NCBI GenBank assembly: GCA_017858735.1
Contig: JAFMBH010000002.1
Location: 85,363 to 149,362 of the forward strand
Reading direction: 5' to 3'
DNA: 64,000 bases
Source: Bacteroidota bacterium
GTDB lineage: Bacteria; Bacteroidota; Bacteroidia; Chitinophagales; Saprospiraceae
How positions within the stretch are numbered: position 1 is the first letter of the stretch; the number at the start of each line of letters is the position of its first letter. A program made the position numbers and the translations under genes. Below, piece after piece: positions 1-64,000 of this stretch. The notes beneath the pieces were generated by a model, which did no database searches, had not been told where the DNA came from, and was given only the letters and a program-made list of their open reading frames with translations.

Positions 1-3000
1 GTAACGTCAGGTGGAAAGGGTCCATTTATTTATAGTTGGATATCCCTTGCAACAGGAAGGAATCTGGGTTCCGGCAATGCCATTAAAAATTTACCCGCTG
101 GCAGAATTTTATTAACGGTCATTGATTTATCCAATCCAAGTGTTAGAGGTACAGACACTATAAACATTGGTGTTGCACCAGGACAACCAACGGCCATTGC
201 GGGACCTGATGCGCTGTTAAAGTGTCTTCCCCGTTCATTAACGCTTACAGGTACAGGTACTTCCTCAACACCAGGGTCTGGAATTAATGTAAAATGGACA
301 ACCCCCAATGGTATTATTGAAGGTAACAATGAGCAATCTGTAGTAACTATTACTGAACCTGGATTATATATCTATCAGGTGGAAAACGCGATTGGTTGTA
401 TAGCAAAAGATACCATTGTAATTACTTCTATTCCCTTTTATAAGGCAGATGCAGGACAAGACAAAAGATTGACTTGTGATGTACCAACATCGTTTATAGG
501 CGTTCCTATTTTAACGAAAGGAGATTCTTTGACGGTAACCTGGAAAGCCATTAATGGCGGTCAACTAGACGCAGGACAGGAAAAACTGGATACTCCAACC
601 GTTACTTTTGGCGGTACTTATATCGTAACTGTTAGAAATACAAAGAGTTTTTGTACTAGTTCCGATACGGTTATGGTTACCAACAATGTACTGAAACCCA
701 TAGTTAGTGTTGGTAATGATATAGAAACGGGTTGTAAAGGTGAGTCAGTAACCCTTAAAGCAACAGCACAACCACATCCCAATCCTTTAGATTATTTATG
801 GGAAACACTCAGTGGTTCATTTTTAGGGTTGAATTCTTCGGTGGTAGTAAGTAAGTTGGGAAGTTATTCTGTTTTAGTCCGTGATGTAGCATCGGGTTGT
901 TCTACAAGAGATACCATAAATATTTTGCCAAATGCCGATTATGCCCGATTTACTCTGGCAGATACAACAGCCTGGACTTGTCTCGAGCCAAAAGCTACCT
1001 TAAAGGCTGCATTCAATACACAAAGAGATAAATATAGTATTCTGTGGACTGCCAATGCCGGGGGCATTCTTCCTGTGGGACAAGATACTATGCAACAACC
1101 TAAGGTTGAAAAAACAGGTATTTATACCATCAAAACAACTAATCTTGTTACCGGTTGCGTGCTTTCAGATAGTACCTTGTTAAATGATATCAGGGAGGTA
1201 GTTCAGGCTGATATTATAAAATATGGAGATACCCTAACTTGTAAGGATCCTAAAATGCTATTGGAAGGGGTAGCGGATACTGAAAATAAAGACTTACAAT
1301 ATTTTTGGTTTTTAAATGGCAATCAACTCGCTAAAGATACCTTGGATATTGAGGCAAAAGCAGGTGGATTATTTTCATTTAAAGCAATAAATAAGGTTAG
1401 TTTTTGTGAAGGAATAGATTCGGTTAGAATTATATCACAATTAGATTCTCCAAAAGTTACCCTAATAACCGACCCTAAAATTACGTGTAAGTATCCTCAG
1501 GGAAATATATCCGTTGCTGTTTCCCCAGCAGCAGATTATTCCTATAATTGGTTGACCTTAGACGGTACCATCGCTTCTGGCTTTGACTCTCCCAACCCAA
1601 AAGTGGCTACCAGTGGAACCTATATTCTGCAAATTCAGAATAAGACAACACTTTGTGAGGGTGGTATTGATGTTTTAGTGGGCTTAGATAAATTAGCACC
1701 GGAGGCAAAAATTGTATTTAACGAAACCCAGATTACCTGTACTCGCGATTCGATAGAATTGAAGGTAATGACCACTAACAATAATGCAGCAAGAGATTCT
1801 TATGCATGGCTCGATTCCAAGAGTGATCCTTTAAAATTAGATTCCAGTCTTATTTATAAAGTTAAAAAAGAGGGGACTTATCAACTCATCGCTACAAATA
1901 ATTTTACGGGTTGCCAGTCTGTTGATTCAATTATTATTACAGAGAATAAAAGGTTGCCAGACGCCTTTGCGGTTTTATCGGGCCCAATAACTTGTAATAA
2001 TCCAGTAGTAGAAATTAACGGTCAGAATGGTTCTTCCGTCGGGTCTGATTATCAGGTGTCATGGGTTCCCTTAGACAATCAGGTAAATGCTGTGCAGTTA
2101 ACCACTGATGCCTATTTGGTAAAAGTCAATAAACCAGGAAATTATTCTCTGGATATAAAGGACAAAAGAAATGGTTGTGTAGGTAGTACAAAAATCAATA
2201 TTCCCGATTCGACGCAACGTCCATTAGTTAATTTAGTTACCCCTCAACCCTTGGCGTGTCCAGGTAAATTTACTTTGATAGACACAAAGGGTACAAGCAG
2301 TGGGGCTTCATTCAAGTATTTGTGGAAAACCTTGACTGGAAAAGATACAGTAACAAATAATACCCAATTAAACGGACAGGTAAAACAAGTTGGTACATAC
2401 ACTTTAGACATAGTTAATTCTTTTTCAGGATGTACCTCGAAAGATACCGTGGTGTTTATCCTCGATCCGGCTTTACCATTGGCCAATGCAGGGGTTGATA
2501 CTATTAGTTGTGGGGAAAATATTAATCTTAATGCTAAATTATCTTCTTTAAACACCGGAAAATGGACTGTATCCGGAGGACCTCAGGTCGAGCTTCCCGA
2601 TGATGCAGGTAGTTTTGCTTTTGGATTAAAAGTAGGTAAAAATAATTTCACCTGGACTATTTCTACGGGAAGTTGTGAGGCTTATAGTGTTGATTCTGTC
2701 ACTATTACCCGCGAAACCAATCCTGTTGCAGTGGACGATTTACTCTCTATTCCTACGGGGACAAGAAAGGCTGTTTTAGTGGCCATTCAAAATGATCAGG
2801 TGAGCAAGTTGGGTGGTTTTAAACTGTCTGTGTTGAATCAACCGGTTAAAGGTTTAATTGATTCTGTTTCAGGAGGTATTATCAACTACAAAGTGAAGCC
2901 AGGGGGAAGTGGAGATGATAATTTTTCTTACAAACTATGCAATGATGCCTGCCCTACTTTGTGTGACACAGCAGCGGTAAGGGTTACCATAGCTTTCGAT

Positions 3001-3294
3001 CCTGATGCGCCGCTGCCAATCATTCCTAATACCATCACACCGAATGATGACGGTAAAAATGATGCGCTTGCCTTTGAAATTTTAGATGAATTTCCAGCTG
3101 ACTATCCTGATGCGGAGTTAATAGTTTTTAATAGATGGGGAGATATTGTGTTTACTCAAAGACCTTACAAAAATGAATGGAGAGGGGTGAATTCTATGAA
3201 TCAGCCGCTGCCCGATGGAACCTATTATTATATACTCAGATTGAATGTTCCAAATGGTAAAATTGAAAAAGGAGATGTAACGATTATTCGGTAA
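1..3294 (+). CDS. T9SS-secreted repeat adhesin, gliding-motility type C-terminal domain (5' end outside window)
   Basis: The frame is open from base 1, so the ORF-track start at 379 is only an internal Met; the true start lies upstream. The visible part is about 1097 codons. It carries about ten tandem Ig/PKD-like repeats of 85-95 residues, each opening with a Cys (LTCD, TGCK, WTCL, LTCK, ITCK, ITCT, ITCN) and closing with a GC near a G-x-Y-x-L strand. A cadherin-like segment (AVDDLLSIPTG) follows, then the C-terminal domain IPNTITPNDDGKND...FNRWGD...LPDGTYYY. That ending is the type B sorting domain that sends proteins through the type IX secretion system. It is a paralogue of the gene at 36068. 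Role as a surface adhesin or motility protein is inferred. Confidence 0.9.
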   Translation, partial: VTSGGKGPFIYSWISLATGRNLGSGNAIKNLPAGRILLTVIDLSNPSVRGTDTINIGVAPGQPTAIAGPDALLKCLPRSLTLTGTGTSSTPGSGINVKWTTPNGIIEGNNEQSVVTITEPGLYIYQVENAIGCIAKDTIVITSIPFYKADAGQDKRLTCDVPTSFIGVPILTKGDSLTVTWKAINGGQLDAGQEKLDTPTVTFGGTYIVTVRNTKSFCTSSDTVMVTNNVLKPIVSVGNDIETGCKGESVTLKATAQPHPNPLDYLWETLSGSFLGLNSSVVVSKLGSYSVLVRDVASGCSTRDTINILPNADYARFTLADTTAWTCLEPKATLKAAFNTQRDKYSILWTANAGGILPVGQDTMQQPKVEKTGIYTIKTTNLVTGCVLSDSTLLNDIREVVQADIIKYGDTLTCKDPKMLLEGVADTENKDLQYFWFLNGNQLAKDTLDIEAKAGGLFSFKAINKVSFCEGIDSVRIISQLDSPKVTLITDPKITCKYPQGNISVAVSPAADYSYNWLTLDGTIASGFDSPNPKVATSGTYILQIQNKTTLCEGGIDVLVGLDKLAPEAKIVFNETQITCTRDSIELKVMTTNNNAARDSYAWLDSKSDPLKLDSSLIYKVKKEGTYQLIATNNFTGCQSVDSIIITENKRLPDAFAVLSGPITCNNPVVEINGQNGSSVGSDYQVSWVPLDNQVNAVQLTTDAYLVKVNKPGNYSLDIKDKRNGCVGSTKINIPDSTQRPLVNLVTPQPLACPGKFTLIDTKGTSSGASFKYLWKTLTGKDTVTNNTQLNGQVKQVGTYTLDIVNSFSGCTSKDTVVFILDPALPLANAGVDTISCGENINLNAKLSSLNTGKWTVSGGPQVELPDDAGSFAFGLKVGKNNFTWTISTGSCEAYSVDSVTITRETNPVAVDDLLSIPTGTRKAVLVAIQNDQVSKLGGFKLSVLNQPVKGLIDSVSGGIINYKVKPGGSGDDNFSYKLCNDACPTLCDTAAVRVTIAFDPDAPLPIIPNTITPNDDGKNDALAFEILDEFPADYPDAELIVFNRWGDIVFTQRPYKNEWRGVNSMNQPLPDGTYYYILRLNVPNGKIEKGDVTIIR

Positions 3295-3314
3295 TCTGGT
3301 TTTAGCCCATGAAT

Positions 3315-3355
3315 AAAAAAGGTTTCGCAAAGTAAAATTTGCGAAACCTTTTTTT
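3315..3355. terminator. bidirectional intrinsic terminator
   Basis: Perfect 11-bp stem GGTTTCGCAAA/TTTGCGAAACC with a 6-nt loop, flanked by A6 on the left and T7 on the right. It lies between the convergent adhesin gene and the thiolase gene, so it can end transcription from both sides. Confidence 0.9.
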
Positions 3356-3381
3356 ATGCAACTTTATTTATAAGATCTGCA

Positions 3382-4551
3382 TTATAGTTTTTCGTAGATA
3401 CCCGCAATACCCTGGCCTCCGCCTACACAGGCAGTGACCATCCCGTATTTTTTATTTTGTCTTCCGAGTTCATTGATTAGCTGGGTAGTCAGTTTCGCAC
3501 CTGTACAACCCAGTGGGTGACCCAATGCAACGGCTCCACCGTTAACATTTACAGATTCAGGGTTCAGACAGCCTTCTTTAATTACAGCAAGAGCCTGAGC
3601 GGCAAAGGCTTCGTTAAGCTCCACCAGATCTATATCGGAAAGGGATAAACCAGCTGATTTAAGTGCTTTAGGAATTGCAGCACAAGGCCCCATACCCATA
3701 TACAAAGGATCCACACCACCAACAGAACAGGAAACCATTCTGGCAATGGGTTGCCAATTAAATAATTTCACCATTTCCTCACTGGCAACCAGCACAAAGG
3801 CTGCACCGTCTGATGTCTGAGAAGCATTACCAGCGGTTATAATTCCTTTGGTATCAAAAACAGGTTTAAGTGCTGCTAATGAAGCCAGGGTAGTATCGGG
3901 TCTTACCCCTTCATCTACCGACACTAAGGTAGAAGTTTCGACTCTTTTATTATTTCTTACAGAAACATCCGTAACCTCGATGGGAACGATTTCATCTTTG
4001 AATTTACCTTCCTGGATGGCTTTTGCGGCCTTTTGGTGAGAGCTAACAGAAAATGTATCTGCATCCTCCCTGCTTATTCCATATTTTTTAGCCACGGCCT
4101 CAGCGGTAATGCCCATCCCTGTAAGATAATTAGGTGTTTGGTTAGCCACATCATAATTGGGCGCTAACTTATACCCTGTCATTGGAATTTGGCTCATACT
4201 TTCTGCCCCACCGGCAATAAAAATATGCCCCATTCCCGCGCGAATTTTTGCCACCGCCATGGAAATAGATTCCAATCCTGAGGCACAATATCTGTTAACG
4301 GTTACTCCGGGCACAGGAATACCCAGGGCACGTAAAGAGATTTGCCTTCCAATTTGAAAACCTTGTTCTCCTTCGGGGTTGGCGCAACCTACTATAACGT
4401 CATCAACGATATGTGGATCGAGTTCCGGCACCTGAGCCATAAGATGTTCAATGACCTTTACGGCAATGTCGTCAGATCTGAAATTTTTAAAACTTCCTTT
4501 TTTTGCTTTTCCTACAGCTGATCTATAGGCTTTTATGATATATGCTTCCAT
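3382..4551 (-). CDS. fadA: acetyl-CoA acyltransferase (3-ketoacyl-CoA thiolase)
   Basis: 389 residues, normal length for a degradative thiolase, which cleaves 3-ketoacyl-CoA with CoA to acetyl-CoA and a shortened acyl-CoA in the last step of beta-oxidation. The nucleophilic Cys sits in NRYCASGLE near residue 89; the other conserved blocks are the His of ALGHPLGCTGA and the second Cys of TACVGGGQG near the C terminus. It lies 26 bp downstream of the fused hydratase/dehydrogenase gene on the same strand, the usual fadN-fadA order. No acyl-CoA dehydrogenase gene is adjacent. Confidence 0.95.
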   Translation of the reverse strand: MEAYIIKAYRSAVGKAKKGSFKNFRSDDIAVKVIEHLMAQVPELDPHIVDDVIVGCANPEGEQGFQIGRQISLRALGIPVPGVTVNRYCASGLESISMAVAKIRAGMGHIFIAGGAESMSQIPMTGYKLAPNYDVANQTPNYLTGMGITAEAVAKKYGISREDADTFSVSSHQKAAKAIQEGKFKDEIVPIEVTDVSVRNNKRVETSTLVSVDEGVRPDTTLASLAALKPVFDTKGIITAGNASQTSDGAAFVLVASEEMVKLFNWQPIARMVSCSVGGVDPLYMGMGPCAAIPKALKSAGLSLSDIDLVELNEAFAAQALAVIKEGCLNPESVNVNGGAVALGHPLGCTGAKLTTQLINELGRQNKKYGMVTACVGGGQGIAGIYEKL

Positions 4552-4577
4552 GAATTTTTCTTTTGTGAATGAGAAAA

Positions 4578-6977
4578 TTAGTTTCTGAGAGGTTTATTGT
4601 TCTGAAGCATATATTGAATCCTTTCCTGTGTTTTTTGTTCGCCACACAAGGATAAGAATGCTTCTCTTTCCACATCAAGCAGATATTGTTCACTGACTTG
4701 TTGTGTTCCTGAAAGGTCACCTCCACACAACACATAAGCTATTTTCTGCGCAATTTTAATGTCATGTTCAGAGGCAAAATGACCCAATTTCAACTCATTT
4801 GCCGCTAAATACAAGGGAGCAAGACCCGTTCGGCCAAGAACAGTGATATCGTCACGTAATATAGGCTGCGTGTAATTCCTTGCTAATTGAAGTACTTTTT
4901 GCTGAGCATAAGCAATGGCTCTATCTTTATTTAGCACTACTTCGTCGCGTCCTTTAATTAAGCTGCCATATTTGAATCCTTCATAAGCACTGGTAGCCAC
5001 AGAAGCCAGGGCAATGGCTTTAAATTTTTCTATGAGGGTAGGAATTTGAACGTCACCCTCAAAAAATAAATCTGAAGCTCGAAGGGCATATTCTTTGGTA
5101 CCTCCACCGCCAGGGATAAGGCCTATGCCCGCTTCTACTAATCCTATGTAGGATTCTGCACTAACAACAGCAGCATCACAATGCATTAAAATTTCGCACC
5201 CACCGCCAAATACATAACCTTGAGTGGCTGCAACAACAGGAATAGCAGAATACCTGCAACGCAGTGTAGTTTGTTGGAAGGCGTTGACAGCCATATTTAA
5301 CTGATCGAAATCTTGCTGATAGGCGAGCATGCCAATCATCATCAAATTAGCTCCTACAGAAAAATTAGTAGCTTGATTACCAATAACCAACCCTTTCCAA
5401 CCGCCATCTTCGGCCAGTTGAATGGATTCCTGAATACCCATTAACACTCCTTCTCCAATGGAGTTATGTGGACTGGTGAATTCCAGACATAACACCCCTT
5501 CGCCAATATCATGAAGAATGGTTTCGGATGTTTTGTGAACCGGTGATTTACTTCTGTAATTATCAAGTATTACTAAGCTATCCTGACCAGGAATAGGCTG
5601 ATAAGCCTTCAGTATCTGGTCGTAGTATAATTTTTTACCGTCTTGCTTTGAATAAAAGGAAGTGAACCCGGCGCTTATCATTTCATTGACCCAGGAAGGT
5701 ACTTTCTCCCCTGATTCTTTAATGAGCTGAACCCCTTTTTCAAGTCCGATAATATCCCAATACTCGAAAGGGCCTAATTCCCAGGCAAACCCGGCGCGAA
5801 TGGCATCATCAATTCTGAAGAAACTATCGGCTATTTCAGGTATTCTATTGCTTGCATAAGAAAATAGAGAAACCAATGATTCTTTTATTAAAGCAGCCCC
5901 ATTATCCTGAGCATCAAAAAAATGTCTGATTCTCCTTGGAAGATCATCCATCTGTTTTGCTGCTTTTAAGCTGGGAATATCAGGACGAATACTTGGTTCG
6001 TAAGTCAGAGTATTCAGATTTAAAGCTAAAATGACAGGTTTGCCCTTTTCGTCTTTCTCATTCGTTTTTTTATAAAATCCCTGACCCGATTTATTGCCCA
6101 GGAATTTATTCTCGAGTAAAAAATCAAGATAGGGAGGAACCTCAAAGGAGGAAACTTGTTCGTCGTTGGCGCAGTTCGCCTTTAAACCTCGAATAACATT
6201 TCCTGAGGTATCATGACCTACCAGATCACCTAATCGGAAGGTGCCTGTTTTAGGTCTTCCAATAACTGGTCCGGTTAGCGCATCTACCTCCTCAATGCGA
6301 AGATTATATTTTGAGGTGAGTTGGAACACTTTTGCCATAGCAAAAACGCCAATTCTATTGCCGATAAAAGCAGGAGTGTCCTTGCATAAAACGGTTGTTT
6401 TCCCCAGATAGTGATCTCCGTAATGCATAAAGAAATCAATAACTTCGGGCAGTGTATCCTGGGTGGGAATAACCTCTAAGAGGCGTAAATATCGCGGCGG
6501 ATTAAAAAAATGGGTGCCACAAAAATGCTTTTTAAAATCTTCCGACCGCCCCTCACCCATAAGATGAATAGGTATTCCTGAAGTATTGCTGGTTATCAGA
6601 GAGCCACTTTTTCTAAAAGTATCCACTTTAGCAAAAATCTCTTTTTTGATATCCAGGCGCTCAACCACCACCTCAATAACCCAGTCACAATCGGATATTT
6701 TTGAAAAATCATCTTCAAAATTTCCCGTTTTGATCCTTTTTGCAAAGGCTGCGTCATACAAAGGCGCAGGTTTAGATTTAATTGAAGCCATTAAAGCCTG
6801 GTCTGCTATTTTATTCCTGGCTTTGGGTTGTTTTTTTTCATCATCAGACAAATTATTTGGAATAATGTCTAATAACAAGACGTCGACACCTATATTGGCC
6901 AAGTGACAGGCAATACCCGATCCCATGACCCCGGAACCAAGGACCGCCGCTTTTCTTATTCTTTTTGTCATCCCCAT
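4578..6977 (-). CDS. fadN: 3-hydroxyacyl-CoA dehydrogenase / enoyl-CoA hydratase fusion (FadN type)
   Basis: 799 residues. The N-terminal Rossmann motif GSGVMGSGIA (about residues 14-23) starts the 3-hydroxyacyl-CoA dehydrogenase part, followed by its C-terminal helical domain up to about residue 470. The crotonase-fold enoyl-CoA hydratase part is at the C-terminal side (GYVFGGGCEI and GLVEAGIGLIPGGGG). This order, dehydrogenase first, is that of Bacillus FadN and the reverse of E. coli FadB. It catalyses hydration of enoyl-CoA and NAD-dependent oxidation in beta-oxidation. An internal Met two codons in (MTKRIRK) is an equally good start. It forms an operon with the thiolase downstream. Confidence 0.93.
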   Translation of the reverse strand: MGMTKRIRKAAVLGSGVMGSGIACHLANIGVDVLLLDIIPNNLSDDEKKQPKARNKIADQALMASIKSKPAPLYDAAFAKRIKTGNFEDDFSKISDCDWVIEVVVERLDIKKEIFAKVDTFRKSGSLITSNTSGIPIHLMGEGRSEDFKKHFCGTHFFNPPRYLRLLEVIPTQDTLPEVIDFFMHYGDHYLGKTTVLCKDTPAFIGNRIGVFAMAKVFQLTSKYNLRIEEVDALTGPVIGRPKTGTFRLGDLVGHDTSGNVIRGLKANCANDEQVSSFEVPPYLDFLLENKFLGNKSGQGFYKKTNEKDEKGKPVILALNLNTLTYEPSIRPDIPSLKAAKQMDDLPRRIRHFFDAQDNGAALIKESLVSLFSYASNRIPEIADSFFRIDDAIRAGFAWELGPFEYWDIIGLEKGVQLIKESGEKVPSWVNEMISAGFTSFYSKQDGKKLYYDQILKAYQPIPGQDSLVILDNYRSKSPVHKTSETILHDIGEGVLCLEFTSPHNSIGEGVLMGIQESIQLAEDGGWKGLVIGNQATNFSVGANLMMIGMLAYQQDFDQLNMAVNAFQQTTLRCRYSAIPVVAATQGYVFGGGCEILMHCDAAVVSAESYIGLVEAGIGLIPGGGGTKEYALRASDLFFEGDVQIPTLIEKFKAIALASVATSAYEGFKYGSLIKGRDEVVLNKDRAIAYAQQKVLQLARNYTQPILRDDITVLGRTGLAPLYLAANELKLGHFASEHDIKIAQKIAYVLCGGDLSGTQQVSEQYLLDVEREAFLSLCGEQKTQERIQYMLQNNKPLRN

Positions 6978-7063
6978 CGATTTATTTCATTAGGTTTATA
7001 AATTTAGCGAAATTTCGCTACGTACAAAAATACAAAGCATTTCCATATAAAAGCTATGAGATG

Positions 7064-7783
7064 CTAGGTATTTTTCGAAAAATATATTTTTACGAAATTA
7101 AGAAATTCTCTCTTTAAAATCACCCAGCTCAGGGAAGCAAACTGCACATCTTTGCGCAGCTCCACAGGCATGGCCTCCATTTTTATTCCTGGGGTGTTTG
7201 AAGCTAGTTTTATGACTTCTAAATCGAAAAGATATCTATTTATCTTTGTTTTTAATAATATCTGCCGTCCTTTTTGGCTAAACCCCTTTAAGCCTCCCTG
7301 GGTATCAGTTATTTTTACTTTTAAAAACTTGCCAATAAAAAATTTCAATAATCTGGAGATTGCCGCGCGGTACCAGGGTGTTTGTTGATAGTAATCTGCC
7401 TGTCGGATACCCACCAGAATATCAATTTCTTCATTTTGCAACTTTCGGAATAATCTTACAAAATCAGCTTCAACATAAGGGAAATCAATATCTGTAAAAA
7501 TGATAAATTCTGCGGTTGCCAACTTAAATCCTTCTCTGACTGCAAACCCCTTTCCTTGATTTTCAATGTATTCTATCATTCGAATCGCGGGAATTCTTTC
7601 TTTGATATAATCAATATGTTTTTGTTCCACACCGACAACACTACCATCATTGATGAGAATGGGTTCAATAGAAATATCACTAAGAATTAACTGAAGGCTT
7701 TCTAAATGCTGGCAAACTCTCATTTCCCAATCCTTTATTGGATTAAAGCAAGGTAAAATCAAATGAAGTCGACTAATTGGCAT
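7064..7783 (-). CDS. family 2 glycosyltransferase, DPM1/ALG5-like
   Basis: 239 residues with a GT-A fold: N-terminal LILPCFNP, LINDGS at the nucleotide-binding strand, NQGKGFAVREGF, and a DxD-type metal site in FTDIDFPY. These blocks are typical of polyprenyl-phosphate (dolichyl-phosphate) sugar transferases, which load a sugar onto a lipid carrier. There is no C-terminal membrane segment, so it resembles the soluble type. Donor and acceptor cannot be told from sequence. It stands alone, 86 bp upstream of fadN on the same strand and divergent from exbB. Confidence 0.85.
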   Translation of the reverse strand: MPISRLHLILPCFNPIKDWEMRVCQHLESLQLILSDISIEPILINDGSVVGVEQKHIDYIKERIPAIRMIEYIENQGKGFAVREGFKLATAEFIIFTDIDFPYVEADFVRLFRKLQNEEIDILVGIRQADYYQQTPWYRAAISRLLKFFIGKFLKVKITDTQGGLKGFSQKGRQILLKTKINRYLFDLEVIKLASNTPGIKMEAMPVELRKDVQFASLSWVILKREFLNFVKIYFSKNT

Positions 7784-7943
7784 ATATATGTTGTCCCGTT
7801 AAAAAGCTAAAAATAATATTTTTTGAGTACTTATTTTTTTTATCCTTTTTTAAAGAATTTATAATTAGAAACATACAAAGTCCGTAATCAAAAGCGTTAC
7901 CTTCACATAAATATTTTATTTCAACATTTGAAAAACTAAAGGT

Positions 7944-8645
7944 ATGTTCCTAAAAGGGTCGGCATTATTTTTACAAGCAACGCCAACGTTAGAAAACGCA
8001 GAAAGTGTAGAAACGGTAATGGTTTCGCAAAGTCCTATGTCTATATTAGTTTCTGGCGGACTGATAGGTATTTTTATTTATGTAGTTCTGTTAATTTTAT
8101 CTATTATAGCTGTTTATATATTTTTTGAAAGGTATAGTGCTATCAATAGATCGGAGAAAATTGATCAGCATTTTATGAATAATATCAGGTCGAATGTTGC
8201 TGCCGGAAATATTACAGCAGCCAGAGCGCTTTGTCAGGCTACTGATTCTCCGGTTTCGAGGTTGGTCGAAAAAGGACTTCAACGCATTGGAAAACCTTTG
8301 AGAGATATTGATGCCGCAGTGGAAAATGCCGGAAATCTGGAGGTTTTCAGGTTAGAAAAAAATTTATCTTCCCTCGCAAGTATTGCCGGAGCCGCTCCTA
8401 TGGTCGGTTTCTTTGGAACGGTGACAGGTATGATCCTGGCTTTCTACAACATGGCCTCTCAACAAAATGTTACCCCTTCTTTGCTTGCAGGTGGTATCTA
8501 TCAAGCGTTGCTTACTACCGCTTTTGGACTGGCTATCGGTATTTTTGCCTTCGTTGGCTATAATCTTTTGGTTGCCAAAGTAGATAAGGTCATTTATATG
8601 ATGGAAAGAACCACCACAGAATTTATGGACATGTTGCATGAATAA
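7944..8645 (+). CDS. exbB: ExbB/TolQ family proton-channel protein
   Basis: 233 residues. One membrane segment near residues 35-60 (GLIGIFIYVVLLILSIIAVY) and two more near 145-165 and 180-205. The family signature GFFGTVTGMILAFYNMA is present in the second transmembrane helix. The N terminus (FLKGSALFLQATPT) may be a signal-like extension. ExbB with ExbD uses the proton gradient to energise TonB, which opens outer-membrane receptors. First gene of the operon exbB-exbD-exbD-tonB; several TonB-dependent receptors in this window would depend on such a system. Confidence 0.95.
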   Translation: MFLKGSALFLQATPTLENAESVETVMVSQSPMSILVSGGLIGIFIYVVLLILSIIAVYIFFERYSAINRSEKIDQHFMNNIRSNVAAGNITAARALCQATDSPVSRLVEKGLQRIGKPLRDIDAAVENAGNLEVFRLEKNLSSLASIAGAAPMVGFFGTVTGMILAFYNMASQQNVTPSLLAGGIYQALLTTAFGLAIGIFAFVGYNLLVAKVDKVIYMMERTTTEFMDMLHE

Positions 8646-8669
8646 TTTATTGGCCTAAAATATCATAAC

Positions 8670-9071
8670 ATGGCTTTAAAAAAAAGAAGTAAGATTAGTG
8701 CTGAATTTAGTATGTCCTCACTAACTGATATTATATTTCTTTTACTCATTTTCTTTATGCTCACTTCTACTCTGGTGAAAATCGAGGCAGTAGATTTACC
8801 AGAATCTGATTCGAAAACGGTCGCCCCAGTGTCAGTTGCAGTTATGTTATATCAATCTGGAATCTATAAAATTGAATCAGCAGAAATTGAGGAATTGCAG
8901 TTAGAAAATGTATTGAGAAATAAATACCAGGAATCAGGGGCTTCAACTGATTTTACCGTGACGATAGTGGCTGAAAAAGGTACCCCGTTTGAAAGAGTAG
9001 TAAGATTAATGACGCTGGCAGAAAAAATGAAAGTTAAAGCTATTTTGGCCACCCAGCCCAGAAAAAATTAA
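8670..9071 (+). CDS. exbD: ExbD/TolR family protein (first copy)
   Basis: 133 residues: basic cytoplasmic N terminus, a single membrane helix with the essential Asp (SSLTDIIFLLLIFFML, about residues 15-34) and a periplasmic domain. It starts 24 bp after exbB. The N-terminal 35 residues are nearly the same as those of the next gene while the periplasmic parts differ strongly, so the two are paralogues that probably form a mixed ExbD dimer. The proton-conducting Asp is intact. Confidence 0.94.
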   Translation: MALKKRSKISAEFSMSSLTDIIFLLLIFFMLTSTLVKIEAVDLPESDSKTVAPVSVAVMLYQSGIYKIESAEIEELQLENVLRNKYQESGASTDFTVTIVAEKGTPFERVVRLMTLAEKMKVKAILATQPRKN

Positions 9072-9081
9072 GTGCTTAATT

Positions 9082-9486
9082 ATGCCTATCAAGAAAAAAT
9101 CGAAAATTTCGGCCGAGTTTAATATGTCTTCTTTGACTGACATTATTTTCCTTTTGTTGATTTTCTTTATGCTTACGTCGTCTATCGTTGCCCCCAATGC
9201 ATTAAATCTTAAATTACCAGGGACAAGTCAGAAGAAGGCAACGCAACAAGAAGACTACGATGAGGTTTTTATATCGAAGTCAGGCGTTTTTGAGTTAAAT
9301 GGGAAAGTCAAATCTTTACCAGAAATTGAAGCGTTTTTGTTGGAAAAGTCAATGGATAAACCCGAGGATTTTAGTTTTATCATTCAACCAGAAAGAGAAA
9401 CACCGGTCGAATTTGTTGTATCTATTATGGATATTGCCTTAAGACTTAAAATTAATGGGGTTTTGGCTACCGCTCCCGTTGAATAA
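9082..9486 (+). CDS. exbD: ExbD/TolR family protein (second copy)
   Basis: 134 residues, with the same layout as its neighbour: basic N terminus, one helix with the conserved Asp in SLTDIIF, and a periplasmic domain (residues 45-134) that differs from copy one. It starts 10 bp after the first copy, and tonB follows 30 bp later. Paired exbD genes before tonB are common in Bacteroidota. Confidence 0.94.
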   Translation: MPIKKKSKISAEFNMSSLTDIIFLLLIFFMLTSSIVAPNALNLKLPGTSQKKATQQEDYDEVFISKSGVFELNGKVKSLPEIEAFLLEKSMDKPEDFSFIIQPERETPVEFVVSIMDIALRLKINGVLATAPVE

Positions 9487-9516
9487 GATTTATTTTTTGC
9501 CTTTAAATAATATGTT

Positions 9517-10362
9517 ATGCAGGTTTTGCATGTAGAAAAGGAGAAAAAGGAAAAGAGAAGAGCAATGATACTTAGCTTCTTTTTCCATCTGGGAGCTATC
9601 ATTCTGCTTATGCTCCCTCTTTTAGAATATCCAGATCCTCCTCCCGGTCAAGACGGTATCCTAATTGCTTTGGGTAATCCTGATGAAGGCACCGGGCCTA
9701 TAGAACCCGGAGGTCCAGAGGAACCTACTCCCGCAGAACCCATTGAGGAGCCTAAGCCCGAACCTAAACCTGTGGAGGAAGTTAAACCTAAGGAGAAAGT
9801 AAAAACAACTGATCCGTTAGTTTCAGAGAAGGAGTTCGAAATTAATAGAAGAAAAGCAGCGGAAAAAAAAGAAAAAGAGGAGCGGGATATTAAAGAAAAA
9901 GAGGAAGCTGCTGAAAGAGTAAGATTAGCAAAGGAAAAACAAGAGGCGATAGATAAGGAACAGCAGGAAGCTGCTGAATTAATTAAAAATATTAAAAAGG
10001 GTTCAGGGGGTTCCTCAGGTAAACCAGGCAAAGGCGGACAAGCTAATGGCGATGAAAATGGAAAGGTGGAAGAGGGGATTTCTACCGGAACCGGAATGGT
10101 TGGCGGTGGTTTGGGTGGAAGGGGTGTCGTTTCTTCTCCCGCTTTAAAAGATGATTCGAATAATAGGGGAAGTGTCGTAGTTGCTATTTGTCTCGATAAG
10201 GAAGGTAATGTTACCGAAGCAAAATTTCAATTGCAAGGCTCTACCATTACCTCGGGGAAATTAAGGGATCTTGCCGTGAGTAATGCTCGTCAATGGCGTT
10301 TTAAACCTGGCAATGAAGAGCGACAGTGCGGTAATATTACCTATTCTTTTAAAATCCAATAA
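9517..10362 (+). CDS. tonB: TonB family energy transducer
   Basis: 281 residues. A short cytoplasmic N terminus, one membrane anchor near residues 17-37 (AMILSFFFHLGAIILLMLPLL), then a Pro/Glu/Lys-rich linker with PEPKPVEEVKPKEK, a long charged probable coiled coil (about 105-155), a Gly-rich stretch and a TonB C-terminal domain ending ARQWRFKPG...YSFKIQ. It spans the periplasm and passes energy from ExbB/ExbD to outer-membrane receptors. The C-terminal domain is of the short TonB type. Confidence 0.93.
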   Translation: MQVLHVEKEKKEKRRAMILSFFFHLGAIILLMLPLLEYPDPPPGQDGILIALGNPDEGTGPIEPGGPEEPTPAEPIEEPKPEPKPVEEVKPKEKVKTTDPLVSEKEFEINRRKAAEKKEKEERDIKEKEEAAERVRLAKEKQEAIDKEQQEAAELIKNIKKGSGGSSGKPGKGGQANGDENGKVEEGISTGTGMVGGGLGGRGVVSSPALKDDSNNRGSVVVAICLDKEGNVTEAKFQLQGSTITSGKLRDLAVSNARQWRFKPGNEERQCGNITYSFKIQ

Positions 10363-10372
10363 TTTATTTCAA

Positions 10373-11689
10373 ATGGCATTAACCGAAAGGTATGCAGCTA
10401 CCCTGGATTTTTTATTTTCCAGGTTACCTATGTTTCAACGGGTTGGCTCCATCGCTTTTAGAGCAGACCTGACAAATATCCTTAATCTATTGGCTGGCTT
10501 GAATATGGAACTTAATAAGTTTCCTACCATTCATATAGCAGGTACGAATGGAAAAGGTTCTACCGCCCATCTTATAGCAGCTATGCTGACGGCACAAGGG
10601 TATAAAACAGGCTTATATATTTCTCCTCATTATGTAGATTTTAGAGAAAGAATCAGAATAAATGGTCAGCTGGTTTCAAAACGTTTTGTCATCGATTTCA
10701 CTGAAAGGGTAAAGCCCTTACTGGATGAAATTAATCCCTCGTTTTTTGAAATTACCTGGGTCATGGCGCTCGCCTGGTTCGAAAAGTCAAAAGTTGATGT
10801 GGCGGTCATAGAAACCGGGCTGGGCGGAAGATTGGATAGTACCAATGTGATAACTCCTGTTTTAAGTGTAATTACTAACATAGGTATGGATCATACGGCC
10901 TTTTTAGGAGACACGCTGCCTAAAATTGCCACTGAAAAAGCTGGTATTATTAAACCTGGCGTTCCCGTTGTCATTGGTGAAAAGCAAGAGGAAACAACCC
11001 CTGTTTTTAACTATTTTTCGGAAATGAATGAGGCTCCTATCTTTTTCGCCGATGAATGTTTTTATGTACAATGTCTCGACGCTAATCTCCTTTATGCTAC
11101 TTATAATGTCAGGAAAATTGGTAGTAATGATTTGTGGTTCAATGACTTAAAAGTAAATTTAGCAGGCGGATATCAGTTGAAAAATGTAAGGACCGCTTTG
11201 TGTGCCATCGATAAACTAAGGCCATTTTTTAAGGTGGAAAATGCAGCTATCATTGAAGGGTTATTACACCTGAAACGTTTGACCCGGTTTATGGGGCGGT
11301 GGCAGAAACTGGGTGATGATCCTCTCATTATTGCCGATAGTGCCCATAATATAGAGGGTTTAACCCTGGCAATGAATCAATTAAAAGAATTATCCGCAAC
11401 GGCGCTTCATCTGGTCATTGGTGTCGTTTCCGATAAGGATATTGCTGGTATGCTCTCCCTTTTACCTAAAAACGCTACTTATTATTTTGCCAGACCTGAC
11501 CTACCGAGGGGCTTAAATGCCCTCAAGTTAAAAGAACAGGCACATAGCTTTGGATTATATGGAAAAGCATACTCATCTGTGAAAAATGCGCTCAAAGCTG
11601 CTAAAAGAAAAGCAACGCCTTCCGATGTAGTCTATGTCGGAGGGAGTACCTTTGTGGTGGCTGAGGTCATTCGTTTTTCATATCCTTAA
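10373..11689 (+). CDS. folC: folylpolyglutamate synthase / dihydrofolate synthase
   Basis: 438 residues from the ATG at 10373. The ORF-track start at 10283 overlaps tonB and was not used; the chosen start lies 10 bp after the tonB stop and gives the normal N terminus (ALTERYAATLDFLF). The P-loop is HIAGTNGKGSTAH, and the Mur-ligase-type blocks ETGLGGRLDSTN, ITNIGMDHTAFLG, EKAGIIKPGVP and ADSAHN follow in family order. It adds glutamate to dihydropteroate or reduced folates using ATP. Co-transcribed with the ton genes by position. Confidence 0.95.
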   Translation: MALTERYAATLDFLFSRLPMFQRVGSIAFRADLTNILNLLAGLNMELNKFPTIHIAGTNGKGSTAHLIAAMLTAQGYKTGLYISPHYVDFRERIRINGQLVSKRFVIDFTERVKPLLDEINPSFFEITWVMALAWFEKSKVDVAVIETGLGGRLDSTNVITPVLSVITNIGMDHTAFLGDTLPKIATEKAGIIKPGVPVVIGEKQEETTPVFNYFSEMNEAPIFFADECFYVQCLDANLLYATYNVRKIGSNDLWFNDLKVNLAGGYQLKNVRTALCAIDKLRPFFKVENAAIIEGLLHLKRLTRFMGRWQKLGDDPLIIADSAHNIEGLTLAMNQLKELSATALHLVIGVVSDKDIAGMLSLLPKNATYYFARPDLPRGLNALKLKEQAHSFGLYGKAYSSVKNALKAAKRKATPSDVVYVGGSTFVVAEVIRFSYP

Positions 11690-11698
11690 TATCAACTC

Positions 11699-13321
11699 AT
11701 GAAATCAATTTTTTCCGTCGTATTTTTCCTTTTTGCTCTTTCCCTTTCAGCGCAGACAAAGACCACCTTCCCGGTTTCTTTATTACTTGTTCCTGAAAAA
11801 ACAAATTTTGAAAAAACCTCTACCTATTCTGATGTAATGTCTTTTTTAAACGCAATTAAACAGCTTAGTCCTTATATTTCTTTGCATAACATAGGTAAAA
11901 GTACCTCGGGATTAGATATTCCTATGGCGGTTTTGGCAAATCCAATGATTTCAAATGCAGATCAGGCTAATGCGTCAGGGAAACCAGTAGTTTATATTCA
12001 GGCAAATATTCATGCCGGGGAAGTGGAAGGAAAAGAGGTAGCTATGATGTTGATGAGAGATATTTTATTGGGTGACAAAATGGATTTACTCCAAAACCAG
12101 ATTATCATTTTTGTACCTATTTATAATGTGGACGGAAATGATAAGATGGAAAAGGGTTTAAGGGCATCACAGGAAAATAGCCCCTTAGAAACAGGTACCA
12201 GGGAAAATGGTCAAGGGCTCGATTTAAATAGAGATGGCGTTAAAATGGAAGCCCCTGAAACTAAAGGAATGATTGCTAACGTTTTAAATCTTTGGGATCC
12301 TCAGCTTACGGTCGATTTACATACAACCAATGGAACCTGGCACGGATATTCCCTGACCTGGGCGCCTGGTTATTTGTCCTCAGGTGAATCGGGTCCTTAT
12401 AATTATTTAAATGAGGTGATGCTTCCTTTAATAACAAAAAATGCAAAAGAAAAATACGATCTTAATTTGGGCCCATTTGGCGATTTTAGTACCAGAGAGG
12501 GTTGGCCATTGAAAAAATTTTATACCTATAATCATCATCCAAGATATATTATTAATCAAATTGGCCTTAGAAATAGAATGTCTATTCTAAGTGAATCTTT
12601 TGCTCACGAACGTTTTTATCAACGTATTCATAGTACTTATCATTTTGTGTATGAAATTTTGAATCATTGTAATAATCATTCGGAAGAAATTATAAAAATC
12701 AATAAACAGGCAGAATGGTCCGCCATTGAAAAGGTTAAAAATCAAGCTGGTACCCTTAAAAAAGGCGTTCGTTTTAAAATGGTACCTACCGATAAACCTC
12801 TCCAACATTTTAGAACTTACGATTATGAAAATTTCTTAAAAGAGGATGGAACAACGACTTTATTAAGAACAGGCAAAGTAGTTTATTATGATAATATAAC
12901 CTATTATGCTGCCTTCAAAGATACTGTAAGTGCTTTATTGCCAAGAGGATACATCATTCCATCGGGTTTAGATACTATCGTTGAACTTCTTCGACAACAA
13001 GGGGTAAAAGTCACAACGCTTGAAAAAAATCAACGTTTTTCAGGGGAATCTTTTTTTATAGAAAAATGGAATAAATCTCCAAGGAAATTTGAAGGACACA
13101 ATATGGTATCCGTAGAAGGTACATTTAATGCCAGGGAAATGTTGGCAAAAAAAGGCGATTTTATCGTTAATATGGCTCAACCATTAGCTAATCTTATATT
13201 TTATATGCTTGAACCTCAATCTGATGATGGGCTGCTTTCCTGGAATTTTTTCGACCATATTTTGAAAGGTTCCAATATGCCATTTTCACCCGTTGACTAT
13301 CCTGTGTTTAAGTATTTTTAA
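11699..13321 (+). CDS. secreted M14 family zinc carboxypeptidase-like protein
   Basis: 540 residues with a signal peptide (residues 1-19, cut near LSAQT). Zinc ligands of the M14 fold are visible: HAGE at 105-108 and His in VDLHTTNG near 208, with a likely catalytic Glu in ILSESFAHERF. The catalytic domain fills about residues 40-335; the remaining 200 residues are a C-terminal extension without a recognised motif. It would hydrolyse peptides outside the cytoplasm. It sits 9 bp after folC, so it is probably in the same transcription unit, and it ends 11 bp from a convergent gene. Confidence 0.9.
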   Translation: MKSIFSVVFFLFALSLSAQTKTTFPVSLLLVPEKTNFEKTSTYSDVMSFLNAIKQLSPYISLHNIGKSTSGLDIPMAVLANPMISNADQANASGKPVVYIQANIHAGEVEGKEVAMMLMRDILLGDKMDLLQNQIIIFVPIYNVDGNDKMEKGLRASQENSPLETGTRENGQGLDLNRDGVKMEAPETKGMIANVLNLWDPQLTVDLHTTNGTWHGYSLTWAPGYLSSGESGPYNYLNEVMLPLITKNAKEKYDLNLGPFGDFSTREGWPLKKFYTYNHHPRYIINQIGLRNRMSILSESFAHERFYQRIHSTYHFVYEILNHCNNHSEEIIKINKQAEWSAIEKVKNQAGTLKKGVRFKMVPTDKPLQHFRTYDYENFLKEDGTTTLLRTGKVVYYDNITYYAAFKDTVSALLPRGYIIPSGLDTIVELLRQQGVKVTTLEKNQRFSGESFFIEKWNKSPRKFEGHNMVSVEGTFNAREMLAKKGDFIVNMAQPLANLIFYMLEPQSDDGLLSWNFFDHILKGSNMPFSPVDYPVFKYF

Positions 13322-13332
13322 GAGGATTAAAT

Positions 13333-14265
13333 TTAAGATGGTCTGGATTTTAGGTTATCGATAATCTGCTGAGCAAGTTGCAAAGCTTTTACCCCATCAT
13401 TTACTGTAACAACGGGCTGTTTCTTATAAAATATAGCTTCTGCAAAGGAACGCAATTCTTCCTTCAAGGCATTATGATGCAAAAAAACAGGCATTTCTGT
13501 TTCATAATGTAAAGATGAACGTGAGATAATCTGGCTTTTTTTCTCTAAAAAATCCATGCTAATGTAAGCATCAGGTTGAAACAAACGCATTTTCCGCATT
13601 TTTTTCATCGAAATTCGAGAGGAGGTTACATTGGCTACTGCACCATTTGCAAATTCAATTCTTGCATTGGCAATGTCAGGAGTAGGACTTAAAATAGCTA
13701 CCCCATTTGCTCTGATATCTGTGATTTCGAAGGGAATAAGTTGTAATATAAGGTCTAAATCATGAATCATCAAATCTAAAACAACGGAAACATCAGTTCC
13801 CCGTGCATTGAAAGGTGCCAGTCTATGGACTTCTATAAACATCGGATGTAATCCGAGATCTTTGACACTTAACCAGGCAGGATTGAAGCGTTCGATATGT
13901 CCAACCTGAACTACGGGGTAAGTTTGTTTATCATTGAACCAGTTTTTTAAGGAAATAGCTTCCTCCAGCGTATCCGTTATGGGTTTTTCAATGAATAAAT
14001 GTTTATCATAGGATAAAACCTGTTTTGCATAAAAATAATGAAAAGAGGTTGGGACAGACAAAATAATGGCGTCAGAAGCTTCAATTAAGGAAGCTGCATT
14101 GTTAAAAGAGGTCCATTGGGATAAATCAGGCGATGAGTCGCCTATTTGTGGGTCATTATCGTGAAATCCAGCGACGGTGAACCATTCAGGTAATTCATTG
14201 AGTTGTTTTAATATTAACTTCCCTAAATGACCTGCACCAATGACTCCAACTGTAATCATAGCCAC
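13333..14265 (-). CDS. Gfo/Idh/MocA family oxidoreductase
   Basis: 310 residues. N-terminal Rossmann fold with GVIGAGHLGK, the EKP motif (LFIEKPITDT) near residue 94 that positions the nicotinamide, then the alpha/beta Gfo C-terminal domain with VVLDLMIHDLDLIL. Members oxidise or reduce sugars and related compounds with NAD(P). The substrate is not evident. An internal start at Met3 is equally possible. Last gene of a minus-strand run that starts with the small membrane proteins or further up. Confidence 0.9.
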   Translation of the reverse strand: MAMITVGVIGAGHLGKLILKQLNELPEWFTVAGFHDNDPQIGDSSPDLSQWTSFNNAASLIEASDAIILSVPTSFHYFYAKQVLSYDKHLFIEKPITDTLEEAISLKNWFNDKQTYPVVQVGHIERFNPAWLSVKDLGLHPMFIEVHRLAPFNARGTDVSVVLDLMIHDLDLILQLIPFEITDIRANGVAILSPTPDIANARIEFANGAVANVTSSRISMKKMRKMRLFQPDAYISMDFLEKKSQIISRSSLHYETEMPVFLHHNALKEELRSFAEAIFYKKQPVVTVNDGVKALQLAQQIIDNLKSRPS

Positions 14266-14267
14266 GG

Positions 14268-14576
14268 TTATTCTCTAAAATACATTAAAACAGCCCCCAA
14301 GAGGGTGATAAGTACCATCAAAACAGAGGCCATTTTAATGGCTAATCTTATATATTTTGAGAAATCTCTAATAGCTTGGGCCTGATTTGGATATCGTGGT
14401 ATAACTTCCCTTTCCAGTTTATCTGGATGAAAAACATCCATCGCATTGAATTCTACCTTATGACGAACCAGGATTTGATAGTTATTTAAAACCTTGACAC
14501 GAAAATAAAAGGATAGGAAGAGCATGCTTAAAAAGAGCAGCGTAATAATGATAAATAGGGTAAGGAATAAACTCAT
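14268..14576 (-). CDS. small membrane protein, unknown function
   Basis: 102 residues with two predicted membrane helices (about 3-25 and 80-100) and a basic loop between them (DKLEREVIPRYPNQAQ). No family recognised. Its start overlaps the stop of the upstream gene by ATGA and its stop is 2 bp from the next gene, so it is tightly co-translated with both neighbours. Confidence 0.75.
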   Translation of the reverse strand: MSLFLTLFIIITLLFLSMLFLSFYFRVKVLNNYQILVRHKVEFNAMDVFHPDKLEREVIPRYPNQAQAIRDFSKYIRLAIKMASVLMVLITLLGAVLMYFRE

Positions 14577-14950
14577 TTATTTAATTCTTTTTCTTTTTTC
14601 CAACCTGAACTTAATCCGGCAGCTATAAGAAGGTGTAAAGAACCTGCCCGAGCATCAGGATTATAAATAAACTGACTTAGACTGAGCAGGGTATGAAAAA
14701 GGATGAGTAAAATTATCAGTCCATTTCGTTGGGCGCTTCCCGGAACTTCCCGTAGGGCCCAAAAAGAAATGGCTACAGGCAGCATAGCGGCAGAACCATA
14801 CATAGCCAATAACATTTTCGGTGTATTTTCACCGTGTAAAGGCTGTAAGGCGGAAATAAATTTTAGGTACAAAGGGAAAAACCAGCATAATATGGCTATT
14901 CCTCCTTCTAAAACAATGGTAGTATAAAGTAATATCTTAACAATTTTCAT
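14573..14950 (-). CDS. small membrane protein, unknown function
   Basis: 125 residues and about four hydrophobic helices (residues 5-30, 48-64, 75-92, 100-115), ending in a Lys/Glu tail. No family recognised. It lies 4 bp downstream of the SDR gene at 14955 and overlaps the next gene by 4 bp, so it belongs to the lipid-oxidation run by position. A role in membrane delivery of a hydrophobic substrate is only a guess. Confidence 0.75.
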   Translation of the reverse strand: MKIVKILLYTTIVLEGGIAILCWFFPLYLKFISALQPLHGENTPKMLLAMYGSAAMLPVAISFWALREVPGSAQRNGLIILLILFHTLLSLSQFIYNPDARAGSLHLLIAAGLSSGWKKEKELNK

Positions 14951-14954
14951 CGGC

Positions 14955-15749
14955 TCATTTTCTATTTTCGCGAAGGTAATATGCAGACATCCAAATAACG
15001 ACAGCTTCGGGTAATCTTTTCATAATTGAAAGTAAAAAAGATAGTCCTTTACCTGGGACAACCAGATTTTTGCCATTTTTAATACCCTTAAGAATATCTC
15101 TAACTACCGTGTCGGGCGTTACTACCATCCAGTTTTTGAAGGTTCTGGACTTTTCCATTCCCGCCCGTTCCATAAATCCTGTGTTTACTACGGGCGTTGG
15201 ACAAACGGCCATCGTACGAACAGCAAACCCCGCTTCTCTTAATTCAAAATCAATAGATCGGGTAAACTGCAAAACAAAACTTTTAGTTGCACCATAAGTT
15301 CCTAAACGAGGGTTTGGCTGGAAGGCTGAAATGGAGGAAATGTTTATTATCCAACCACTATTGCGCTGAATCATATCTTTCAAAAAAAAACGGGTTAACT
15401 GGTAAACATTCAACATGTTTAACTGAAGCATTTTAAATTCGCTCTCCTGATCTGTTTCCCAAACATAGCCGTAGGTGCCAAATCCAGCGTTATTTACCAG
15501 GATATCAGGAACAAAATCGGCTTTTAAGGCCTGTTGATATACCGATAGGGCACTTTCCGGAAGCGTCAGGTCAATTTCTAGACCGATAAATTGCAGATTT
15601 GGAAAATCTTTTTTGAGATTTTCTATGGCCAAAGGAAGTAATCCGTCTTCCTTAGCCACTAAAAACAAAGCGTTCCCTTCTCGTGCAAATGCATTGGCAA
15701 GTTCAAGTCCAATGCCTTGGGAACCGCCAGTAATGAGCATTTTTTTCAT
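14955..15749 (-). CDS. short-chain dehydrogenase/reductase, acyl-chain type
   Basis: 264 residues. Cofactor motif TGGSQGIG near residue 7, NNAG motif, catalytic Ser-Tyr-Lys in ISSIS and YGATK. The C terminus is hydrophobic (FLLSIMKRLPEAVVIWMSAYYL), as in membrane-bound reductases of long-chain or isoprenoid substrates. It is 6 bp downstream of the aldehyde dehydrogenase gene, which suggests an alcohol/aldehyde or keto-acyl interconversion before or after that step. The true substrate is unknown. Confidence 0.88.
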   Translation of the reverse strand: MKKMLITGGSQGIGLELANAFAREGNALFLVAKEDGLLPLAIENLKKDFPNLQFIGLEIDLTLPESALSVYQQALKADFVPDILVNNAGFGTYGYVWETDQESEFKMLQLNMLNVYQLTRFFLKDMIQRNSGWIINISSISAFQPNPRLGTYGATKSFVLQFTRSIDFELREAGFAVRTMAVCPTPVVNTGFMERAGMEKSRTFKNWMVVTPDTVVRDILKGIKNGKNLVVPGKGLSFLLSIMKRLPEAVVIWMSAYYLRENRK

Positions 15750-15755
15750 GTAAAA

Positions 15756-17186
15756 TCAAGACAATTTGAAGGCAAGAAAAGAAACCAGTTTCTGTTTAAA
15801 CCCATTGTAAGGAGGATAAATAAAGGATAGGGTTCCAAAATTTCTTTTAACAATACCCCGCTCATTGGAGAAATCAACAAAAGAATGAAATCCCATCGCT
15901 TTGCCAATCCCACTGTTATTAACGCCACCGAAAGGAAGGTCCGGATTCAGGTATCCAAGTAAATAATCATTTATCACCGTTCCACCGGAGGACGTTTTAC
16001 TAATTATCTCGTTGATGAATGCGTTGTTTTTTGAGGCAACATAAAGAGAAAGTGGTTTAGGTTTTTCGTAAATAATCTCTACCACCTCATTTATATCCTT
16101 GAATGTCATCATAGGCATAACCGGGCCGAAAATTTCTTCCTCCATGATTTTCATATCATGAGAAACATTTCCAAGGAGGGTAGGGGAAATAAATCGGTCT
16201 GTTTCATCAAATTCTCCTCCGGCCAGTACTTTGGCTCCTTTAGAGATTGCATCATCAAATAATGCTTTTATTCTGTTAAAATGCCTGTTATTTATGATTC
16301 TGCAATAATCAGGAGAGTTTTTAATTCCTTTATTTTCAGGATTATAAAATGCGTTTATACTTTTTTGATATGCTTTAGTAAATTCTTCAGCGACGCTTTC
16401 CTGAACTAATAAATAATCGGGAGCGATGCATGTCTGACCATTATTAAAATGTTTTGCCCACACACATTTTTCTGCAGCATCAGATATTGGTGCTGATTTT
16501 TCAATGATGGCAGGAGATTTTCCACCCAGTTCCAGGGTAACTGAAGAAAGGTGTTGGGCAGCTGCGGCCATCACTACTTTTCCAATTTGAGGACTTCCTG
16601 TGAAATAAATATGATTGAAAGGCAGAGATAATAGTCGGCTTGCCAGAGAGGCATCTCCTTCCAAGACAGTAACTTCATCTTGTGGATAAAGTTCTGATAG
16701 CATATTGTTAATAAAATGAGCTGTGTGCGCAGCGAGTTCTGATGGTTTTAAAAGAACCGTATTTCCAGCGGCTATGGCATAGATTAAGGGAAGAATGGAC
16801 AGATTAAAAGGGTAATTCCATGGAGAAAGAATCAGGCAAACCCCCTTCGATTCGTATTTAACCCATGAAGAAGTTCCAACGAGGGTGATAGGTGTATCCA
16901 CCACTTTGTTGGCCATCCAACGCGCGAGATTTTTTTTAACATGAGTTATTTGCTGAATAATAGCACTTATCTCACTACTCATGACTTCGACGGGATGTTT
17001 CTTGAAATCGGCATATAAAGCGGTTTCCAACGATGTAATGTTTGCCGGGTTTCTCAAATAGGCTTCCAGTTTTTTTAATTTGTCGATTCTTTCCTTAACA
17101 GATGTGCGGGAAGTAATGCGAGCCTTCGATTTTAAATTTTGGAAAACTAACTGAAGATCGTCGGTGGTATTTGTTGAAATAGTCAT
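15756..17186 (-). CDS. ALDH3-type fatty aldehyde dehydrogenase
   Basis: 476 residues, the length of the class 3 family. General base Glu219 in TLELGGKSPA, nucleophile Cys253 in NNGQTCIAPDY, EEIFGPV, and the class 3 ending PFGGVNNSGIGKAMGFHSF followed by a hydrophobic tail (IYPPYNGFKQKLVSFLAFKL) as in membrane-associated fatty aldehyde dehydrogenases. It oxidises long-chain aldehydes to acids with NAD(P). Operon position after the acyl-CoA synthetase and before the SDR supports a lipid aldehyde as substrate. Confidence 0.92.
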   Translation of the reverse strand: MTISTNTTDDLQLVFQNLKSKARITSRTSVKERIDKLKKLEAYLRNPANITSLETALYADFKKHPVEVMSSEISAIIQQITHVKKNLARWMANKVVDTPITLVGTSSWVKYESKGVCLILSPWNYPFNLSILPLIYAIAAGNTVLLKPSELAAHTAHFINNMLSELYPQDEVTVLEGDASLASRLLSLPFNHIYFTGSPQIGKVVMAAAAQHLSSVTLELGGKSPAIIEKSAPISDAAEKCVWAKHFNNGQTCIAPDYLLVQESVAEEFTKAYQKSINAFYNPENKGIKNSPDYCRIINNRHFNRIKALFDDAISKGAKVLAGGEFDETDRFISPTLLGNVSHDMKIMEEEIFGPVMPMMTFKDINEVVEIIYEKPKPLSLYVASKNNAFINEIISKTSSGGTVINDYLLGYLNPDLPFGGVNNSGIGKAMGFHSFVDFSNERGIVKRNFGTLSFIYPPYNGFKQKLVSFLAFKLS

Positions 17187-17223
17187 GTTTTTACATTTTG
17201 TTATAAATATATGTTATTTTAAA

Positions 17224-18912
17224 TCATTCCCAAATGATAGGAAGGTCAGATTGGCTCCATGCGTCAAATTTATGGCTAAATAGCTGATTTAAATGATGTC
17301 TCTTTATTTTTAGGGTTGGGGTTAATACGCCGTTTGAAACATCCCAGGGTTCTGAAAGAATCACAACGGAGGATATTTTTTCAAAATTCGAGACTAGCTG
17401 GTTAACTGCATTGAGCGTACTTTCCAAACGCTTATTTATATCTTCTTTGGGTAAAGTTTGAGCAAATTCAGATAAATTTATAAGCGCTAGTGGCTGAGGA
17501 AGCCCAATACCGACCACACAAACTTGTTCAATAAGATCATTGACAGCAAAGGGGAATTCAAGGGTAGCGGGCGAAATAAATTTACCTTTTGCCGATTTAA
17601 ATGTTTCTGATAATCGTCCGGTAATGTATAGATAACCCTCATCATCTATTTTTCCCATGTCACCGGTATGTAACCAATTATTCTCAATAACTGTGTTGGT
17701 TAAAGAATCGTCCTCGAAATAGCCCCTCATTAGCCAGGGAGCTTGCATTAATATTTCACTGTTTTCCGGATCTATTTTTAATTTAACGCCAGGCACGGCT
17801 TTACCCACTGTGCCATTTTTTTGAACATTTTGTGGCATGAGCGTGCAGCCTCCGCAGTTCTCAGTCATCGCATAAACCTCCTGAATAGGAATGCCTAATT
17901 TGTCAAAAAAAACTTTTAAACTATCTGAAGCAGGAGCAGCACCTGTGAGCCGGATTTTAGCATTGGAAAGACCTAAGTTTTTCTTGAGCAAATACTTTAA
18001 AAAATCACCCAGAAAAGGAATTTTCACGAGGTTAAAAAGCAATGGTTCCGGAATTTTTGATACAATTCCCATTCTAAATTTTGTCCAAATTCTTGGAACA
18101 GCCATAAAAACAGTTGGCTGTGTCTGTTTCAGATTATAAATAAAAGTTTGCAGGGACTCACCAAAGGAAATACTTCCACCGGTGTGTATCGCAGCTGCAG
18201 CGACAATAAGCCTCTCTGCAATATGATTTAAAGGTAAGTAGGAAAAAAAGCGATGGTGTTTTGTGTGGGCTAGCCCTAAAAAATTGGTTTCTTTTTCTAA
18301 TTGCATAAGAGCGGCAGGACCATCAAAATCGATCATAACCCCTTTGGGTTTACCTGTAGTTCCCGATGTAAAAAGGATGGTCCAGATATCATTTAATGCG
18401 GGCAACGGGTTGCCCAACAGGGGCTGATATCTATTGATCAAAACATCCCATTGAAAGCCATTGGAAACTAAACTATTACCTGCATAATGGGGAAATGAAA
18501 TCACCGGAAGATCTGTGGGAACCCCCTTTTGCTGGTTTTCCCAATCGTCTAATTTTCCTATAAAAAGGAGTTTTATTTTACCAGCTTCAATAACTTCTGA
18601 TAATTGATCAGCCGTTTGATTCGGATAAAATGGGACAGAGATCAGACCAGACATCATCAACGCGAGATCGGTGATAATCCAGTGGTAACAATTTTTTGAA
18701 AGAATGCCTACGTTATCGCCAGGTACCAGGCCCATATCAAGAAGCGCAGCGGCCATTCTTCTTGCCTGAGATCCGGTTTCTTTCCAACTTATATCCTTCC
18801 ATTTTTTACCTTCGGGTTGACGAAGAAATATACGATTGGGCTGTAACTCTTCCCATTCATAAAAATATTCCAGCAAGGATAATCTGTTTGTTTCAAGGGT
18901 TGTATTTTCCAT
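17224..18912 (-). CDS. AMP-forming long-chain acyl-CoA synthetase
   Basis: 562 residues. ATP/AMP signature TILFTSGTTGKPKGVM near residue 185, adenylation blocks YAMTENCGGC, LHTGDMGKIDDEGYLYITGR and the hinge region. The catalytic Lys region near the C terminus is less clear. The fold and FADD-like layout (SWKETGSQARRMA, SYLPLNHIAERL) match long-chain synthetases that make acyl-CoA from fatty acid, ATP and CoA. It lies between the enoyl-CoA reductase and the aldehyde dehydrogenase genes, so it would activate the acid made by the latter. Confidence 0.92.
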   Translation of the reverse strand: MENTTLETNRLSLLEYFYEWEELQPNRIFLRQPEGKKWKDISWKETGSQARRMAAALLDMGLVPGDNVGILSKNCYHWIITDLALMMSGLISVPFYPNQTADQLSEVIEAGKIKLLFIGKLDDWENQQKGVPTDLPVISFPHYAGNSLVSNGFQWDVLINRYQPLLGNPLPALNDIWTILFTSGTTGKPKGVMIDFDGPAALMQLEKETNFLGLAHTKHHRFFSYLPLNHIAERLIVAAAAIHTGGSISFGESLQTFIYNLKQTQPTVFMAVPRIWTKFRMGIVSKIPEPLLFNLVKIPFLGDFLKYLLKKNLGLSNAKIRLTGAAPASDSLKVFFDKLGIPIQEVYAMTENCGGCTLMPQNVQKNGTVGKAVPGVKLKIDPENSEILMQAPWLMRGYFEDDSLTNTVIENNWLHTGDMGKIDDEGYLYITGRLSETFKSAKGKFISPATLEFPFAVNDLIEQVCVVGIGLPQPLALINLSEFAQTLPKEDINKRLESTLNAVNQLVSNFEKISSVVILSEPWDVSNGVLTPTLKIKRHHLNQLFSHKFDAWSQSDLPIIWE

Positions 18913-18953
18913 CTAATCTATAAGAAACTGGGGATTTAAGGTTTGAAATGAGA

Positions 18954-19727
18954 TTAAAGCAAATAAGGACTACCGTGTAAATGTTGTCCTCCGTCCAGGT
19001 AAATAGTATCACCGGTCAGATAATCAGCGGCTTGTGTACTTAAAAAAAGCGTTAAGGATGCTACTTCGTCCACTCGACCCAATCTCTTGGCGGGAATATT
19101 TTCTGCCAGGCCATGTAACATTTGTGGTGGATAGTTGTCCAGGCCGGATGATAAAATGATCCCAGGGGCAATGGCGTTAATTTGAATATTGTATTTACTC
19201 CATTCTACGGCCAGCGATTTAGTTAGATTATCCACACCAGCTCTCGCGGCACCAGTATGAACCATTCCTGGAAATCCTCTGTAAATGTTTACGATAATAG
19301 TGACGATTTTTCCTTCTTTTTGAGGGATGAAAAATTGATTTGCCATGGTCTGGGTCATAAACCAGGTGCCATTTAAATTATTATTAATGACAGCGAGCCA
19401 GCCTTTTTCAGTAATATCTTCTGCAGGCGAGAGGAATTGGCCCCCCGCGTTATTTATTAATATATCTAATCGACCGGTTTTTTCTTTAATGAAATTGGCT
19501 AAATCTAAGATTTGTGCTGTTTCCCTAATATCTGTCGTTTTCTCAAAACAAGTGCCCAAAAGGCTTAGTTCCTCTATGGCCGCCTTTAATTTGGCTTCTT
19601 TTCGTCCACAAATAAATACGGTTGCCCCTGCTTTTAGAAACTGAGCGGCAATTTCTTTACCAATTCCCGTTCCGCCACCCGTTACTAAAACAGACTTATT
19701 TTTAAACAAATCATCTCTGAAAATCAT
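18954..19727 (-). CDS. PECR-like trans-2-enoyl-CoA reductase (SDR)
   Basis: 257 residues. TGGGTGIG cofactor motif and NNAGGQFLSPAEDITEKGW, a block very close to that of animal peroxisomal trans-2-enoyl-CoA reductase (PECR). The usual YxxxK is replaced by TGAAR in HTGAARAGVDNLTKSLAVEW, which is a mark of the PECR/2,4-dienoyl-CoA reductase branch and not a defect. NIQINAIAPG and the C-terminal TGDTIYLDGG follow. It would reduce an enoyl-CoA with NADPH. Its start overlaps the monooxygenase stop by ATGA, so the two are translationally coupled. Confidence 0.88.
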   Translation of the reverse strand: MIFRDDLFKNKSVLVTGGGTGIGKEIAAQFLKAGATVFICGRKEAKLKAAIEELSLLGTCFEKTTDIRETAQILDLANFIKEKTGRLDILINNAGGQFLSPAEDITEKGWLAVINNNLNGTWFMTQTMANQFFIPQKEGKIVTIIVNIYRGFPGMVHTGAARAGVDNLTKSLAVEWSKYNIQINAIAPGIILSSGLDNYPPQMLHGLAENIPAKRLGRVDEVASLTLFLSTQAADYLTGDTIYLDGGQHLHGSPYLL

Positions 19728-21067
19728 GCCGTTTCAAATTTATTTTTTCTTAATTCTTTTTTTAATTTATTCATAAAAGACTGATAATGCACTTCTATGG
19801 TGTGTCTTTTTGCTGAAAGGAATTCTTTTGAAATGTCATTTGCATCCTTTTCTGCTAATAATTTTAAATCACCCTCTGGCTTCCATTTTTTCATAATATA
19901 CTTCGCTGCTAATTTAGCCTGATAATCACTTAAGGGCCAAACAGCGCCTTGTGGTTGAAATAAACCAATGAAAATCAAGTTTTTATAATCAGGGTGAAAC
20001 ATTCTCAAATAGAGCGGCACGCTATCTCCCTCTTCCCATTGAATGAACTGTTTACTAAAAAAGGGGAAACTAATTTTATAACCTGTAGCAGCTATGATAG
20101 TATCAAAATTTTCATGTTTACCATCTTGAAAATATACTTCTTTATCTTCGATTTTTTTGATGCCAGTCCTTGGGGTAACCTTTCCGTGTCTTATTTTATA
20201 TAATAATTCAGAATTTAGGGTTGGATGAACCTTAGTCACTGCAAAATCTGGCTCGGGTAGCCCATAATCTTTGTATCGCCCAACCTGAATAAAAACAGAC
20301 AATCGCCGGAGAGGATTGGATATAAAGGTGGGAAGCCATGCCATGCCCTTATTAAAAGTATCTGTAGGTTTTCCAAGAAAAAATTTGGGAATGATATATT
20401 GAGGATTTCTAACAGAAATGGCAGTGTATTCGGCCACCCGGCTTATTTCAACAGCACAGTCACATCCTGAATTTCCCGCTCCAACGACTAAGACTTTTTT
20501 TTCCGTAAACGGTTTATTTGTCTTATAAAGGTGCGAATGTATTAATTCTCCTTTAAAAGAGGTAAGTTCCTCTGGAATTCTCGGTTTTGAATGATGACCA
20601 TTGGCAATAAGCAGGTAATCAAACATTCTAATCTCGCCAGTACTCAAAGTGAGTTCCCATCGTTCATTCTCCTGGATTTTTGCCTCTATGACCCGCGTAT
20701 TAAATTGAATATGAGGGAATAAATTAAAATGGGTAGCATAATCATGAAAATAACGCCATACTTGTTGGTGTGACGGATAGTCCGGATAATTTTCGGGCAT
20801 GGGGAAATCCTCAAAGGACGACATCGTTTTCGAACTTATAATGTGGGTGGTTTCACACACACTGGAATGAGATTCCTTTTCAGAGAAAAGCCAGTTTCCC
20901 CCAATTTGATCATTTTGTTCAAAACAAATAACTTTACCAACATTGGCTTGAATCATGTTTTTTAAGGTCGTAAGTCCTGAACAACCTGCCCCAATGATGG
21001 CAATAGATGGTTTATTTGGGTATTCTTTGCTTAACATTGTTATTTGCTTGTTTTTATCAGCTTTCAT
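19724..21067 (-). CDS. flavin-containing monooxygenase (FMO-type)
   Basis: 447 residues. FAD site GAGCSG (26-31), NADPH site VVGAGNSGCD near 195, and the FMO fingerprint FxGxxxHxxxY as FKGELIHSHLY (171-181), with Tyr in place of the Trp of Baeyer-Villiger enzymes. It would insert one oxygen atom into a soft nucleophile or carbonyl. A second Met (MLSKEY) at codon 11 is an alternative start nearer the usual family N terminus. First gene of the five-gene minus-strand run; 92 bp from the divergent peptidase gene, so the promoter must lie in that gap. Confidence 0.9.
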   Translation of the reverse strand: MKADKNKQITMLSKEYPNKPSIAIIGAGCSGLTTLKNMIQANVGKVICFEQNDQIGGNWLFSEKESHSSVCETTHIISSKTMSSFEDFPMPENYPDYPSHQQVWRYFHDYATHFNLFPHIQFNTRVIEAKIQENERWELTLSTGEIRMFDYLLIANGHHSKPRIPEELTSFKGELIHSHLYKTNKPFTEKKVLVVGAGNSGCDCAVEISRVAEYTAISVRNPQYIIPKFFLGKPTDTFNKGMAWLPTFISNPLRRLSVFIQVGRYKDYGLPEPDFAVTKVHPTLNSELLYKIRHGKVTPRTGIKKIEDKEVYFQDGKHENFDTIIAATGYKISFPFFSKQFIQWEEGDSVPLYLRMFHPDYKNLIFIGLFQPQGAVWPLSDYQAKLAAKYIMKKWKPEGDLKLLAEKDANDISKEFLSAKRHTIEVHYQSFMNKLKKELRKNKFETA

Positions 21068-21159
21068 AAATATGGTAAAAATTATCTAAAAAAGAAAGGC
21101 TTTTTACATTCTGACACATTTTTATTACTTTTAATTTTCACAAACCTTATTTTAATATT

Positions 21160-23751
21160 ATGAAGCAACTATTTATCTCATTTCTATTGTCACTTACTTT
21201 TTTAGGCGGGTTAGCAGGCCAAAAAGTACCTTTATCTTATTATTTGCCTGAAATAGAATACCAGGCAAATATTCCTACTCCTGAAGCATTTTTTGGTTTT
21301 CAGGTGGGTGACTGGCATCTTTCTCATGACCAGCTTGTGTCATACCTCAAACACATTTCTTCGCTTTCTTCTAAAGCGAAATGGGTTGAACATGGCAGAA
21401 CCTACGAGGGAAGACCTTTGATTCACTTGGTTATTACCTCGGAGGAGAATCACAAAAATCTGGAAGCTCTTCGTTTAAAACACGTGGCTAATACTAATCC
21501 GGAACAATCTGCAAAGTTGAATCTTGAGGAGGTACCGCTCGTTTTTTATCTGGGAAATGCCATCCACGGGAATGAAGCCAGTGGATTCAATGCCGGTCCA
21601 TTGGTCGCCTATTATATGCTGGCTGGCAAAAGTCAGTCTATTGACAAATTCCTGGAAAAATGTATTCTCATTTTTGACCCAAGTTTAAATCCAGATGGTG
21701 CGCAACGTTTTTCTACCTGGGCAAATATGCATAAAAATGAAAATTTAACAGGTGATAATCAAGACAGAGAATATAATGAAACCTGGCCTGGTGGTCGTTC
21801 TAATCATTATTGGTTTGATTTGAATAGAGACTGGTTGTCCATGGCTCACCCGGAAAGTAGGGGTAGAATTTCCATTTTTCATCACTGGAAACCTAATGTT
21901 TTAACAGATCATCATGAAATGGGTACCAATGCGACTTTTTTCTTTATGCCCGGTGTGCCGAGTAGAGTAAATCCTAATACGCCAAAGAAAAATCAACAAC
22001 TAACAGCTAAAATTGGTCAGTATCACGTGAAGGCCTTAGATAAAATAGGTTCTCTTTATTATTCAGAGGAAGGATATGACGATTTTTACTACGGTAAAGG
22101 TTCTACTTTTCCAGATGCCAACGGATGTATCGGCATTCTTTTTGAACAGGCCAGCTCGAGAGGACATTTGCAACAATCGGAAAATGGACCTCTTGCTTTT
22201 CCCTTTACTATAAGAAATCAGGTAGTTACCGCGCTTTCTTCCCTGGAAGCTGCGTCTGAATTGCGCGTTGAGTTGTTAGAGCATCAAAGGGAATTCTTCC
22301 AGATCGCAAAAAAGGAGGCAGCAGCAGATACGAGAAAGGCCATTGTTTTTGGTGATAAATTTGATCCGGCCAGGGTAAATCATTTTATCGAAATATTGAG
22401 AAGGCAGCAAATTAAAGTTCATCATCTGGCTAAACCAGTGGCAGTTGATGGTAAATCGTTCGAGCCTTCTTCCTCTTTCATTATTCCAATGGAACAGGAT
22501 CAATATAAGCTGATATTAGGCGCTTTTCAGGTGTTAAATCAATTTGAGGATAGTATTTTTTACGATATCTCTACCTGGACTTTACCTCATGCATTTAATC
22601 TTGCTTATCAGTATTTGCCAAAAGCTGGATTTGATAATGCCTTGTTTGGTAAGGAAATCGTCGGATTAACACCGGATATGAATCCTCTGCCCGCAGTTTC
22701 AATGTCTCAGTATGCCTATTTGATGGAATGGGATAATTATTATGCGCCCAAAGCATTGTATCATATTCAGAAGGCGGGAATCAGAACAAAAGTATTTAGA
22801 GAGGGTATGACGCTGGGAGATAAAAAATATCAACCGGGAACGATTATGATTCCTGTACAAAATCAGGTATTGTCGCCAGAAAAAATACATGCTGTCCTTG
22901 CTGAAGCATCAAATAGCAGTAAGGTTGTTATTGAAGCGGTGAATACTGGTTTTACCATTAAAGGAATTGATTTGGGAAGTAATGGTTTGACAACCCTGGA
23001 AATGCCTAAAGTGGCTATAATCGTTGGGGAGGGAACTACCTCTTCTACTGTAGGTGAGGTTTGGCATCTTCTGGATCAAAGATATGGCATGGTAGTGAAT
23101 AAATTAGAGGTAAACAGGCTTTCAAGGTCTGATTTGTCCAGGTATAATGTCATTGTATTAGGTGGGGGTTCTTACCAGGGCCTGGGAACAGCGGGTGCTG
23201 CACAAATAAAAGAATTTGTCCAGGGTGGGGGTACTGTAGTAGGTATTCAAAACGCTATAAACTGGTTGAAAAGCCAAAATTTAGTATCTGTTACTTACCG
23301 TGAAGTTCCCAACAGCGAAAAAAATCGCAGACCTTACAGCGCTATGACAAACGATTTGTTTTCCCTTGAAATTCCAGGTACTATTTTTGAAGCAGATTTA
23401 GATATTTCACATCCTCTTGGATTTGGCTACAGACAAAGTAAAATTCCCGTTTTTAGAGATGGTGATTTAATTCTTGAGCCTTCAAAAAATCTTTATGCAT
23501 CCCCACTGGTCTATACACAAAATCCATTGTTAAGTGGCTATTTACCAAGAAAATACATTGGTAAAATGGGAGGTACTGCAGGAATTATTGTAGGAAGTGT
23601 AGGTACTGGAAAAATAATTATGATGGCTGATAATCCTAATTTCAGAGAACATTGGTTCGGGACAAATAAGTTATTCGCCAACGCCATTTTCTTCCCTAAA
23701 GCTATAAATAGCATGGGAACAGAATCGGCTCCCCGAACAGGAAACGAATAA
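21160..23751 (+). CDS. secreted M14 family zinc carboxypeptidase-like protein
   Basis: 863 residues with a signal peptide (1-20, before QKVPLSYY). M14 zinc ligands HGNE at 136-139, a later His in DHHEMGTNATFFF, and catalytic-type Glu in GILFEQASSRG. After the peptidase domain (about 50-400) the region 640-830 (VAIIVGEGTTSSTVGEV...YNVIVLGGGSYQGL) looks like a class I glutamine-amidotransferase-like Rossmann domain, as in other large bacterial M14 proteins. Predicted role: digestion of external peptides. It is larger than and only distantly related to the M14 gene at 11699. Confidence 0.9.
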   Translation: MKQLFISFLLSLTFLGGLAGQKVPLSYYLPEIEYQANIPTPEAFFGFQVGDWHLSHDQLVSYLKHISSLSSKAKWVEHGRTYEGRPLIHLVITSEENHKNLEALRLKHVANTNPEQSAKLNLEEVPLVFYLGNAIHGNEASGFNAGPLVAYYMLAGKSQSIDKFLEKCILIFDPSLNPDGAQRFSTWANMHKNENLTGDNQDREYNETWPGGRSNHYWFDLNRDWLSMAHPESRGRISIFHHWKPNVLTDHHEMGTNATFFFMPGVPSRVNPNTPKKNQQLTAKIGQYHVKALDKIGSLYYSEEGYDDFYYGKGSTFPDANGCIGILFEQASSRGHLQQSENGPLAFPFTIRNQVVTALSSLEAASELRVELLEHQREFFQIAKKEAAADTRKAIVFGDKFDPARVNHFIEILRRQQIKVHHLAKPVAVDGKSFEPSSSFIIPMEQDQYKLILGAFQVLNQFEDSIFYDISTWTLPHAFNLAYQYLPKAGFDNALFGKEIVGLTPDMNPLPAVSMSQYAYLMEWDNYYAPKALYHIQKAGIRTKVFREGMTLGDKKYQPGTIMIPVQNQVLSPEKIHAVLAEASNSSKVVIEAVNTGFTIKGIDLGSNGLTTLEMPKVAIIVGEGTTSSTVGEVWHLLDQRYGMVVNKLEVNRLSRSDLSRYNVIVLGGGSYQGLGTAGAAQIKEFVQGGGTVVGIQNAINWLKSQNLVSVTYREVPNSEKNRRPYSAMTNDLFSLEIPGTIFEADLDISHPLGFGYRQSKIPVFRDGDLILEPSKNLYASPLVYTQNPLLSGYLPRKYIGKMGGTAGIIVGSVGTGKIIMMADNPNFREHWFGTNKLFANAIFFPKAINSMGTESAPRTGNE

Positions 23752-23790
23752 TTCACAATAGACATGTGACCCCTCCGGGGTCAGGACACT

Positions 23791-23893
23791 ATTTAAAAAT
23801 AACCTTTCGAATCAAACCAACGACGTTATAGTTAATCCTCGAAATCCTGAAAATCCTGATTCAAACCAATGGCTGCTGCGCGCAAAATTTCCC
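23791..23893 (+). repeat. duplicated right half of dispersed repeat
   Basis: This stretch is a near-identical direct copy of 24088-24191: both run from ATTTAAAAAT through CGAATCAAACCAACGACGTTAT and the AATCCTG triplet to GGCTGCTGCGCGCAAAATTT. It lacks the left arm and the central palindrome, so it is a partial copy placed just left of the full element. Confidence 0.85.
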
Positions 23894-23947
23894 ACTAAGA
23901 CTGAGGGAGTTGCTTGTTTTTGGGGGATGTTTCCTGTAACTAATTTT

Positions 23948-24205
23948 GAATCAGGATTTACAGGATTTCCAGGATTACAGAGGACGTCTTCGTTTTTAAA
24001 GTAATGGTGATTTGTAGATTATTACTTTACATCCTTCTTTTCGCCGATGCGTAACGCATCGGCGAGGGGCCGGTAAATGAAAGCAAGATTTAAAAATAAT
24101 CTTTCGAATCAAACCAACGACGTTATGTTTAATCCTGGAAATCCTGAAAATCCTGATTCAAACAATTGGCTGCTGCGCGCAAAATTTCCACCCAAGCATG
24201 CGTGC
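23948..24205 (+). repeat. dispersed palindromic repeat, full copy A
   Basis: Left arm 23948-23977 and right arm 24130-24159 are inverted copies of each other at 29 of 30 positions. Each arm holds three AATCCTG-type units with a 9-bp period. The centre (24041-24065) is a 25-nt palindrome with 12-bp arms around a single A. About 45 bp right of the right arm is also shared with copy B. Inverted similarity continues inward (ACGTC..CGGTTTG on the left in copy B against its complement on the right). No coding capacity is seen. Likely a non-autonomous mobile element or a structured RNA-forming repeat. Confidence 0.85.
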
Positions 24206-24297
24206 TTAGTATTTTATTTTTCCTATTATCGAAGGGCTGGTATCCTTTCGCGAGGGTAGTCGCTCTTTAAAGGCTTGTTGGCTTCACAGCCCATTTT

Positions 24298-24891
24298 TTA
24301 TATCTTATACGCTGCGGCGTATCTTGCGATATACTTTCCTAAAATATCAAATTCAAGATTTACGGGATCGCCTTCTTGTAAAGATTTAAAACTCGTATTT
24401 TCATAAGTGTAGGGAATAATGGCTACTTGAAAAGCAGATGAAGTAGGATTTATAACCGTTAAACTTACCCCGTTGATGCATACTGACCCTTTATCGACCA
24501 ATAAATGCTTGTTCTCTTCGGGAAAGTTGAAAGTGAAAATCCAGGAACCATCTTTATCTAATACACTATTTACGATGCCCACCGTATCTACGTGACCTTG
24601 GACCAAATGGCCGTCAAAGCGAGATAAACCAGACATGGCTCTTTCCAAATTGATAGATTCACCCATTTTCAAAGCACCCAGATTGCTTCTTAGTAAGGTT
24701 TCGTCAATAGAAGTAACATGGTGTTTACCATTTTCTATGGCAGTAACGGTAAGGCAAACGCCATTGTGTGCAAGACTTTGATCCACTTTTAATTCATTGG
24801 ATATAGCGGAGGAAATGGTGAATTCTTTATTAGAGCCATTCAGCCTGATTTCTTCCACTATGCCCATGGTTTCTATAATTCCTGTAAACAT
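24298..24891 (-). CDS. ribE: riboflavin synthase alpha chain
   Basis: 197 residues, standard length. Starts with the invariant MFTGIIETMG, followed by two lumazine-binding barrels (about 1-90 and 95-185) with NGVCLTV and INGVSLTV in matching places and GHLVQGHVDTVG at the domain join. It dismutates two 6,7-dimethyl-8-ribityllumazine molecules to riboflavin. The gene starts 8 bp after the stop of the adhesin gene, so it seems to be the distal gene of that unit, with no FMN riboswitch in the gap. Confidence 0.96.
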   Translation of the reverse strand: MFTGIIETMGIVEEIRLNGSNKEFTISSAISNELKVDQSLAHNGVCLTVTAIENGKHHVTSIDETLLRSNLGALKMGESINLERAMSGLSRFDGHLVQGHVDTVGIVNSVLDKDGSWIFTFNFPEENKHLLVDKGSVCINGVSLTVINPTSSAFQVAIIPYTYENTSFKSLQEGDPVNLEFDILGKYIARYAAAYKI

Positions 24892-24899
24892 AAATTTCT

Positions 24900-27716
24900 T
24901 TAATCGTTTCCGTTTTGTAATTCAATATATCCACTCAGGGTGCCTCCAAATGGAACAACACCATCGGTTCCATTTTCAAAAACTTTACAAACATAGTAAT
25001 AAGTGCCCGAGGGTAATTTTTGTCCTTGTAGCTGATTGCCATTCCAGTTAATAGCCGGATCTGTTGTTTGAAAAACAAGTTGCCCCCATCTGTTAAACAC
25101 CTTAAAATCGACAGAAGCAATAAAACATGACTTTCTTGGTTTAAAAAAGTCATTATTACCGTCATCGTTAGGCGTAAACGCGTTGGGAAGGTCATAAACG
25201 GGGCAATTAACGGAACAAACCTGGCTGCTTGGCTTACTTTCATTACCATTATTATCGAAAGCCGTCAATCGGTAACAACCAGCAAGCCCATTTACAGGAG
25301 CATGTCTGGTGGAACTCACATTGGCTCCGGTGATTGTTTTAACCTTTTCCTCTGGTTTTCCAACACCTGTAGAATAATAAAGGTAATAGCCAGCAATATC
25401 CGTATCGTTACAACCCGGCGTTTTAGTCCAGTTTAACTCATTACCCGTTGAGGCGATTTCATCGCAATCGGGATAATTCCCCGTTTCGCAAAAATTATTC
25501 ACCTTTAAAACAGGCGGACAAGGAGGAACATTGTCCCTGGGTGTAACACATATTTCCTGTGAAAAATTAATTATAGGGTCTGGTAAGCCAGACACGCCGT
25601 AGGTTCCCCAACTTTTAATCAAATAACAATAGGATCTCCCATTCGTCAGATTCTCATCGGTGAACGTTTTTTGATTTGTAAATCCAATAGAATCAAAAAC
25701 ACCGGCATTATTCTTCCTGTAAATGGTAAATCCATAATTTTCCCAGGTTGTTTGAAAATTCCAACCAAGAAAAGAAGATTTATCTGACCCTGAACCCGTT
25801 AAAAATACAGATGAGGTAGGATTAGTAGTACCCTGAATACGATTATTTGGACCAGTTACAAGGGTTATTTTATAAGAATAGGCATTTTTTTCAGTATCCA
25901 CCGAAGCATCCTCAAAACAGGTATCACTTAGGGTAAAAAAAGATAAAGCAGGGGTACTTCTCCAAATTTCACTGAAAGTCGCTGGATTATTACCTGTCCC
26001 TCTGGTTAAAACAAAGGTGTAAGGCGGAGGATTATTAATGGTGTCTAATACATCAGCTTTTGGCCTTATCCAGCAAATTTTCATCAGCCCATTTACAGCC
26101 GTTTTTTTAACATTTACCTCAATAGGTAGGGGTAAATCCCTTCCAAGTTGAATACATATCTCTTCTGAGGGTAAACTTTCCACCAGGTTGTAAGCATATC
26201 GACCATTAGGCGTGGTTCTTGCAAATTCTGCGAGAATCCTGTAGCAATAGGTTTTACCTGATTCAATAGATTTATCCTCATAAACATATCGATTATTTTG
26301 AATGTTAAGGATACTGAAATCGGTTAATTGCGTATAACCTTTGCCAGCAAGACCGGGTTGACAGGTATCGAGCGGAAACTGGCTGGTATTTACTTTTCTC
26401 CATACCGTAAATCCTCTAAAGTAATTTCCACCCACTGTATCACAGGCGTAGGGTTTCCCCCAGCTTAAGAGAATTGATTGTGGATTACTTTTTATCTGGA
26501 GGTCCTTTGGGGGCGGGCCTACTACCTTTATCCGTACTGTTTTTAGAATAGCCAATCCGGAGGAATCGGGAAAAAAGTTGTCTTGAGCTTTGAAGACGAC
26601 AGAGTAATATTGCTCTGAAATATGTTCACAGGAGGTTTTCCAGGTGAACACCTTGGTTACTGGATCTTGTTCAAAGAAACGGCCTGGGGGTAGAAAAGTG
26701 GCTGGACTCGGCTGAACCACAAAAGGTCCTCCTAAGGCAGTCAGTTTTACTCTTTGATTTGTTTCAATCAATGGTGCTGTTGCAGTAACCTCAAAACGCA
26801 GGGTTTCTCCCGCAATGACGCATATTTCGTCAAATGGAACTTCGATCTCAGGGGGCAGATTATCGCAATTCTTTATAAGTATTTGCATATCCCTTATGAT
26901 GGTATCAATAGGGAAACCATCGCGGTATTCTACAATAAAAATGGACAAGTTATATTCACCCGCGCGCTGAGGAGCGTCCCATACAATATCGCCTGTAACT
27001 GAATTGAGGGTCAAATTATTTTTAGGTCCCGGGCTGATATTACTTGGGAATATATAATTTGGGACCGCTAATCCTACATCTTGCAGAGGAACAGAAAAAT
27101 GATACGATAAACTATCACCGTCACTATCATAAGCATTAGGATTGTGTATGAATTTCTGTCCTACACAACCTATATCAATTGGAGGTTGTAAAAGTACCGG
27201 GGTATTGTTACAACCCTGGAATTGAGGATTTGGAAAAGAGTAGGTGGTTTGGATGTGAAATCTGATCTGTTCAGAATTGGGATAATTAACATTTAAAATA
27301 CCTCCATTTCTGTTCGGATCCGTGGTTGAAATTACATAAGTACCTCTGGACGGAAAGGTATGATATGCAATATAAATATTCCTTTTTGTATCATTTTCAA
27401 GAGGTTCTCCCTTTGGAACGCTTCCACCTCCGTTGGAACGGCCTACTTTTTCGCATTTTCCGTCACCCCAGCAAATGAAAAGAGTATCTCTGTCTGCCTG
27501 AATACTACTGGTCTTTGTATAAGTAGTAATTGTGGCTCTTATGGTAAGACTGGAGGTACAATCGCCTACTTGTGAAATAGAGATTTCGCCTGCTCTATTA
27601 TGGGTAGCATATATGTTAGGAATAAATATTACAAAAAGGACGAGTAAAAAAAGACCCCTTTGAAGGACATTATTCCGAAAGTCTGACTGGAAAAAACAGT
27701 TGAATTTATTCGGCAT
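24900..27716 (-). CDS. T9SS-secreted FN3-like protein with gliding-motility C-terminal domain
   Basis: 938 residues. Signal peptide near residues 20-37 (FLLVLFVIFIPNIYA) before THNRAGEISI, an opening common to a family of large Bacteroidota surface proteins. Two cadherin/PKD-like domains follow (to about 410), then four fibronectin-III-like modules (about 410-840) with Cys pairs, and the type B sorting domain (LPNAFTPNDDGNNDFF...FNRWGQLVFQT...LPSGTYYY). It should be exported by the type IX system and be surface-bound. It differs in repeats from the other two adhesins here. Confidence 0.92.
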   Translation of the reverse strand: MPNKFNCFFQSDFRNNVLQRGLFLLVLFVIFIPNIYATHNRAGEISISQVGDCTSSLTIRATITTYTKTSSIQADRDTLFICWGDGKCEKVGRSNGGGSVPKGEPLENDTKRNIYIAYHTFPSRGTYVISTTDPNRNGGILNVNYPNSEQIRFHIQTTYSFPNPQFQGCNNTPVLLQPPIDIGCVGQKFIHNPNAYDSDGDSLSYHFSVPLQDVGLAVPNYIFPSNISPGPKNNLTLNSVTGDIVWDAPQRAGEYNLSIFIVEYRDGFPIDTIIRDMQILIKNCDNLPPEIEVPFDEICVIAGETLRFEVTATAPLIETNQRVKLTALGGPFVVQPSPATFLPPGRFFEQDPVTKVFTWKTSCEHISEQYYSVVFKAQDNFFPDSSGLAILKTVRIKVVGPPPKDLQIKSNPQSILLSWGKPYACDTVGGNYFRGFTVWRKVNTSQFPLDTCQPGLAGKGYTQLTDFSILNIQNNRYVYEDKSIESGKTYCYRILAEFARTTPNGRYAYNLVESLPSEEICIQLGRDLPLPIEVNVKKTAVNGLMKICWIRPKADVLDTINNPPPYTFVLTRGTGNNPATFSEIWRSTPALSFFTLSDTCFEDASVDTEKNAYSYKITLVTGPNNRIQGTTNPTSSVFLTGSGSDKSSFLGWNFQTTWENYGFTIYRKNNAGVFDSIGFTNQKTFTDENLTNGRSYCYLIKSWGTYGVSGLPDPIINFSQEICVTPRDNVPPCPPVLKVNNFCETGNYPDCDEIASTGNELNWTKTPGCNDTDIAGYYLYYSTGVGKPEEKVKTITGANVSSTRHAPVNGLAGCYRLTAFDNNGNESKPSSQVCSVNCPVYDLPNAFTPNDDGNNDFFKPRKSCFIASVDFKVFNRWGQLVFQTTDPAINWNGNQLQGQKLPSGTYYYVCKVFENGTDGVVPFGGTLSGYIELQNGND

Positions 27717-27818
27717 CGTTCTATTATTATGCGTTTATTCCAATATACAATTTTATTGGTTAACGCCGATTATTTTTTTATATAAATAGAAAAATGAAGG
27801 CTTTAGTTCAATATTTGA

Positions 27819-28703
27819 TTAATCGTGGAATCTATTTAAACATTTTTGTAGAGCAGCGCGCCAATGTGGAATGTCCAATCCGAAAACTTCCTTGAAATGT
27901 GACTTATCCATAGCACTAAACGGTGGTCGCGGTGCAGGTAGGGGAAAAGAGGTAGTCCTAACGGGAGTGATTTTAGTCGAATGCCCACGGAATTGCATGA
28001 TAGATAGTGCAAAGTCATACCAGCTGCATATACCCTCGTTCGAGTAATTAAATATGCCTTTTGCTTCTCCGGCTTTTCCGTTGTCTATAATGGTTAATAG
28101 CATATTTGCTAAATCATAGACCCAGGTTGGAGAACCAATCTGATCAAAAACAACGTTAATTTCCTCTCTTTCTTTGCCCAATCGATCCATCGTTTTCACA
28201 AAGTTTTTACCATGTTCTCCGTAAACCCAGGAAGTACGGAAAATTAAATAGTCTGAGCTGTTTTGTTTTACCGCCTCTTCGCCCGCTAATTTAGATCTGG
28301 CATAAACTCCTTTGGGTTGAGGCAAATCCTTTTCTGTAAAAGGCGTGTTTTGTAAACTATGGTAAACGTAATCTGATGAAATGTAGATAAACTTCGTATT
28401 TTTTAAGGATAAATATTGTGCCAAATGCTTTACCGACATGGCATTCACCTGAAAACATAATTTTACATCCTTTTCAGCCTGATCTACTGCCGTATAAGCT
28501 GCAGCATGGATATAATAATCATAATGAGTTCCTAATAATTCATTAGGCCAGGCTATTTCTACACCTTTCGTCCCTATTTGTGATAAATCGAGTTGGTATC
28601 TATCCAGAAAATCAATCTTAAGATCAGGAAAATGAAGGGAAGCTTCTTGTAAAGCTTTTCCTAACTGTCCGTTTGATCCACTTACTAAGACTGATTTTCT
28701 CAT
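27819..28703 (-). CDS. rfbD: dTDP-4-dehydrorhamnose reductase
   Basis: 294 residues. Extended SDR with GSNGQLGKAL near residue 8, the catalytic YARSKLAGE motif and the substrate blocks FRTSWVYG and RPPFSAMDKS. It makes dTDP-L-rhamnose from dTDP-4-keto-L-rhamnose, the final step for a surface-polysaccharide precursor. Its start overlaps the rfbC stop by ATGA. The upstream genes rfbA and rfbB are not in the window. Confidence 0.94.
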   Translation of the reverse strand: MRKSVLVSGSNGQLGKALQEASLHFPDLKIDFLDRYQLDLSQIGTKGVEIAWPNELLGTHYDYYIHAAAYTAVDQAEKDVKLCFQVNAMSVKHLAQYLSLKNTKFIYISSDYVYHSLQNTPFTEKDLPQPKGVYARSKLAGEEAVKQNSSDYLIFRTSWVYGEHGKNFVKTMDRLGKEREEINVVFDQIGSPTWVYDLANMLLTIIDNGKAGEAKGIFNYSNEGICSWYDFALSIMQFRGHSTKITPVRTTSFPLPAPRPPFSAMDKSHFKEVFGLDIPHWRAALQKCLNRFHD

Positions 28704-29263
28704 GGGATAAAAGGTATTTCAGAAGAGGAATGTTTCCCTAAAAGGGGAAGTATAGTATCCTTTTCAGATAAAATAAGCTGCGAAGCGGAAAAACTCCAGT
28801 CGATTTTCAATTCCGGGTCATTATATCTTATGCCCGCTTCCGCATTTTTATGATAATAAGTATCGCATTTGTATAAAATATCAGCAGTAGGACTCAGCGT
28901 TAAAAATCCATGAGCAAACCCTTTGGGAATATATAATTGTCTGTGATTCTCTTCACTAAGAACAACACTGTATGACCTTCCGAAGAAGGGTGAATTTTCT
29001 CTCAAGTCAACGGCTACATCTAAAATTTCTCCCCTTAATACGCGAATTAATTTAGATTGAGAAAATTCACCTGTCTGATAATGCAATCCACGAAGGACAC
29101 CCTGGGTAGATCTTGATTGATTGTCTTGAACAAAAGCAGTATGAATTCCTTGTTTTCTTAAAAAATCATCGCGAAAAGCTTCAAAGAAATATCCTCTGTC
29201 GTCAGGATAAACAGTGGGTTCGAAAAGCAAAAGTCCGGCAATAGGCGTTTCAAAACACTTCAT
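28700..29263 (-). CDS. rfbC: dTDP-4-dehydrorhamnose 3,5-epimerase
   Basis: 187 residues from the ATG at 29263. The longer ORF-track start at 29407 runs into der and has an unlikely N terminus. The cupin blocks are intact: FFEAFRDDFL, VLRGLHYQTG with the catalytic His, RGEILDVAVDLR, and IPKGFAHGFLTL. It epimerises C3 and C5 of the 4-keto sugar before RfbD acts. Begins 19 bp after der on the same strand. Confidence 0.94.
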   Translation of the reverse strand: MKCFETPIAGLLLFEPTVYPDDRGYFFEAFRDDFLRKQGIHTAFVQDNQSRSTQGVLRGLHYQTGEFSQSKLIRVLRGEILDVAVDLRENSPFFGRSYSVVLSEENHRQLYIPKGFAHGFLTLSPTADILYKCDTYYHKNAEAGIRYNDPELKIDWSFSASQLILSEKDTILPLLGKHSSSEIPFIP

Positions 29264-29282
29264 AATATTAAAAAGGGCACCC

Positions 29283-30584
29283 TTATTTTTGTCTGAACAA
29301 TATGTGAATGGGAACGCCGGTAAAATTAAAATGTTTACGCATTTGATTTTCCAGAAAATTCCGATAATGGTCTTTAATATGTGTAGGGTGGTTACAGAAA
29401 AACACAAAAGAAGGGTTCCTCGTTGGCAGCTGAGTGATATATTTTATTTTAATATATTTTCCTCTATGTGCTGGCGGAGGCATATTTTCTATAATAGGTA
29501 AAAGGGTGTCGTTTAATTCTGACGTCTTTATCTTGCGTGATCTATTTTCATAGACAGATAACGCGGCTTCGAGCCCTTGAAAAATTCTTACTTTTTCAGT
29601 AGCCGAAATAAACAGAATAGGAACGTCGGTAAAAGGAGCGATTCTTTCACGAATTTCTTTTTCCAAATCACGGGAAGTATTCGTCTCTTTATTTATTAAA
29701 TCCCATTTATTAATGAGGATGACAATACCTTTTTGTCTTTTTTGAGCCAGGGCAAAGATATTAACATCTTGCGATTCCATACCTAAGGTGGCGTCAACCA
29801 ATAAGATACAGACATCACATTCTTCCATTGCTTTAATAGCGCGCATAACTGAATAAAATTCAAGGTCTTCATGTACCTTTCCTTTTTTTCTTATACCTGC
29901 AGTGTCAATGAGAATAAATTCCTTACCAAATTTCTTGTAATGACTATCTATGGCATCACGGGTAGTTCCGGCAATTTCAGTAACAATATTTCTATCTTCT
30001 CCCAAAAAAGCATTGGTTAGCGAAGATTTTCCTGCATTTGGCTGACCGACAATAGCAAAACGGGGAATCTCGTCTGTGGGTGCTTCCTCTTCATGAATAT
30101 GCTCCACCACGGCATCCAGGATTTCCCCCGTTCCCGAACCTGTGATGGAAGAAAGGAAGAAGACATTTTCGAAACCAAGGGCATAAAATTCATTAGCCTC
30201 TAACAAACGGGTGCCATTATCGACTTTATTAATGGCCAGAAAAACAGGTTTGTCTGTTCTTCGCAACATATCAGCTACCTCATCATCAAGGTCAGTAATA
30301 CCGGTAGTTACGTCAACCATAAAAATGATGGCTGCAGCTTCGTCGATAGCAATTTTTACTTGCGTTCTGATGGCCGATTCAAAAATATCCTGGGAATGCT
30401 TAACAAATCCGCCAGTATCAACGACGGTAAAATTTTTACCGTTCCAGTAACTTGGACCATATTGTCTGTCTCTGGTTACGCCTGAAACGTTATCAATAAT
30501 GGCTTTTCTCTCACCAATTAAACGATTGTATAGGGTTGATTTTCCTACATTGGGTCGGCCAACAATGGCCACTATATTATTCAT
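29283..30584 (-). CDS. der: ribosome-assembly GTPase Der (EngA)
   Basis: 433 residues, two tandem GTPase domains: the first with [14 protein letters not shown] and NKVD, the second with [17 protein letters not shown] and NKWD, followed by the KH-like C-terminal domain. The double-G layout is unique to Der, which acts in assembly of the 50S subunit. It lies 53 bp downstream of era. Confidence 0.97.
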
Positions 30585-30637
30585 GTTTGACTTTTCAAAA
30601 ACTAAATGAAAGGGTAAAAATACGTATTATACCCCAA

Positions 30638-31534
30638 TTATCCTTCATATCCGAACTGCTTTAATGAGTGTTCATCATCGCGCCAATTCTCTCTTATTTT
30701 AACGAACAGCTCTAAATAAACTTTAGAGGCTAAAAACTTTTCAATATCCATTCTCGATGCCTCACCCAATGCCTTTAAGGAACTTCCCCCCCGACCAATT
30801 AAAATGGGTTTCTGGCTTTTTCGGGAAGCAAAAATGGTGGCTTGTATCATTACAATGGGTTTTCCCGAGGTGGTTACGTCTTCTTTGAAAGACTCCACCC
30901 GAACTTCCACAGAATAAGGTATTTCTTGCTTGTATTGAAGTAAAATTTTCTCGCGTATAATCTCTGCCACAAAAAATCGCTCATTTCTATCGGTTAGTTG
31001 ATCAGCGGGGTAATATTCAGGACCTTCAGGAAGATTTTCCTTGATAAAAGTCAATAAATCTTCCGTTTGGGTTTGCCTGAGGGCAGAAACGGCGAAAAAA
31101 TGAGCATTGGGAAATATATTTCTCTTCCTCTCAATCCAGCCCAAAATTTCATCGCGGGTGAGTAAATCTATTTTATTTAAAACTAAAACTAAGGGGATTT
31201 CTAAGGTATTTAATGATTCATGAAGTGCCTCCAAACTATTGTCAGGTTCTGAAAACTCTGATACCCAAACCAATAAATCAGCATCCTCAAAACTTCCCCG
31301 GACAGAACTGTTCATTGTTTTTTGCATCCTGTAGGCAGGATTATCAATGAAACCAGGGGTATCAGAAAAAATGAGTTGGAAATTTTCACCACTTAAAATG
31401 CCTAATATTCTGTGTCTTGTCGTTTGGGGTTTAGGTGTAATGATGGACATCTTTTCTCCCACTAAGGCATTCATTAGTGTTGATTTACCCACATTGGGTT
31501 TACCAATAATATTTACAAAACCGCTTTTGAACAT
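30638..31534 (-). CDS. era: GTPase Era
   Basis: 298 residues. G1 GKPNVGKST, G3 DTPGFI, G4 NKID, then a C-terminal KH domain with GRGGSSLKALG that binds the 3' end of 16S rRNA. Required for 30S maturation. The era-der pair, here with a 53-bp gap, is a common arrangement. Confidence 0.97.
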   Translation of the reverse strand: MFKSGFVNIIGKPNVGKSTLMNALVGEKMSIITPKPQTTRHRILGILSGENFQLIFSDTPGFIDNPAYRMQKTMNSSVRGSFEDADLLVWVSEFSEPDNSLEALHESLNTLEIPLVLVLNKIDLLTRDEILGWIERKRNIFPNAHFFAVSALRQTQTEDLLTFIKENLPEGPEYYPADQLTDRNERFFVAEIIREKILLQYKQEIPYSVEVRVESFKEDVTTSGKPIVMIQATIFASRKSQKPILIGRGGSSLKALGEASRMDIEKFLASKVYLELFVKIRENWRDDEHSLKQFGYEG

Positions 31535-31567
31535 TCTGCAAAGGTAATCATTCGAATAACTTTAAAC

Positions 31568-32155
31568 CTACATTGAGGGTAAAGATTTTATGGAACCTTC
31601 AATTCGCTCCTCCAGTAATTTGAAAATATAGGGTGGTTTGAATATTCGCCAGTTGAAAGTATTATAATCGGAACCCATAAAAAACAGGTGATGAATGCGC
31701 GCATCCTTGAAATCGTTGTAAACATGTTTCGGCAGATTCAATAAGGCTACCCAACCTCCTTCCTCTGATACTTCTTCTACCCATTCCTGATAATAATCGT
31801 CATCGCCACTGTGAAACGTTAATATATTTTCTCCTATGAGTATATAATGTACAATGCCCAACGCTAACATTTTATCAATAACAGTCCTTTTTAAAACCTG
31901 ACAATCTTCCTCGATACAATCATTCCATTCACCTAAAAATTCAATGATGGTAAATTTTAAATCGTAATCAACCCATAAGATTTTAAGGTATAAGGTCTCC
32001 GAACCCATATCATCCCACTGCGGGTGAATTAGATAATTATAGATTTTATTATCATAATAAAATTCATTATAAGTTGTGTTAAAAAAAGGCGACCTTTCGT
32101 CTTTCGATGCAGAGTAATCGTCAATCCATTTGAAAAAAGGTTCAATATCATGCAT
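31568..32155 (-). CDS. conserved hypothetical protein
   Basis: 195 residues, acidic and rich in aromatic residues (FYYDNKIYNYLIHPQWDD, WRIFKPPYIFKLLEE), with no signal peptide or membrane segment, so likely cytoplasmic. No family recognised. Same strand as era, 33 bp upstream of it, so it may be the first gene of the era-der-rfbC-rfbD run. Divergent from the kinase gene at 32202. Confidence 0.75.
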   Translation of the reverse strand: MHDIEPFFKWIDDYSASKDERSPFFNTTYNEFYYDNKIYNYLIHPQWDDMGSETLYLKILWVDYDLKFTIIEFLGEWNDCIEEDCQVLKRTVIDKMLALGIVHYILIGENILTFHSGDDDYYQEWVEEVSEEGGWVALLNLPKHVYNDFKDARIHHLFFMGSDYNTFNWRIFKPPYIFKLLEERIEGSIKSLPSM

Positions 32156-32201
32156 ATCTTTAGGTATTTAATTTTTGAAAATCTCCCTAATATCGATAAA
32201 A

Positions 32202-32717
32202 ATGATAAAAATTATAATCACTGGGCCAGAATCAACGGGAAAATCAACGCTGGCTAAAAGTCTATCTAACTACCTTAAGGAACCTTTTGTTCCAGAATTC
32301 TCGCGTTATTTTATACCTGCTTTGAAAGAATCATATACAGCAGCGAATCTGGTGGACATAGCTCTGGGGCAGCTTTATTGGCATCAATTATATAAGTCAA
32401 ATGCTAACAAAGTACTCCTTTGTGATACTGGCGTGGAAGCGATAGATATTTGGTTTCAATATCGTTTTGGTGACATCGATGCCCAGATACGGGAGCTTTT
32501 CACTGCCGATGAGGATTGTTTTTATTTGTTATGTAAACCAGATATTTCCTGGGTGGATGATCCTTTACGTGAGACACCTCATCAAAGACCTCAAATATTT
32601 GATTCTTTTGTATCTCTTTTAAATCAATTCGGGAAAAATTACTATATCATTGAAGGCCAACACGAAGAGGATAGATTTCGCTGTGCTTTGGATCATTTAA
32701 AGAAAATATTACCATAA
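32202..32717 (+). CDS. NadR-like P-loop kinase
   Basis: 171 residues from the ATG at 32202; the ORF-track start at 32175 is a TTG and adds only a weak extension. Walker A is ITGPESTGKST, the form found in the ribosylnicotinamide kinase domain of NadR, followed by FVPEFSRYF and CDTGVEAIDIW. Only the kinase part is present, not the NMN adenylyltransferase domain. Likely phosphorylates a nucleoside-like vitamin precursor. It ends 25 bp before the -7 box of the TPP riboswitch transcript, so it is near but not controlled by it. Confidence 0.8.
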   Translation: MIKIIITGPESTGKSTLAKSLSNYLKEPFVPEFSRYFIPALKESYTAANLVDIALGQLYWHQLYKSNANKVLLCDTGVEAIDIWFQYRFGDIDAQIRELFTADEDCFYLLCKPDISWVDDPLRETPHQRPQIFDSFVSLLNQFGKNYYIIEGQHEEDRFRCALDHLKKILP

Positions 32718-32742
32718 TTATTTTTTTAATCCTCTTTTTTTA

Positions 32743-32750
32743 TACATTTG
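32743..32750 (+). promoter_or_regulatory. -7 box for TPP-riboswitch transcript
   Basis: TACATTTG matches the Bacteroidota -7 consensus TAnnTTTG. It ends 6 bp before the first base of the riboswitch P1 stem, which fits a transcript starting almost at the aptamer. A clear TTTG -33 box is not seen. Confidence 0.6.
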
Positions 32751-32756
32751 CATTCT

Positions 32757-32836
32757 CTCATTTGGGGTGCTACCATTTTGGTACGCTGAGATTATACCCA
32801 TTGAACCTGGCCGGGTAATTCCGGAAAGGAAAATGA
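32757..32836 (+). promoter_or_regulatory. TPP (thiamine pyrophosphate) riboswitch aptamer
   Basis: Contains the THI-box elements in order: GGGGTGC, GCTGAGA, ACCC...TGAACCTG, and GGGTAATTCCGGAAAGGAAA. The P1 stem is CTCATTT/AAATGAG, perfectly paired. It lies 79 bp upstream of the receptor gene, so thiamine pyrophosphate should control uptake of thiamine or a related compound by that receptor. Confidence 0.95.
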
Positions 32837-32888
32837 GCATCGTTCGCGGTGCCTGCTGAACGAACTTTCCGAACCCCAATGGATCGTT
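32837..32888 (+). promoter_or_regulatory. predicted riboswitch expression platform
   Basis: CTTTCCG (32865-32871) is the exact complement of CGGAAAG inside the aptamer (32822-32828), and ACCCCAA (32873-32879) is the exact complement of TTGGGGT at the aptamer's 5' side (32762-32768). A small hairpin CGTTC/GAACG (32841-32862) sits between. The layout suits a switch between aptamer and anti-aptamer folds. No classical U-tract terminator is present. Confidence 0.6.
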
Positions 32889-32915
32889 ATTTTTAATTTT
32901 AATATTTTATTAAAA

Positions 32916-35330
32916 ATGAAGATTCTATTTTCTATTTACCTTACGCTGGGTTTTTCCTTTTATTTATTTTCTCAAGGTTCTGTCGCTGGAAATATTAGAG
33001 ATGAAAATGGAAATCCCATGGAAGGGGTGTCTATTTCTTTAGAAAATGTCTCATTTGGCGTTGCATCCAATAGCAAAGGCGATTTTTTAATTGACAAAAT
33101 CCCTTTTGGTGATTATACGATAGTAATTTCTGCTATCGGTTATACTACCTATAAGGAAAAATTGAGGTTGACTGAAAAGCCGATAAACCTTCGGGTAGCG
33201 CTATCTCCTGAGAGCTATTTGCTCAATGAAATTGGTATAGTTAGCACGCGCGCGACAAACGAAACCCCCGTGGCTTATCAGTCTATTTCAGCGGAAGATA
33301 TAAAAGATCATAATCAAGGTCAGGATTTACCCTATCTTCTGCGATTTACCCCGTCGCTGGTAGTTAATTCAGATGCAGGTGCGGGGATTGGCTACACGGG
33401 CATGAGAATCAGAGGTGCTGATATTACCAGGATCAATGTTACCCTAAACGGTATTCCAGTGAATGATGCAGAATCGCATGGTGTATTTTGGGTGAATATG
33501 CCCGATTTGGCCAGCTCTATCTCCGATTTGCAAATACAACGGGGAGTGGGTACTTCTACAAATGGTAGTGGGGCTTTTGGTGCCTCTATTCATTTGAATA
33601 CCAAAGTAAATAGTGAAAAAGCTTATGTTTCTTCTCATCAATCTTTTGGCTCATTTAATTCCTGGAAAAGAAACCTTAAGCTGGGTACCGGAAATATGGG
33701 TAATGGTTTTTCATTTGATGCCAGATTGTCGAAAATTTCTTCGGACGGTTACATTGACAGGGCCAAAGCTGATTTAAATAGCTATTCCTTGTTTGGAACC
33801 TGGAAACAAAATAATTCAGTAATGAGGTTCTCTATTATTGACGGAAGTGAAAGGACCTATCAGGCATGGAATGGTGTTCCGCTCTCCCTGGAAGCTGATT
33901 GGAATACCAGGACATTTAATTCTGCCGGAGCAGAAAGACAGGGTTCTCCTCATCCCGATGAGATTGATAACTACCGCCAAACGCATTATCAATGGCATTA
34001 CGATAGATTATGGTCATCTAAATTTAGCTCCAATATTGCTTTACATTATACAAAAGGCAGGGGCTATTTTGAGCAATTTCGAAGTAATCAAAATGCATCC
34101 GATTACTCTTTTTCTCTACCTCAGGGTATAGATCCTTCAACCAATATTGATGTGATCCGTCGTCGCTGGCTCGATAATGATTTCTATGGTGGTATTTTCT
34201 CGGTTACCTATAAAGATACTAAAATGCAATCCGTTTTTGGAGGCGCAGTGCATAATTATGAAGGTCAGCATTTTGGAGAACTCACCTGGGCATCCATAGC
34301 TGGTAGTACATTTCCTGACCATAGGTATTACGATAATTTGGCAACAAAATTTGAGGCAAATGCTTACTGGAAAAATAATATTGAGATTTTACCCAATGTT
34401 TCCGCCTGGACTGACTTTCAACTTCGACACATTAATTATGAATTCGAAGGATTTAATGACTCGGGTCTGCGTATTCCCTCCGTTGAAAAATTAACTTTTT
34501 TTAATCCTAAAGCAGGTCTGTTCTGGGAATTTAAACCAAATTACAATCTGTTTATTTCCTACGCTATTGCAAATAGAGAACCAAACAGAGACGATTATGT
34601 AGATAATTTAAAGTCATTCAGACCAAAAGCTGAAAATTTACAAGACATAGAATTGGGTTTTCGGGCCTCAAACAAGGCCTTTCAATGGGAAGTAAATGGC
34701 TTTTACATGAAATATAAGAACCAATTGGTACAAACAGGAAGGCTAAATGATGTAGGTGCATATATCAGGGAAAATATGCCTGATGCTTATCGTATTGGGG
34801 TTGAATGGCAAGCCGGCTGGCAAATAAACTCAGTGCTTGAAATAAAATCTAATCTGGCAGTGAGTGCGAATAAAATAGGTTCTTATACCGCTTTTATTGA
34901 CGATTATGACGCAAATTGGGAATGGCAGGGGCAGGTGGCTTTACCATTTACCGGCACAGATATTGCTTTTTCGCCAGGAATCATCGCAGAGGCAGAGGTT
35001 AAATGGTCACTTTTTTCTCAGCTCCCTTTCTTTTTGGAAAATCCATTGGAGGTCATTTGGAATGCTAAATACGTAAGCCGGCAGTATTTAGATAATACAG
35101 GGAATAATCAAAACGTAATTCCATCTTTCTTTATTAATGATGCCTCCGTCAGATTTCAGTTAAAGAAGAATATAACCATTTCTGGAAATATTTTCAATGT
35201 GTTAAATCATCGTTATTTTAGTAATGGCTGGGTGTACAGCAGTTTCCTGAATGGTAAATTGCAAAGCGATATTGGCGTATATCCACAAGCGGGAAGACAT
35301 TTTTTCGTTGGTTTTGAATTTGGATTTTAA
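32916..35330 (+). CDS. TonB-dependent outer-membrane receptor, thiamine-regulated
   Basis: 804 residues. Signal peptide (1-19), CarboxypepD_reg-like domain (about 22-105, GNIRDENGNPMEGVSISLENV), plug domain (about 115-225, GMRIRGADITRINVTLNGIP) and a 22-strand beta-barrel to the C-terminal aromatic ending FFVGFEFGF. It would bring a large or scarce solute into the periplasm using TonB energy. The upstream TPP riboswitch makes thiamine or a thiamine precursor the likely cargo; the barrel itself does not show this. Confidence 0.9.
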   Translation: MKILFSIYLTLGFSFYLFSQGSVAGNIRDENGNPMEGVSISLENVSFGVASNSKGDFLIDKIPFGDYTIVISAIGYTTYKEKLRLTEKPINLRVALSPESYLLNEIGIVSTRATNETPVAYQSISAEDIKDHNQGQDLPYLLRFTPSLVVNSDAGAGIGYTGMRIRGADITRINVTLNGIPVNDAESHGVFWVNMPDLASSISDLQIQRGVGTSTNGSGAFGASIHLNTKVNSEKAYVSSHQSFGSFNSWKRNLKLGTGNMGNGFSFDARLSKISSDGYIDRAKADLNSYSLFGTWKQNNSVMRFSIIDGSERTYQAWNGVPLSLEADWNTRTFNSAGAERQGSPHPDEIDNYRQTHYQWHYDRLWSSKFSSNIALHYTKGRGYFEQFRSNQNASDYSFSLPQGIDPSTNIDVIRRRWLDNDFYGGIFSVTYKDTKMQSVFGGAVHNYEGQHFGELTWASIAGSTFPDHRYYDNLATKFEANAYWKNNIEILPNVSAWTDFQLRHINYEFEGFNDSGLRIPSVEKLTFFNPKAGLFWEFKPNYNLFISYAIANREPNRDDYVDNLKSFRPKAENLQDIELGFRASNKAFQWEVNGFYMKYKNQLVQTGRLNDVGAYIRENMPDAYRIGVEWQAGWQINSVLEIKSNLAVSANKIGSYTAFIDDYDANWEWQGQVALPFTGTDIAFSPGIIAEAEVKWSLFSQLPFFLENPLEVIWNAKYVSRQYLDNTGNNQNVIPSFFINDASVRFQLKKNITISGNIFNVLNHRYFSNGWVYSSFLNGKLQSDIGVYPQAGRHFFVGFEFGF

Positions 35331-35927
35331 TTAAAAATTTACCGTAAATCCAAATCTGAAGGTGAAAGGTGAAATAACATAAAGATTAGATTCCGGCGTC
35401 TGCAGGTTGTACAAGGCAACAATTTCAAATTTAGTGTTGCCTTGTCCACTGCTATAGCCACCACCTACATAGACATTGTTTTGTTGCAACCTGTCGGCGT
35501 ATAATTTCACACCGTCAAAAGAAACAAAGGCTTGATTAGCTATTTCATATTCTGCATGAGCAAAGATGGCAGAGATAACTTTTACCCGGGTGAATGCACC
35601 CACCCCCCAATTTACAGGTGTTATCTTGTTAATGAAAGAACGTCCTGAATATCTCGACGCAAGAAAACTAACTCTGGGACCCACGCTCCATCTGGGTAAA
35701 ATCTTGTATCCAACCATTGGACTCGCCCCAAGTTGTAGCACGTTTAGGCCGGATTGTCCTGAAAAACCTAAATTTAATCCCCCGCCATACCAGATTTTTG
35801 TGGACACAACACTAGGTTCTTTCGTAGGTTGTTTTTGATACTTTAAGCCAGAACTTGCCTGTCCGATTACATCCGATAATTTTAAAACAAAAATTATTCC
35901 AATAAATAAACATTTTGTAGCATTCAT
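35331..35927 (-). CDS. outer-membrane beta-barrel protein, unknown function
   Basis: 198 residues with a signal peptide (1-22, before QASSGLKYQ). Alternating polar and aromatic strands with Gly-rich turns (SVGPRVSFLASRY, NNVYVGGGYSSG) and a C-terminal Phe (FRFGFTVNF) point to an eight-strand type outer-membrane barrel. No specific function is evident. It is convergent with the receptor gene with no gap. Confidence 0.75.
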   Translation of the reverse strand: MNATKCLFIGIIFVLKLSDVIGQASSGLKYQKQPTKEPSVVSTKIWYGGGLNLGFSGQSGLNVLQLGASPMVGYKILPRWSVGPRVSFLASRYSGRSFINKITPVNWGVGAFTRVKVISAIFAHAEYEIANQAFVSFDGVKLYADRLQQNNVYVGGGYSSGQGNTKFEIVALYNLQTPESNLYVISPFTFRFGFTVNF

Positions 35928-36067
35928 GTTGTTTGGTTTACTTTTCTTTTAGTCGTTGATTAAGTCTAATTCCAAAAAAGACTGTAATTTACACCTTCAA
36001 TTGAAAAAACAGAAAGGAATAAATTTTATGGTCTGTCGTTATTATCCCATGACACAATATTAATGCA

Positions 36068-39000
36068 ATGAGACATTGTTTAGTTTTATTGTTCTCCATT
36101 TCGTTTTTTTTTAATGCAAAGGCTCAAAACTGCGGTTTTCAAGGGCCTAGACCTATTTATTTTGACTCCATTTTTACTTATGATATCAATGTATTTGATT
36201 ATATAAACGATGATTTATCGGGTAGTCAAAAAATAGATAGCATAACTTTGCGCTTTATCTCACCTGAATTATCAAAACTTTCTATTTCGCTCATTTCTCC
36301 CAAAGGTGATACTGTTTTTTTAGTAGGGCCAATCAATGATTATGTTGAAAATGATATTTTAGGGGGCATTTACAGACTAACTTTTATTCCAACAAGTATG
36401 TCAACGGATACTTTTCGATGGCAAAATGATTATCCCGGCATTCCACCAAATGGGGTGTATTTTCCTTTTAAAAATGATTTGCAGGGTTTTACAGGAAAGG
36501 TAAATGGTACCTGGAAATTACTTGTTAATACGAAAGGTACTGAAAATGAAATCAGTGGTGATTTAAACAGCATTCGGGACGTTAAAATCCATTTTGCTAT
36601 TATCGATGGGGATAATTGCTGTAAAGCCAATGCGGGGGAGATTAAGGATACCATCATCAATGCTTGTGCCGGCAATACTGAACTTGTTACTTTGCCTGGT
36701 CCTGCCTATGCCAGTGCAACAGATATACCCGATACCACTTTATATGGTTACGGATACATGATTTATAGAAATGATACCGTTTTTGACGTGTCGGCCAACA
36801 GAGATCTTAGAAACCTTCCTCCGGGAAATTATAAAGCGAAGGGATTTTCTTTTATAAAAGATTCTATTTCCATTTTCCAATCTTTCATTGGTAAAAAAAC
36901 CTCTTCAGAGGTTCTGGCTATTTTACAAAATCCATTGACAAAAAAGGATACCTGTGGCGCTCTTTCTAACGGTGAGTACGTGTTTAATCTAAAGCCTGCC
37001 AACTGTGTTAAAAAGTTAACCTGGATCCTTCCAAAAGGAGATAGCATTCTTTTTGATGGAAAGTTTTTGAAACAAGAAGGTGTTTATAAGCAGGTTATCC
37101 CCAAAATAGGGGCCTGTGATAGCATAACAGAACTTAATATTAAATTTATAGACTTCATTTGTCCAAAAGAGACATTTCAGGTAGGTGATTCTACTTTTAG
37201 AAAAGAAGGTGCTTTTTTAGTTAAACTGTCGGCAATATCTGGTTGTGATAGTTTGGTGAATGTGAAACTTAAATACTATAGTAGAGATCTTAAAATTATT
37301 TTGCCTGAGGAATTAACCTGTGTCAGAAATTCGGTTTCTATAGATGTCCGTGGAACAAAGTCAGCTATTTACAAGACTACCTTTGAATGGAGGAAATTAG
37401 ATGCCTCCATTGGCACCCCGATGGTAGTGGGCACTAATCCATTATTAACTGTTTCTGAGGCTGGTTTTTATCAGTTGAATATTATGTATGATGAAGACAG
37501 GATTTGCACTGATACCTTGTTGCAGGTAATTGAAAACAAGGCTATTCCACAAATAACGAAAGGCACTATCTTACCATACACTTGTAAGGTAGATTCGGTC
37601 ATTATGGGCGGTACCTTAACGTCTGAAGGAGTTGAATTCAGCTATTTTTGGTCAACCTCAGATGGTAAGTTGGGGGTAAAGAAAAATGAAAAATTTGCCT
37701 ACGCCTTATCTCCAGGCAATTATAAATTTAAGGTCTCAAACATTATAAATGGATGTCGGGACAGCACAGATATTAACATTCAGGCAGACACCTTAAGACC
37801 ATTGGTTTTGGGCGGTGGAGATAAATTTTTGACTTGTGCGACAAATACTGTAACCATTGGAAGCGCTCTTTCGGATGGAGGAAGCGGATTTATTGCCAGA
37901 TGGACGATAGTTCAGTCAAATAACCTTTCTTTTTTCTCTCAGCCCACAAGAAAAACCCAAACATTAAGTTCTCCGGGTATTTTTAAGTATAATGTGGAAA
38001 ACACCAGAAATGGTTGTAAAGATAGCGTTACCGTAATGGTGGCAATCGATACACTGCTTCCAATCATCAGTTTACCTCTTTCTGATACCTTAAATTGTGT
38101 AACGGGTAATGCTACATTGAAACTTTCAGTGAGTAGTCTCAACAGAATAAAGTTCAGTTGGAAAGGAGAGCAGGGTGGGGTGATAGAAGCTGAATCGAAT
38201 TTGTTGCAACCTACCATTAAGAATGCTGGTTTTTATAGATTCACCTTGTTGGACACTATCACTAGTTGTAGCAGAGAAACAGGTATTACCATTACAGAAG
38301 ATTGTACACCAAAACTTTTTTCCAACAAAGCGGATTCAATAAATTGCGTAAGGGCTATTGTAAATTATAAGGCAGGTATTACAAATCCAAATGCAGTTAC
38401 CACCTATAATTGGAACTCATTTCCGGGAAATAATTGTTTGCTTAGCGGGCAGGGGACGACGGATATTAGCCTAAATTGCCCGGGGGTGTATCGTTTAATC
38501 GCTACCAATACGGTGTTTAATTCTTCAGATACCTTGCTGGTTGAAATTATTGAAGATAAGCTTAAACCTACCGTGGTTATAGCAAAACCTGATACCATTA
38601 CGTGTAATGAAAAGGTGATTAAAGTAGATGGTTCCGGTTCTTCCTCTGGCAGTATCTTTAAATACGTTTGGTTGAATGCCAATGGAGATACAGTGACCAC
38701 TTTTCCCACTTTTATTACCATAAAACCAGAGTTATATTCCTTAGAAATTACCAATAAACAAAATGGTTGTTTTGCCACGGGGCAGGTAAATATTTTTCAG
38801 GATGAAGCGTTGCCTGTCATCAGATTTTTTAAAACTACCTATCCATGTAATCAGGATTCATTTGCGTACGCACCGCAGGTAATCCCTGTAAATCCAAGGT
38901 TTATTTATAAATGGAGTGGAACGGGCATTTATAAAAATGCAGATAGTTTGCAGGTCTGGATAAACAAACCCGGGAAATACTTCCTGGAAATTACCGATCC

Positions 39001-42000
39001 CTCCCAAAATTGTATAGTTATTGACTCTGTTCAGGTTGACGATCAGCCCTGTCCTCCCTGTTTAAAATTGATTGGAGCGCCTGATACTTTAACTTGTTCC
39101 CGCAGAGAAACAACCCTGCAAGTTGACTTGTGCAGACCCTGCCTGAATTGTGATATTAGGTGGACAGGACCTGGTATTTTACCTGGTAGCGACTTTAGAA
39201 ATCAACGGGTGGACAAACCAGGAACCTATACGCTAAGAGGATTGGCTGCCAATGGATTAGAGACGACCTTTGAAGTGATGGTGATAGGAGATTTAGTACC
39301 CCCACCTATCAAAGATCCTGAAAGTTATACCTTGAATTGCTTGATTGATACGGTCAGTTTATCTGCCCCTGTTTTAAGACCTGATACAAATTTTCAATAC
39401 AGGTGGTTACCCCCAATTGGGGAAAATATAGCGGTTTTAAATGGCTACAATCTCCTGGCAACCTCAGCGGGTTTATATCAGGTATATATTACAAATAAAC
39501 GTAATGCGTGTATTAACTTCGCGGAAGTTTTAGTGCGTGTGGACAGGAATAAACCAAGAGCGAATGCTGGAGCCGATAAATTATTGACCTGTGCACAAAC
39601 CCAGTTTAATCTGGATGGTTCTGCTTCTGCGAACGAAAGAGACAGATTCACTTATTTTTGGGAAGGTAAAAATGGAGGTCGTGTTCTTGGCGGTAAGAGC
39701 ACACTCAATCCGTTTATAACCGAGTCTGGTTCGTATTATCTTACCGTCACGGATGGTGTTAATGGTTGTTCGTCGGCAGATAGTATGGTGGTTTTAAAAG
39801 ATAATAATTTACCCATTGTACCTTCTTTCAATGATTCAACGTTGCTTTGTAAAAAAAGAGAATTAACCTATTTAGGAAAATTACCCTCTTCCACAGGATT
39901 TTCAGGAAAGTGGTGTGAGTTGGACACCTTAGGAAATAGAACCAATTGTAGCAGCGATCTAAGAAAGGTATTTTCTGTAGGGGGACTTTATCGTTTTGAA
40001 GTACAAAACACCTTGACGGGGTGTGTAAACGGTATAAGTGTTCTTATAAAAGAAGATTTTAATAGTCCCGCCGTTGATTATCCTTCCAGAGATACCTTAA
40101 GGTGTAATAAGCCAATTATTCAACTTAAGCCTAATCTTTTTGGTGATACCTTGAATTATACGTTTAGCTGGATAGCCAATAGTGGCAGATCGATGATAGA
40201 AAGGACGAATATTTCACCTCGTTTATTCAGAGAAGATATTTACAGAGTGCAGATCACAGAAAAGAATAATGGCTGTACCAGAACAGATACTATTTTTATA
40301 AAAGCAGATTTAAATCAACCTTCGGTCAATGCGGGAAAGGATACACTGCTCACTTGTCTGCATCCTGCCATAAAACTTCAAGGGGTAGCGAAGCCCAATG
40401 CTACGTCGGGGGTCATTTCCTACAAGTGGTACTCTGAAAACAGTGTTATACAGTCAGGTGCATTAACAGCCAACGCCTCGGTAGATAAAACCGGACTTTT
40501 CTGGTTATTGGTAGAAGATTCGGGGAACTTTTGTCAGGCAGTAGATATTGTTCAGGTGGGAGATGGATTTAATAAACCAAAAATAAATTTGAATTTAGAA
40601 GAGGGGCTTACCCTAAGTTGCAAAAAGGACGTTATTCGCCTGGATGCAACGCCTTCTGTAAGTGCATATAATTTTCCCTTACGATTTTTATGGAAAGAAA
40701 AGGTTGGGGGAAAAATAAGTTCTGTGCCCGATATGGCTGCCGTAAATGTTACTCAAACAGGAACTTATGAAGTTAAAGTTACAGATATTGTAACAGGTTG
40801 TGCATCGGAGTTACCTCTTGAGGTCATTGGCGATTTTGTTAAACCAGGATTTAAACTCTTTGATACCGTCGCTCTTTCTTGTCGCGTTAAAGAGGTTTGG
40901 ATGGCTCCCACGGCAATTTTCCCAAGTTCTGCTTTGTTTAAATGGATTCCCCCTTTGGATTTAAAGCCCATAGTAAATGGAAATCAACTCTTAGCCAGGG
41001 AAGTAGGTTTGTATAAGTTGGAATTAACGCGTCCAGACAATGGTTGCTCATTTACCGATTCTGTTTTGGTATATTATGATAACAGACCTATAGGATTAAA
41101 AGTAGAGGTACCTCAAACATTGAATTGTTCCAGAACACAAACGTTGGTAACCGTTAAAGTCCCTTCCAATCAGGCGTATAGATATTTATGGTCAACGCCC
41201 AACGGTGAAATCTTTGGTTCTCCCAATGGTTCATCTACCCTGGCCAGAAAGGAGGGAAATTATAATGTAGTCGTTGAGGAGGTTTCTTCAGGTTGTACAG
41301 AGGAGGCGTCGGTTCGGGTTATTTATTATGCTCCTGTGATTGATTCAGTCCAATATGATATTATACCCCCAGGTTGTCTTGGCGGACCAAAAGGGGAGTT
41401 GAAAATCAATAAAATATACGGAGGAACCCCACCTTTTTCTAGTTTTTTAAGTAATTCCAGTTCATTACAGCGACTCGAGTTAACTACTGCCGGGCCACAA
41501 ATTCTCATTTTAATAGATTCCCTGGGGTGTAAAAAGGAGTTTCCCTTTTTAGTACCCGAGCCGGTAATTCCGACGGTGGCTCTTGGAAATGATACCGTGA
41601 TAGTAGCGGGGGACAGTTTGATTTTAGGCGCAAATATTCCGATCATTCCCGGTGCAAACTATCGTTGGAATCCCTCCTTAAATCATTTGAATGTAAAATC
41701 TCCTTTTATTCAGGTAGCGCCAGTTAATACCACTGTTTACAGGCTTGAAGTGATTTCTTCCAATGGCTGTAAAGCAACCGACGTAATTAATGTGAGAGTT
41801 ACTCAAGATATTGAAGTTTTTATTCCTAATGTTTTTTCACCAAATGGTGACGGTGTAAATGATTTTTTCACCATTTTTGCGTCTGAAATAATCACAGAAA
41901 TTGCTTCATTAAGAATATACAGTAGAACGGGAAATTTATTATATGATGGTAAATCTCTTGTTCCTGGCGATGAAATGATGGGATGGGACGGAAAACATAG

Positions 42001-42103
42001 AGATCAATATATGACCTCGGGTGTTTTTATTTATCAGGCTGTGGTTAAACGTCGGGATGGAAAATTATTCCCTTTGCAAGGTACTATTACTTTAGTGAAA
42101 TAA
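36068..42103 (+). CDS. giant T9SS-secreted adhesin with 16 Cys-paired repeats
   Basis: 2011 residues. Signal peptide (1-19, cut before QNCGFQG). Residues 20-210 look like a proprotein-convertase-P-like beta domain (LRFISPELSKLSISLISPKGDTVFL). Then come 16 tandem Ig-like repeats of about 80-100 residues, each with an opening Cys (LTCVR, YTCKV, LTCAT, LNCVT, INCVR, ITCNE, YPCNQ, LTCSR, LNCLI, LTCAQ, LLCKK, LRCNK, LTCLH, LSCKK, LSCRV, LNCSR) and a closing GC or similar, suggesting one disulphide per repeat. A SprB-like half repeat (GGTPPFSSFLSNSS) follows, and the type B sorting domain ends the protein (IPNVFSPNGDGVNDFF). Paralogue of the gene at the left edge. Confidence 0.93.
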   Translation: MRHCLVLLFSISFFFNAKAQNCGFQGPRPIYFDSIFTYDINVFDYINDDLSGSQKIDSITLRFISPELSKLSISLISPKGDTVFLVGPINDYVENDILGGIYRLTFIPTSMSTDTFRWQNDYPGIPPNGVYFPFKNDLQGFTGKVNGTWKLLVNTKGTENEISGDLNSIRDVKIHFAIIDGDNCCKANAGEIKDTIINACAGNTELVTLPGPAYASATDIPDTTLYGYGYMIYRNDTVFDVSANRDLRNLPPGNYKAKGFSFIKDSISIFQSFIGKKTSSEVLAILQNPLTKKDTCGALSNGEYVFNLKPANCVKKLTWILPKGDSILFDGKFLKQEGVYKQVIPKIGACDSITELNIKFIDFICPKETFQVGDSTFRKEGAFLVKLSAISGCDSLVNVKLKYYSRDLKIILPEELTCVRNSVSIDVRGTKSAIYKTTFEWRKLDASIGTPMVVGTNPLLTVSEAGFYQLNIMYDEDRICTDTLLQVIENKAIPQITKGTILPYTCKVDSVIMGGTLTSEGVEFSYFWSTSDGKLGVKKNEKFAYALSPGNYKFKVSNIINGCRDSTDINIQADTLRPLVLGGGDKFLTCATNTVTIGSALSDGGSGFIARWTIVQSNNLSFFSQPTRKTQTLSSPGIFKYNVENTRNGCKDSVTVMVAIDTLLPIISLPLSDTLNCVTGNATLKLSVSSLNRIKFSWKGEQGGVIEAESNLLQPTIKNAGFYRFTLLDTITSCSRETGITITEDCTPKLFSNKADSINCVRAIVNYKAGITNPNAVTTYNWNSFPGNNCLLSGQGTTDISLNCPGVYRLIATNTVFNSSDTLLVEIIEDKLKPTVVIAKPDTITCNEKVIKVDGSGSSSGSIFKYVWLNANGDTVTTFPTFITIKPELYSLEITNKQNGCFATGQVNIFQDEALPVIRFFKTTYPCNQDSFAYAPQVIPVNPRFIYKWSGTGIYKNADSLQVWINKPGKYFLEITDPSQNCIVIDSVQVDDQPCPPCLKLIGAPDTLTCSRRETTLQVDLCRPCLNCDIRWTGPGILPGSDFRNQRVDKPGTYTLRGLAANGLETTFEVMVIGDLVPPPIKDPESYTLNCLIDTVSLSAPVLRPDTNFQYRWLPPIGENIAVLNGYNLLATSAGLYQVYITNKRNACINFAEVLVRVDRNKPRANAGADKLLTCAQTQFNLDGSASANERDRFTYFWEGKNGGRVLGGKSTLNPFITESGSYYLTVTDGVNGCSSADSMVVLKDNNLPIVPSFNDSTLLCKKRELTYLGKLPSSTGFSGKWCELDTLGNRTNCSSDLRKVFSVGGLYRFEVQNTLTGCVNGISVLIKEDFNSPAVDYPSRDTLRCNKPIIQLKPNLFGDTLNYTFSWIANSGRSMIERTNISPRLFREDIYRVQITEKNNGCTRTDTIFIKADLNQPSVNAGKDTLLTCLHPAIKLQGVAKPNATSGVISYKWYSENSVIQSGALTANASVDKTGLFWLLVEDSGNFCQAVDIVQVGDGFNKPKINLNLEEGLTLSCKKDVIRLDATPSVSAYNFPLRFLWKEKVGGKISSVPDMAAVNVTQTGTYEVKVTDIVTGCASELPLEVIGDFVKPGFKLFDTVALSCRVKEVWMAPTAIFPSSALFKWIPPLDLKPIVNGNQLLAREVGLYKLELTRPDNGCSFTDSVLVYYDNRPIGLKVEVPQTLNCSRTQTLVTVKVPSNQAYRYLWSTPNGEIFGSPNGSSTLARKEGNYNVVVEEVSSGCTEEASVRVIYYAPVIDSVQYDIIPPGCLGGPKGELKINKIYGGTPPFSSFLSNSSSLQRLELTTAGPQILILIDSLGCKKEFPFLVPEPVIPTVALGNDTVIVAGDSLILGANIPIIPGANYRWNPSLNHLNVKSPFIQVAPVNTTVYRLEVISSNGCKATDVINVRVTQDIEVFIPNVFSPNGDGVNDFFTIFASEIITEIASLRIYSRTGNLLYDGKSLVPGDEMMGWDGKHRDQYMTSGVFIYQAVVKRRDGKLFPLQGTITLVK

Positions 42104-42118
42104 TAACAAGCTGGTAAA

Positions 42119-43054
42119 ATGAGCGTAAAAAAAGAAAAAAGTATGATGATCTTACCCAATATGACTCGTTTTTATAGGGGTAAAGTCAGAGATGTTTATA
42201 CCTTTAAAGATAGGATGCTCTTAGTAGCTTCAGATAGAATTTCTGCCTTTGACTATATTTTACCCAAACCTATACCTTACAAGGGCCAGGTTTTAAATCA
42301 AATGGCTGCTTATTTTCTAAATAATGCTAAAGATATTGTGCCTAATTGGCTCTTGGAGGTTCCCGCTCCAAATGCTGCTTATGGTCTTGCCTGTGAACCT
42401 GTGAAAGTGGAAATGGTTATCAGGGGATATTTGGCCGGACATTCCTGGAGAGTGTATGCCAGTGGATTAAGAAATCTTTGTGGTGTTAACCTACCAGACG
42501 GATTATGTGAAGGGGATAAATTACCCTTTCCCATTATAACGCCTACCACTAAGGCAGATGAGGGACATGACGCTGATATTTCCAGAGAGGAAATTTTAGC
42601 CAGTTCATTGGTTCCCGAAAAAGTTTACGAGCAAATGGAGGTTTATACCCGTTCTTTATTTGAAAGAGGAACTATATTAGCTGCAAAACAAGGATTAATA
42701 TTAGTAGATACTAAATATGAATTTGGCCTTTATGAAGGTAAAATTTATTTAATTGATGAAATTCATACACCAGATAGTTCCCGTTATTTTTTAGCAGAGG
42801 GGTATGAGGAAAGGCAAGCCCAGGGTATCAGGCAAACCCAGTTGTCTAAAGAGTTTGTTAGAGAATGGCTTATGTTAAATGGTTTCCAGGGTAAGGAGGG
42901 GCAAACTATCCCCGAGATGCCTGAATCTTTTGTAAATGAGGTGTCTGAAAGGTATATTGAATTATTTGAAAAGATAACCGGATTGACCTTTATCAAAGCG
43001 CCCGTTGAAAATTTAGAACAGACGCTTACCGATTTTTTACATCGACAGTCTTAA
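42119..43054 (+). CDS. purC: SAICAR synthase (phosphoribosylaminoimidazolesuccinocarboxamide synthase)
   Basis: 311 residues, the longer form common in Bacteroidota and fungi. N-terminal [25 protein letters not shown], and [16 protein letters not shown]; later LVDTKYEFG and [13 protein letters not shown]. It joins aspartate to CAIR with ATP in purine synthesis. The Met nine codons in ([10 protein letters not shown]) is also a possible start. It begins 15 bp after the adhesin stop. Confidence 0.95.
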
Positions 43055-43226
43055 GGTTAATCTTGGGATGAAGTTTCAAAGCCTGTTTATTAAATTTAAC
43101 AGGAAGTTCTCCTAATGAACGGGATGATATATTTAATGTATTAATCAGTAACACTTTTTTTTGTTTCTCTGATTAAATTGTTGATTTATTTTCCAGGCGA
43201 TGCAATCTTTTCTATTCTTGTATAAA

Positions 43227-43272
43227 CGTAATTGACCCGGGTATAATAAATTATTTACCCGGATCAATTACG
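43227..43272. repeat. 17-bp inverted repeat, possible bidirectional terminator
   Basis: CGTAATTGACCCGGGTA (43227-43243) and TACCCGGATCAATTACG (43256-43272) pair at 16 of 17 positions around a 12-nt AT-rich loop. It lies between convergent purC and the lipoprotein gene. There is no T-tract, so termination is uncertain. Confidence 0.7.
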
Positions 43273-43310
43273 ATGTACCTTATTTCGCACAAATCTTATC
43301 TGGTCAGGTA

Positions 43311-43775
43311 CTAATTATGGTAAGCAGCGTTATGAGCTAACATGCCACCACAGCTTGAACATGCAGTAGCTGTTCCAGCTCCTCCGGCGCAACCTTTTGC
43401 ACAGGTATAATGCCATACTCCCGCTGCGTTTTGTGCAGGTTCTGCAGTTGGTGTCGCAGGATTAGGTGTAGGCGTAGGCGGCGGTGTAACCTGATTTTGA
43501 GCATCATTGGCATGAAATGCCTGGTTATGTAAATAGGCTGTTCCACAAACAGGACAATTTCCTTGTGCTTCGCCACCACTTCCCTGACAATTATTTGGAC
43601 AAATGTAGTGCTGAACACCAGCCAAAGCGCCACTTACAGGCATTTGATTAGTATTCGTCTGCGGGGAAGGCTGTGGCAATGTTCGTGCTGCTTTTTCGCG
43701 TATAGCACTATCGTTATCACAAGAAAGGAATAAAGAAAACAGGGCTACTGTTAAAAAAATACTAAGAATTTTCAT
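43311..43775 (-). CDS. Cys-rich lipoprotein with two zinc-ribbon-like repeats
   Basis: 154 residues. Signal sequence with a lipobox (LFLSC, Cys19). After a Pro/Asn/Gln linker it has two copies of a Cys-rich unit, HYICPNNCQGSG...CPVCGTAYLHNQAFH (about 56-88) and HYTCAKGCAGGA...CSSCGGMLAHNAAYH (about 121-153), separated by a Pro/Thr-rich spacer. Each unit has a CxxxC, a CxxC and a closing His, a metal-binding layout. The protein is probably tethered in the periplasm or outer membrane; binding of Zn or another metal is inferred. Confidence 0.8.
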   Translation of the reverse strand: MKILSIFLTVALFSLFLSCDNDSAIREKAARTLPQPSPQTNTNQMPVSGALAGVQHYICPNNCQGSGGEAQGNCPVCGTAYLHNQAFHANDAQNQVTPPPTPTPNPATPTAEPAQNAAGVWHYTCAKGCAGGAGTATACSSCGGMLAHNAAYHN

Positions 43776-43875
43776 AGTTGGTCGTTGAAATAGTTAAATT
43801 AACGCTAAACATTAAAGGTAATATTTTAATTTGGAAGATAAATGTCTAAAGATTAAACTTTCAACTTTATTTTAT

Positions 43876-45156
43876 TTAAGGCAAACTGTTAAAATCTATA
43901 TCGGGTTTTTGGGTAGAAGGAGGCAGACTAAAACTACTGTTTAAAGGGGTTGTGGAGTTGAAAAAACCCCCATTACGGAGAAAGAATGAGGCACCTTTAA
44001 TACCTCCGTCTGCATCTAATCGATATTGCCTTCTGGCAATATCATCGCCGGTGAATTTAGCCTTATGCAAGGAATACCAATTTCCATTATCATCCACAAC
44101 CCATTGATTCTGATATTGAACTTCTCTGTTTAAATAACCCAGTTCGTCATTAAAATTTTCAAGAAAAGAATGCGCCCTGGTGTACCAGGTACTGGTCTGT
44201 GGTCGCAAAAAACTGGCGATTAATATCCACTTCGCATTTTCAGGATCTTTAAAATAAGCTGTGTAAGTGGTATTCCCTTGATTATCAGGTTCCACTGAAG
44301 TTAAAAATTGGTAAGTAACGCCTGATTTCCATGGATAAACAAGGTAGCTTTGACCACCAGAACCTTCGTTTCCAAATTCCCCTGTATAGACATTTTCTCC
44401 TTTTTTCAATAATTTGATTTTCTGATTTTCTGGAATTTCCTTCGGATTATCTGTTGGGAAAGGGCTCCAAACTGAAAATAATATTCTTCGTTCTTTCAAA
44501 CTATTCACCTGAATGCCAAAATATCCTTCCCTAAATCCATTGGACATAAAGTACGAACCTATGGGGTCTTTATCTTTTGGTATCGTCATTTCATTATAAA
44601 ACCATTTCACCTTTACATTTTCTGGCATTTCATAAGACAAATGGACGGAAGGTCCCCTTCTTCCCCAATAAAATCGTTGATCAATATTATCTCTGACAAA
44701 TTTAAAATCATCCTTTCCCTGAAAATAAATTTTCAAATTTTTTACTTTAGGAAAGGGTGCCTTTCCTTTTGCATTGGCTTTTAAGTGGATGATATTATAC
44801 CCTTTTTTAAAAGTAAATTTACCTGCCTTAGATACTTGATTAGAAGATTTTTTTAAGACGATAGACTTAAATTTTCCTTCATTTAAGCTTATGTCCAATA
44901 CATTTTTAGTTTGAACAGATGAATATTCAATGGAAACAGATACTTTCCTGGCGGTTTCCGAATAAAAGTAGGTACTCCAAACACTTTCTGCATCATTCCA
45001 GCGTTGAATACCATTTTTATCCAGTTGGTCGGTATTTGCGCCATTGGTTTGAAAGGTATTTCCCCCCATCGGCACTTCAATAAAAATTTTTGACAGTGAG
45101 GGGGGCTGAAAGAATGCGAAATAAATGATTAAAAAAGGTAGAAAGATAATTTTCAT
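43876..45156 (-). CDS. secreted DUF5077/DUF3472 domain protein
   Basis: 426 residues with a signal peptide (1-22). N-terminal beta-sandwich (about 25-140) of the DUF5077 type, then DUF3472 (about 160-400), recognised from GRRGPSVHLSYEMP, SVWSPFPTDNPKEIPE and GQSYLVYPWKSG. Proteins of this kind are often linked to carbohydrate use, but no enzymatic function is established. Stands alone with about 20 bp to the next upstream gene. Confidence 0.75.
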   Translation of the reverse strand: MKIIFLPFLIIYFAFFQPPSLSKIFIEVPMGGNTFQTNGANTDQLDKNGIQRWNDAESVWSTYFYSETARKVSVSIEYSSVQTKNVLDISLNEGKFKSIVLKKSSNQVSKAGKFTFKKGYNIIHLKANAKGKAPFPKVKNLKIYFQGKDDFKFVRDNIDQRFYWGRRGPSVHLSYEMPENVKVKWFYNEMTIPKDKDPIGSYFMSNGFREGYFGIQVNSLKERRILFSVWSPFPTDNPKEIPENQKIKLLKKGENVYTGEFGNEGSGGQSYLVYPWKSGVTYQFLTSVEPDNQGNTTYTAYFKDPENAKWILIASFLRPQTSTWYTRAHSFLENFNDELGYLNREVQYQNQWVVDDNGNWYSLHKAKFTGDDIARRQYRLDADGGIKGASFFLRNGGFFNSTTPLNSSFSLPPSTQKPDIDFNSLP

Positions 45157-45175
45157 GAGGTAATCTTTGGGGTGA

Positions 45176-45541
45176 CTATTTTTTCTTTTTAGCTAATTGT
45201 TCGGCCAGACGAAAATGGACTATTTTAGTTACCAATGAAAGGGGAAGGTTTTGATTTGCAGGAAATTGAATAGCCCCTTTTGATGTTTTATAAGATGCCA
45301 GTTCAGAGGAAAAGTGAAGAATTGCAGCGGGTCCGGGATAAAAGCCAATGTGATTTTTGAAGGCAGCAAAATGTACCAGATTACCATGTAGAACAAAGGT
45401 AGGCATAGCATATTTTATGTCTTCGGTAGCCTCGGGTGCTGCCGTCGAAATTGTTTCCCACATTTGAATAAGCAAGGCCTGATATTTTGGCTCAAATTCA
45501 CTGATGTAATCACTAATATTTTTTGCAGTTGATTCTCTCAA
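45176..45541 (-). CDS. DUF1801 / YdhG-like protein
   Basis: 121 residues. SDYISEFEPKYQALLIQMWETI, a helical opening followed by PEATEDIKYAMPTF and FKNHIGFYPGP, the standard blocks of the YdhG/YjdI-like (DUF1801) family, some members of which are frataxin-like iron chaperones. The start is a TTG whose bases overlap the aldolase stop (TTGA), the only start that keeps the full family N terminus. C-terminal Lys tail. Confidence 0.8.
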   Translation of the reverse strand: MRESTAKNISDYISEFEPKYQALLIQMWETISTAAPEATEDIKYAMPTFVLHGNLVHFAAFKNHIGFYPGPAAILHFSSELASYKTSKGAIQFPANQNLPLSLVTKIVHFRLAEQLAKKKK

Positions 45542-46428
45542 AGGAAGTTAGATTTAATGAGCAGATCTTTAATCGTTTCTTTTTGTGCATCAGCCAGTGG
45601 AAGAAGCGGGCTACGGACAAAGCCACCTTTGTACCCTAATAAATCGGCCGCATATTTTAATCCAGCCACGCCAAAAGTTGCGGTAATGGCATGATTTATT
45701 GGGAATATAGCTCTATAAAGCTTTTCTGCCTCATGCATTTTACCTTCATTTACTAAAGATTGGACTTTCACACATTCTGCGGGAAGTATATTAGCCAGCG
45801 CCATAACGCCACCATTTATTCCAAGGGTTAGAGCAGGGTACCACAAAGCAGCAGTTCCTACCAACAAACTAAAATCAGATGAAATAATAGATTGATATTG
45901 AATTAATTGACTAATATTTCCAGCACTATCTTTCATTCCAATGATATTTGGATGATCCTTAAGGGAAGCTAAAAGGCCACCACTTACATTAACATGAGCA
46001 AATTTAGGTACATTATAAATAAGGATGGGAATGTCAACCTCGTCGGCTATTTTAAGGAAATGCTTCGTTAGTGCGGCATCGGACATATTACCTAAATAAT
46101 AAAATGGAGTGAGAATAAGGGCTACCTGAGCGCCCCTTTCAGCAGCTTTCTGCGTCAATGAAATAGTTTCTTGCGTAGATTCCATTCCCGTTCCAGCCAT
46201 TAATAATCTATCTTTTGGCATAGATTCAGCTGTTTTTTCTACAAGTAAAAGCTTTTCATTTTCAGTTAAATAAACCGACTCACTATTGGACCCCAATACC
46301 AGATAGCCTGAAAGAGGAGTCTGGTTCCATTTTTCCATGTTGAACAAATGACTCTCAATATCAAACGTGCCATCCTCTTTGAATGGGGTGAGCATAGGTG
46401 GAAAAACACCGCTTATAGATAATTTCAT
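45538..46428 (-). CDS. DHDPS-family aldolase, HOGA1-like (4-hydroxy-2-oxoglutarate aldolase type)
   Basis: 296 residues from the ATG at 46428, which gives the family start KLSISGVFPP; the ORF-track start at 46449 adds seven weak residues. The TIM barrel shows the class I aldolase Tyr (ILIYNVP) and Schiff-base Lys (IIGMKDSAG). GSNSESVYLTENEK, MPKDRLLMAGTGMESTQET, and the ending LGYKGGFVRSPLLPL match animal mitochondrial HOGA1 better than DapA. Expected reaction: cleavage of 4-hydroxy-2-oxoglutarate to pyruvate and glyoxylate, in hydroxyproline breakdown. Divergent from the gene at 46535. Confidence 0.82.
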   Translation of the reverse strand: MKLSISGVFPPMLTPFKEDGTFDIESHLFNMEKWNQTPLSGYLVLGSNSESVYLTENEKLLLVEKTAESMPKDRLLMAGTGMESTQETISLTQKAAERGAQVALILTPFYYLGNMSDAALTKHFLKIADEVDIPILIYNVPKFAHVNVSGGLLASLKDHPNIIGMKDSAGNISQLIQYQSIISSDFSLLVGTAALWYPALTLGINGGVMALANILPAECVKVQSLVNEGKMHEAEKLYRAIFPINHAITATFGVAGLKYAADLLGYKGGFVRSPLLPLADAQKETIKDLLIKSNFL

Positions 46429-46534
46429 CTTTTTTGTACTAATATACAATCGTATGATTGATTTTTTAAAAAATCATAGGTCATATTACAAAAAGGATAT
46501 TATATTGGAGCAGAATTGCCACACAAACCTTTAT

Positions 46535-47737
46535 ATGTTAACTATTGGAATAATTCGGGAGGGTAAAAATCCTCCTGATCATCGCGTTGTGTTGAGTCCA
46601 TCTCAATGTAGATACCTTATTGACACTTTTCCTGTGAAAATAAAGGTACAACCTTCAAATAACAGATGTTTTTCAGATGCCAAGTATGAAAAGGAGGGAA
46701 TATATCTTTCTTCTGATGTAAGTGATTGTGACCTTCTAATTGGTATAAAAGAAGTGCCTGTTGAAGATCTTATGGCAGAAAAAAGATATCTGTTTTTTTC
46801 TCATACCATAAAAAAACAACCCTCAAATAAAAAGTTGCTTCAAGCCATTTTGCGTCAAAATATTGAATTAATTGATTTTGAATTAATTACAGATGCTAAT
46901 AATCAACGCTTAATAGCATTTGGGGAATTTGCCGGTATGGTAGGCGCTCACAATGCTTTATTAACCTGGGGGAGGCGAACTAAACAGTTTTCTTTACCCA
47001 GAATGTATCAATTAAAAGATTATCAGGAAGCAGTAGAATCTTATAAGCATATTCATTGGCCTCCGGTAAAAATAGTGTTAACAGGTACGGGAAGGGTAGG
47101 ACAGGGTGCTGCCAGTGTTTTGATGGATATGGGGATAAGGAAAACAGATGCTGCCACTTTTCTAAACCAATCTTTTGATGAACCTGTTTTTGTGCAATTA
47201 AAGAGTGAGGATTACCTGTTGCGTAAGGACGGAAGTAAATTTAACAGAGCGCATTTTCATCGTTTCCCATCTGAATATATTGCCAATTTTACGCTGTTTA
47301 CAGAAATGGCAGATATTTTTATAAATGGTATCTACTGGAATTTTGAAGCACCTGCATTCTTTACGAAAGAAGAAATGATGAAAGATACATTCAGGATAAA
47401 AGTGATAGCAGACTTAACCTGCGATATTGCTCCCGTTAGCTCCGTACCATCTACGCTGCGAGCCAGTTCGATAGAAGAGCCTATCTACAGCTATGTTCCC
47501 GAAACGAATGGGGAATCTTACCCAACAGATGAAAAGGGAGTGGATGTAATGGCCATTGATAATCTTCCCAATGAACTTCCACGCGACGCTTCGATTGCCT
47601 TTGGGGAAAAGTTTATTGTAGGAGTATTGTCTGATTTATTAACTGGCAACACCCCTAAAATAGAAAAGGCTACCATAGCAAGAAAAGGGGCATTAATGCC
47701 ATCCTTTTCTTACCTGGAAGATTATATAAAAGACTAA
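46535..47737 (+). CDS. LYS1-like saccharopine dehydrogenase
   Basis: 400 residues from the ATG at 46535; the upstream part of the ORF-track entry overlaps the divergent aldolase. Domain one (1-130) is of the alanine-dehydrogenase/PNT N-terminal type with LTIGIIREGKNPPDHRV and LIGIKEVP; domain two has the NAD site VLTGTGRVGQGA. DLTCDIAP, YSYVPETNG and AIDNLPNELPRDAS match fungal LYS1 (lysine-forming). The predicted reaction links saccharopine with lysine and 2-oxoglutarate, but direction is unknown. Confidence 0.82.
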   Translation: MLTIGIIREGKNPPDHRVVLSPSQCRYLIDTFPVKIKVQPSNNRCFSDAKYEKEGIYLSSDVSDCDLLIGIKEVPVEDLMAEKRYLFFSHTIKKQPSNKKLLQAILRQNIELIDFELITDANNQRLIAFGEFAGMVGAHNALLTWGRRTKQFSLPRMYQLKDYQEAVESYKHIHWPPVKIVLTGTGRVGQGAASVLMDMGIRKTDAATFLNQSFDEPVFVQLKSEDYLLRKDGSKFNRAHFHRFPSEYIANFTLFTEMADIFINGIYWNFEAPAFFTKEEMMKDTFRIKVIADLTCDIAPVSSVPSTLRASSIEEPIYSYVPETNGESYPTDEKGVDVMAIDNLPNELPRDASIAFGEKFIVGVLSDLLTGNTPKIEKATIARKGALMPSFSYLEDYIKD

Positions 47738-47738
47738 T

Positions 47739-48710
47739 TTATTCTAAAACAAAAACTTCCTCGGCGGTTAATCTACCATTATCTTTGGCTTCAATTTTAA
47801 ACTCAACGCGGTCACCAATTCTAAGTTCTTCAAAATCAAAGTCTTTAAGACTTGAGAAATGGAAGAATACGTTATCCGGTGGGTATTTAATAAAACCATA
47901 ACCATCTTTTATAGACAGTACAATACTTTCAAACCTGTCAGTGTCAAGTTGAATGATATCATCGTGATCTTCCAGATTAACGGGAGGAGGAATAACTACA
48001 GGTTCTGACGGTTCTAATGGTTTAGTTCCGAACGCTTTATCAATTTGTTTTGGAACGAATAAGCGGTTTAAATCAAATTCACTTTCACTCGGATCGTCAA
48101 TAATTTCATGCATAGGCAGCGAGTAGGTTACCTCTTCCAATAAATCCTGAGACGTTCTGGTACTGAATCTATGTCCCTCCTCGTCAGTATATTCAAAATC
48201 CCAACTAAGCAATATGGTGTGTTTTCCCATACCGTTTAGTTTTCGCATTAAAGGCACATAGTCGCTATCAGAACCTACCAAAACAACCACGTCAAAATGA
48301 TCGTTAAAAGCCATTTCAATAGCCTCTAAAGAAAGCCATACATCGATACCTTTTTCCTGCCTTCTACCGTTGATGATTTTCACAGGCAAATAATGAGAGA
48401 CGATCCCTTCTCCCATTAGAATATCGTCAAATACTCGTTCGTAATAAAGCAAATTTCCTCGTTGACTAGCTTCACTAGCACTTAATCTACCTCTGAAATA
48501 ATGAGAATCAACTACGCGGCAAAGGCGAACTTCTTTGTCTTCGAGTTGACTGATTTGTTGTCTGATATATTCATGAAGACCTTTCAAGCTTAATCTACTT
48601 CTTCTCTCATGAACATAATGATAATAATTACTTACGTGGAGGAAATAATTTCCGTCGTAAAAAACACCGATTCGGGTTAGACTAGTTGACCCATTTACAG
48701 CAGCAGCCAT
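47739..48710 (-). CDS. NYN-domain ribonuclease-like protein with cold-shock domain
   Basis: 323 residues. NYN/LabA domain (about 12-200) with acidic metal-site motifs FYDGNYFLH, EKGIDVWLSLEAI and LVGSDSDYVPLM. After an acidic Pro-rich linker comes a cold-shock OB domain (about 257-323) with YGFIKY and NVFFHFS, the RNP1- and RNP2-like strands. The combination suggests RNA binding and cleavage in the cytoplasm. Converges with the LYS1-like gene, whose stop is 1 bp away. Confidence 0.85.
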   Translation of the reverse strand: MAAAVNGSTSLTRIGVFYDGNYFLHVSNYYHYVHERRSRLSLKGLHEYIRQQISQLEDKEVRLCRVVDSHYFRGRLSASEASQRGNLLYYERVFDDILMGEGIVSHYLPVKIINGRRQEKGIDVWLSLEAIEMAFNDHFDVVVLVGSDSDYVPLMRKLNGMGKHTILLSWDFEYTDEEGHRFSTRTSQDLLEEVTYSLPMHEIIDDPSESEFDLNRLFVPKQIDKAFGTKPLEPSEPVVIPPPVNLEDHDDIIQLDTDRFESIVLSIKDGYGFIKYPPDNVFFHFSSLKDFDFEELRIGDRVEFKIEAKDNGRLTAEEVFVLE

Positions 48711-48894
48711 TTTTAAATAGTTTAGGGTTGTGGATAGTTGTTTTCAGCCAAAATATAAAAAACCCTGTTCGCATTATTTTATCTTTAATAAGATGCTTAA
48801 ATTATTAAGATTAAAGATTCTTTTAATACTTGGAAGGGTAAATCCAAACTTAAAATATTAAGTTTTCTTTAAGGTTAGCAAATTTATATTTTTT

Positions 48895-48928
48895 TTTGAA
48901 GTTTGCAACAAAAAAAGGAATAATTTTG
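48895..48928 (+). promoter_or_regulatory. promoter for ssrA
   Basis: TAATTTTG at 48921-48928 fits the Bacteroidota -7 box TAnnTTTG, with TTTG at 48895 (22-bp spacer) and again at 48902 (15-bp). It lies about 38 bp before the mature tmRNA 5' end, leaving room for a 5' leader to be removed by RNase P. Confidence 0.55.
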
Positions 48929-48965
48929 TATATCATTATATATTCTAAAGTGAATATCAAATAAG

Positions 48966-49373
48966 GGGGACGTTCTGGTATCGACAGGATGGTGAACTTG
49001 TAAGTAAGCATGTCGAAACTTGATGGTTAGTTCCGTTATCAAATGGCCATCGAAAAACAACCGGCGAAAATAACTACGCCTTGGCTGCCTAATTTTAGAA
49101 ATTAGTAAGCCTTTACACGAAACGCCTGCTATTTTCAGCTCAGCTGATATAGCCTGCACGCCGCCTGAGAGAGCCTGCGTCTAGTGTATCATCCAAAAAA
49201 TCGGGCTGGTTTTTCTTTGTGGCTCATAAAGAAAAATAAGATTCAGAGCTGGGTCAGAAAATGTGTCCTTTGTTGTACCTACCTTCTGATTGAGATCAAA
49301 AACGGCAAATAAACATGTAGAAAGCTTACGGGTGCTGTTTTGGACGCGAGTTCGACTCTCGCCGTCTCCACAA
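48966..49373 (+). ncRNA. ssrA: tmRNA
   Basis: The 5' end GGGGACG pairs with CGTCTCC near the 3' end in a 7-bp acceptor stem. The T arm GCGAG-TTCGACT-CTCGC is present. The tag reading frame at 49063-49092 gives GENNYALAA followed by TAA, a tag typical of Bacteroidota. tmRNA frees stalled ribosomes and marks the unfinished protein for proteolysis. The 3' end reads CTCCACAA, so a full CCA seems not to be encoded and would have to be added. Confidence 0.96.
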
Positions 49374-49393
49374 TGAACATTACATTATTTATG

Positions 49394-49432
49394 AAAAAAA
49401 GCCCTTCAGTATTCAATACCGAAGGGCTTTTT
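49394..49432. terminator. bidirectional intrinsic terminator
   Basis: GCCCTTC (49401-49407) pairs with GAAGGGC (49421-49427), with an inner GTAT/ATAC stem, preceded by A7 and followed by T5. It lies between ssrA and the convergent GH3 gene and can serve both. Confidence 0.88.
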
Positions 49433-49497
49433 CATTTTAAATTTTTACTTTATTTTTAAGAGTTAATCTTTCTAAATGAAGCATGAAAATTTAAGGA

Positions 49498-51540
49498 TTA
49501 CTCATAATTCAGACCAAAACCAAAGGGGAATAAGGTATCTTTTTCAGGATATCCCGGTGCATCTGGATCTTGTTTTATAACCGCAGCACTTGTTTTTGCC
49601 AGAGCAAAAGGCAACTTTCCTGTTGGGTTAAATTTACCCATTATGATGTCCATTACGGCCGCATCGCTCACACCAAAAGTAGCAATTATTCCCGCGGCAT
49701 TAAGTAAACCACTGGCTTCATCAAGCACATAAGGCTGACGAAAGTCAATGGATAAAATGGTTTTATTGGCACCCACTGACTGCATAACGGCTTGAATGTC
49801 TTCTAATGATGGTGACATCTTCCAAGACTTTGATTTTGCCATGTCTGAAAAGGAAAGAAAGTCCAGTTCTGTCGAGTCAGCACCCCCAAATCTTCTGTCG
49901 CTTCCTCCGTCATTATAAACTTGAATACGTATTATCGCAATATCTGTTTCTTTTGAAATGGCAGGCAATGTTTCTTTTTTCGCCTTATTGTAATCACCTG
50001 AGGTAACCTTGTAATTTGTCCATTCGCGCTCTTTGAATAGGGCAGTGTTCATGCCCATAGTAAATATTTTCAAAGTGTCTTTACCTTTAGGTTGAGCCAG
50101 AGGAAGCGTCATTTTGTTTTGTAACAGCACAATTGATTTGCGTTGGGCTAGGTCAGCCTTTTGCTGGAAAGAAGGATTGCCCACCAAATACGCAGCTCGA
50201 TTTGGATCAACGTAAGGGTTTTCGAATAAGCCCAGTTCAAATTGTTCTTTCAATAATCTCGTTACAGACATATTTACGCGACTTTCTGAAAGTTTACCCG
50301 ATGTTACCAGGTCTAAAATTTGCTTATTATTGCTAAATCCAGAGAGAATATCCGTGCCGGCATCTATGGCAATCAAAATCTGTTCATCTATACTTTTATC
50401 TTCTATTCCCCAGGCTCTGTCTCCAATAATGCCAGTATCGGAATTCACGTAACCTCGGAACTTAAGCAAAGTGCGCAATAAATCTGTTAAGATTCCTTTT
50501 GAAAACGCCATCCCAACATTGTTTGGAAGGTATGGCTGACCTACCGGAATGCCATAGTAAGCCATAATAGACGAAGCACCTGCCTCAATAGCCGCTTTAA
50601 ATGGCGCCAGATGATAATCAAATTTACCGGCAGGATACACCTGGTTTTTTCCAAAAGTATAATGAGGATCACCGCCGCCTTCCTGTGGCCCACCACCCGG
50701 AAAATGTTTGATAGTCAAGGCAATGCTTTTTGAATTCAGCTTTTCTCCCTGCAGATTTTTAATGAGCACTTTGATAATGTCAGCTGCCAGGTCACTGTCT
50801 TCGGTAAAGGTTTCATGTACCCTGTACCACCTCGGTTCCGTGGACAAATCAGCCATGTAGCCATACATTCCGCGTAAGCCAATGGCTCGCCACTCTTCTG
50901 CCATGATCTTAGCAAAGTCGGCAATGAGCGCCATGTCCCGGGTTGCGGCCAGTCCACTCTCTTTTGGCCAGGACGAAAAAGACCCAGATTCAATATTTAT
51001 GCCAGCGCGCGCGTCAAACTCTATATGGTTTCGGGAATTAGATTTAAATAAAGCGGGGATACCCAGGCGGGTACGTTCGGAAAATTCCTGCACGGCATTC
51101 ATAAATTGTGCCGCCTCAAACGGGCTGATTTGCGCTCCGGCAAAACCATTTCCCGCTCCAGTAATTACAGGATTACTTTTAATGGTGTTTCTGAAAACGA
51201 ATCGGGTCATTTTCTGCTTTTCAATCAAGTCCACAGCAGCATCAGTCATTTTTCCCTTTTCACCTGCGTTGAGGGTGTTAATAAGTAGCATGCCCACTTT
51301 TTCTTCCAACGTCATCTGACTTACCAGATTCGCTACGCGCATATCCAACGGTTTACGCCAGTCTTCATAGACATCCAGGATATTATTTTTGTTAAGATCT
51401 TTAAAATGGAACTGTTTTTCATGGAGAAGATTAACTGCCCTGTTTTCAATTGCAGGTTGGTATAGATTGCTTTTCTGGGCAATGATTTTTCCAGCCAATA
51501 AGAGGGTCAAAATGATACTGGTGAATATATTTTTTAGCAT
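49498..51540 (-). CDS. secreted glycoside hydrolase family 3 protein
   Basis: 680 residues with a signal peptide (1-21, before QKSNLYQP). The N-terminal GH3 barrel (about 60-420) holds the KHFPGGG motif and a likely nucleophile Asp in FRGYVNSDTGIIG; the C-terminal GH3_C domain (about 440-670) ends with GFGLNYE. The family includes beta-glucosidases and beta-xylosidases; the exact substrate is not readable. Secreted to the periplasm or outside. Stands alone, convergent with ssrA. Confidence 0.9.
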   Translation of the reverse strand: MLKNIFTSIILTLLLAGKIIAQKSNLYQPAIENRAVNLLHEKQFHFKDLNKNNILDVYEDWRKPLDMRVANLVSQMTLEEKVGMLLINTLNAGEKGKMTDAAVDLIEKQKMTRFVFRNTIKSNPVITGAGNGFAGAQISPFEAAQFMNAVQEFSERTRLGIPALFKSNSRNHIEFDARAGINIESGSFSSWPKESGLAATRDMALIADFAKIMAEEWRAIGLRGMYGYMADLSTEPRWYRVHETFTEDSDLAADIIKVLIKNLQGEKLNSKSIALTIKHFPGGGPQEGGGDPHYTFGKNQVYPAGKFDYHLAPFKAAIEAGASSIMAYYGIPVGQPYLPNNVGMAFSKGILTDLLRTLLKFRGYVNSDTGIIGDRAWGIEDKSIDEQILIAIDAGTDILSGFSNNKQILDLVTSGKLSESRVNMSVTRLLKEQFELGLFENPYVDPNRAAYLVGNPSFQQKADLAQRKSIVLLQNKMTLPLAQPKGKDTLKIFTMGMNTALFKEREWTNYKVTSGDYNKAKKETLPAISKETDIAIIRIQVYNDGGSDRRFGGADSTELDFLSFSDMAKSKSWKMSPSLEDIQAVMQSVGANKTILSIDFRQPYVLDEASGLLNAAGIIATFGVSDAAVMDIIMGKFNPTGKLPFALAKTSAAVIKQDPDAPGYPEKDTLFPFGFGLNYE

Positions 51541-51608
51541 TGAAATAGGAGTTAATGTCCAAATAAAAGAGCGAAGGAAGTAGAAAATTCCAAAATATTA
51601 TAATAGTA

Positions 51609-51659
51609 TTACTACAAATTTAACATATAATTTAACTCAACCGGTAAAACTTGTAGTAA
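51609..51659. repeat. 9-bp inverted repeat in intergenic gap
   Basis: TTACTACAA (51609-51617) and TTGTAGTAA (51651-51659) are perfect complements 33 bp apart, in the 226-bp gap upstream of the GH3 gene. It may be an operator for that gene or chance in AT-rich DNA. Confidence 0.4.
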
Positions 51660-51766
51660 GTTTTTAACCACAAAATAAAAAGATTAATGATGTATTAAAG
51701 GCAACATTGATTAAACAGACCCACATTTCAAGCCCCAGGTCATGAAAATGGTCAAGTGTTAGACCA

Positions 51767-52900
51767 TTATTTCAACCATTCACTAAAATTATTTATGTTT
51801 ATCAACTCAAAAGAAGCATCTGGATAGGCACTTTTCCATTGGGTTGGTATTTTAACTTTCTCTTCTTTCCATTTGAATTCATAACCAAACAAGGAACCAT
51901 CCCTTTCTTCGACCCAGTCAATTTCTTGTTGTTCATAGGTTCTCCAGAAATAATTGTTAGATGAAATCCTCCTGTATTCCTGATATTTTAATCTTTCGCT
52001 AATCATATAGTTTTCCCACAAAGCACCAATATCATTTCGTGCCTGCAGGGGATTGAAATTAGCAATTACAGCGTTCCTGATGCCATTATCCAGGAAATAC
52101 CATCTTGAATTTTTAGTAATTTCTTTTCTTAAATTTCGACTAAATCCTTCAACTTTATGAAGAATGAATACTTTACTTAATAAGTCCAGGTATTTTTCTA
52201 CCGTATTTTTACTTATGCCTAATTGGATACCTAATTCTTGAAGGGATACTTCTCCACCAATTTGAAAGGCAATCAACCGTAAAAGATTAAATATTTTCTG
52301 GGAATTCTTAATATGCTCATATACCAATATGTCTTTAAGCAAATAAGAACTAATCATTTCGTTTAAATAATCTACTTTATCCTGGCGATCAGGCAGATGC
52401 AATAATTCAGGATAATTACCGAAAATCAGTCTTTCCCGAACCTTGTCCATTTTATTAATATTATTTTCAATCTGGGTATATTCATTTTCAGATAGCGTAT
52501 ATAATGTAAAAGTGTATTTTCTTCCTGTTAAAGGTTCTCCGGCATTTTTATGTATGTCAAATGAAGATGAACCAGATATAATAATTCTAAGTCCTTCTAT
52601 TTCATCAATCATAAGTTTGAGTTTCAGACCTATTTCAGGAATTTTTTGTGCTTCGTCAATGTAGAGTAGTTTACAGGTACCTAAAATCTGTTTATAATTT
52701 TCTATACTTCTTATGGAAAGTTTATCATGAACATTTATATCATCTCCATTTAGCCTAAGTATTGGCTCATTCACTTTGGCAAGTATTTCATTTACAAGCA
52801 TCGTTTTTCCAACGCGTCGTGCGCCATATAAGATCACCACCTTGTTAGGTTGCAACTTTTTTAATATCAAATTCGATAACTCTCTGACTAAATAAATCAT
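51767..52900 (-). CDS. AAA ATPase with DUF4143 domain
   Basis: 377 residues. Walker A LYGARRVGKTML near residue 27, Walker B KLLYIDEAQKI, sensor IISGSSSF (AAA_14 type). A winged-helix-like part (VSLQELGIQLGISKNTVEKYLDLL) follows, then DUF4143 with a PD-(D/E)xK nuclease-like ending (QQEIDWVEERDG...GYEFKWKEE). The family is widespread, often in accessory regions; function unknown. A 14-bp dyad lies 6 bp upstream of its start. Confidence 0.88.
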   Translation of the reverse strand: MIYLVRELSNLILKKLQPNKVVILYGARRVGKTMLVNEILAKVNEPILRLNGDDINVHDKLSIRSIENYKQILGTCKLLYIDEAQKIPEIGLKLKLMIDEIEGLRIIISGSSSFDIHKNAGEPLTGRKYTFTLYTLSENEYTQIENNINKMDKVRERLIFGNYPELLHLPDRQDKVDYLNEMISSYLLKDILVYEHIKNSQKIFNLLRLIAFQIGGEVSLQELGIQLGISKNTVEKYLDLLSKVFILHKVEGFSRNLRKEITKNSRWYFLDNGIRNAVIANFNPLQARNDIGALWENYMISERLKYQEYRRISSNNYFWRTYEQQEIDWVEERDGSLFGYEFKWKEEKVKIPTQWKSAYPDASFELININNFSEWLK

Positions 52901-52906
52901 AATCCC

Positions 52907-52920
52907 GTCATTTTAATGAC
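52907..52920. promoter_or_regulatory. dyad upstream of the DUF4143 gene
   Basis: GTCATT-TT-AATGAC is a perfect 6-bp inverted repeat 6 bp before the start codon, overlapping the place of a ribosome-binding site. It could be an operator or a translation-blocking hairpin. Short, so weak evidence. Confidence 0.35.
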
Positions 52921-53007
52921 GCAATTTAGGTAAAATTTAGTTATATTATATAATTTGTGGTCAGTTCATTGAAATTAATGGATTATCGCACAATATTGAA
53001 TTGATTA

Positions 53008-53121
53008 TTAAGGGGTGAAATGGTAAAAAAATATATTTCTCTCACTGAGGACTAAACTTCCCACTTCCAATGCTTCTGTATCAAACAAAAGTTGAACGTT
53101 TATTTTTTTTACAGACTTCAT
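53008..53121 (-). pseudogene. hipA: hipA remnant (5' 37 codons only)
   Basis: Not in the ORF track. The ATG overlaps the hipB stop (ATGA) exactly as in intact hipBA operons. The peptide begins MKSVKKINVQLLFDTEALEV and reaches SERNIFFYH, which matches the N-terminal subdomain of HipA kinases (short strand, vG.L, .i.F.Y). It then ends after FTP with TAA. A full HipA has about 310-440 residues, so the kinase domain is gone. The next 107 bp show no HipA-like reading frame, and the DUF4143 gene begins just beyond. Confidence 0.75.
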
Positions 53122-53408
53122 ATTCTGCGTTTTTTATCGCTGAATAATCGCTCAATCTCTTTCATGTTTTCAAAGGGTTTCAGTATCGTATCAAGGTCGT
53201 CAAGCCTTCCCAACACATCGATTAACAGGAATAGAGACTGGATGGAAATCTGCCCACTTGTTTCAAAACGTTTTAAGCTACCTAAAGAAACACCGGAGCG
53301 GCGCGCCAATTCACTTTGGGTAAATCCGGCTTGTTTTCTTAACATTTTATGTCGCTTTGCCATTTCCAGCATCCAGTCAGCTGGTTTTTTATTTAATCCA
53401 TATTGCAT
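53118..53408 (-). CDS. hipB: HipB-like helix-turn-helix antitoxin/regulator
   Basis: 96 residues. XRE-type helix-turn-helix (about 15-72) with RKQAGFTQSELARRSGVSLG and LKRFETSG, followed by the HipB-type tail LGRLDDLDTILKPFENMKEIERLF. In intact systems HipB binds and silences HipA kinase and represses the operon. Here its stop overlaps the start of a truncated hipA, so it is an orphan regulator. A 15-bp inverted repeat begins at its start codon. Confidence 0.88.
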   Translation of the reverse strand: MQYGLNKKPADWMLEMAKRHKMLRKQAGFTQSELARRSGVSLGSLKRFETSGQISIQSLFLLIDVLGRLDDLDTILKPFENMKEIERLFSDKKRRI

Positions 53409-53475
53409 AAAATAGATAATATTTTAACTAAAATACGCATTTTTATTATAAATAGCTAATATATTATCTATTTTA
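53408..53475. promoter_or_regulatory. long inverted repeat, likely HipB operator
   Basis: AAAATAGATAATAT (53409-53422) and ATATTATCTATTTT (53461-53474) are perfect 14-bp complements, 15 with the flanking T/A pair, 38 bp apart. The near arm abuts the hipB start codon. The placement fits an autoregulatory operator pair in the divergent region shared with the gene at 53615. Confidence 0.6.
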
Positions 53476-53614
53476 AATGCACTTTAGGTTTAAATAAACC
53501 TGATGAAATAGCTTAATAGGTAAACTTCATTGGTATTATTTAAAAATGGAGTATATTAACATTGTAGAACTGATTATCTGCTTATATTTATTTAGAATTA
53601 GTTAAAAAATAGAT

Positions 53615-55831
53615 ATGAATAAATATCTCTTAGTCGTCTTTTTTGTCCCCTTTTTTCCAAATATGGTCTTCGCTCAGACGAAAATGGTCCAGCCTATTTA
53701 TCAGGATAAACCTTACCTACAAGACTATAGTGTAAAATATTATACTCAAAGTGCTGAGGTTCAACTTGAATCATCGCATAGTGACAGAAATGGTAACGTA
53801 AGTGTTTTTTCTAATAATGGTTTGCTAATTCCTCACAATGGGCAGTTTTTGTACCCGGGTACTTTTCAAGCCGATAAAAAATATCGGACCATTGGCAACA
53901 AAACGGTTCAAGGTGCTTTTGCTTACAAAGATCAATTTGTTTTAATCGATGATAAAGCCGTTTTTAGTAACGCCTGGGCTGGTTCTGTCTATTGTCATCA
54001 CGAGCTTCCAAAGGCAAATAAAGGCGTTGGGGGTAAAAATTTTGATTTTTTGATTGCTTACGAAAATGATTTTCATTATGTAAGTGAATCTAAAACACGG
54101 TTTACATCGACATTAGAGGATAAAATACTAAACCTTCGATATCAGGCGGGTTCCAATTTGTTCTGGTTACTTAGTGCGAAGGGCCTCTATAAATTTAATC
54201 CTGCAACGAATACTAATCTTTTGGTTTATAGCGGTACTGAACTTACCTCATTTGATATTCAGGGTAATAATGCCGTGATTGGAACTAAAAAGGGGTATTT
54301 TTTAGTCGATGTAGTCACCGGAAAAGCTTCCAGCTTAAATCAAAAATTACCTGTTACAGATATAACGGCTGTTTGCGTGATTGGGGATAGAATCTGGTTC
54401 GGTTCCACCAATGGTGCGTTTGCTTCGCGGAAAGATGGAAAGTATGATTATTATCAGGGGGAACGCTGGCTTCCGGGAAACCTTGTTAAAAGCATTAATC
54501 CAGGTCCAAATAATAGTGTCCTTGTGGTTACCGATGCTGGCCTGGGTCAGATTTGTTTTAAATCTATGACCTTACATGAAAAGGCACAGTTTTTTCAACA
54601 ACAAGTGCGTCAACGTCATATTAGAAATGGTTTTAACGCTTCGCTGGTAGGCATGGAAAAGGGAAATCTAAGCAGTGGATTTTTAGCAGATTCCGATAAT
54701 GATGGGCTTTGGACGTCCATGTATTTTGGTGCGGAAATTTTTCGCTATGCGGTAACTAAAGAGGCTGATGCCTTGGCAAATATCAGGGAATGCCTCGATG
54801 CTATGGAGCGTTTATATACGATTAATCCTATACCCGGCTTTCCATCTCGGTCTTTTGAACGACGCGGATTTATTGAAAAATTAAGTGATCCGGAACGTTG
54901 GCAACATTCTCCGGATCAGGAATGGGACTGGAAAGCGACTACTTCTTCAGACGAGGTGATTGGCCATATTTTTGCCTTTGGTGCCTTAGCTGAATTGGTG
55001 CAGGTTCCAGATGTGAAATCCCGCGCTATTCAACTTATCGATACCCTAATGTCGCATATCATTAAAAATGACTGGTATCTCATAGATTATGACGGGAAAC
55101 CTACTCTTTGGGGTAAATGGAATCCTTCTTATGTGAATGGTTTTCCTACCAATGTGGGTGACCGGAAATTAAATTCCAGTAATATCGTTGCTATGCTTCA
55201 AACAGCTTACCGCTTTACCAATAAACCAATCTATAAGGAGAAGGCTTTTGAACTCATGAATAAACATAAATATTATGAAAATTTAATGAGACCTATGGCT
55301 TTTATAAGCATGGCACCCGCAAATGCCGATGATTATTCCAAATATCTTTCCGAAGCGTGGAATCATTCCGATGATGAAATGTATTTTATGGGCTATTGGG
55401 GGCTTTTTAGATATGCTTTTAATGATACCCTGAAAACGAGTTTTAAAAAATCTATTATAGACCATTTTCAAGCGGAACGTCCGGAAAAAGAAGGTCTTTG
55501 GAATATTTTTACTGCCGTAACGGGTACGCCTGATTTCGATTTAAATGAGGGGGTTTGGTATTTGAAAGAACATCCCTTAGATCTTATCGATTGGGCCATT
55601 GCTAATAGTCATAGGGCAGATATTGAGAAAATAGCGCCTAATTTTAGAAATCAAACCATCAAGGAGGTACTTCCTCCCGATGAACGTCCTGTTCAACGTC
55701 ATAATGCCAATATGTTTAATCTCGATAGGAAGGCAGGTAACGGTGTTTCAGAACACAGTGCCGGCGATATCTGGCTTTTACCCTATTGGATGGGCCGATT
55801 CCTTGGGGTAATTAGTGCCCCATCAAAATAA
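53615..55831 (+). CDS. secreted protein: propeller-like N-terminal half, alpha-toroid-like C-terminal half
   Basis: 738 residues with a signal peptide (1-21, before QTKMVQPIY). Residues 50-325 carry strand repeats like two-component regulator propellers (ITAVCVIGDRIWFGSTNGAF, LFWLLSAKGLYKFNP). Residues 350-735 are helical, with DNDGLWTSMYFGAEIFRY, TTSSDEVIGHIFAFGALAEL and EAWNHSDDEMYFMGYWGL, resembling (alpha/alpha)6-barrel glycan enzymes. No kinase, membrane helix or sorting domain is present. No family assigned; polysaccharide processing is a guess. It is followed by a terminator and repeat copy B. Confidence 0.75.
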   Translation: MNKYLLVVFFVPFFPNMVFAQTKMVQPIYQDKPYLQDYSVKYYTQSAEVQLESSHSDRNGNVSVFSNNGLLIPHNGQFLYPGTFQADKKYRTIGNKTVQGAFAYKDQFVLIDDKAVFSNAWAGSVYCHHELPKANKGVGGKNFDFLIAYENDFHYVSESKTRFTSTLEDKILNLRYQAGSNLFWLLSAKGLYKFNPATNTNLLVYSGTELTSFDIQGNNAVIGTKKGYFLVDVVTGKASSLNQKLPVTDITAVCVIGDRIWFGSTNGAFASRKDGKYDYYQGERWLPGNLVKSINPGPNNSVLVVTDAGLGQICFKSMTLHEKAQFFQQQVRQRHIRNGFNASLVGMEKGNLSSGFLADSDNDGLWTSMYFGAEIFRYAVTKEADALANIRECLDAMERLYTINPIPGFPSRSFERRGFIEKLSDPERWQHSPDQEWDWKATTSSDEVIGHIFAFGALAELVQVPDVKSRAIQLIDTLMSHIIKNDWYLIDYDGKPTLWGKWNPSYVNGFPTNVGDRKLNSSNIVAMLQTAYRFTNKPIYKEKAFELMNKHKYYENLMRPMAFISMAPANADDYSKYLSEAWNHSDDEMYFMGYWGLFRYAFNDTLKTSFKKSIIDHFQAERPEKEGLWNIFTAVTGTPDFDLNEGVWYLKEHPLDLIDWAIANSHRADIEKIAPNFRNQTIKEVLPPDERPVQRHNANMFNLDRKAGNGVSEHSAGDIWLLPYWMGRFLGVISAPSK

Positions 55832-55838
55832 TGATTTA

Positions 55839-55870
55839 AGAGGCTGTTTAAAAAGATAATCTCTTTTTTT
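55839..55870 (+). terminator. intrinsic terminator
   Basis: AGAGGCTGTT pairs with GATAATCTCT around the loop TAAAAA with one mismatch and some G-T pairs, followed by T6. It starts 8 bp after the stop of the propeller gene. It resembles the terminator after katG in stem start and loop. Confidence 0.78.
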
Positions 55871-55895
55871 AGGACGAGTTATTTAGTGGGGTTCT

Positions 55896-56153
55896 GAATC
55901 AGGATTTGCAGGATTTTGAGGATTAAAGAGAACGTCTTCGGTTTGGGTGTAAGGGTTATTTGTAGAGGATTACTTTTTACACTTCTTTTCGCCGATGCGT
56001 AACGCATCGGCGAGGGGCTTAGCAATGAAAGTACCATTTAATAATAATCTTCAGAATCAATCTAACGACGCTATGGTTAATCCTAGAAATCTTGTAAATC
56101 CTGATTCAAATAACTTGCTACTGCACGCATAATTTCCACCCAAGAATGGGTGC
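55896..56153 (+). repeat. dispersed palindromic repeat, full copy B
   Basis: Same layout as copy A: left arm 55896-55925 (GAATCAGGATTTGCAGGATT...), the identical 25-nt palindrome at 55989-56013 followed by GGGGC, and right arm 56078-56107 (TAATCCTAGAAATC...GATTC). The shared right flank runs on to AATTTCCACCCAAG. Arms have drifted more than in copy A, the palindrome not at all. Confidence 0.85.
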
Positions 56154-56363
56154 ATAATTGCTCCAAATTATTTTTATTTTACATTTTTGTAGGTTTTAGT
56201 GCCTTTAAGATAACTTATTAGGAGGGTATTTTTTATCTTTTTATACTTTAAATAAACAAGCTATTATTATTTATAAAGTAGGACAATAGCTTTATATGTA
56301 GTAAATTACAAAAAATTAAACAAATTGATTTTCAGCTTGTTTGAACCATTTTATCACCTTGGA

Positions 56364-57086
56364 ATGCCTACTTTAATCTCTTTTAAGTCCGTTGTCGGGT
56401 TATTTTTCCTTGTTTTTTTGCTCTCTTGCAAGAAAAACGAGAACGAAGTTGTGCCAAAAGAAATAGTGGGTTTTAATGGAGAGTTAGTTAAGTCATTGAC
56501 CTGGCTGGCATTAGGTGATTCTTATACCATTGGTCAGGGGGTAAAAGAACAGGAAAGATTTCCGGCACAGGCAGTTAAATTATTAGATGAACGAAACTTT
56601 TTTGTTAATGAGTTGAATTATGTTGCGGTAACTGGCTGGACCACAAATGATTTAATGGTTGGATTAGATTATTATAAACCAAAATCACATACTATCGTAA
56701 GTTTGTTGATAGGTGTGAATGACCAATACATAGAATGGGACACGGTAGGGTACAGGGAGAGATTGTCAGTCCTTATGAAACGGTCTATTGTGCTGGCAAA
56801 CAATAAACCTAATCATGTCTTTGTTTTATCCATTCCAGATTATAGCGTAACCCCTTATGCCCGTTTTCTCGATGCTAAGGAAATTGCTCTGCAGATTAAT
56901 CAGTTTAACCAGATTATTTATGAGGTGTCGGAAGAATATGGTTGTCCATTTGTCGATATTACCCCATTTACCAGGGAGGCCGAAAATAATCCGTCCTTAA
57001 TTTGCGATGATAATCTTCATCCTTCCGGCTATGATTATGGCAGATGGGCAGAAAAACTGGTAACCGCTATTCGGGGTGTTTTATAA
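56364..57086 (+). CDS. SGNH/GDSL family hydrolase lipoprotein
   Basis: 240 residues from the ATG at 56364, chosen because it puts a normal signal sequence before the lipobox LLSCKK. Block I WLALGDSYTIGQG (catalytic Ser), block III LIGVNDQYIEWD, and block V DDNLHPSGYDYG (Asp and His) are all present, so the enzyme should be active as an esterase or lipase-like deacylase. Membrane-anchored; substrate unknown. Confidence 0.88.
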   Translation: MPTLISFKSVVGLFFLVFLLSCKKNENEVVPKEIVGFNGELVKSLTWLALGDSYTIGQGVKEQERFPAQAVKLLDERNFFVNELNYVAVTGWTTNDLMVGLDYYKPKSHTIVSLLIGVNDQYIEWDTVGYRERLSVLMKRSIVLANNKPNHVFVLSIPDYSVTPYARFLDAKEIALQINQFNQIIYEVSEEYGCPFVDITPFTREAENNPSLICDDNLHPSGYDYGRWAEKLVTAIRGVL

Positions 57087-57114
57087 TTACCCTGAATAGC
57101 AGGTTACAGATATT

Positions 57115-58443
57115 TTATTTTTCAAATTCAATGATGTATTCAGAAAAATATCTACCAAGATTAGAATATTTAAAGAAAAGTCGCGCTTTTTTACCAAGTT
57201 TCAAACTGGTATTTTTTGCTGCAATATCTTCTTTTGTTTTCATAGGTTGAAGGGAAGGGTACCAAAGAACATGACCAGGTTTTTGAACCAGAACCTGAGG
57301 TTCAGTCCATTTTTGAGAATGATCATCCATCCCTAAATCCTTATGATAATTAAAGGAAATATATAGTTTATCGCCTATCCATGATTGTCCTTCTACATGT
57401 CCCATCAGCATGACCCAGCAATTTAAATAGGTATTCCAGCTTACGGAAGGACCCCAATGAAATCCACCAGACTTAGATGAAGCGGGACCCCCGCCTTTTT
57501 CTATTGGAATCTGTAATGATTTGATAGGTTCACCGATACCGTCCCAGGGAGCATTAAATCCCGTTCCGTCCCAACGATTTGCTTTTCCCCGGGGTTGATC
57601 GAGATCTGAAATGAGCATTCTTGCCACACTAATACATTGTCCGGAATGTTCTTTTTCAGGCGTATAGGTGGCAGGGTCATATATACCAGGATAGCCGTAT
57701 TCACCATAAAAAAGATATAAATAATCGCCCACGGCAACGGCGGAAGGATCACCAATTCCCCCGGCAAACGTTTTAGATATATTATGTTTATTTAAAATCA
57801 TCCGAGGTTGTTTATCCTCGAGAAATAGCCCTTTATTTTCCCAGTGCCAGCCTCCGTCGGTCGATTTCATAACACCAATTCTGGGAACTGCGGCAGGGGT
57901 AATTCTATCCGTTAGACCCAGGGGCCAGTCTTTATCGAGGTAACCTTCCTTTGTTTCAGGATTAAAAGGCAGGGTTTCCGGATAGTTTTCATTGTGATAA
58001 ATGGCGTACAAGGTGCGACCAGAGGAGTCGTTTTTAGCCTGATAAACCGTTTCAAACCAAATGGCACCATGTAAGCCTTTTTGCCCTACTGGAGCATTCA
58101 GTGGTAAGGAAGGGGCTATATATTTATCTGCCGGCGTACTAAAAACCTCATCTGCATTGAATCCAGAGGCGAATTTCAAATCTCTGGCATACCCCCAAAC
58201 AGGATCCTCTCCATATTTTCCAGGAAAAATCCTGAGGGTATCGCCAATCCAGGCTTCCGCCATATTACAGTCAACAAAATTATTGAAATGAAAAGTATCC
58301 GTAGTTATCAACTTAAATTCAACCCCGTTAGACTGGTCAGTTTTACCTTCATTTTCTTTATACGAAGGTTGACACCCTGCCAACATTATTACTAAAAATA
58401 GAAGATTTTGGGCAGATAAATAAGGGCTGCTCTTGTATGCCAT
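57115..58443 (-). CDS. lipoprotein, probable beta-propeller carbohydrate-active type
   Basis: 442 residues. Lipobox VIMLAGCQP near residue 24. Repeated blade-like motifs follow: GVMKSTDGGWHWENKG, GGIGDPSAVAVGDYLYLFY, GGFHWGPSVSWNTYLNCWVML and SQKWTEPQVL. The pattern, with STDGG and DPS motifs, resembles five-bladed propellers (DUF4185 or GH43/GH117-like). A catalytic acid triad cannot be confirmed by eye. Convergent with the SGNH hydrolase gene and 27 bp downstream of the receptor gene on the same strand. Confidence 0.7.
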   Translation of the reverse strand: MAYKSSPYLSAQNLLFLVIMLAGCQPSYKENEGKTDQSNGVEFKLITTDTFHFNNFVDCNMAEAWIGDTLRIFPGKYGEDPVWGYARDLKFASGFNADEVFSTPADKYIAPSLPLNAPVGQKGLHGAIWFETVYQAKNDSSGRTLYAIYHNENYPETLPFNPETKEGYLDKDWPLGLTDRITPAAVPRIGVMKSTDGGWHWENKGLFLEDKQPRMILNKHNISKTFAGGIGDPSAVAVGDYLYLFYGEYGYPGIYDPATYTPEKEHSGQCISVARMLISDLDQPRGKANRWDGTGFNAPWDGIGEPIKSLQIPIEKGGGPASSKSGGFHWGPSVSWNTYLNCWVMLMGHVEGQSWIGDKLYISFNYHKDLGMDDHSQKWTEPQVLVQKPGHVLWYPSLQPMKTKEDIAAKNTSLKLGKKARLFFKYSNLGRYFSEYIIEFEK

Positions 58444-58470
58444 AATTTCCTTAGTTTAAATATAAAAATA

Positions 58471-60408
58471 CTAAAACTTTAGATTTATTCCTCCGGAAAT
58501 CATGAACGGAATGCTTTGGTATCCATATATATCAAAGAATTTTTTGTTGAATAAATTCTGAGCATCAATGAAAAAGGAGACCTTATCGCTCATTTTATAC
58601 GACCCATATCCATTGAATATTGTGTATGGTTCTAACACTACATCTGCCTGTTCATAACCTCCTATGTCATATCTGGCACTCAAAGTTTTGCTGCTTATGC
58701 TGGCAAATAGCTTAGTGGATATCTCATAATTTAAGGTTAAGTTCAACGTATGTGCTGGTCTGCGCAATAAATACGGATAGGTAATGGATTCTTTGTTTGT
58801 CTCCCTGTTTTGGGTCAATTCCTGTCCACTTAAATAGGTGTAATTCATATTTAAATGAAAGGATTTAGTTACATCAAGATTCGATTCAAGTTCAAAGCCA
58901 TTAACTCGTTGTTCCACAAAATTGAAATACTTAAAGTCCACGAAATTATAGTCTATTCCGGAAGTTATCTGTCTTGAAAAAAAGACGCCTCTAAAAAAAG
59001 ATCGGGCAGATTTATATTGAACGCCCACCTCGACATTTATAGCTTCCTCTGGTTTTAAATCTAGATTTCCAGCGTAAAAATCATATAATTGATAGATACT
59101 TGGTACTTTGTAAGCAGAGGAAATACTTCCCATAATCATCCAATGTTCATTATACCGAAAAGAAGGATTGAGCGTAAAGGTAGAATTTACGCCATAAATG
59201 GAATGTTTATTAAATCTACTGCCCAATTCAAGTTGAAACGGATTTTTATCAGAGGAGTAAAGGATAGAACCGTAAACGGAATATTGGGAAATACGCGAAT
59301 CCTTAAATTCATTTTCGAACGGACCAAAAGAACTGACAGACAAATACAAACTGTTCATAGAAGAAGTGCGAAGTTCACTGCCCATTATGGCAGTTACGTT
59401 TTTTAAAATTTTGATGTTGCCAAACAACTCCGTATAATCCGAATATCCGTTCAGAGAATGAGTAGAAAATAGGGGACTCCCTGCACTAAAATCTTTATCG
59501 TAATATCTACTATTATTGACCTTTTGATAATTTCCGGTAAGGGAAAACTGCCCTTTTTTGTAGGTAAATCCAGCGCCTGCAAAGAGCGCCTGGTCTTCAG
59601 AGAAAAAATGTATGGCATCAGAAAAAGGCCCGTTATCTAAGTCAGTCTTGTAATATCTGTGTTGGATAAAGGAGTTGAAAGTTAGGGTTTTGTTAGCTTG
59701 ATACGCTAGGGATGCGCCAAAATTATTTCCAAATAGGGCATCGGTATCAAAACCTGAGGTGCCCGTGCTGTCAAATGCGGAGGAGAATCCTGCACTACTT
59801 TGATGATTAAAACGGGCAGTGTATTTAAATTTTCCGAATTTACCGGACGCATTTACATTGCTTTTAAAAACGCCATAATTACCTGCCGTCAAATTGGCGT
59901 TCAGGTGAACGAGTTTATCTATATCATTTTTAGTAGTGATGAAATTAATTACACCACCCAGCGCATCACTTCCATAGAGCGTACTTTGAGCTCCTTTACA
60001 AATCTCAATCCGCTCTATATCATTTACAGAGAGGAGATTAAGATTAAATTCATTGTTAATCATAGAGGGGTCATTCATAGGAATTCCGTCTATGAGAATC
60101 AATGTTCTACCACTTGATGCACCGCGGAGAAAAACGGTTTGCGCACTGCCAATATTATTGAGGGCACCGTTAACAATGAGACCTGCTTGTTCATTTAAAA
60201 TTTGTGCGACGGTTTTACCGGCACTTTTTTCCAGCAGATCTTTTGAAATAATAGTTATTATTTTCCCCGTTGTACTTTGTTTTTGTTCCGTTTTATTTGC
60301 GGTGACAACAATGGGGTCAAACAGGACAGAGGTAACGGTGTCGAGTTGTGAATAAACAACAAAAGGAATAGATAGGGCGGTTAAAAAACCAAACATTTTT
60401 TTACTCAT
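58471..60408 (-). CDS. btuB: BtuB-like TonB-dependent cobalamin receptor
   Basis: 645 residues. Signal peptide (1-20), TonB-box region (PIVVTANKTEQ), plug domain with VFLRGASSGRTLILIDGIPMND and ERIEICKGAQSTLYGSDALGGVINFIT, and a barrel ending GGINLKF. Length and plug match the BtuB subfamily and there is no CarboxypepD_reg domain. A cobalamin riboswitch lies 115 bp upstream, which makes vitamin B12 or a related corrinoid the likely cargo. Confidence 0.92.
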   Translation of the reverse strand: MSKKMFGFLTALSIPFVVYSQLDTVTSVLFDPIVVTANKTEQKQSTTGKIITIISKDLLEKSAGKTVAQILNEQAGLIVNGALNNIGSAQTVFLRGASSGRTLILIDGIPMNDPSMINNEFNLNLLSVNDIERIEICKGAQSTLYGSDALGGVINFITTKNDIDKLVHLNANLTAGNYGVFKSNVNASGKFGKFKYTARFNHQSSAGFSSAFDSTGTSGFDTDALFGNNFGASLAYQANKTLTFNSFIQHRYYKTDLDNGPFSDAIHFFSEDQALFAGAGFTYKKGQFSLTGNYQKVNNSRYYDKDFSAGSPLFSTHSLNGYSDYTELFGNIKILKNVTAIMGSELRTSSMNSLYLSVSSFGPFENEFKDSRISQYSVYGSILYSSDKNPFQLELGSRFNKHSIYGVNSTFTLNPSFRYNEHWMIMGSISSAYKVPSIYQLYDFYAGNLDLKPEEAINVEVGVQYKSARSFFRGVFFSRQITSGIDYNFVDFKYFNFVEQRVNGFELESNLDVTKSFHLNMNYTYLSGQELTQNRETNKESITYPYLLRRPAHTLNLTLNYEISTKLFASISSKTLSARYDIGGYEQADVVLEPYTIFNGYGSYKMSDKVSFFIDAQNLFNKKFFDIYGYQSIPFMISGGINLKF

Positions 60409-60522
60409 TGTAATGAAATATTAGATGACACAATGAGCTCCCGGATAATACGACAAATGAGATAAACCCCACTTTAGAGGTAAACAACACTAGCAGCCTT
60501 TCTCCCGAAAGCTTGAACGCTT

Positions 60523-60700
60523 TTTCAAAAGGCAGGTCTTCTGGCTCATTTTAAAATAGACACCTTCCCATTTGAAAAACAGTGGTGTATCGTCTATTTT
60601 TTATATACTTTTTATAGCATATCAAAATTTACAGCTACGGGGATAGCTCCTGATTTAAACAGGATTCCCTTTTAATTCCGCTTGAACGGAAACCAATTGA
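60523..60700 (-). promoter_or_regulatory. cobalamin (B12) riboswitch
   Basis: Read on the minus strand, it has GGTTTCCGTTCAAGCGG, GGGAATCCTG, GCTATCCCCGTAGCTGTAA, CACTG, GGGAAGGTG and the B12 box GCCAGAAGACCTGCC (60531-60545). All core elements occur in order. It controls the BtuB-like receptor, lowering expression when adenosylcobalamin is plentiful. A GAAAAAGCGTTCAAGCTTTC stretch just after the B12 box may belong to the expression platform. Confidence 0.95.
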
Positions 60701-60704
60701 ACCT

Positions 60705-60712
60705 CAAATATA
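60705..60712 (-). promoter_or_regulatory. -7 box for B12-riboswitch transcript
   Basis: On the minus strand TATATTTG fits TAnnTTTG and lies about 5 bp upstream of the first conserved riboswitch sequence. A TTGACA-like stretch sits 14 bp further up. Confidence 0.55.
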
Positions 60713-60814
60713 TTTTTATTTTATGTCAATCCAGTTTTTTTTGAAGGGAAAAATATTTAATTCTTATTCCTTATGGTTATTTTCAACCATTCATTTTTAA
60801 GATTGTTATTATAG

Positions 60815-63091
<2,277 letters not shown>

Positions 63092-63114
63092 TGAAGTAAG
63101 TTATATTTTGTTAA

Positions 63115-63148
63115 AGAGGTTATCTAAAAAGGTAGCCTCTTTTTTTTT
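63115..63148 (+). terminator. intrinsic terminator of katG
   Basis: AGAGGTTATC pairs with GGTAGCCTCT over 10 positions around the loop TAAAAA, followed by T8, 24 bp after the katG stop. Confidence 0.88.
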
Positions 63149-63187
63149 GTTTTTTCTTGGCGAAAATTACCCCTAACGCTCGGCTTT

Positions 63188-63275
63188 GAATAAGGATTTT
63201 TAGGATTACAGAGGACGTCTTCGATTTGGGTGTAAGGTTTATTTGTCGAGGATTACTTTTACTATTCTGCTTCAA
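63188..63275 (+). repeat. dispersed repeat, decayed left half (copy C)
   Basis: GAATAAGGATTTTTAGGATTACAGAGGACGTCTTCGATTTGGGTGTAAG follows the left half of copies A and B through GAGGATTACTTTT, with one 9-bp unit missing from the arm. It stops before the central palindrome; no right half follows. Confidence 0.75.
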
Positions 63276-63537
63276 ATGAGTTACACGGCAAAGGTCTAAT
63301 ATTCGAAATTTTTATAAGATAGATATGTGTTAGATAATGAGCGTTTTAATAAAACCTATTTATAGAAAAGAAGAAACTTGGAATATTTCAACGATGATTT
63401 TTCAAGAAGGCTAATTAAATCAAGGCTTTTAGCATTATTTTAATAAAAAAAATTTATTATATTAATAAATAAAAATAATTAATAAATAAAAACTACCTTT
63501 AAGAAAACCAGATTTATAAAATTTAACACAAAGCGAG

Positions 63538-64000
63538 ATGAATGTAAGAATCATTATTCTTTTTCTCTTTCCGATGTTTGCTTTAGCCCAGACACCGCAA
63601 AAGATTAATTTCCAGTCTGTCTTGAGGAATAGCTCGGGCGAGGTGGTCGGAAATAGGGGAGTCAATATGCGAATTAGTATATTGTCTGGGAGTTCGAATG
63701 GAAGCAGCGTATTTAGTGAAACGCATGTTAAAACGACGGATGCCCTGGGATTGATTAGCTTACAAATTGGGATGGGTACGTTGCTATCTGGCGCGTTTAA
63801 TAATATTAATTGGGGTAATCTGGCTCATTTTATTAAGTTGGAAGCTGATTTTAATGGGGGAACCAGTTATGAGTTGTTGGGTACACAGGAACTGATGAGT
63901 GTTCCTTATGCACTTTACGCTATTAAGACAGATACATCAGTACTGAACCTGACGAGCAGATTAGCTACGAAGTTGAATGTTACGGACACCGCCTTTTTGT
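63538..64000 (+). CDS. secreted protein of PQKINFQ/VPYALYA type (3' end outside window)
   Basis: Not in the ORF track because no stop falls in the window. The ATG at 63538 opens 154 codons: a signal peptide (RIIILFLFPMFALA, cut before QTPQ), then PQKINFQSVLRNSSGEVV, RISILSGSS, GLISLQIGMG, FNNINWGNL, and MSVPYALYAIKTD. This N-terminal module is common at the head of long secreted or tail-fibre-like proteins in Bacteroidota. Sites beyond residue 154 are unknown. Confidence 0.85.
   Translation, partial: MNVRIIILFLFPMFALAQTPQKINFQSVLRNSSGEVVGNRGVNMRISILSGSSNGSSVFSETHVKTTDALGLISLQIGMGTLLSGAFNNINWGNLAHFIKLEADFNGGTSYELLGTQELMSVPYALYAIKTDTSVLNLTSRLATKLNVTDTAFL

Follow-up and report, generated by a model that had tools for sequence, protein, structure and literature searches.

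Which compounds are processed by a run of five minus-strand genes in a genome of the Saprospiraceae, and with which known pathway should this run be compared? The window analyzed here, a stretch of 64,000 nucleotides, is part of the genome G000 (4.23 Mb, 222 contigs). A sequence-only reading had recognized in the run a flavin-containing monooxygenase (FMO), a PECR-like SDR, an acyl-CoA synthetase (ACS), an aldehyde dehydrogenase (ALDH) and a further SDR, and had likened this set to the animal conversion of phytol.

Gene content and organization of the locus

The five ORFs were complete and filled positions 14955-21067 at the coordinates noted before. ORFs, protein families and solved structures all confirmed the cluster FMO-PECR-ACS-ALDH-SDR (Table 1). 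As first drawn the run was incomplete, since two small ORFs and a Gfo/Idh-type ORF continue it on the same strand down to position 13333. The beta-oxidation genes reported nearby, a thiolase and a FadJ-like fusion, were found at a distance of 8.0 kb.

Table 1 Coordinates and assignment of the genes in the run and of the beta-oxidation genes in the window
Feature	Length (aa)	Position	Strand	Family, motifs and remarks
Flavin-containing monooxygenase (FMO), first gene of the run	447	19724..21067	-	PF00743; GAGCSG, GAGNSG, FKGELIHSHLY, AATGY
PECR/AtuG-type enoyl-CoA reductase-like SDR	257	18954..19727	-	PF13561; TGAAR replaces Tyr-x3-Lys
Long-chain-type acyl-CoA synthetase (ACS)	562	17224..18912	-	PF00501 and AMP-binding_C_3; TSGTTGKPKG, TGD
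ALDH3-type (fatty) aldehyde dehydrogenase	476	15756..17186	-	Aldedh PF00171; LELGGK, GQTC
Classical SDR, candidate alcohol dehydrogenase	264	14955..15749	-	PF00106; intact Y152-x3-K156
Small hydrophobic protein	125	14573..14950	-	Starts 4 nt after the SDR; genus-conserved
Small hydrophobic protein	102	14268..14576	-	Overlaps the 125-aa ORF
Gfo/Idh-type oxidoreductase ORF, last of the same-strand run		13333..14265	-	Assigned by reading the sequence
3-Hydroxyacyl-CoA dehydrogenase/enoyl-CoA hydratase fusion (FadJ-like, beta-oxidation)		4578..6977	-	Separate unit
Thiolase (beta-oxidation)		3382..4551	-	Beside the fusion gene, separate from the five-gene run

The genes of FMO and PECR overlap by 4 nt and the remaining gaps measure 41, 37 and 6 nt; we infer that the five genes are transcribed as a single unit. 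Scans of the locus for sigma-70 promoters and terminators gave matches no more frequent than in shuffled sequences, such scans being uninformative for Bacteroidota. The three additional ORFs (13333-14950) are tightly spaced and conserved in the genus, and were not seen together with the operon elsewhere.

The expected motifs of FMO, ALDH, ACS and the classical SDR were all intact. A profile search confirmed the family of the FMO (FMO-like, E 1e-75) and its nearest solved structure was that of an ancestral FMO5 (6sek, 1e-66). It carries the FMO fingerprint FxGxxxHxxxY and lacks the BVMO motif FxGxxxHxxxW. For the ALDH the nearest structures were a bacterial ALDH (6k0z), followed by the human fatty aldehyde dehydrogenase (4qgk, 7e-101).

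Identity of the PECR-like SDR

Among solved structures the PECR-like SDR matched human PECR best (1yxm; 6e-56; 193 bits), followed by 3imf (189), AtuG from a citronellol cluster of Pseudomonas (6lln; 175) and, at 131 and below, DECR1 and FabG. In a phylogeny of 44 sequences (IQ-TREE) it formed one clade with human PECR and AtuG (support 94/88), from which FabG was separated. The 2,4-dienoyl-CoA reductases (DECR1, 3imf) are a neighbouring SDR subfamily which likewise lacks the catalytic Tyr, but they formed a clade of their own (100/95) and carry Lys where the PECR types have Arg.

The NNAGGQFLSPAED block and the TGAAR variant, both named in the sequence-only reading, are present in the protein. 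Across 15 orthologues NNAGGQF was invariant and TGAAR nearly so, with a single TAAAR. An NNxGGQ block and [S/T]GAAR are common to the SDR of the window, AtuG and human PECR, the catalytic position reading TGAAR in the former and SGAAR in the two latter. FabG and the second SDR of the operon carry Tyr-x3-Lys at this position and the DECR types Ser-x3-Lys. An identity as FabG or as dienoyl-CoA reductase is ruled out by tree and motif.

Given these different catalytic motifs, the operon contains two kinds of SDR. Judging from these motifs the classical SDR is likely an alcohol dehydrogenase and the PECR-like SDR an enoyl-CoA reductase. The literature lists AtuG as citronellol/citronellal dehydrogenase (PMC4097962). 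This listing looks doubtful, since AtuG shares the [S/T]GAAR motif, which suggests that a PECR-type enoyl-CoA reductase is the more likely identity of AtuG as well.

SDRs of the PECR/AtuG type were also present in MAGs of Myxococcota, Planctomycetota, Bdellovibrionota, Calditrichota and Proteobacteria (L130-L176), and the tree placed the Calditrichota protein nearest to the human enzyme (96/71).

Conservation of the locus

Across the genus of the window (7 genomes, G000-G006) the operon genes were 93-100% identical, and the gene order was kept in every contig spanning the run. A closely similar locus (L097; 98% over the PECR-like SDR) was found in a pond-derived Saprospiraceae MAG. Since the flanking genes were conserved in the genus as well, the conservation of the run within it tells little. 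In G005 the initial 120 codons of the PECR gene were missing and a short gap followed FMO (L049, G005:C7, ~9425-9984), which reflects a true deletion or a fault of the assembly.

The neighbours were also found together outside the genus, in several genera. A single run TetR-FMO-PECR-ACS-SDR-ALDH was present in G204 (L209), FMO-PECR-ACS reached the contig end in G304 (L208), and in G250 (L210) FMO was followed by two small or opposite ORFs and then by PECR-ACS-ALDH. G196 and G260 (L236, L248) carried PECR-ACS-ALDH-SDR1 in the order of the window, with FMO located elsewhere in the genome. Furthermore, FMO, a small ORF and ACS-SDR1 followed each other in G214, and FMO-SDR1 was found in G019.

In total, 71 PECR neighbourhoods (1.12 Mb) contained a window-type ACS in 14 and a window-type ALDH in 7 cases, compared to ~0.56 expected on a generous background, a statistic which is only indicative as the genomes are related and some of the reference proteins were drawn from the same loci. 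FMO was not adjacent to PECR in most of the FMO-bearing genomes; within the order the two coincided in 32 of 399 genomes (PECR in 120, FMO in 42; 8e-11, uncorrected for relatedness). A chance adjacency of the five genes is ruled out by the order kept in other genera and by the linkage counts.

Link to geranyl-CoA-type carboxylase operons

In many Bacteroidota the PECR orthologue was located inside an operon TetR-CTbeta-BCalpha-ECH-BKACE-PECR, often followed by ACS, ALDH and acyl-CoA dehydrogenases; a Crocinitomicaceae MAG (L131) carried the complete set. In G024 the series TetR-CTbeta-FMO-BCalpha-ECH-ADH-BKACE-thiolase, with FMO between CTbeta and BCalpha, was followed 15 kb further by PECR-ACAD-ACS-SDR-ALDH, all within ~26 kb. 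The same gene set was spread over two or more contigs in G014. The FMO, first regarded as an outsider to the route, belongs to the carboxylase operon in two related genera. At L059:5216-8230 (G014:C15) CTbeta and FMO form one open frame of 1004 aa, possibly a fusion or the result of a lost stop codon.

According to Jurado et al. (PMC4673880) the beta subunit of MCC has Phe191 after a 3-residue insertion, that of GCC a Gly and no insertion. All CTbeta of the PECR-linked type that were examined lacked the insertion and carried Gly, or Ala in L125, L152 and L155, and the second CTbeta paralogue of the carboxylase-bearing genomes had the insertion and Phe. By this rule the PECR-linked carboxylase is of the geranyl-CoA type. 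PECR (120 genomes) and this carboxylase (81) were found together in 73 of the 399 genomes of the order (Fisher 4e-38, uncorrected for relatedness). BKACE was a regular member of these operons in Bacteroidota (L058, L033, L131) and might replace the enzyme of the HMG-CoA-lyase-type step in the Atu pathway.

The neighbourhood also bears on a reading of the run as a module for tailoring envelope lipids like the mycobacterial mymA operon (FMO, SDR, FadD13), in which a lipid would be made and not degraded. The mix of FMO, SDR and acyl-CoA synthetase is comparable, and the top NCBIfam profile of the terminal SDR was mycolate reductase, though far under the cut-off. However, with the orthologues accompanying catabolic genes (TetR, carboxylase, BKACE, thiolase, acyl-CoA dehydrogenases) we consider such a role very unlikely.

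Gene content of the genus

The geranyl-CoA carboxylase (AtuC/AtuF) which was present and PECR-linked in many relatives was not found in any of the 7 genomes of the genus. The same was true for an MCC-type carboxylase, the sole match being PCC-like at ~32%, and for BKACE. Nearly all relatives keep the MCC-type carboxylase, and its absence from the genus suggests a loss of the leucine (liu) pathway. Each of the genus genomes carried several acyl-CoA dehydrogenases. The absence of GCC, MCC and BKACE counts against reading the run as an isoprenoid module, since the breakdown of the 3-methyl branch is left unexplained in this genus.

A generic oxidation of long-chain lipids or a clearance of fatty aldehydes, with straight-chain substrates and a PECR-like SDR acting on ordinary unsaturated acyl-CoA, would fit a genus without carboxylase and BKACE yet with acyl-CoA dehydrogenases, FadJ and thiolase. 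ALDH3 and long-chain ACS often use straight chains, and human PECR is also active on straight-chain 2-enoyl-CoA. However, PECR, ACS and ALDH are linked in a conserved manner to the geranyl-CoA-type carboxylase, which points to 3-methyl-branched chains, and a generic route appears rather unlikely to us.

In the animal-type route phytol is converted via phytenal and phytenic acid to phytenoyl-CoA, which PECR reduces to phytanoyl-CoA, followed by alpha-oxidation. Matching enzyme types are united in the run, the best PDB match of the reductase is the human enzyme and the ALDH is of the ALDH3A2 type. Alpha-oxidation, however, was not evident. PhyH-family proteins occur in the genus, and the best-scoring one, ahead of two weaker ones, resembled leucine hydroxylase and EctD most, PHYH matching it much less well; its gene is directly followed by a Gfo/Idh oxidoreductase at L177:8476-10490 (G000:C151). 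Because of this resemblance and this neighbour, alpha-oxidation of the animal type via this protein is unsupported in the genus. No candidate for a 2-hydroxyacyl-CoA lyase was seen in the surroundings of the PhyH genes, the regions viewed for it. A PhyH protein of the same size and score was present in all 7 genomes.

Furthermore, the linkage of the orthologous PECR genes to a GCC-type carboxylase points to another way of handling the methyl branch, and the phytol route offers the FMO no role. We therefore regard it as quite unlikely. Of the outcomes that would have refuted the sequence-only reading, neither a grouping of the SDR with FabG or dienoyl-CoA reductases nor a lack of joint conservation of the neighbours was observed. 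The isoprenoid direction of this reading is strengthened, the specific analogy to animal phytol oxidation is not supported.

Proposed function of the run

As the orthologues of PECR, ACS and ALDH are part of GCC-type operons, with FMO inside them in two genera, we would read the run as that half of an Atu-like pathway in which the substrate is oxidised and activated. The operon would convert an alcohol, aldehyde or ketone with a long, methyl-branched (isoprenoid-type) chain by oxidation to an acyl-CoA, which is then saturated, a proposal to which we give about an even chance. Branched, terpene-like alcohols, aldehydes or ketones would thereby probably serve the bacterium as fuel. We infer all substrates, the reaction of the FMO and the order of the steps.

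The first step would be an oxygenation by the FMO, in the simplest case the Baeyer-Villiger oxidation of a methyl ketone. Such a reaction is known for FMO5; since the FxGxxxHxxxW motif is absent, it is only one option here. The classical SDR would then make an aldehyde, ALDH3 would oxidise it to the acid and ACS would form the CoA thioester, whose 2,3-double bond would be reduced by the PECR/AtuG-type SDR before the saturated acyl-CoA enters general beta-oxidation. In many Bacteroidota the same enzymes are joined to the geranyl-CoA-type carboxylase operon, which would remove the 3-methyl branch, and the genus of the window has the front half of the acyclic-terpene pathway only, plus the FMO. 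The truncated PECR gene of G005 and the separation of FMO from PECR in most FMO-bearing genomes count against this proposal.

In a more specific form of the proposal the FMO would act as a Baeyer-Villiger enzyme opening a methyl ketone (phytone or geranylacetone, for example), SDR, ALDH3, ACS and PECR would process the shortened alcohol, and the FMO would replace the geranyl-CoA carboxylase in these Saprospiraceae. If true, this would be a carboxylase-free bypass of the isoprenoid 3-methyl branch. Among the PECR-bearing genomes 6 carried FMO and carboxylase, 26 FMO only, 67 the carboxylase only and 21 neither (raw 2e-8; within family 0.001). This raw exclusion would fit the methyl-ketone route, but in tree-aware independent pairs on the PECR tree it was not significant (~4 vs 0.7 pairs, same direction, median p ~0.25-0.4). 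We therefore keep this specific form, which appears unlikely, as a lead only.

Ponds, activated sludge and algal debris offer plenty of chlorophyll phytol and other isoprenoids, and Bacteroidota, in particular Saprospiraceae, are frequent in such habitats. At the gene level terpene catabolism has so far been worked out chiefly in pseudomonads. Our analysis supplies a concrete gene set together with a second version built on the geranyl-CoA-type carboxylase.

Comparison with known systems

In the literature we found no paper on the operon of the window and nothing useful on phytone and Baeyer-Villiger oxidation. The mymA operon (Rv3083-Rv3089) unites FMO, SDR and a fatty acyl-CoA synthetase and has a proposed role in envelope lipids. 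We know of no PECR-type SDR or ALDH3 in it. The likeness to the window is one of gene content, the FadD13 structure (3r44) being only a weak match of the ACS (5.6e-23). FadD13 and the mymA operon have been described for mycobacteria (PMC2793005).

With the animal oxidation of phytol (ALDH3A2, PECR, PHYH, HACL1) the window has the ALDH3-type dehydrogenase, the CoA activation and the PECR-type reductase in common. In contrast, the genus has no evident PHYH, an FMO is added, the genes form a bacterial operon and their orthologues are tied to a carboxylase route.

The atu operon of Pseudomonas (atuABCDEFGH) shares with the operon of the window the PECR-type SDR (AtuG, 6lln), the ACS step and the alcohol/aldehyde oxidation (PMC4097962), all of which are present together in the window. 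Its GCC-type carboxylase and hydratase are matched in the relatives of the window, which differ from it in carrying BKACE. The operon of the window itself has FMO and ALDH3 and is without carboxylase, hydratase and citronellyl-CoA dehydrogenase. Since the atu operon is the closest described bacterial counterpart, the earlier statement that no bacterial operon of such a form was described needs qualifying. The Atu pathway is the better comparison than the animal phytol route, which is too specific.
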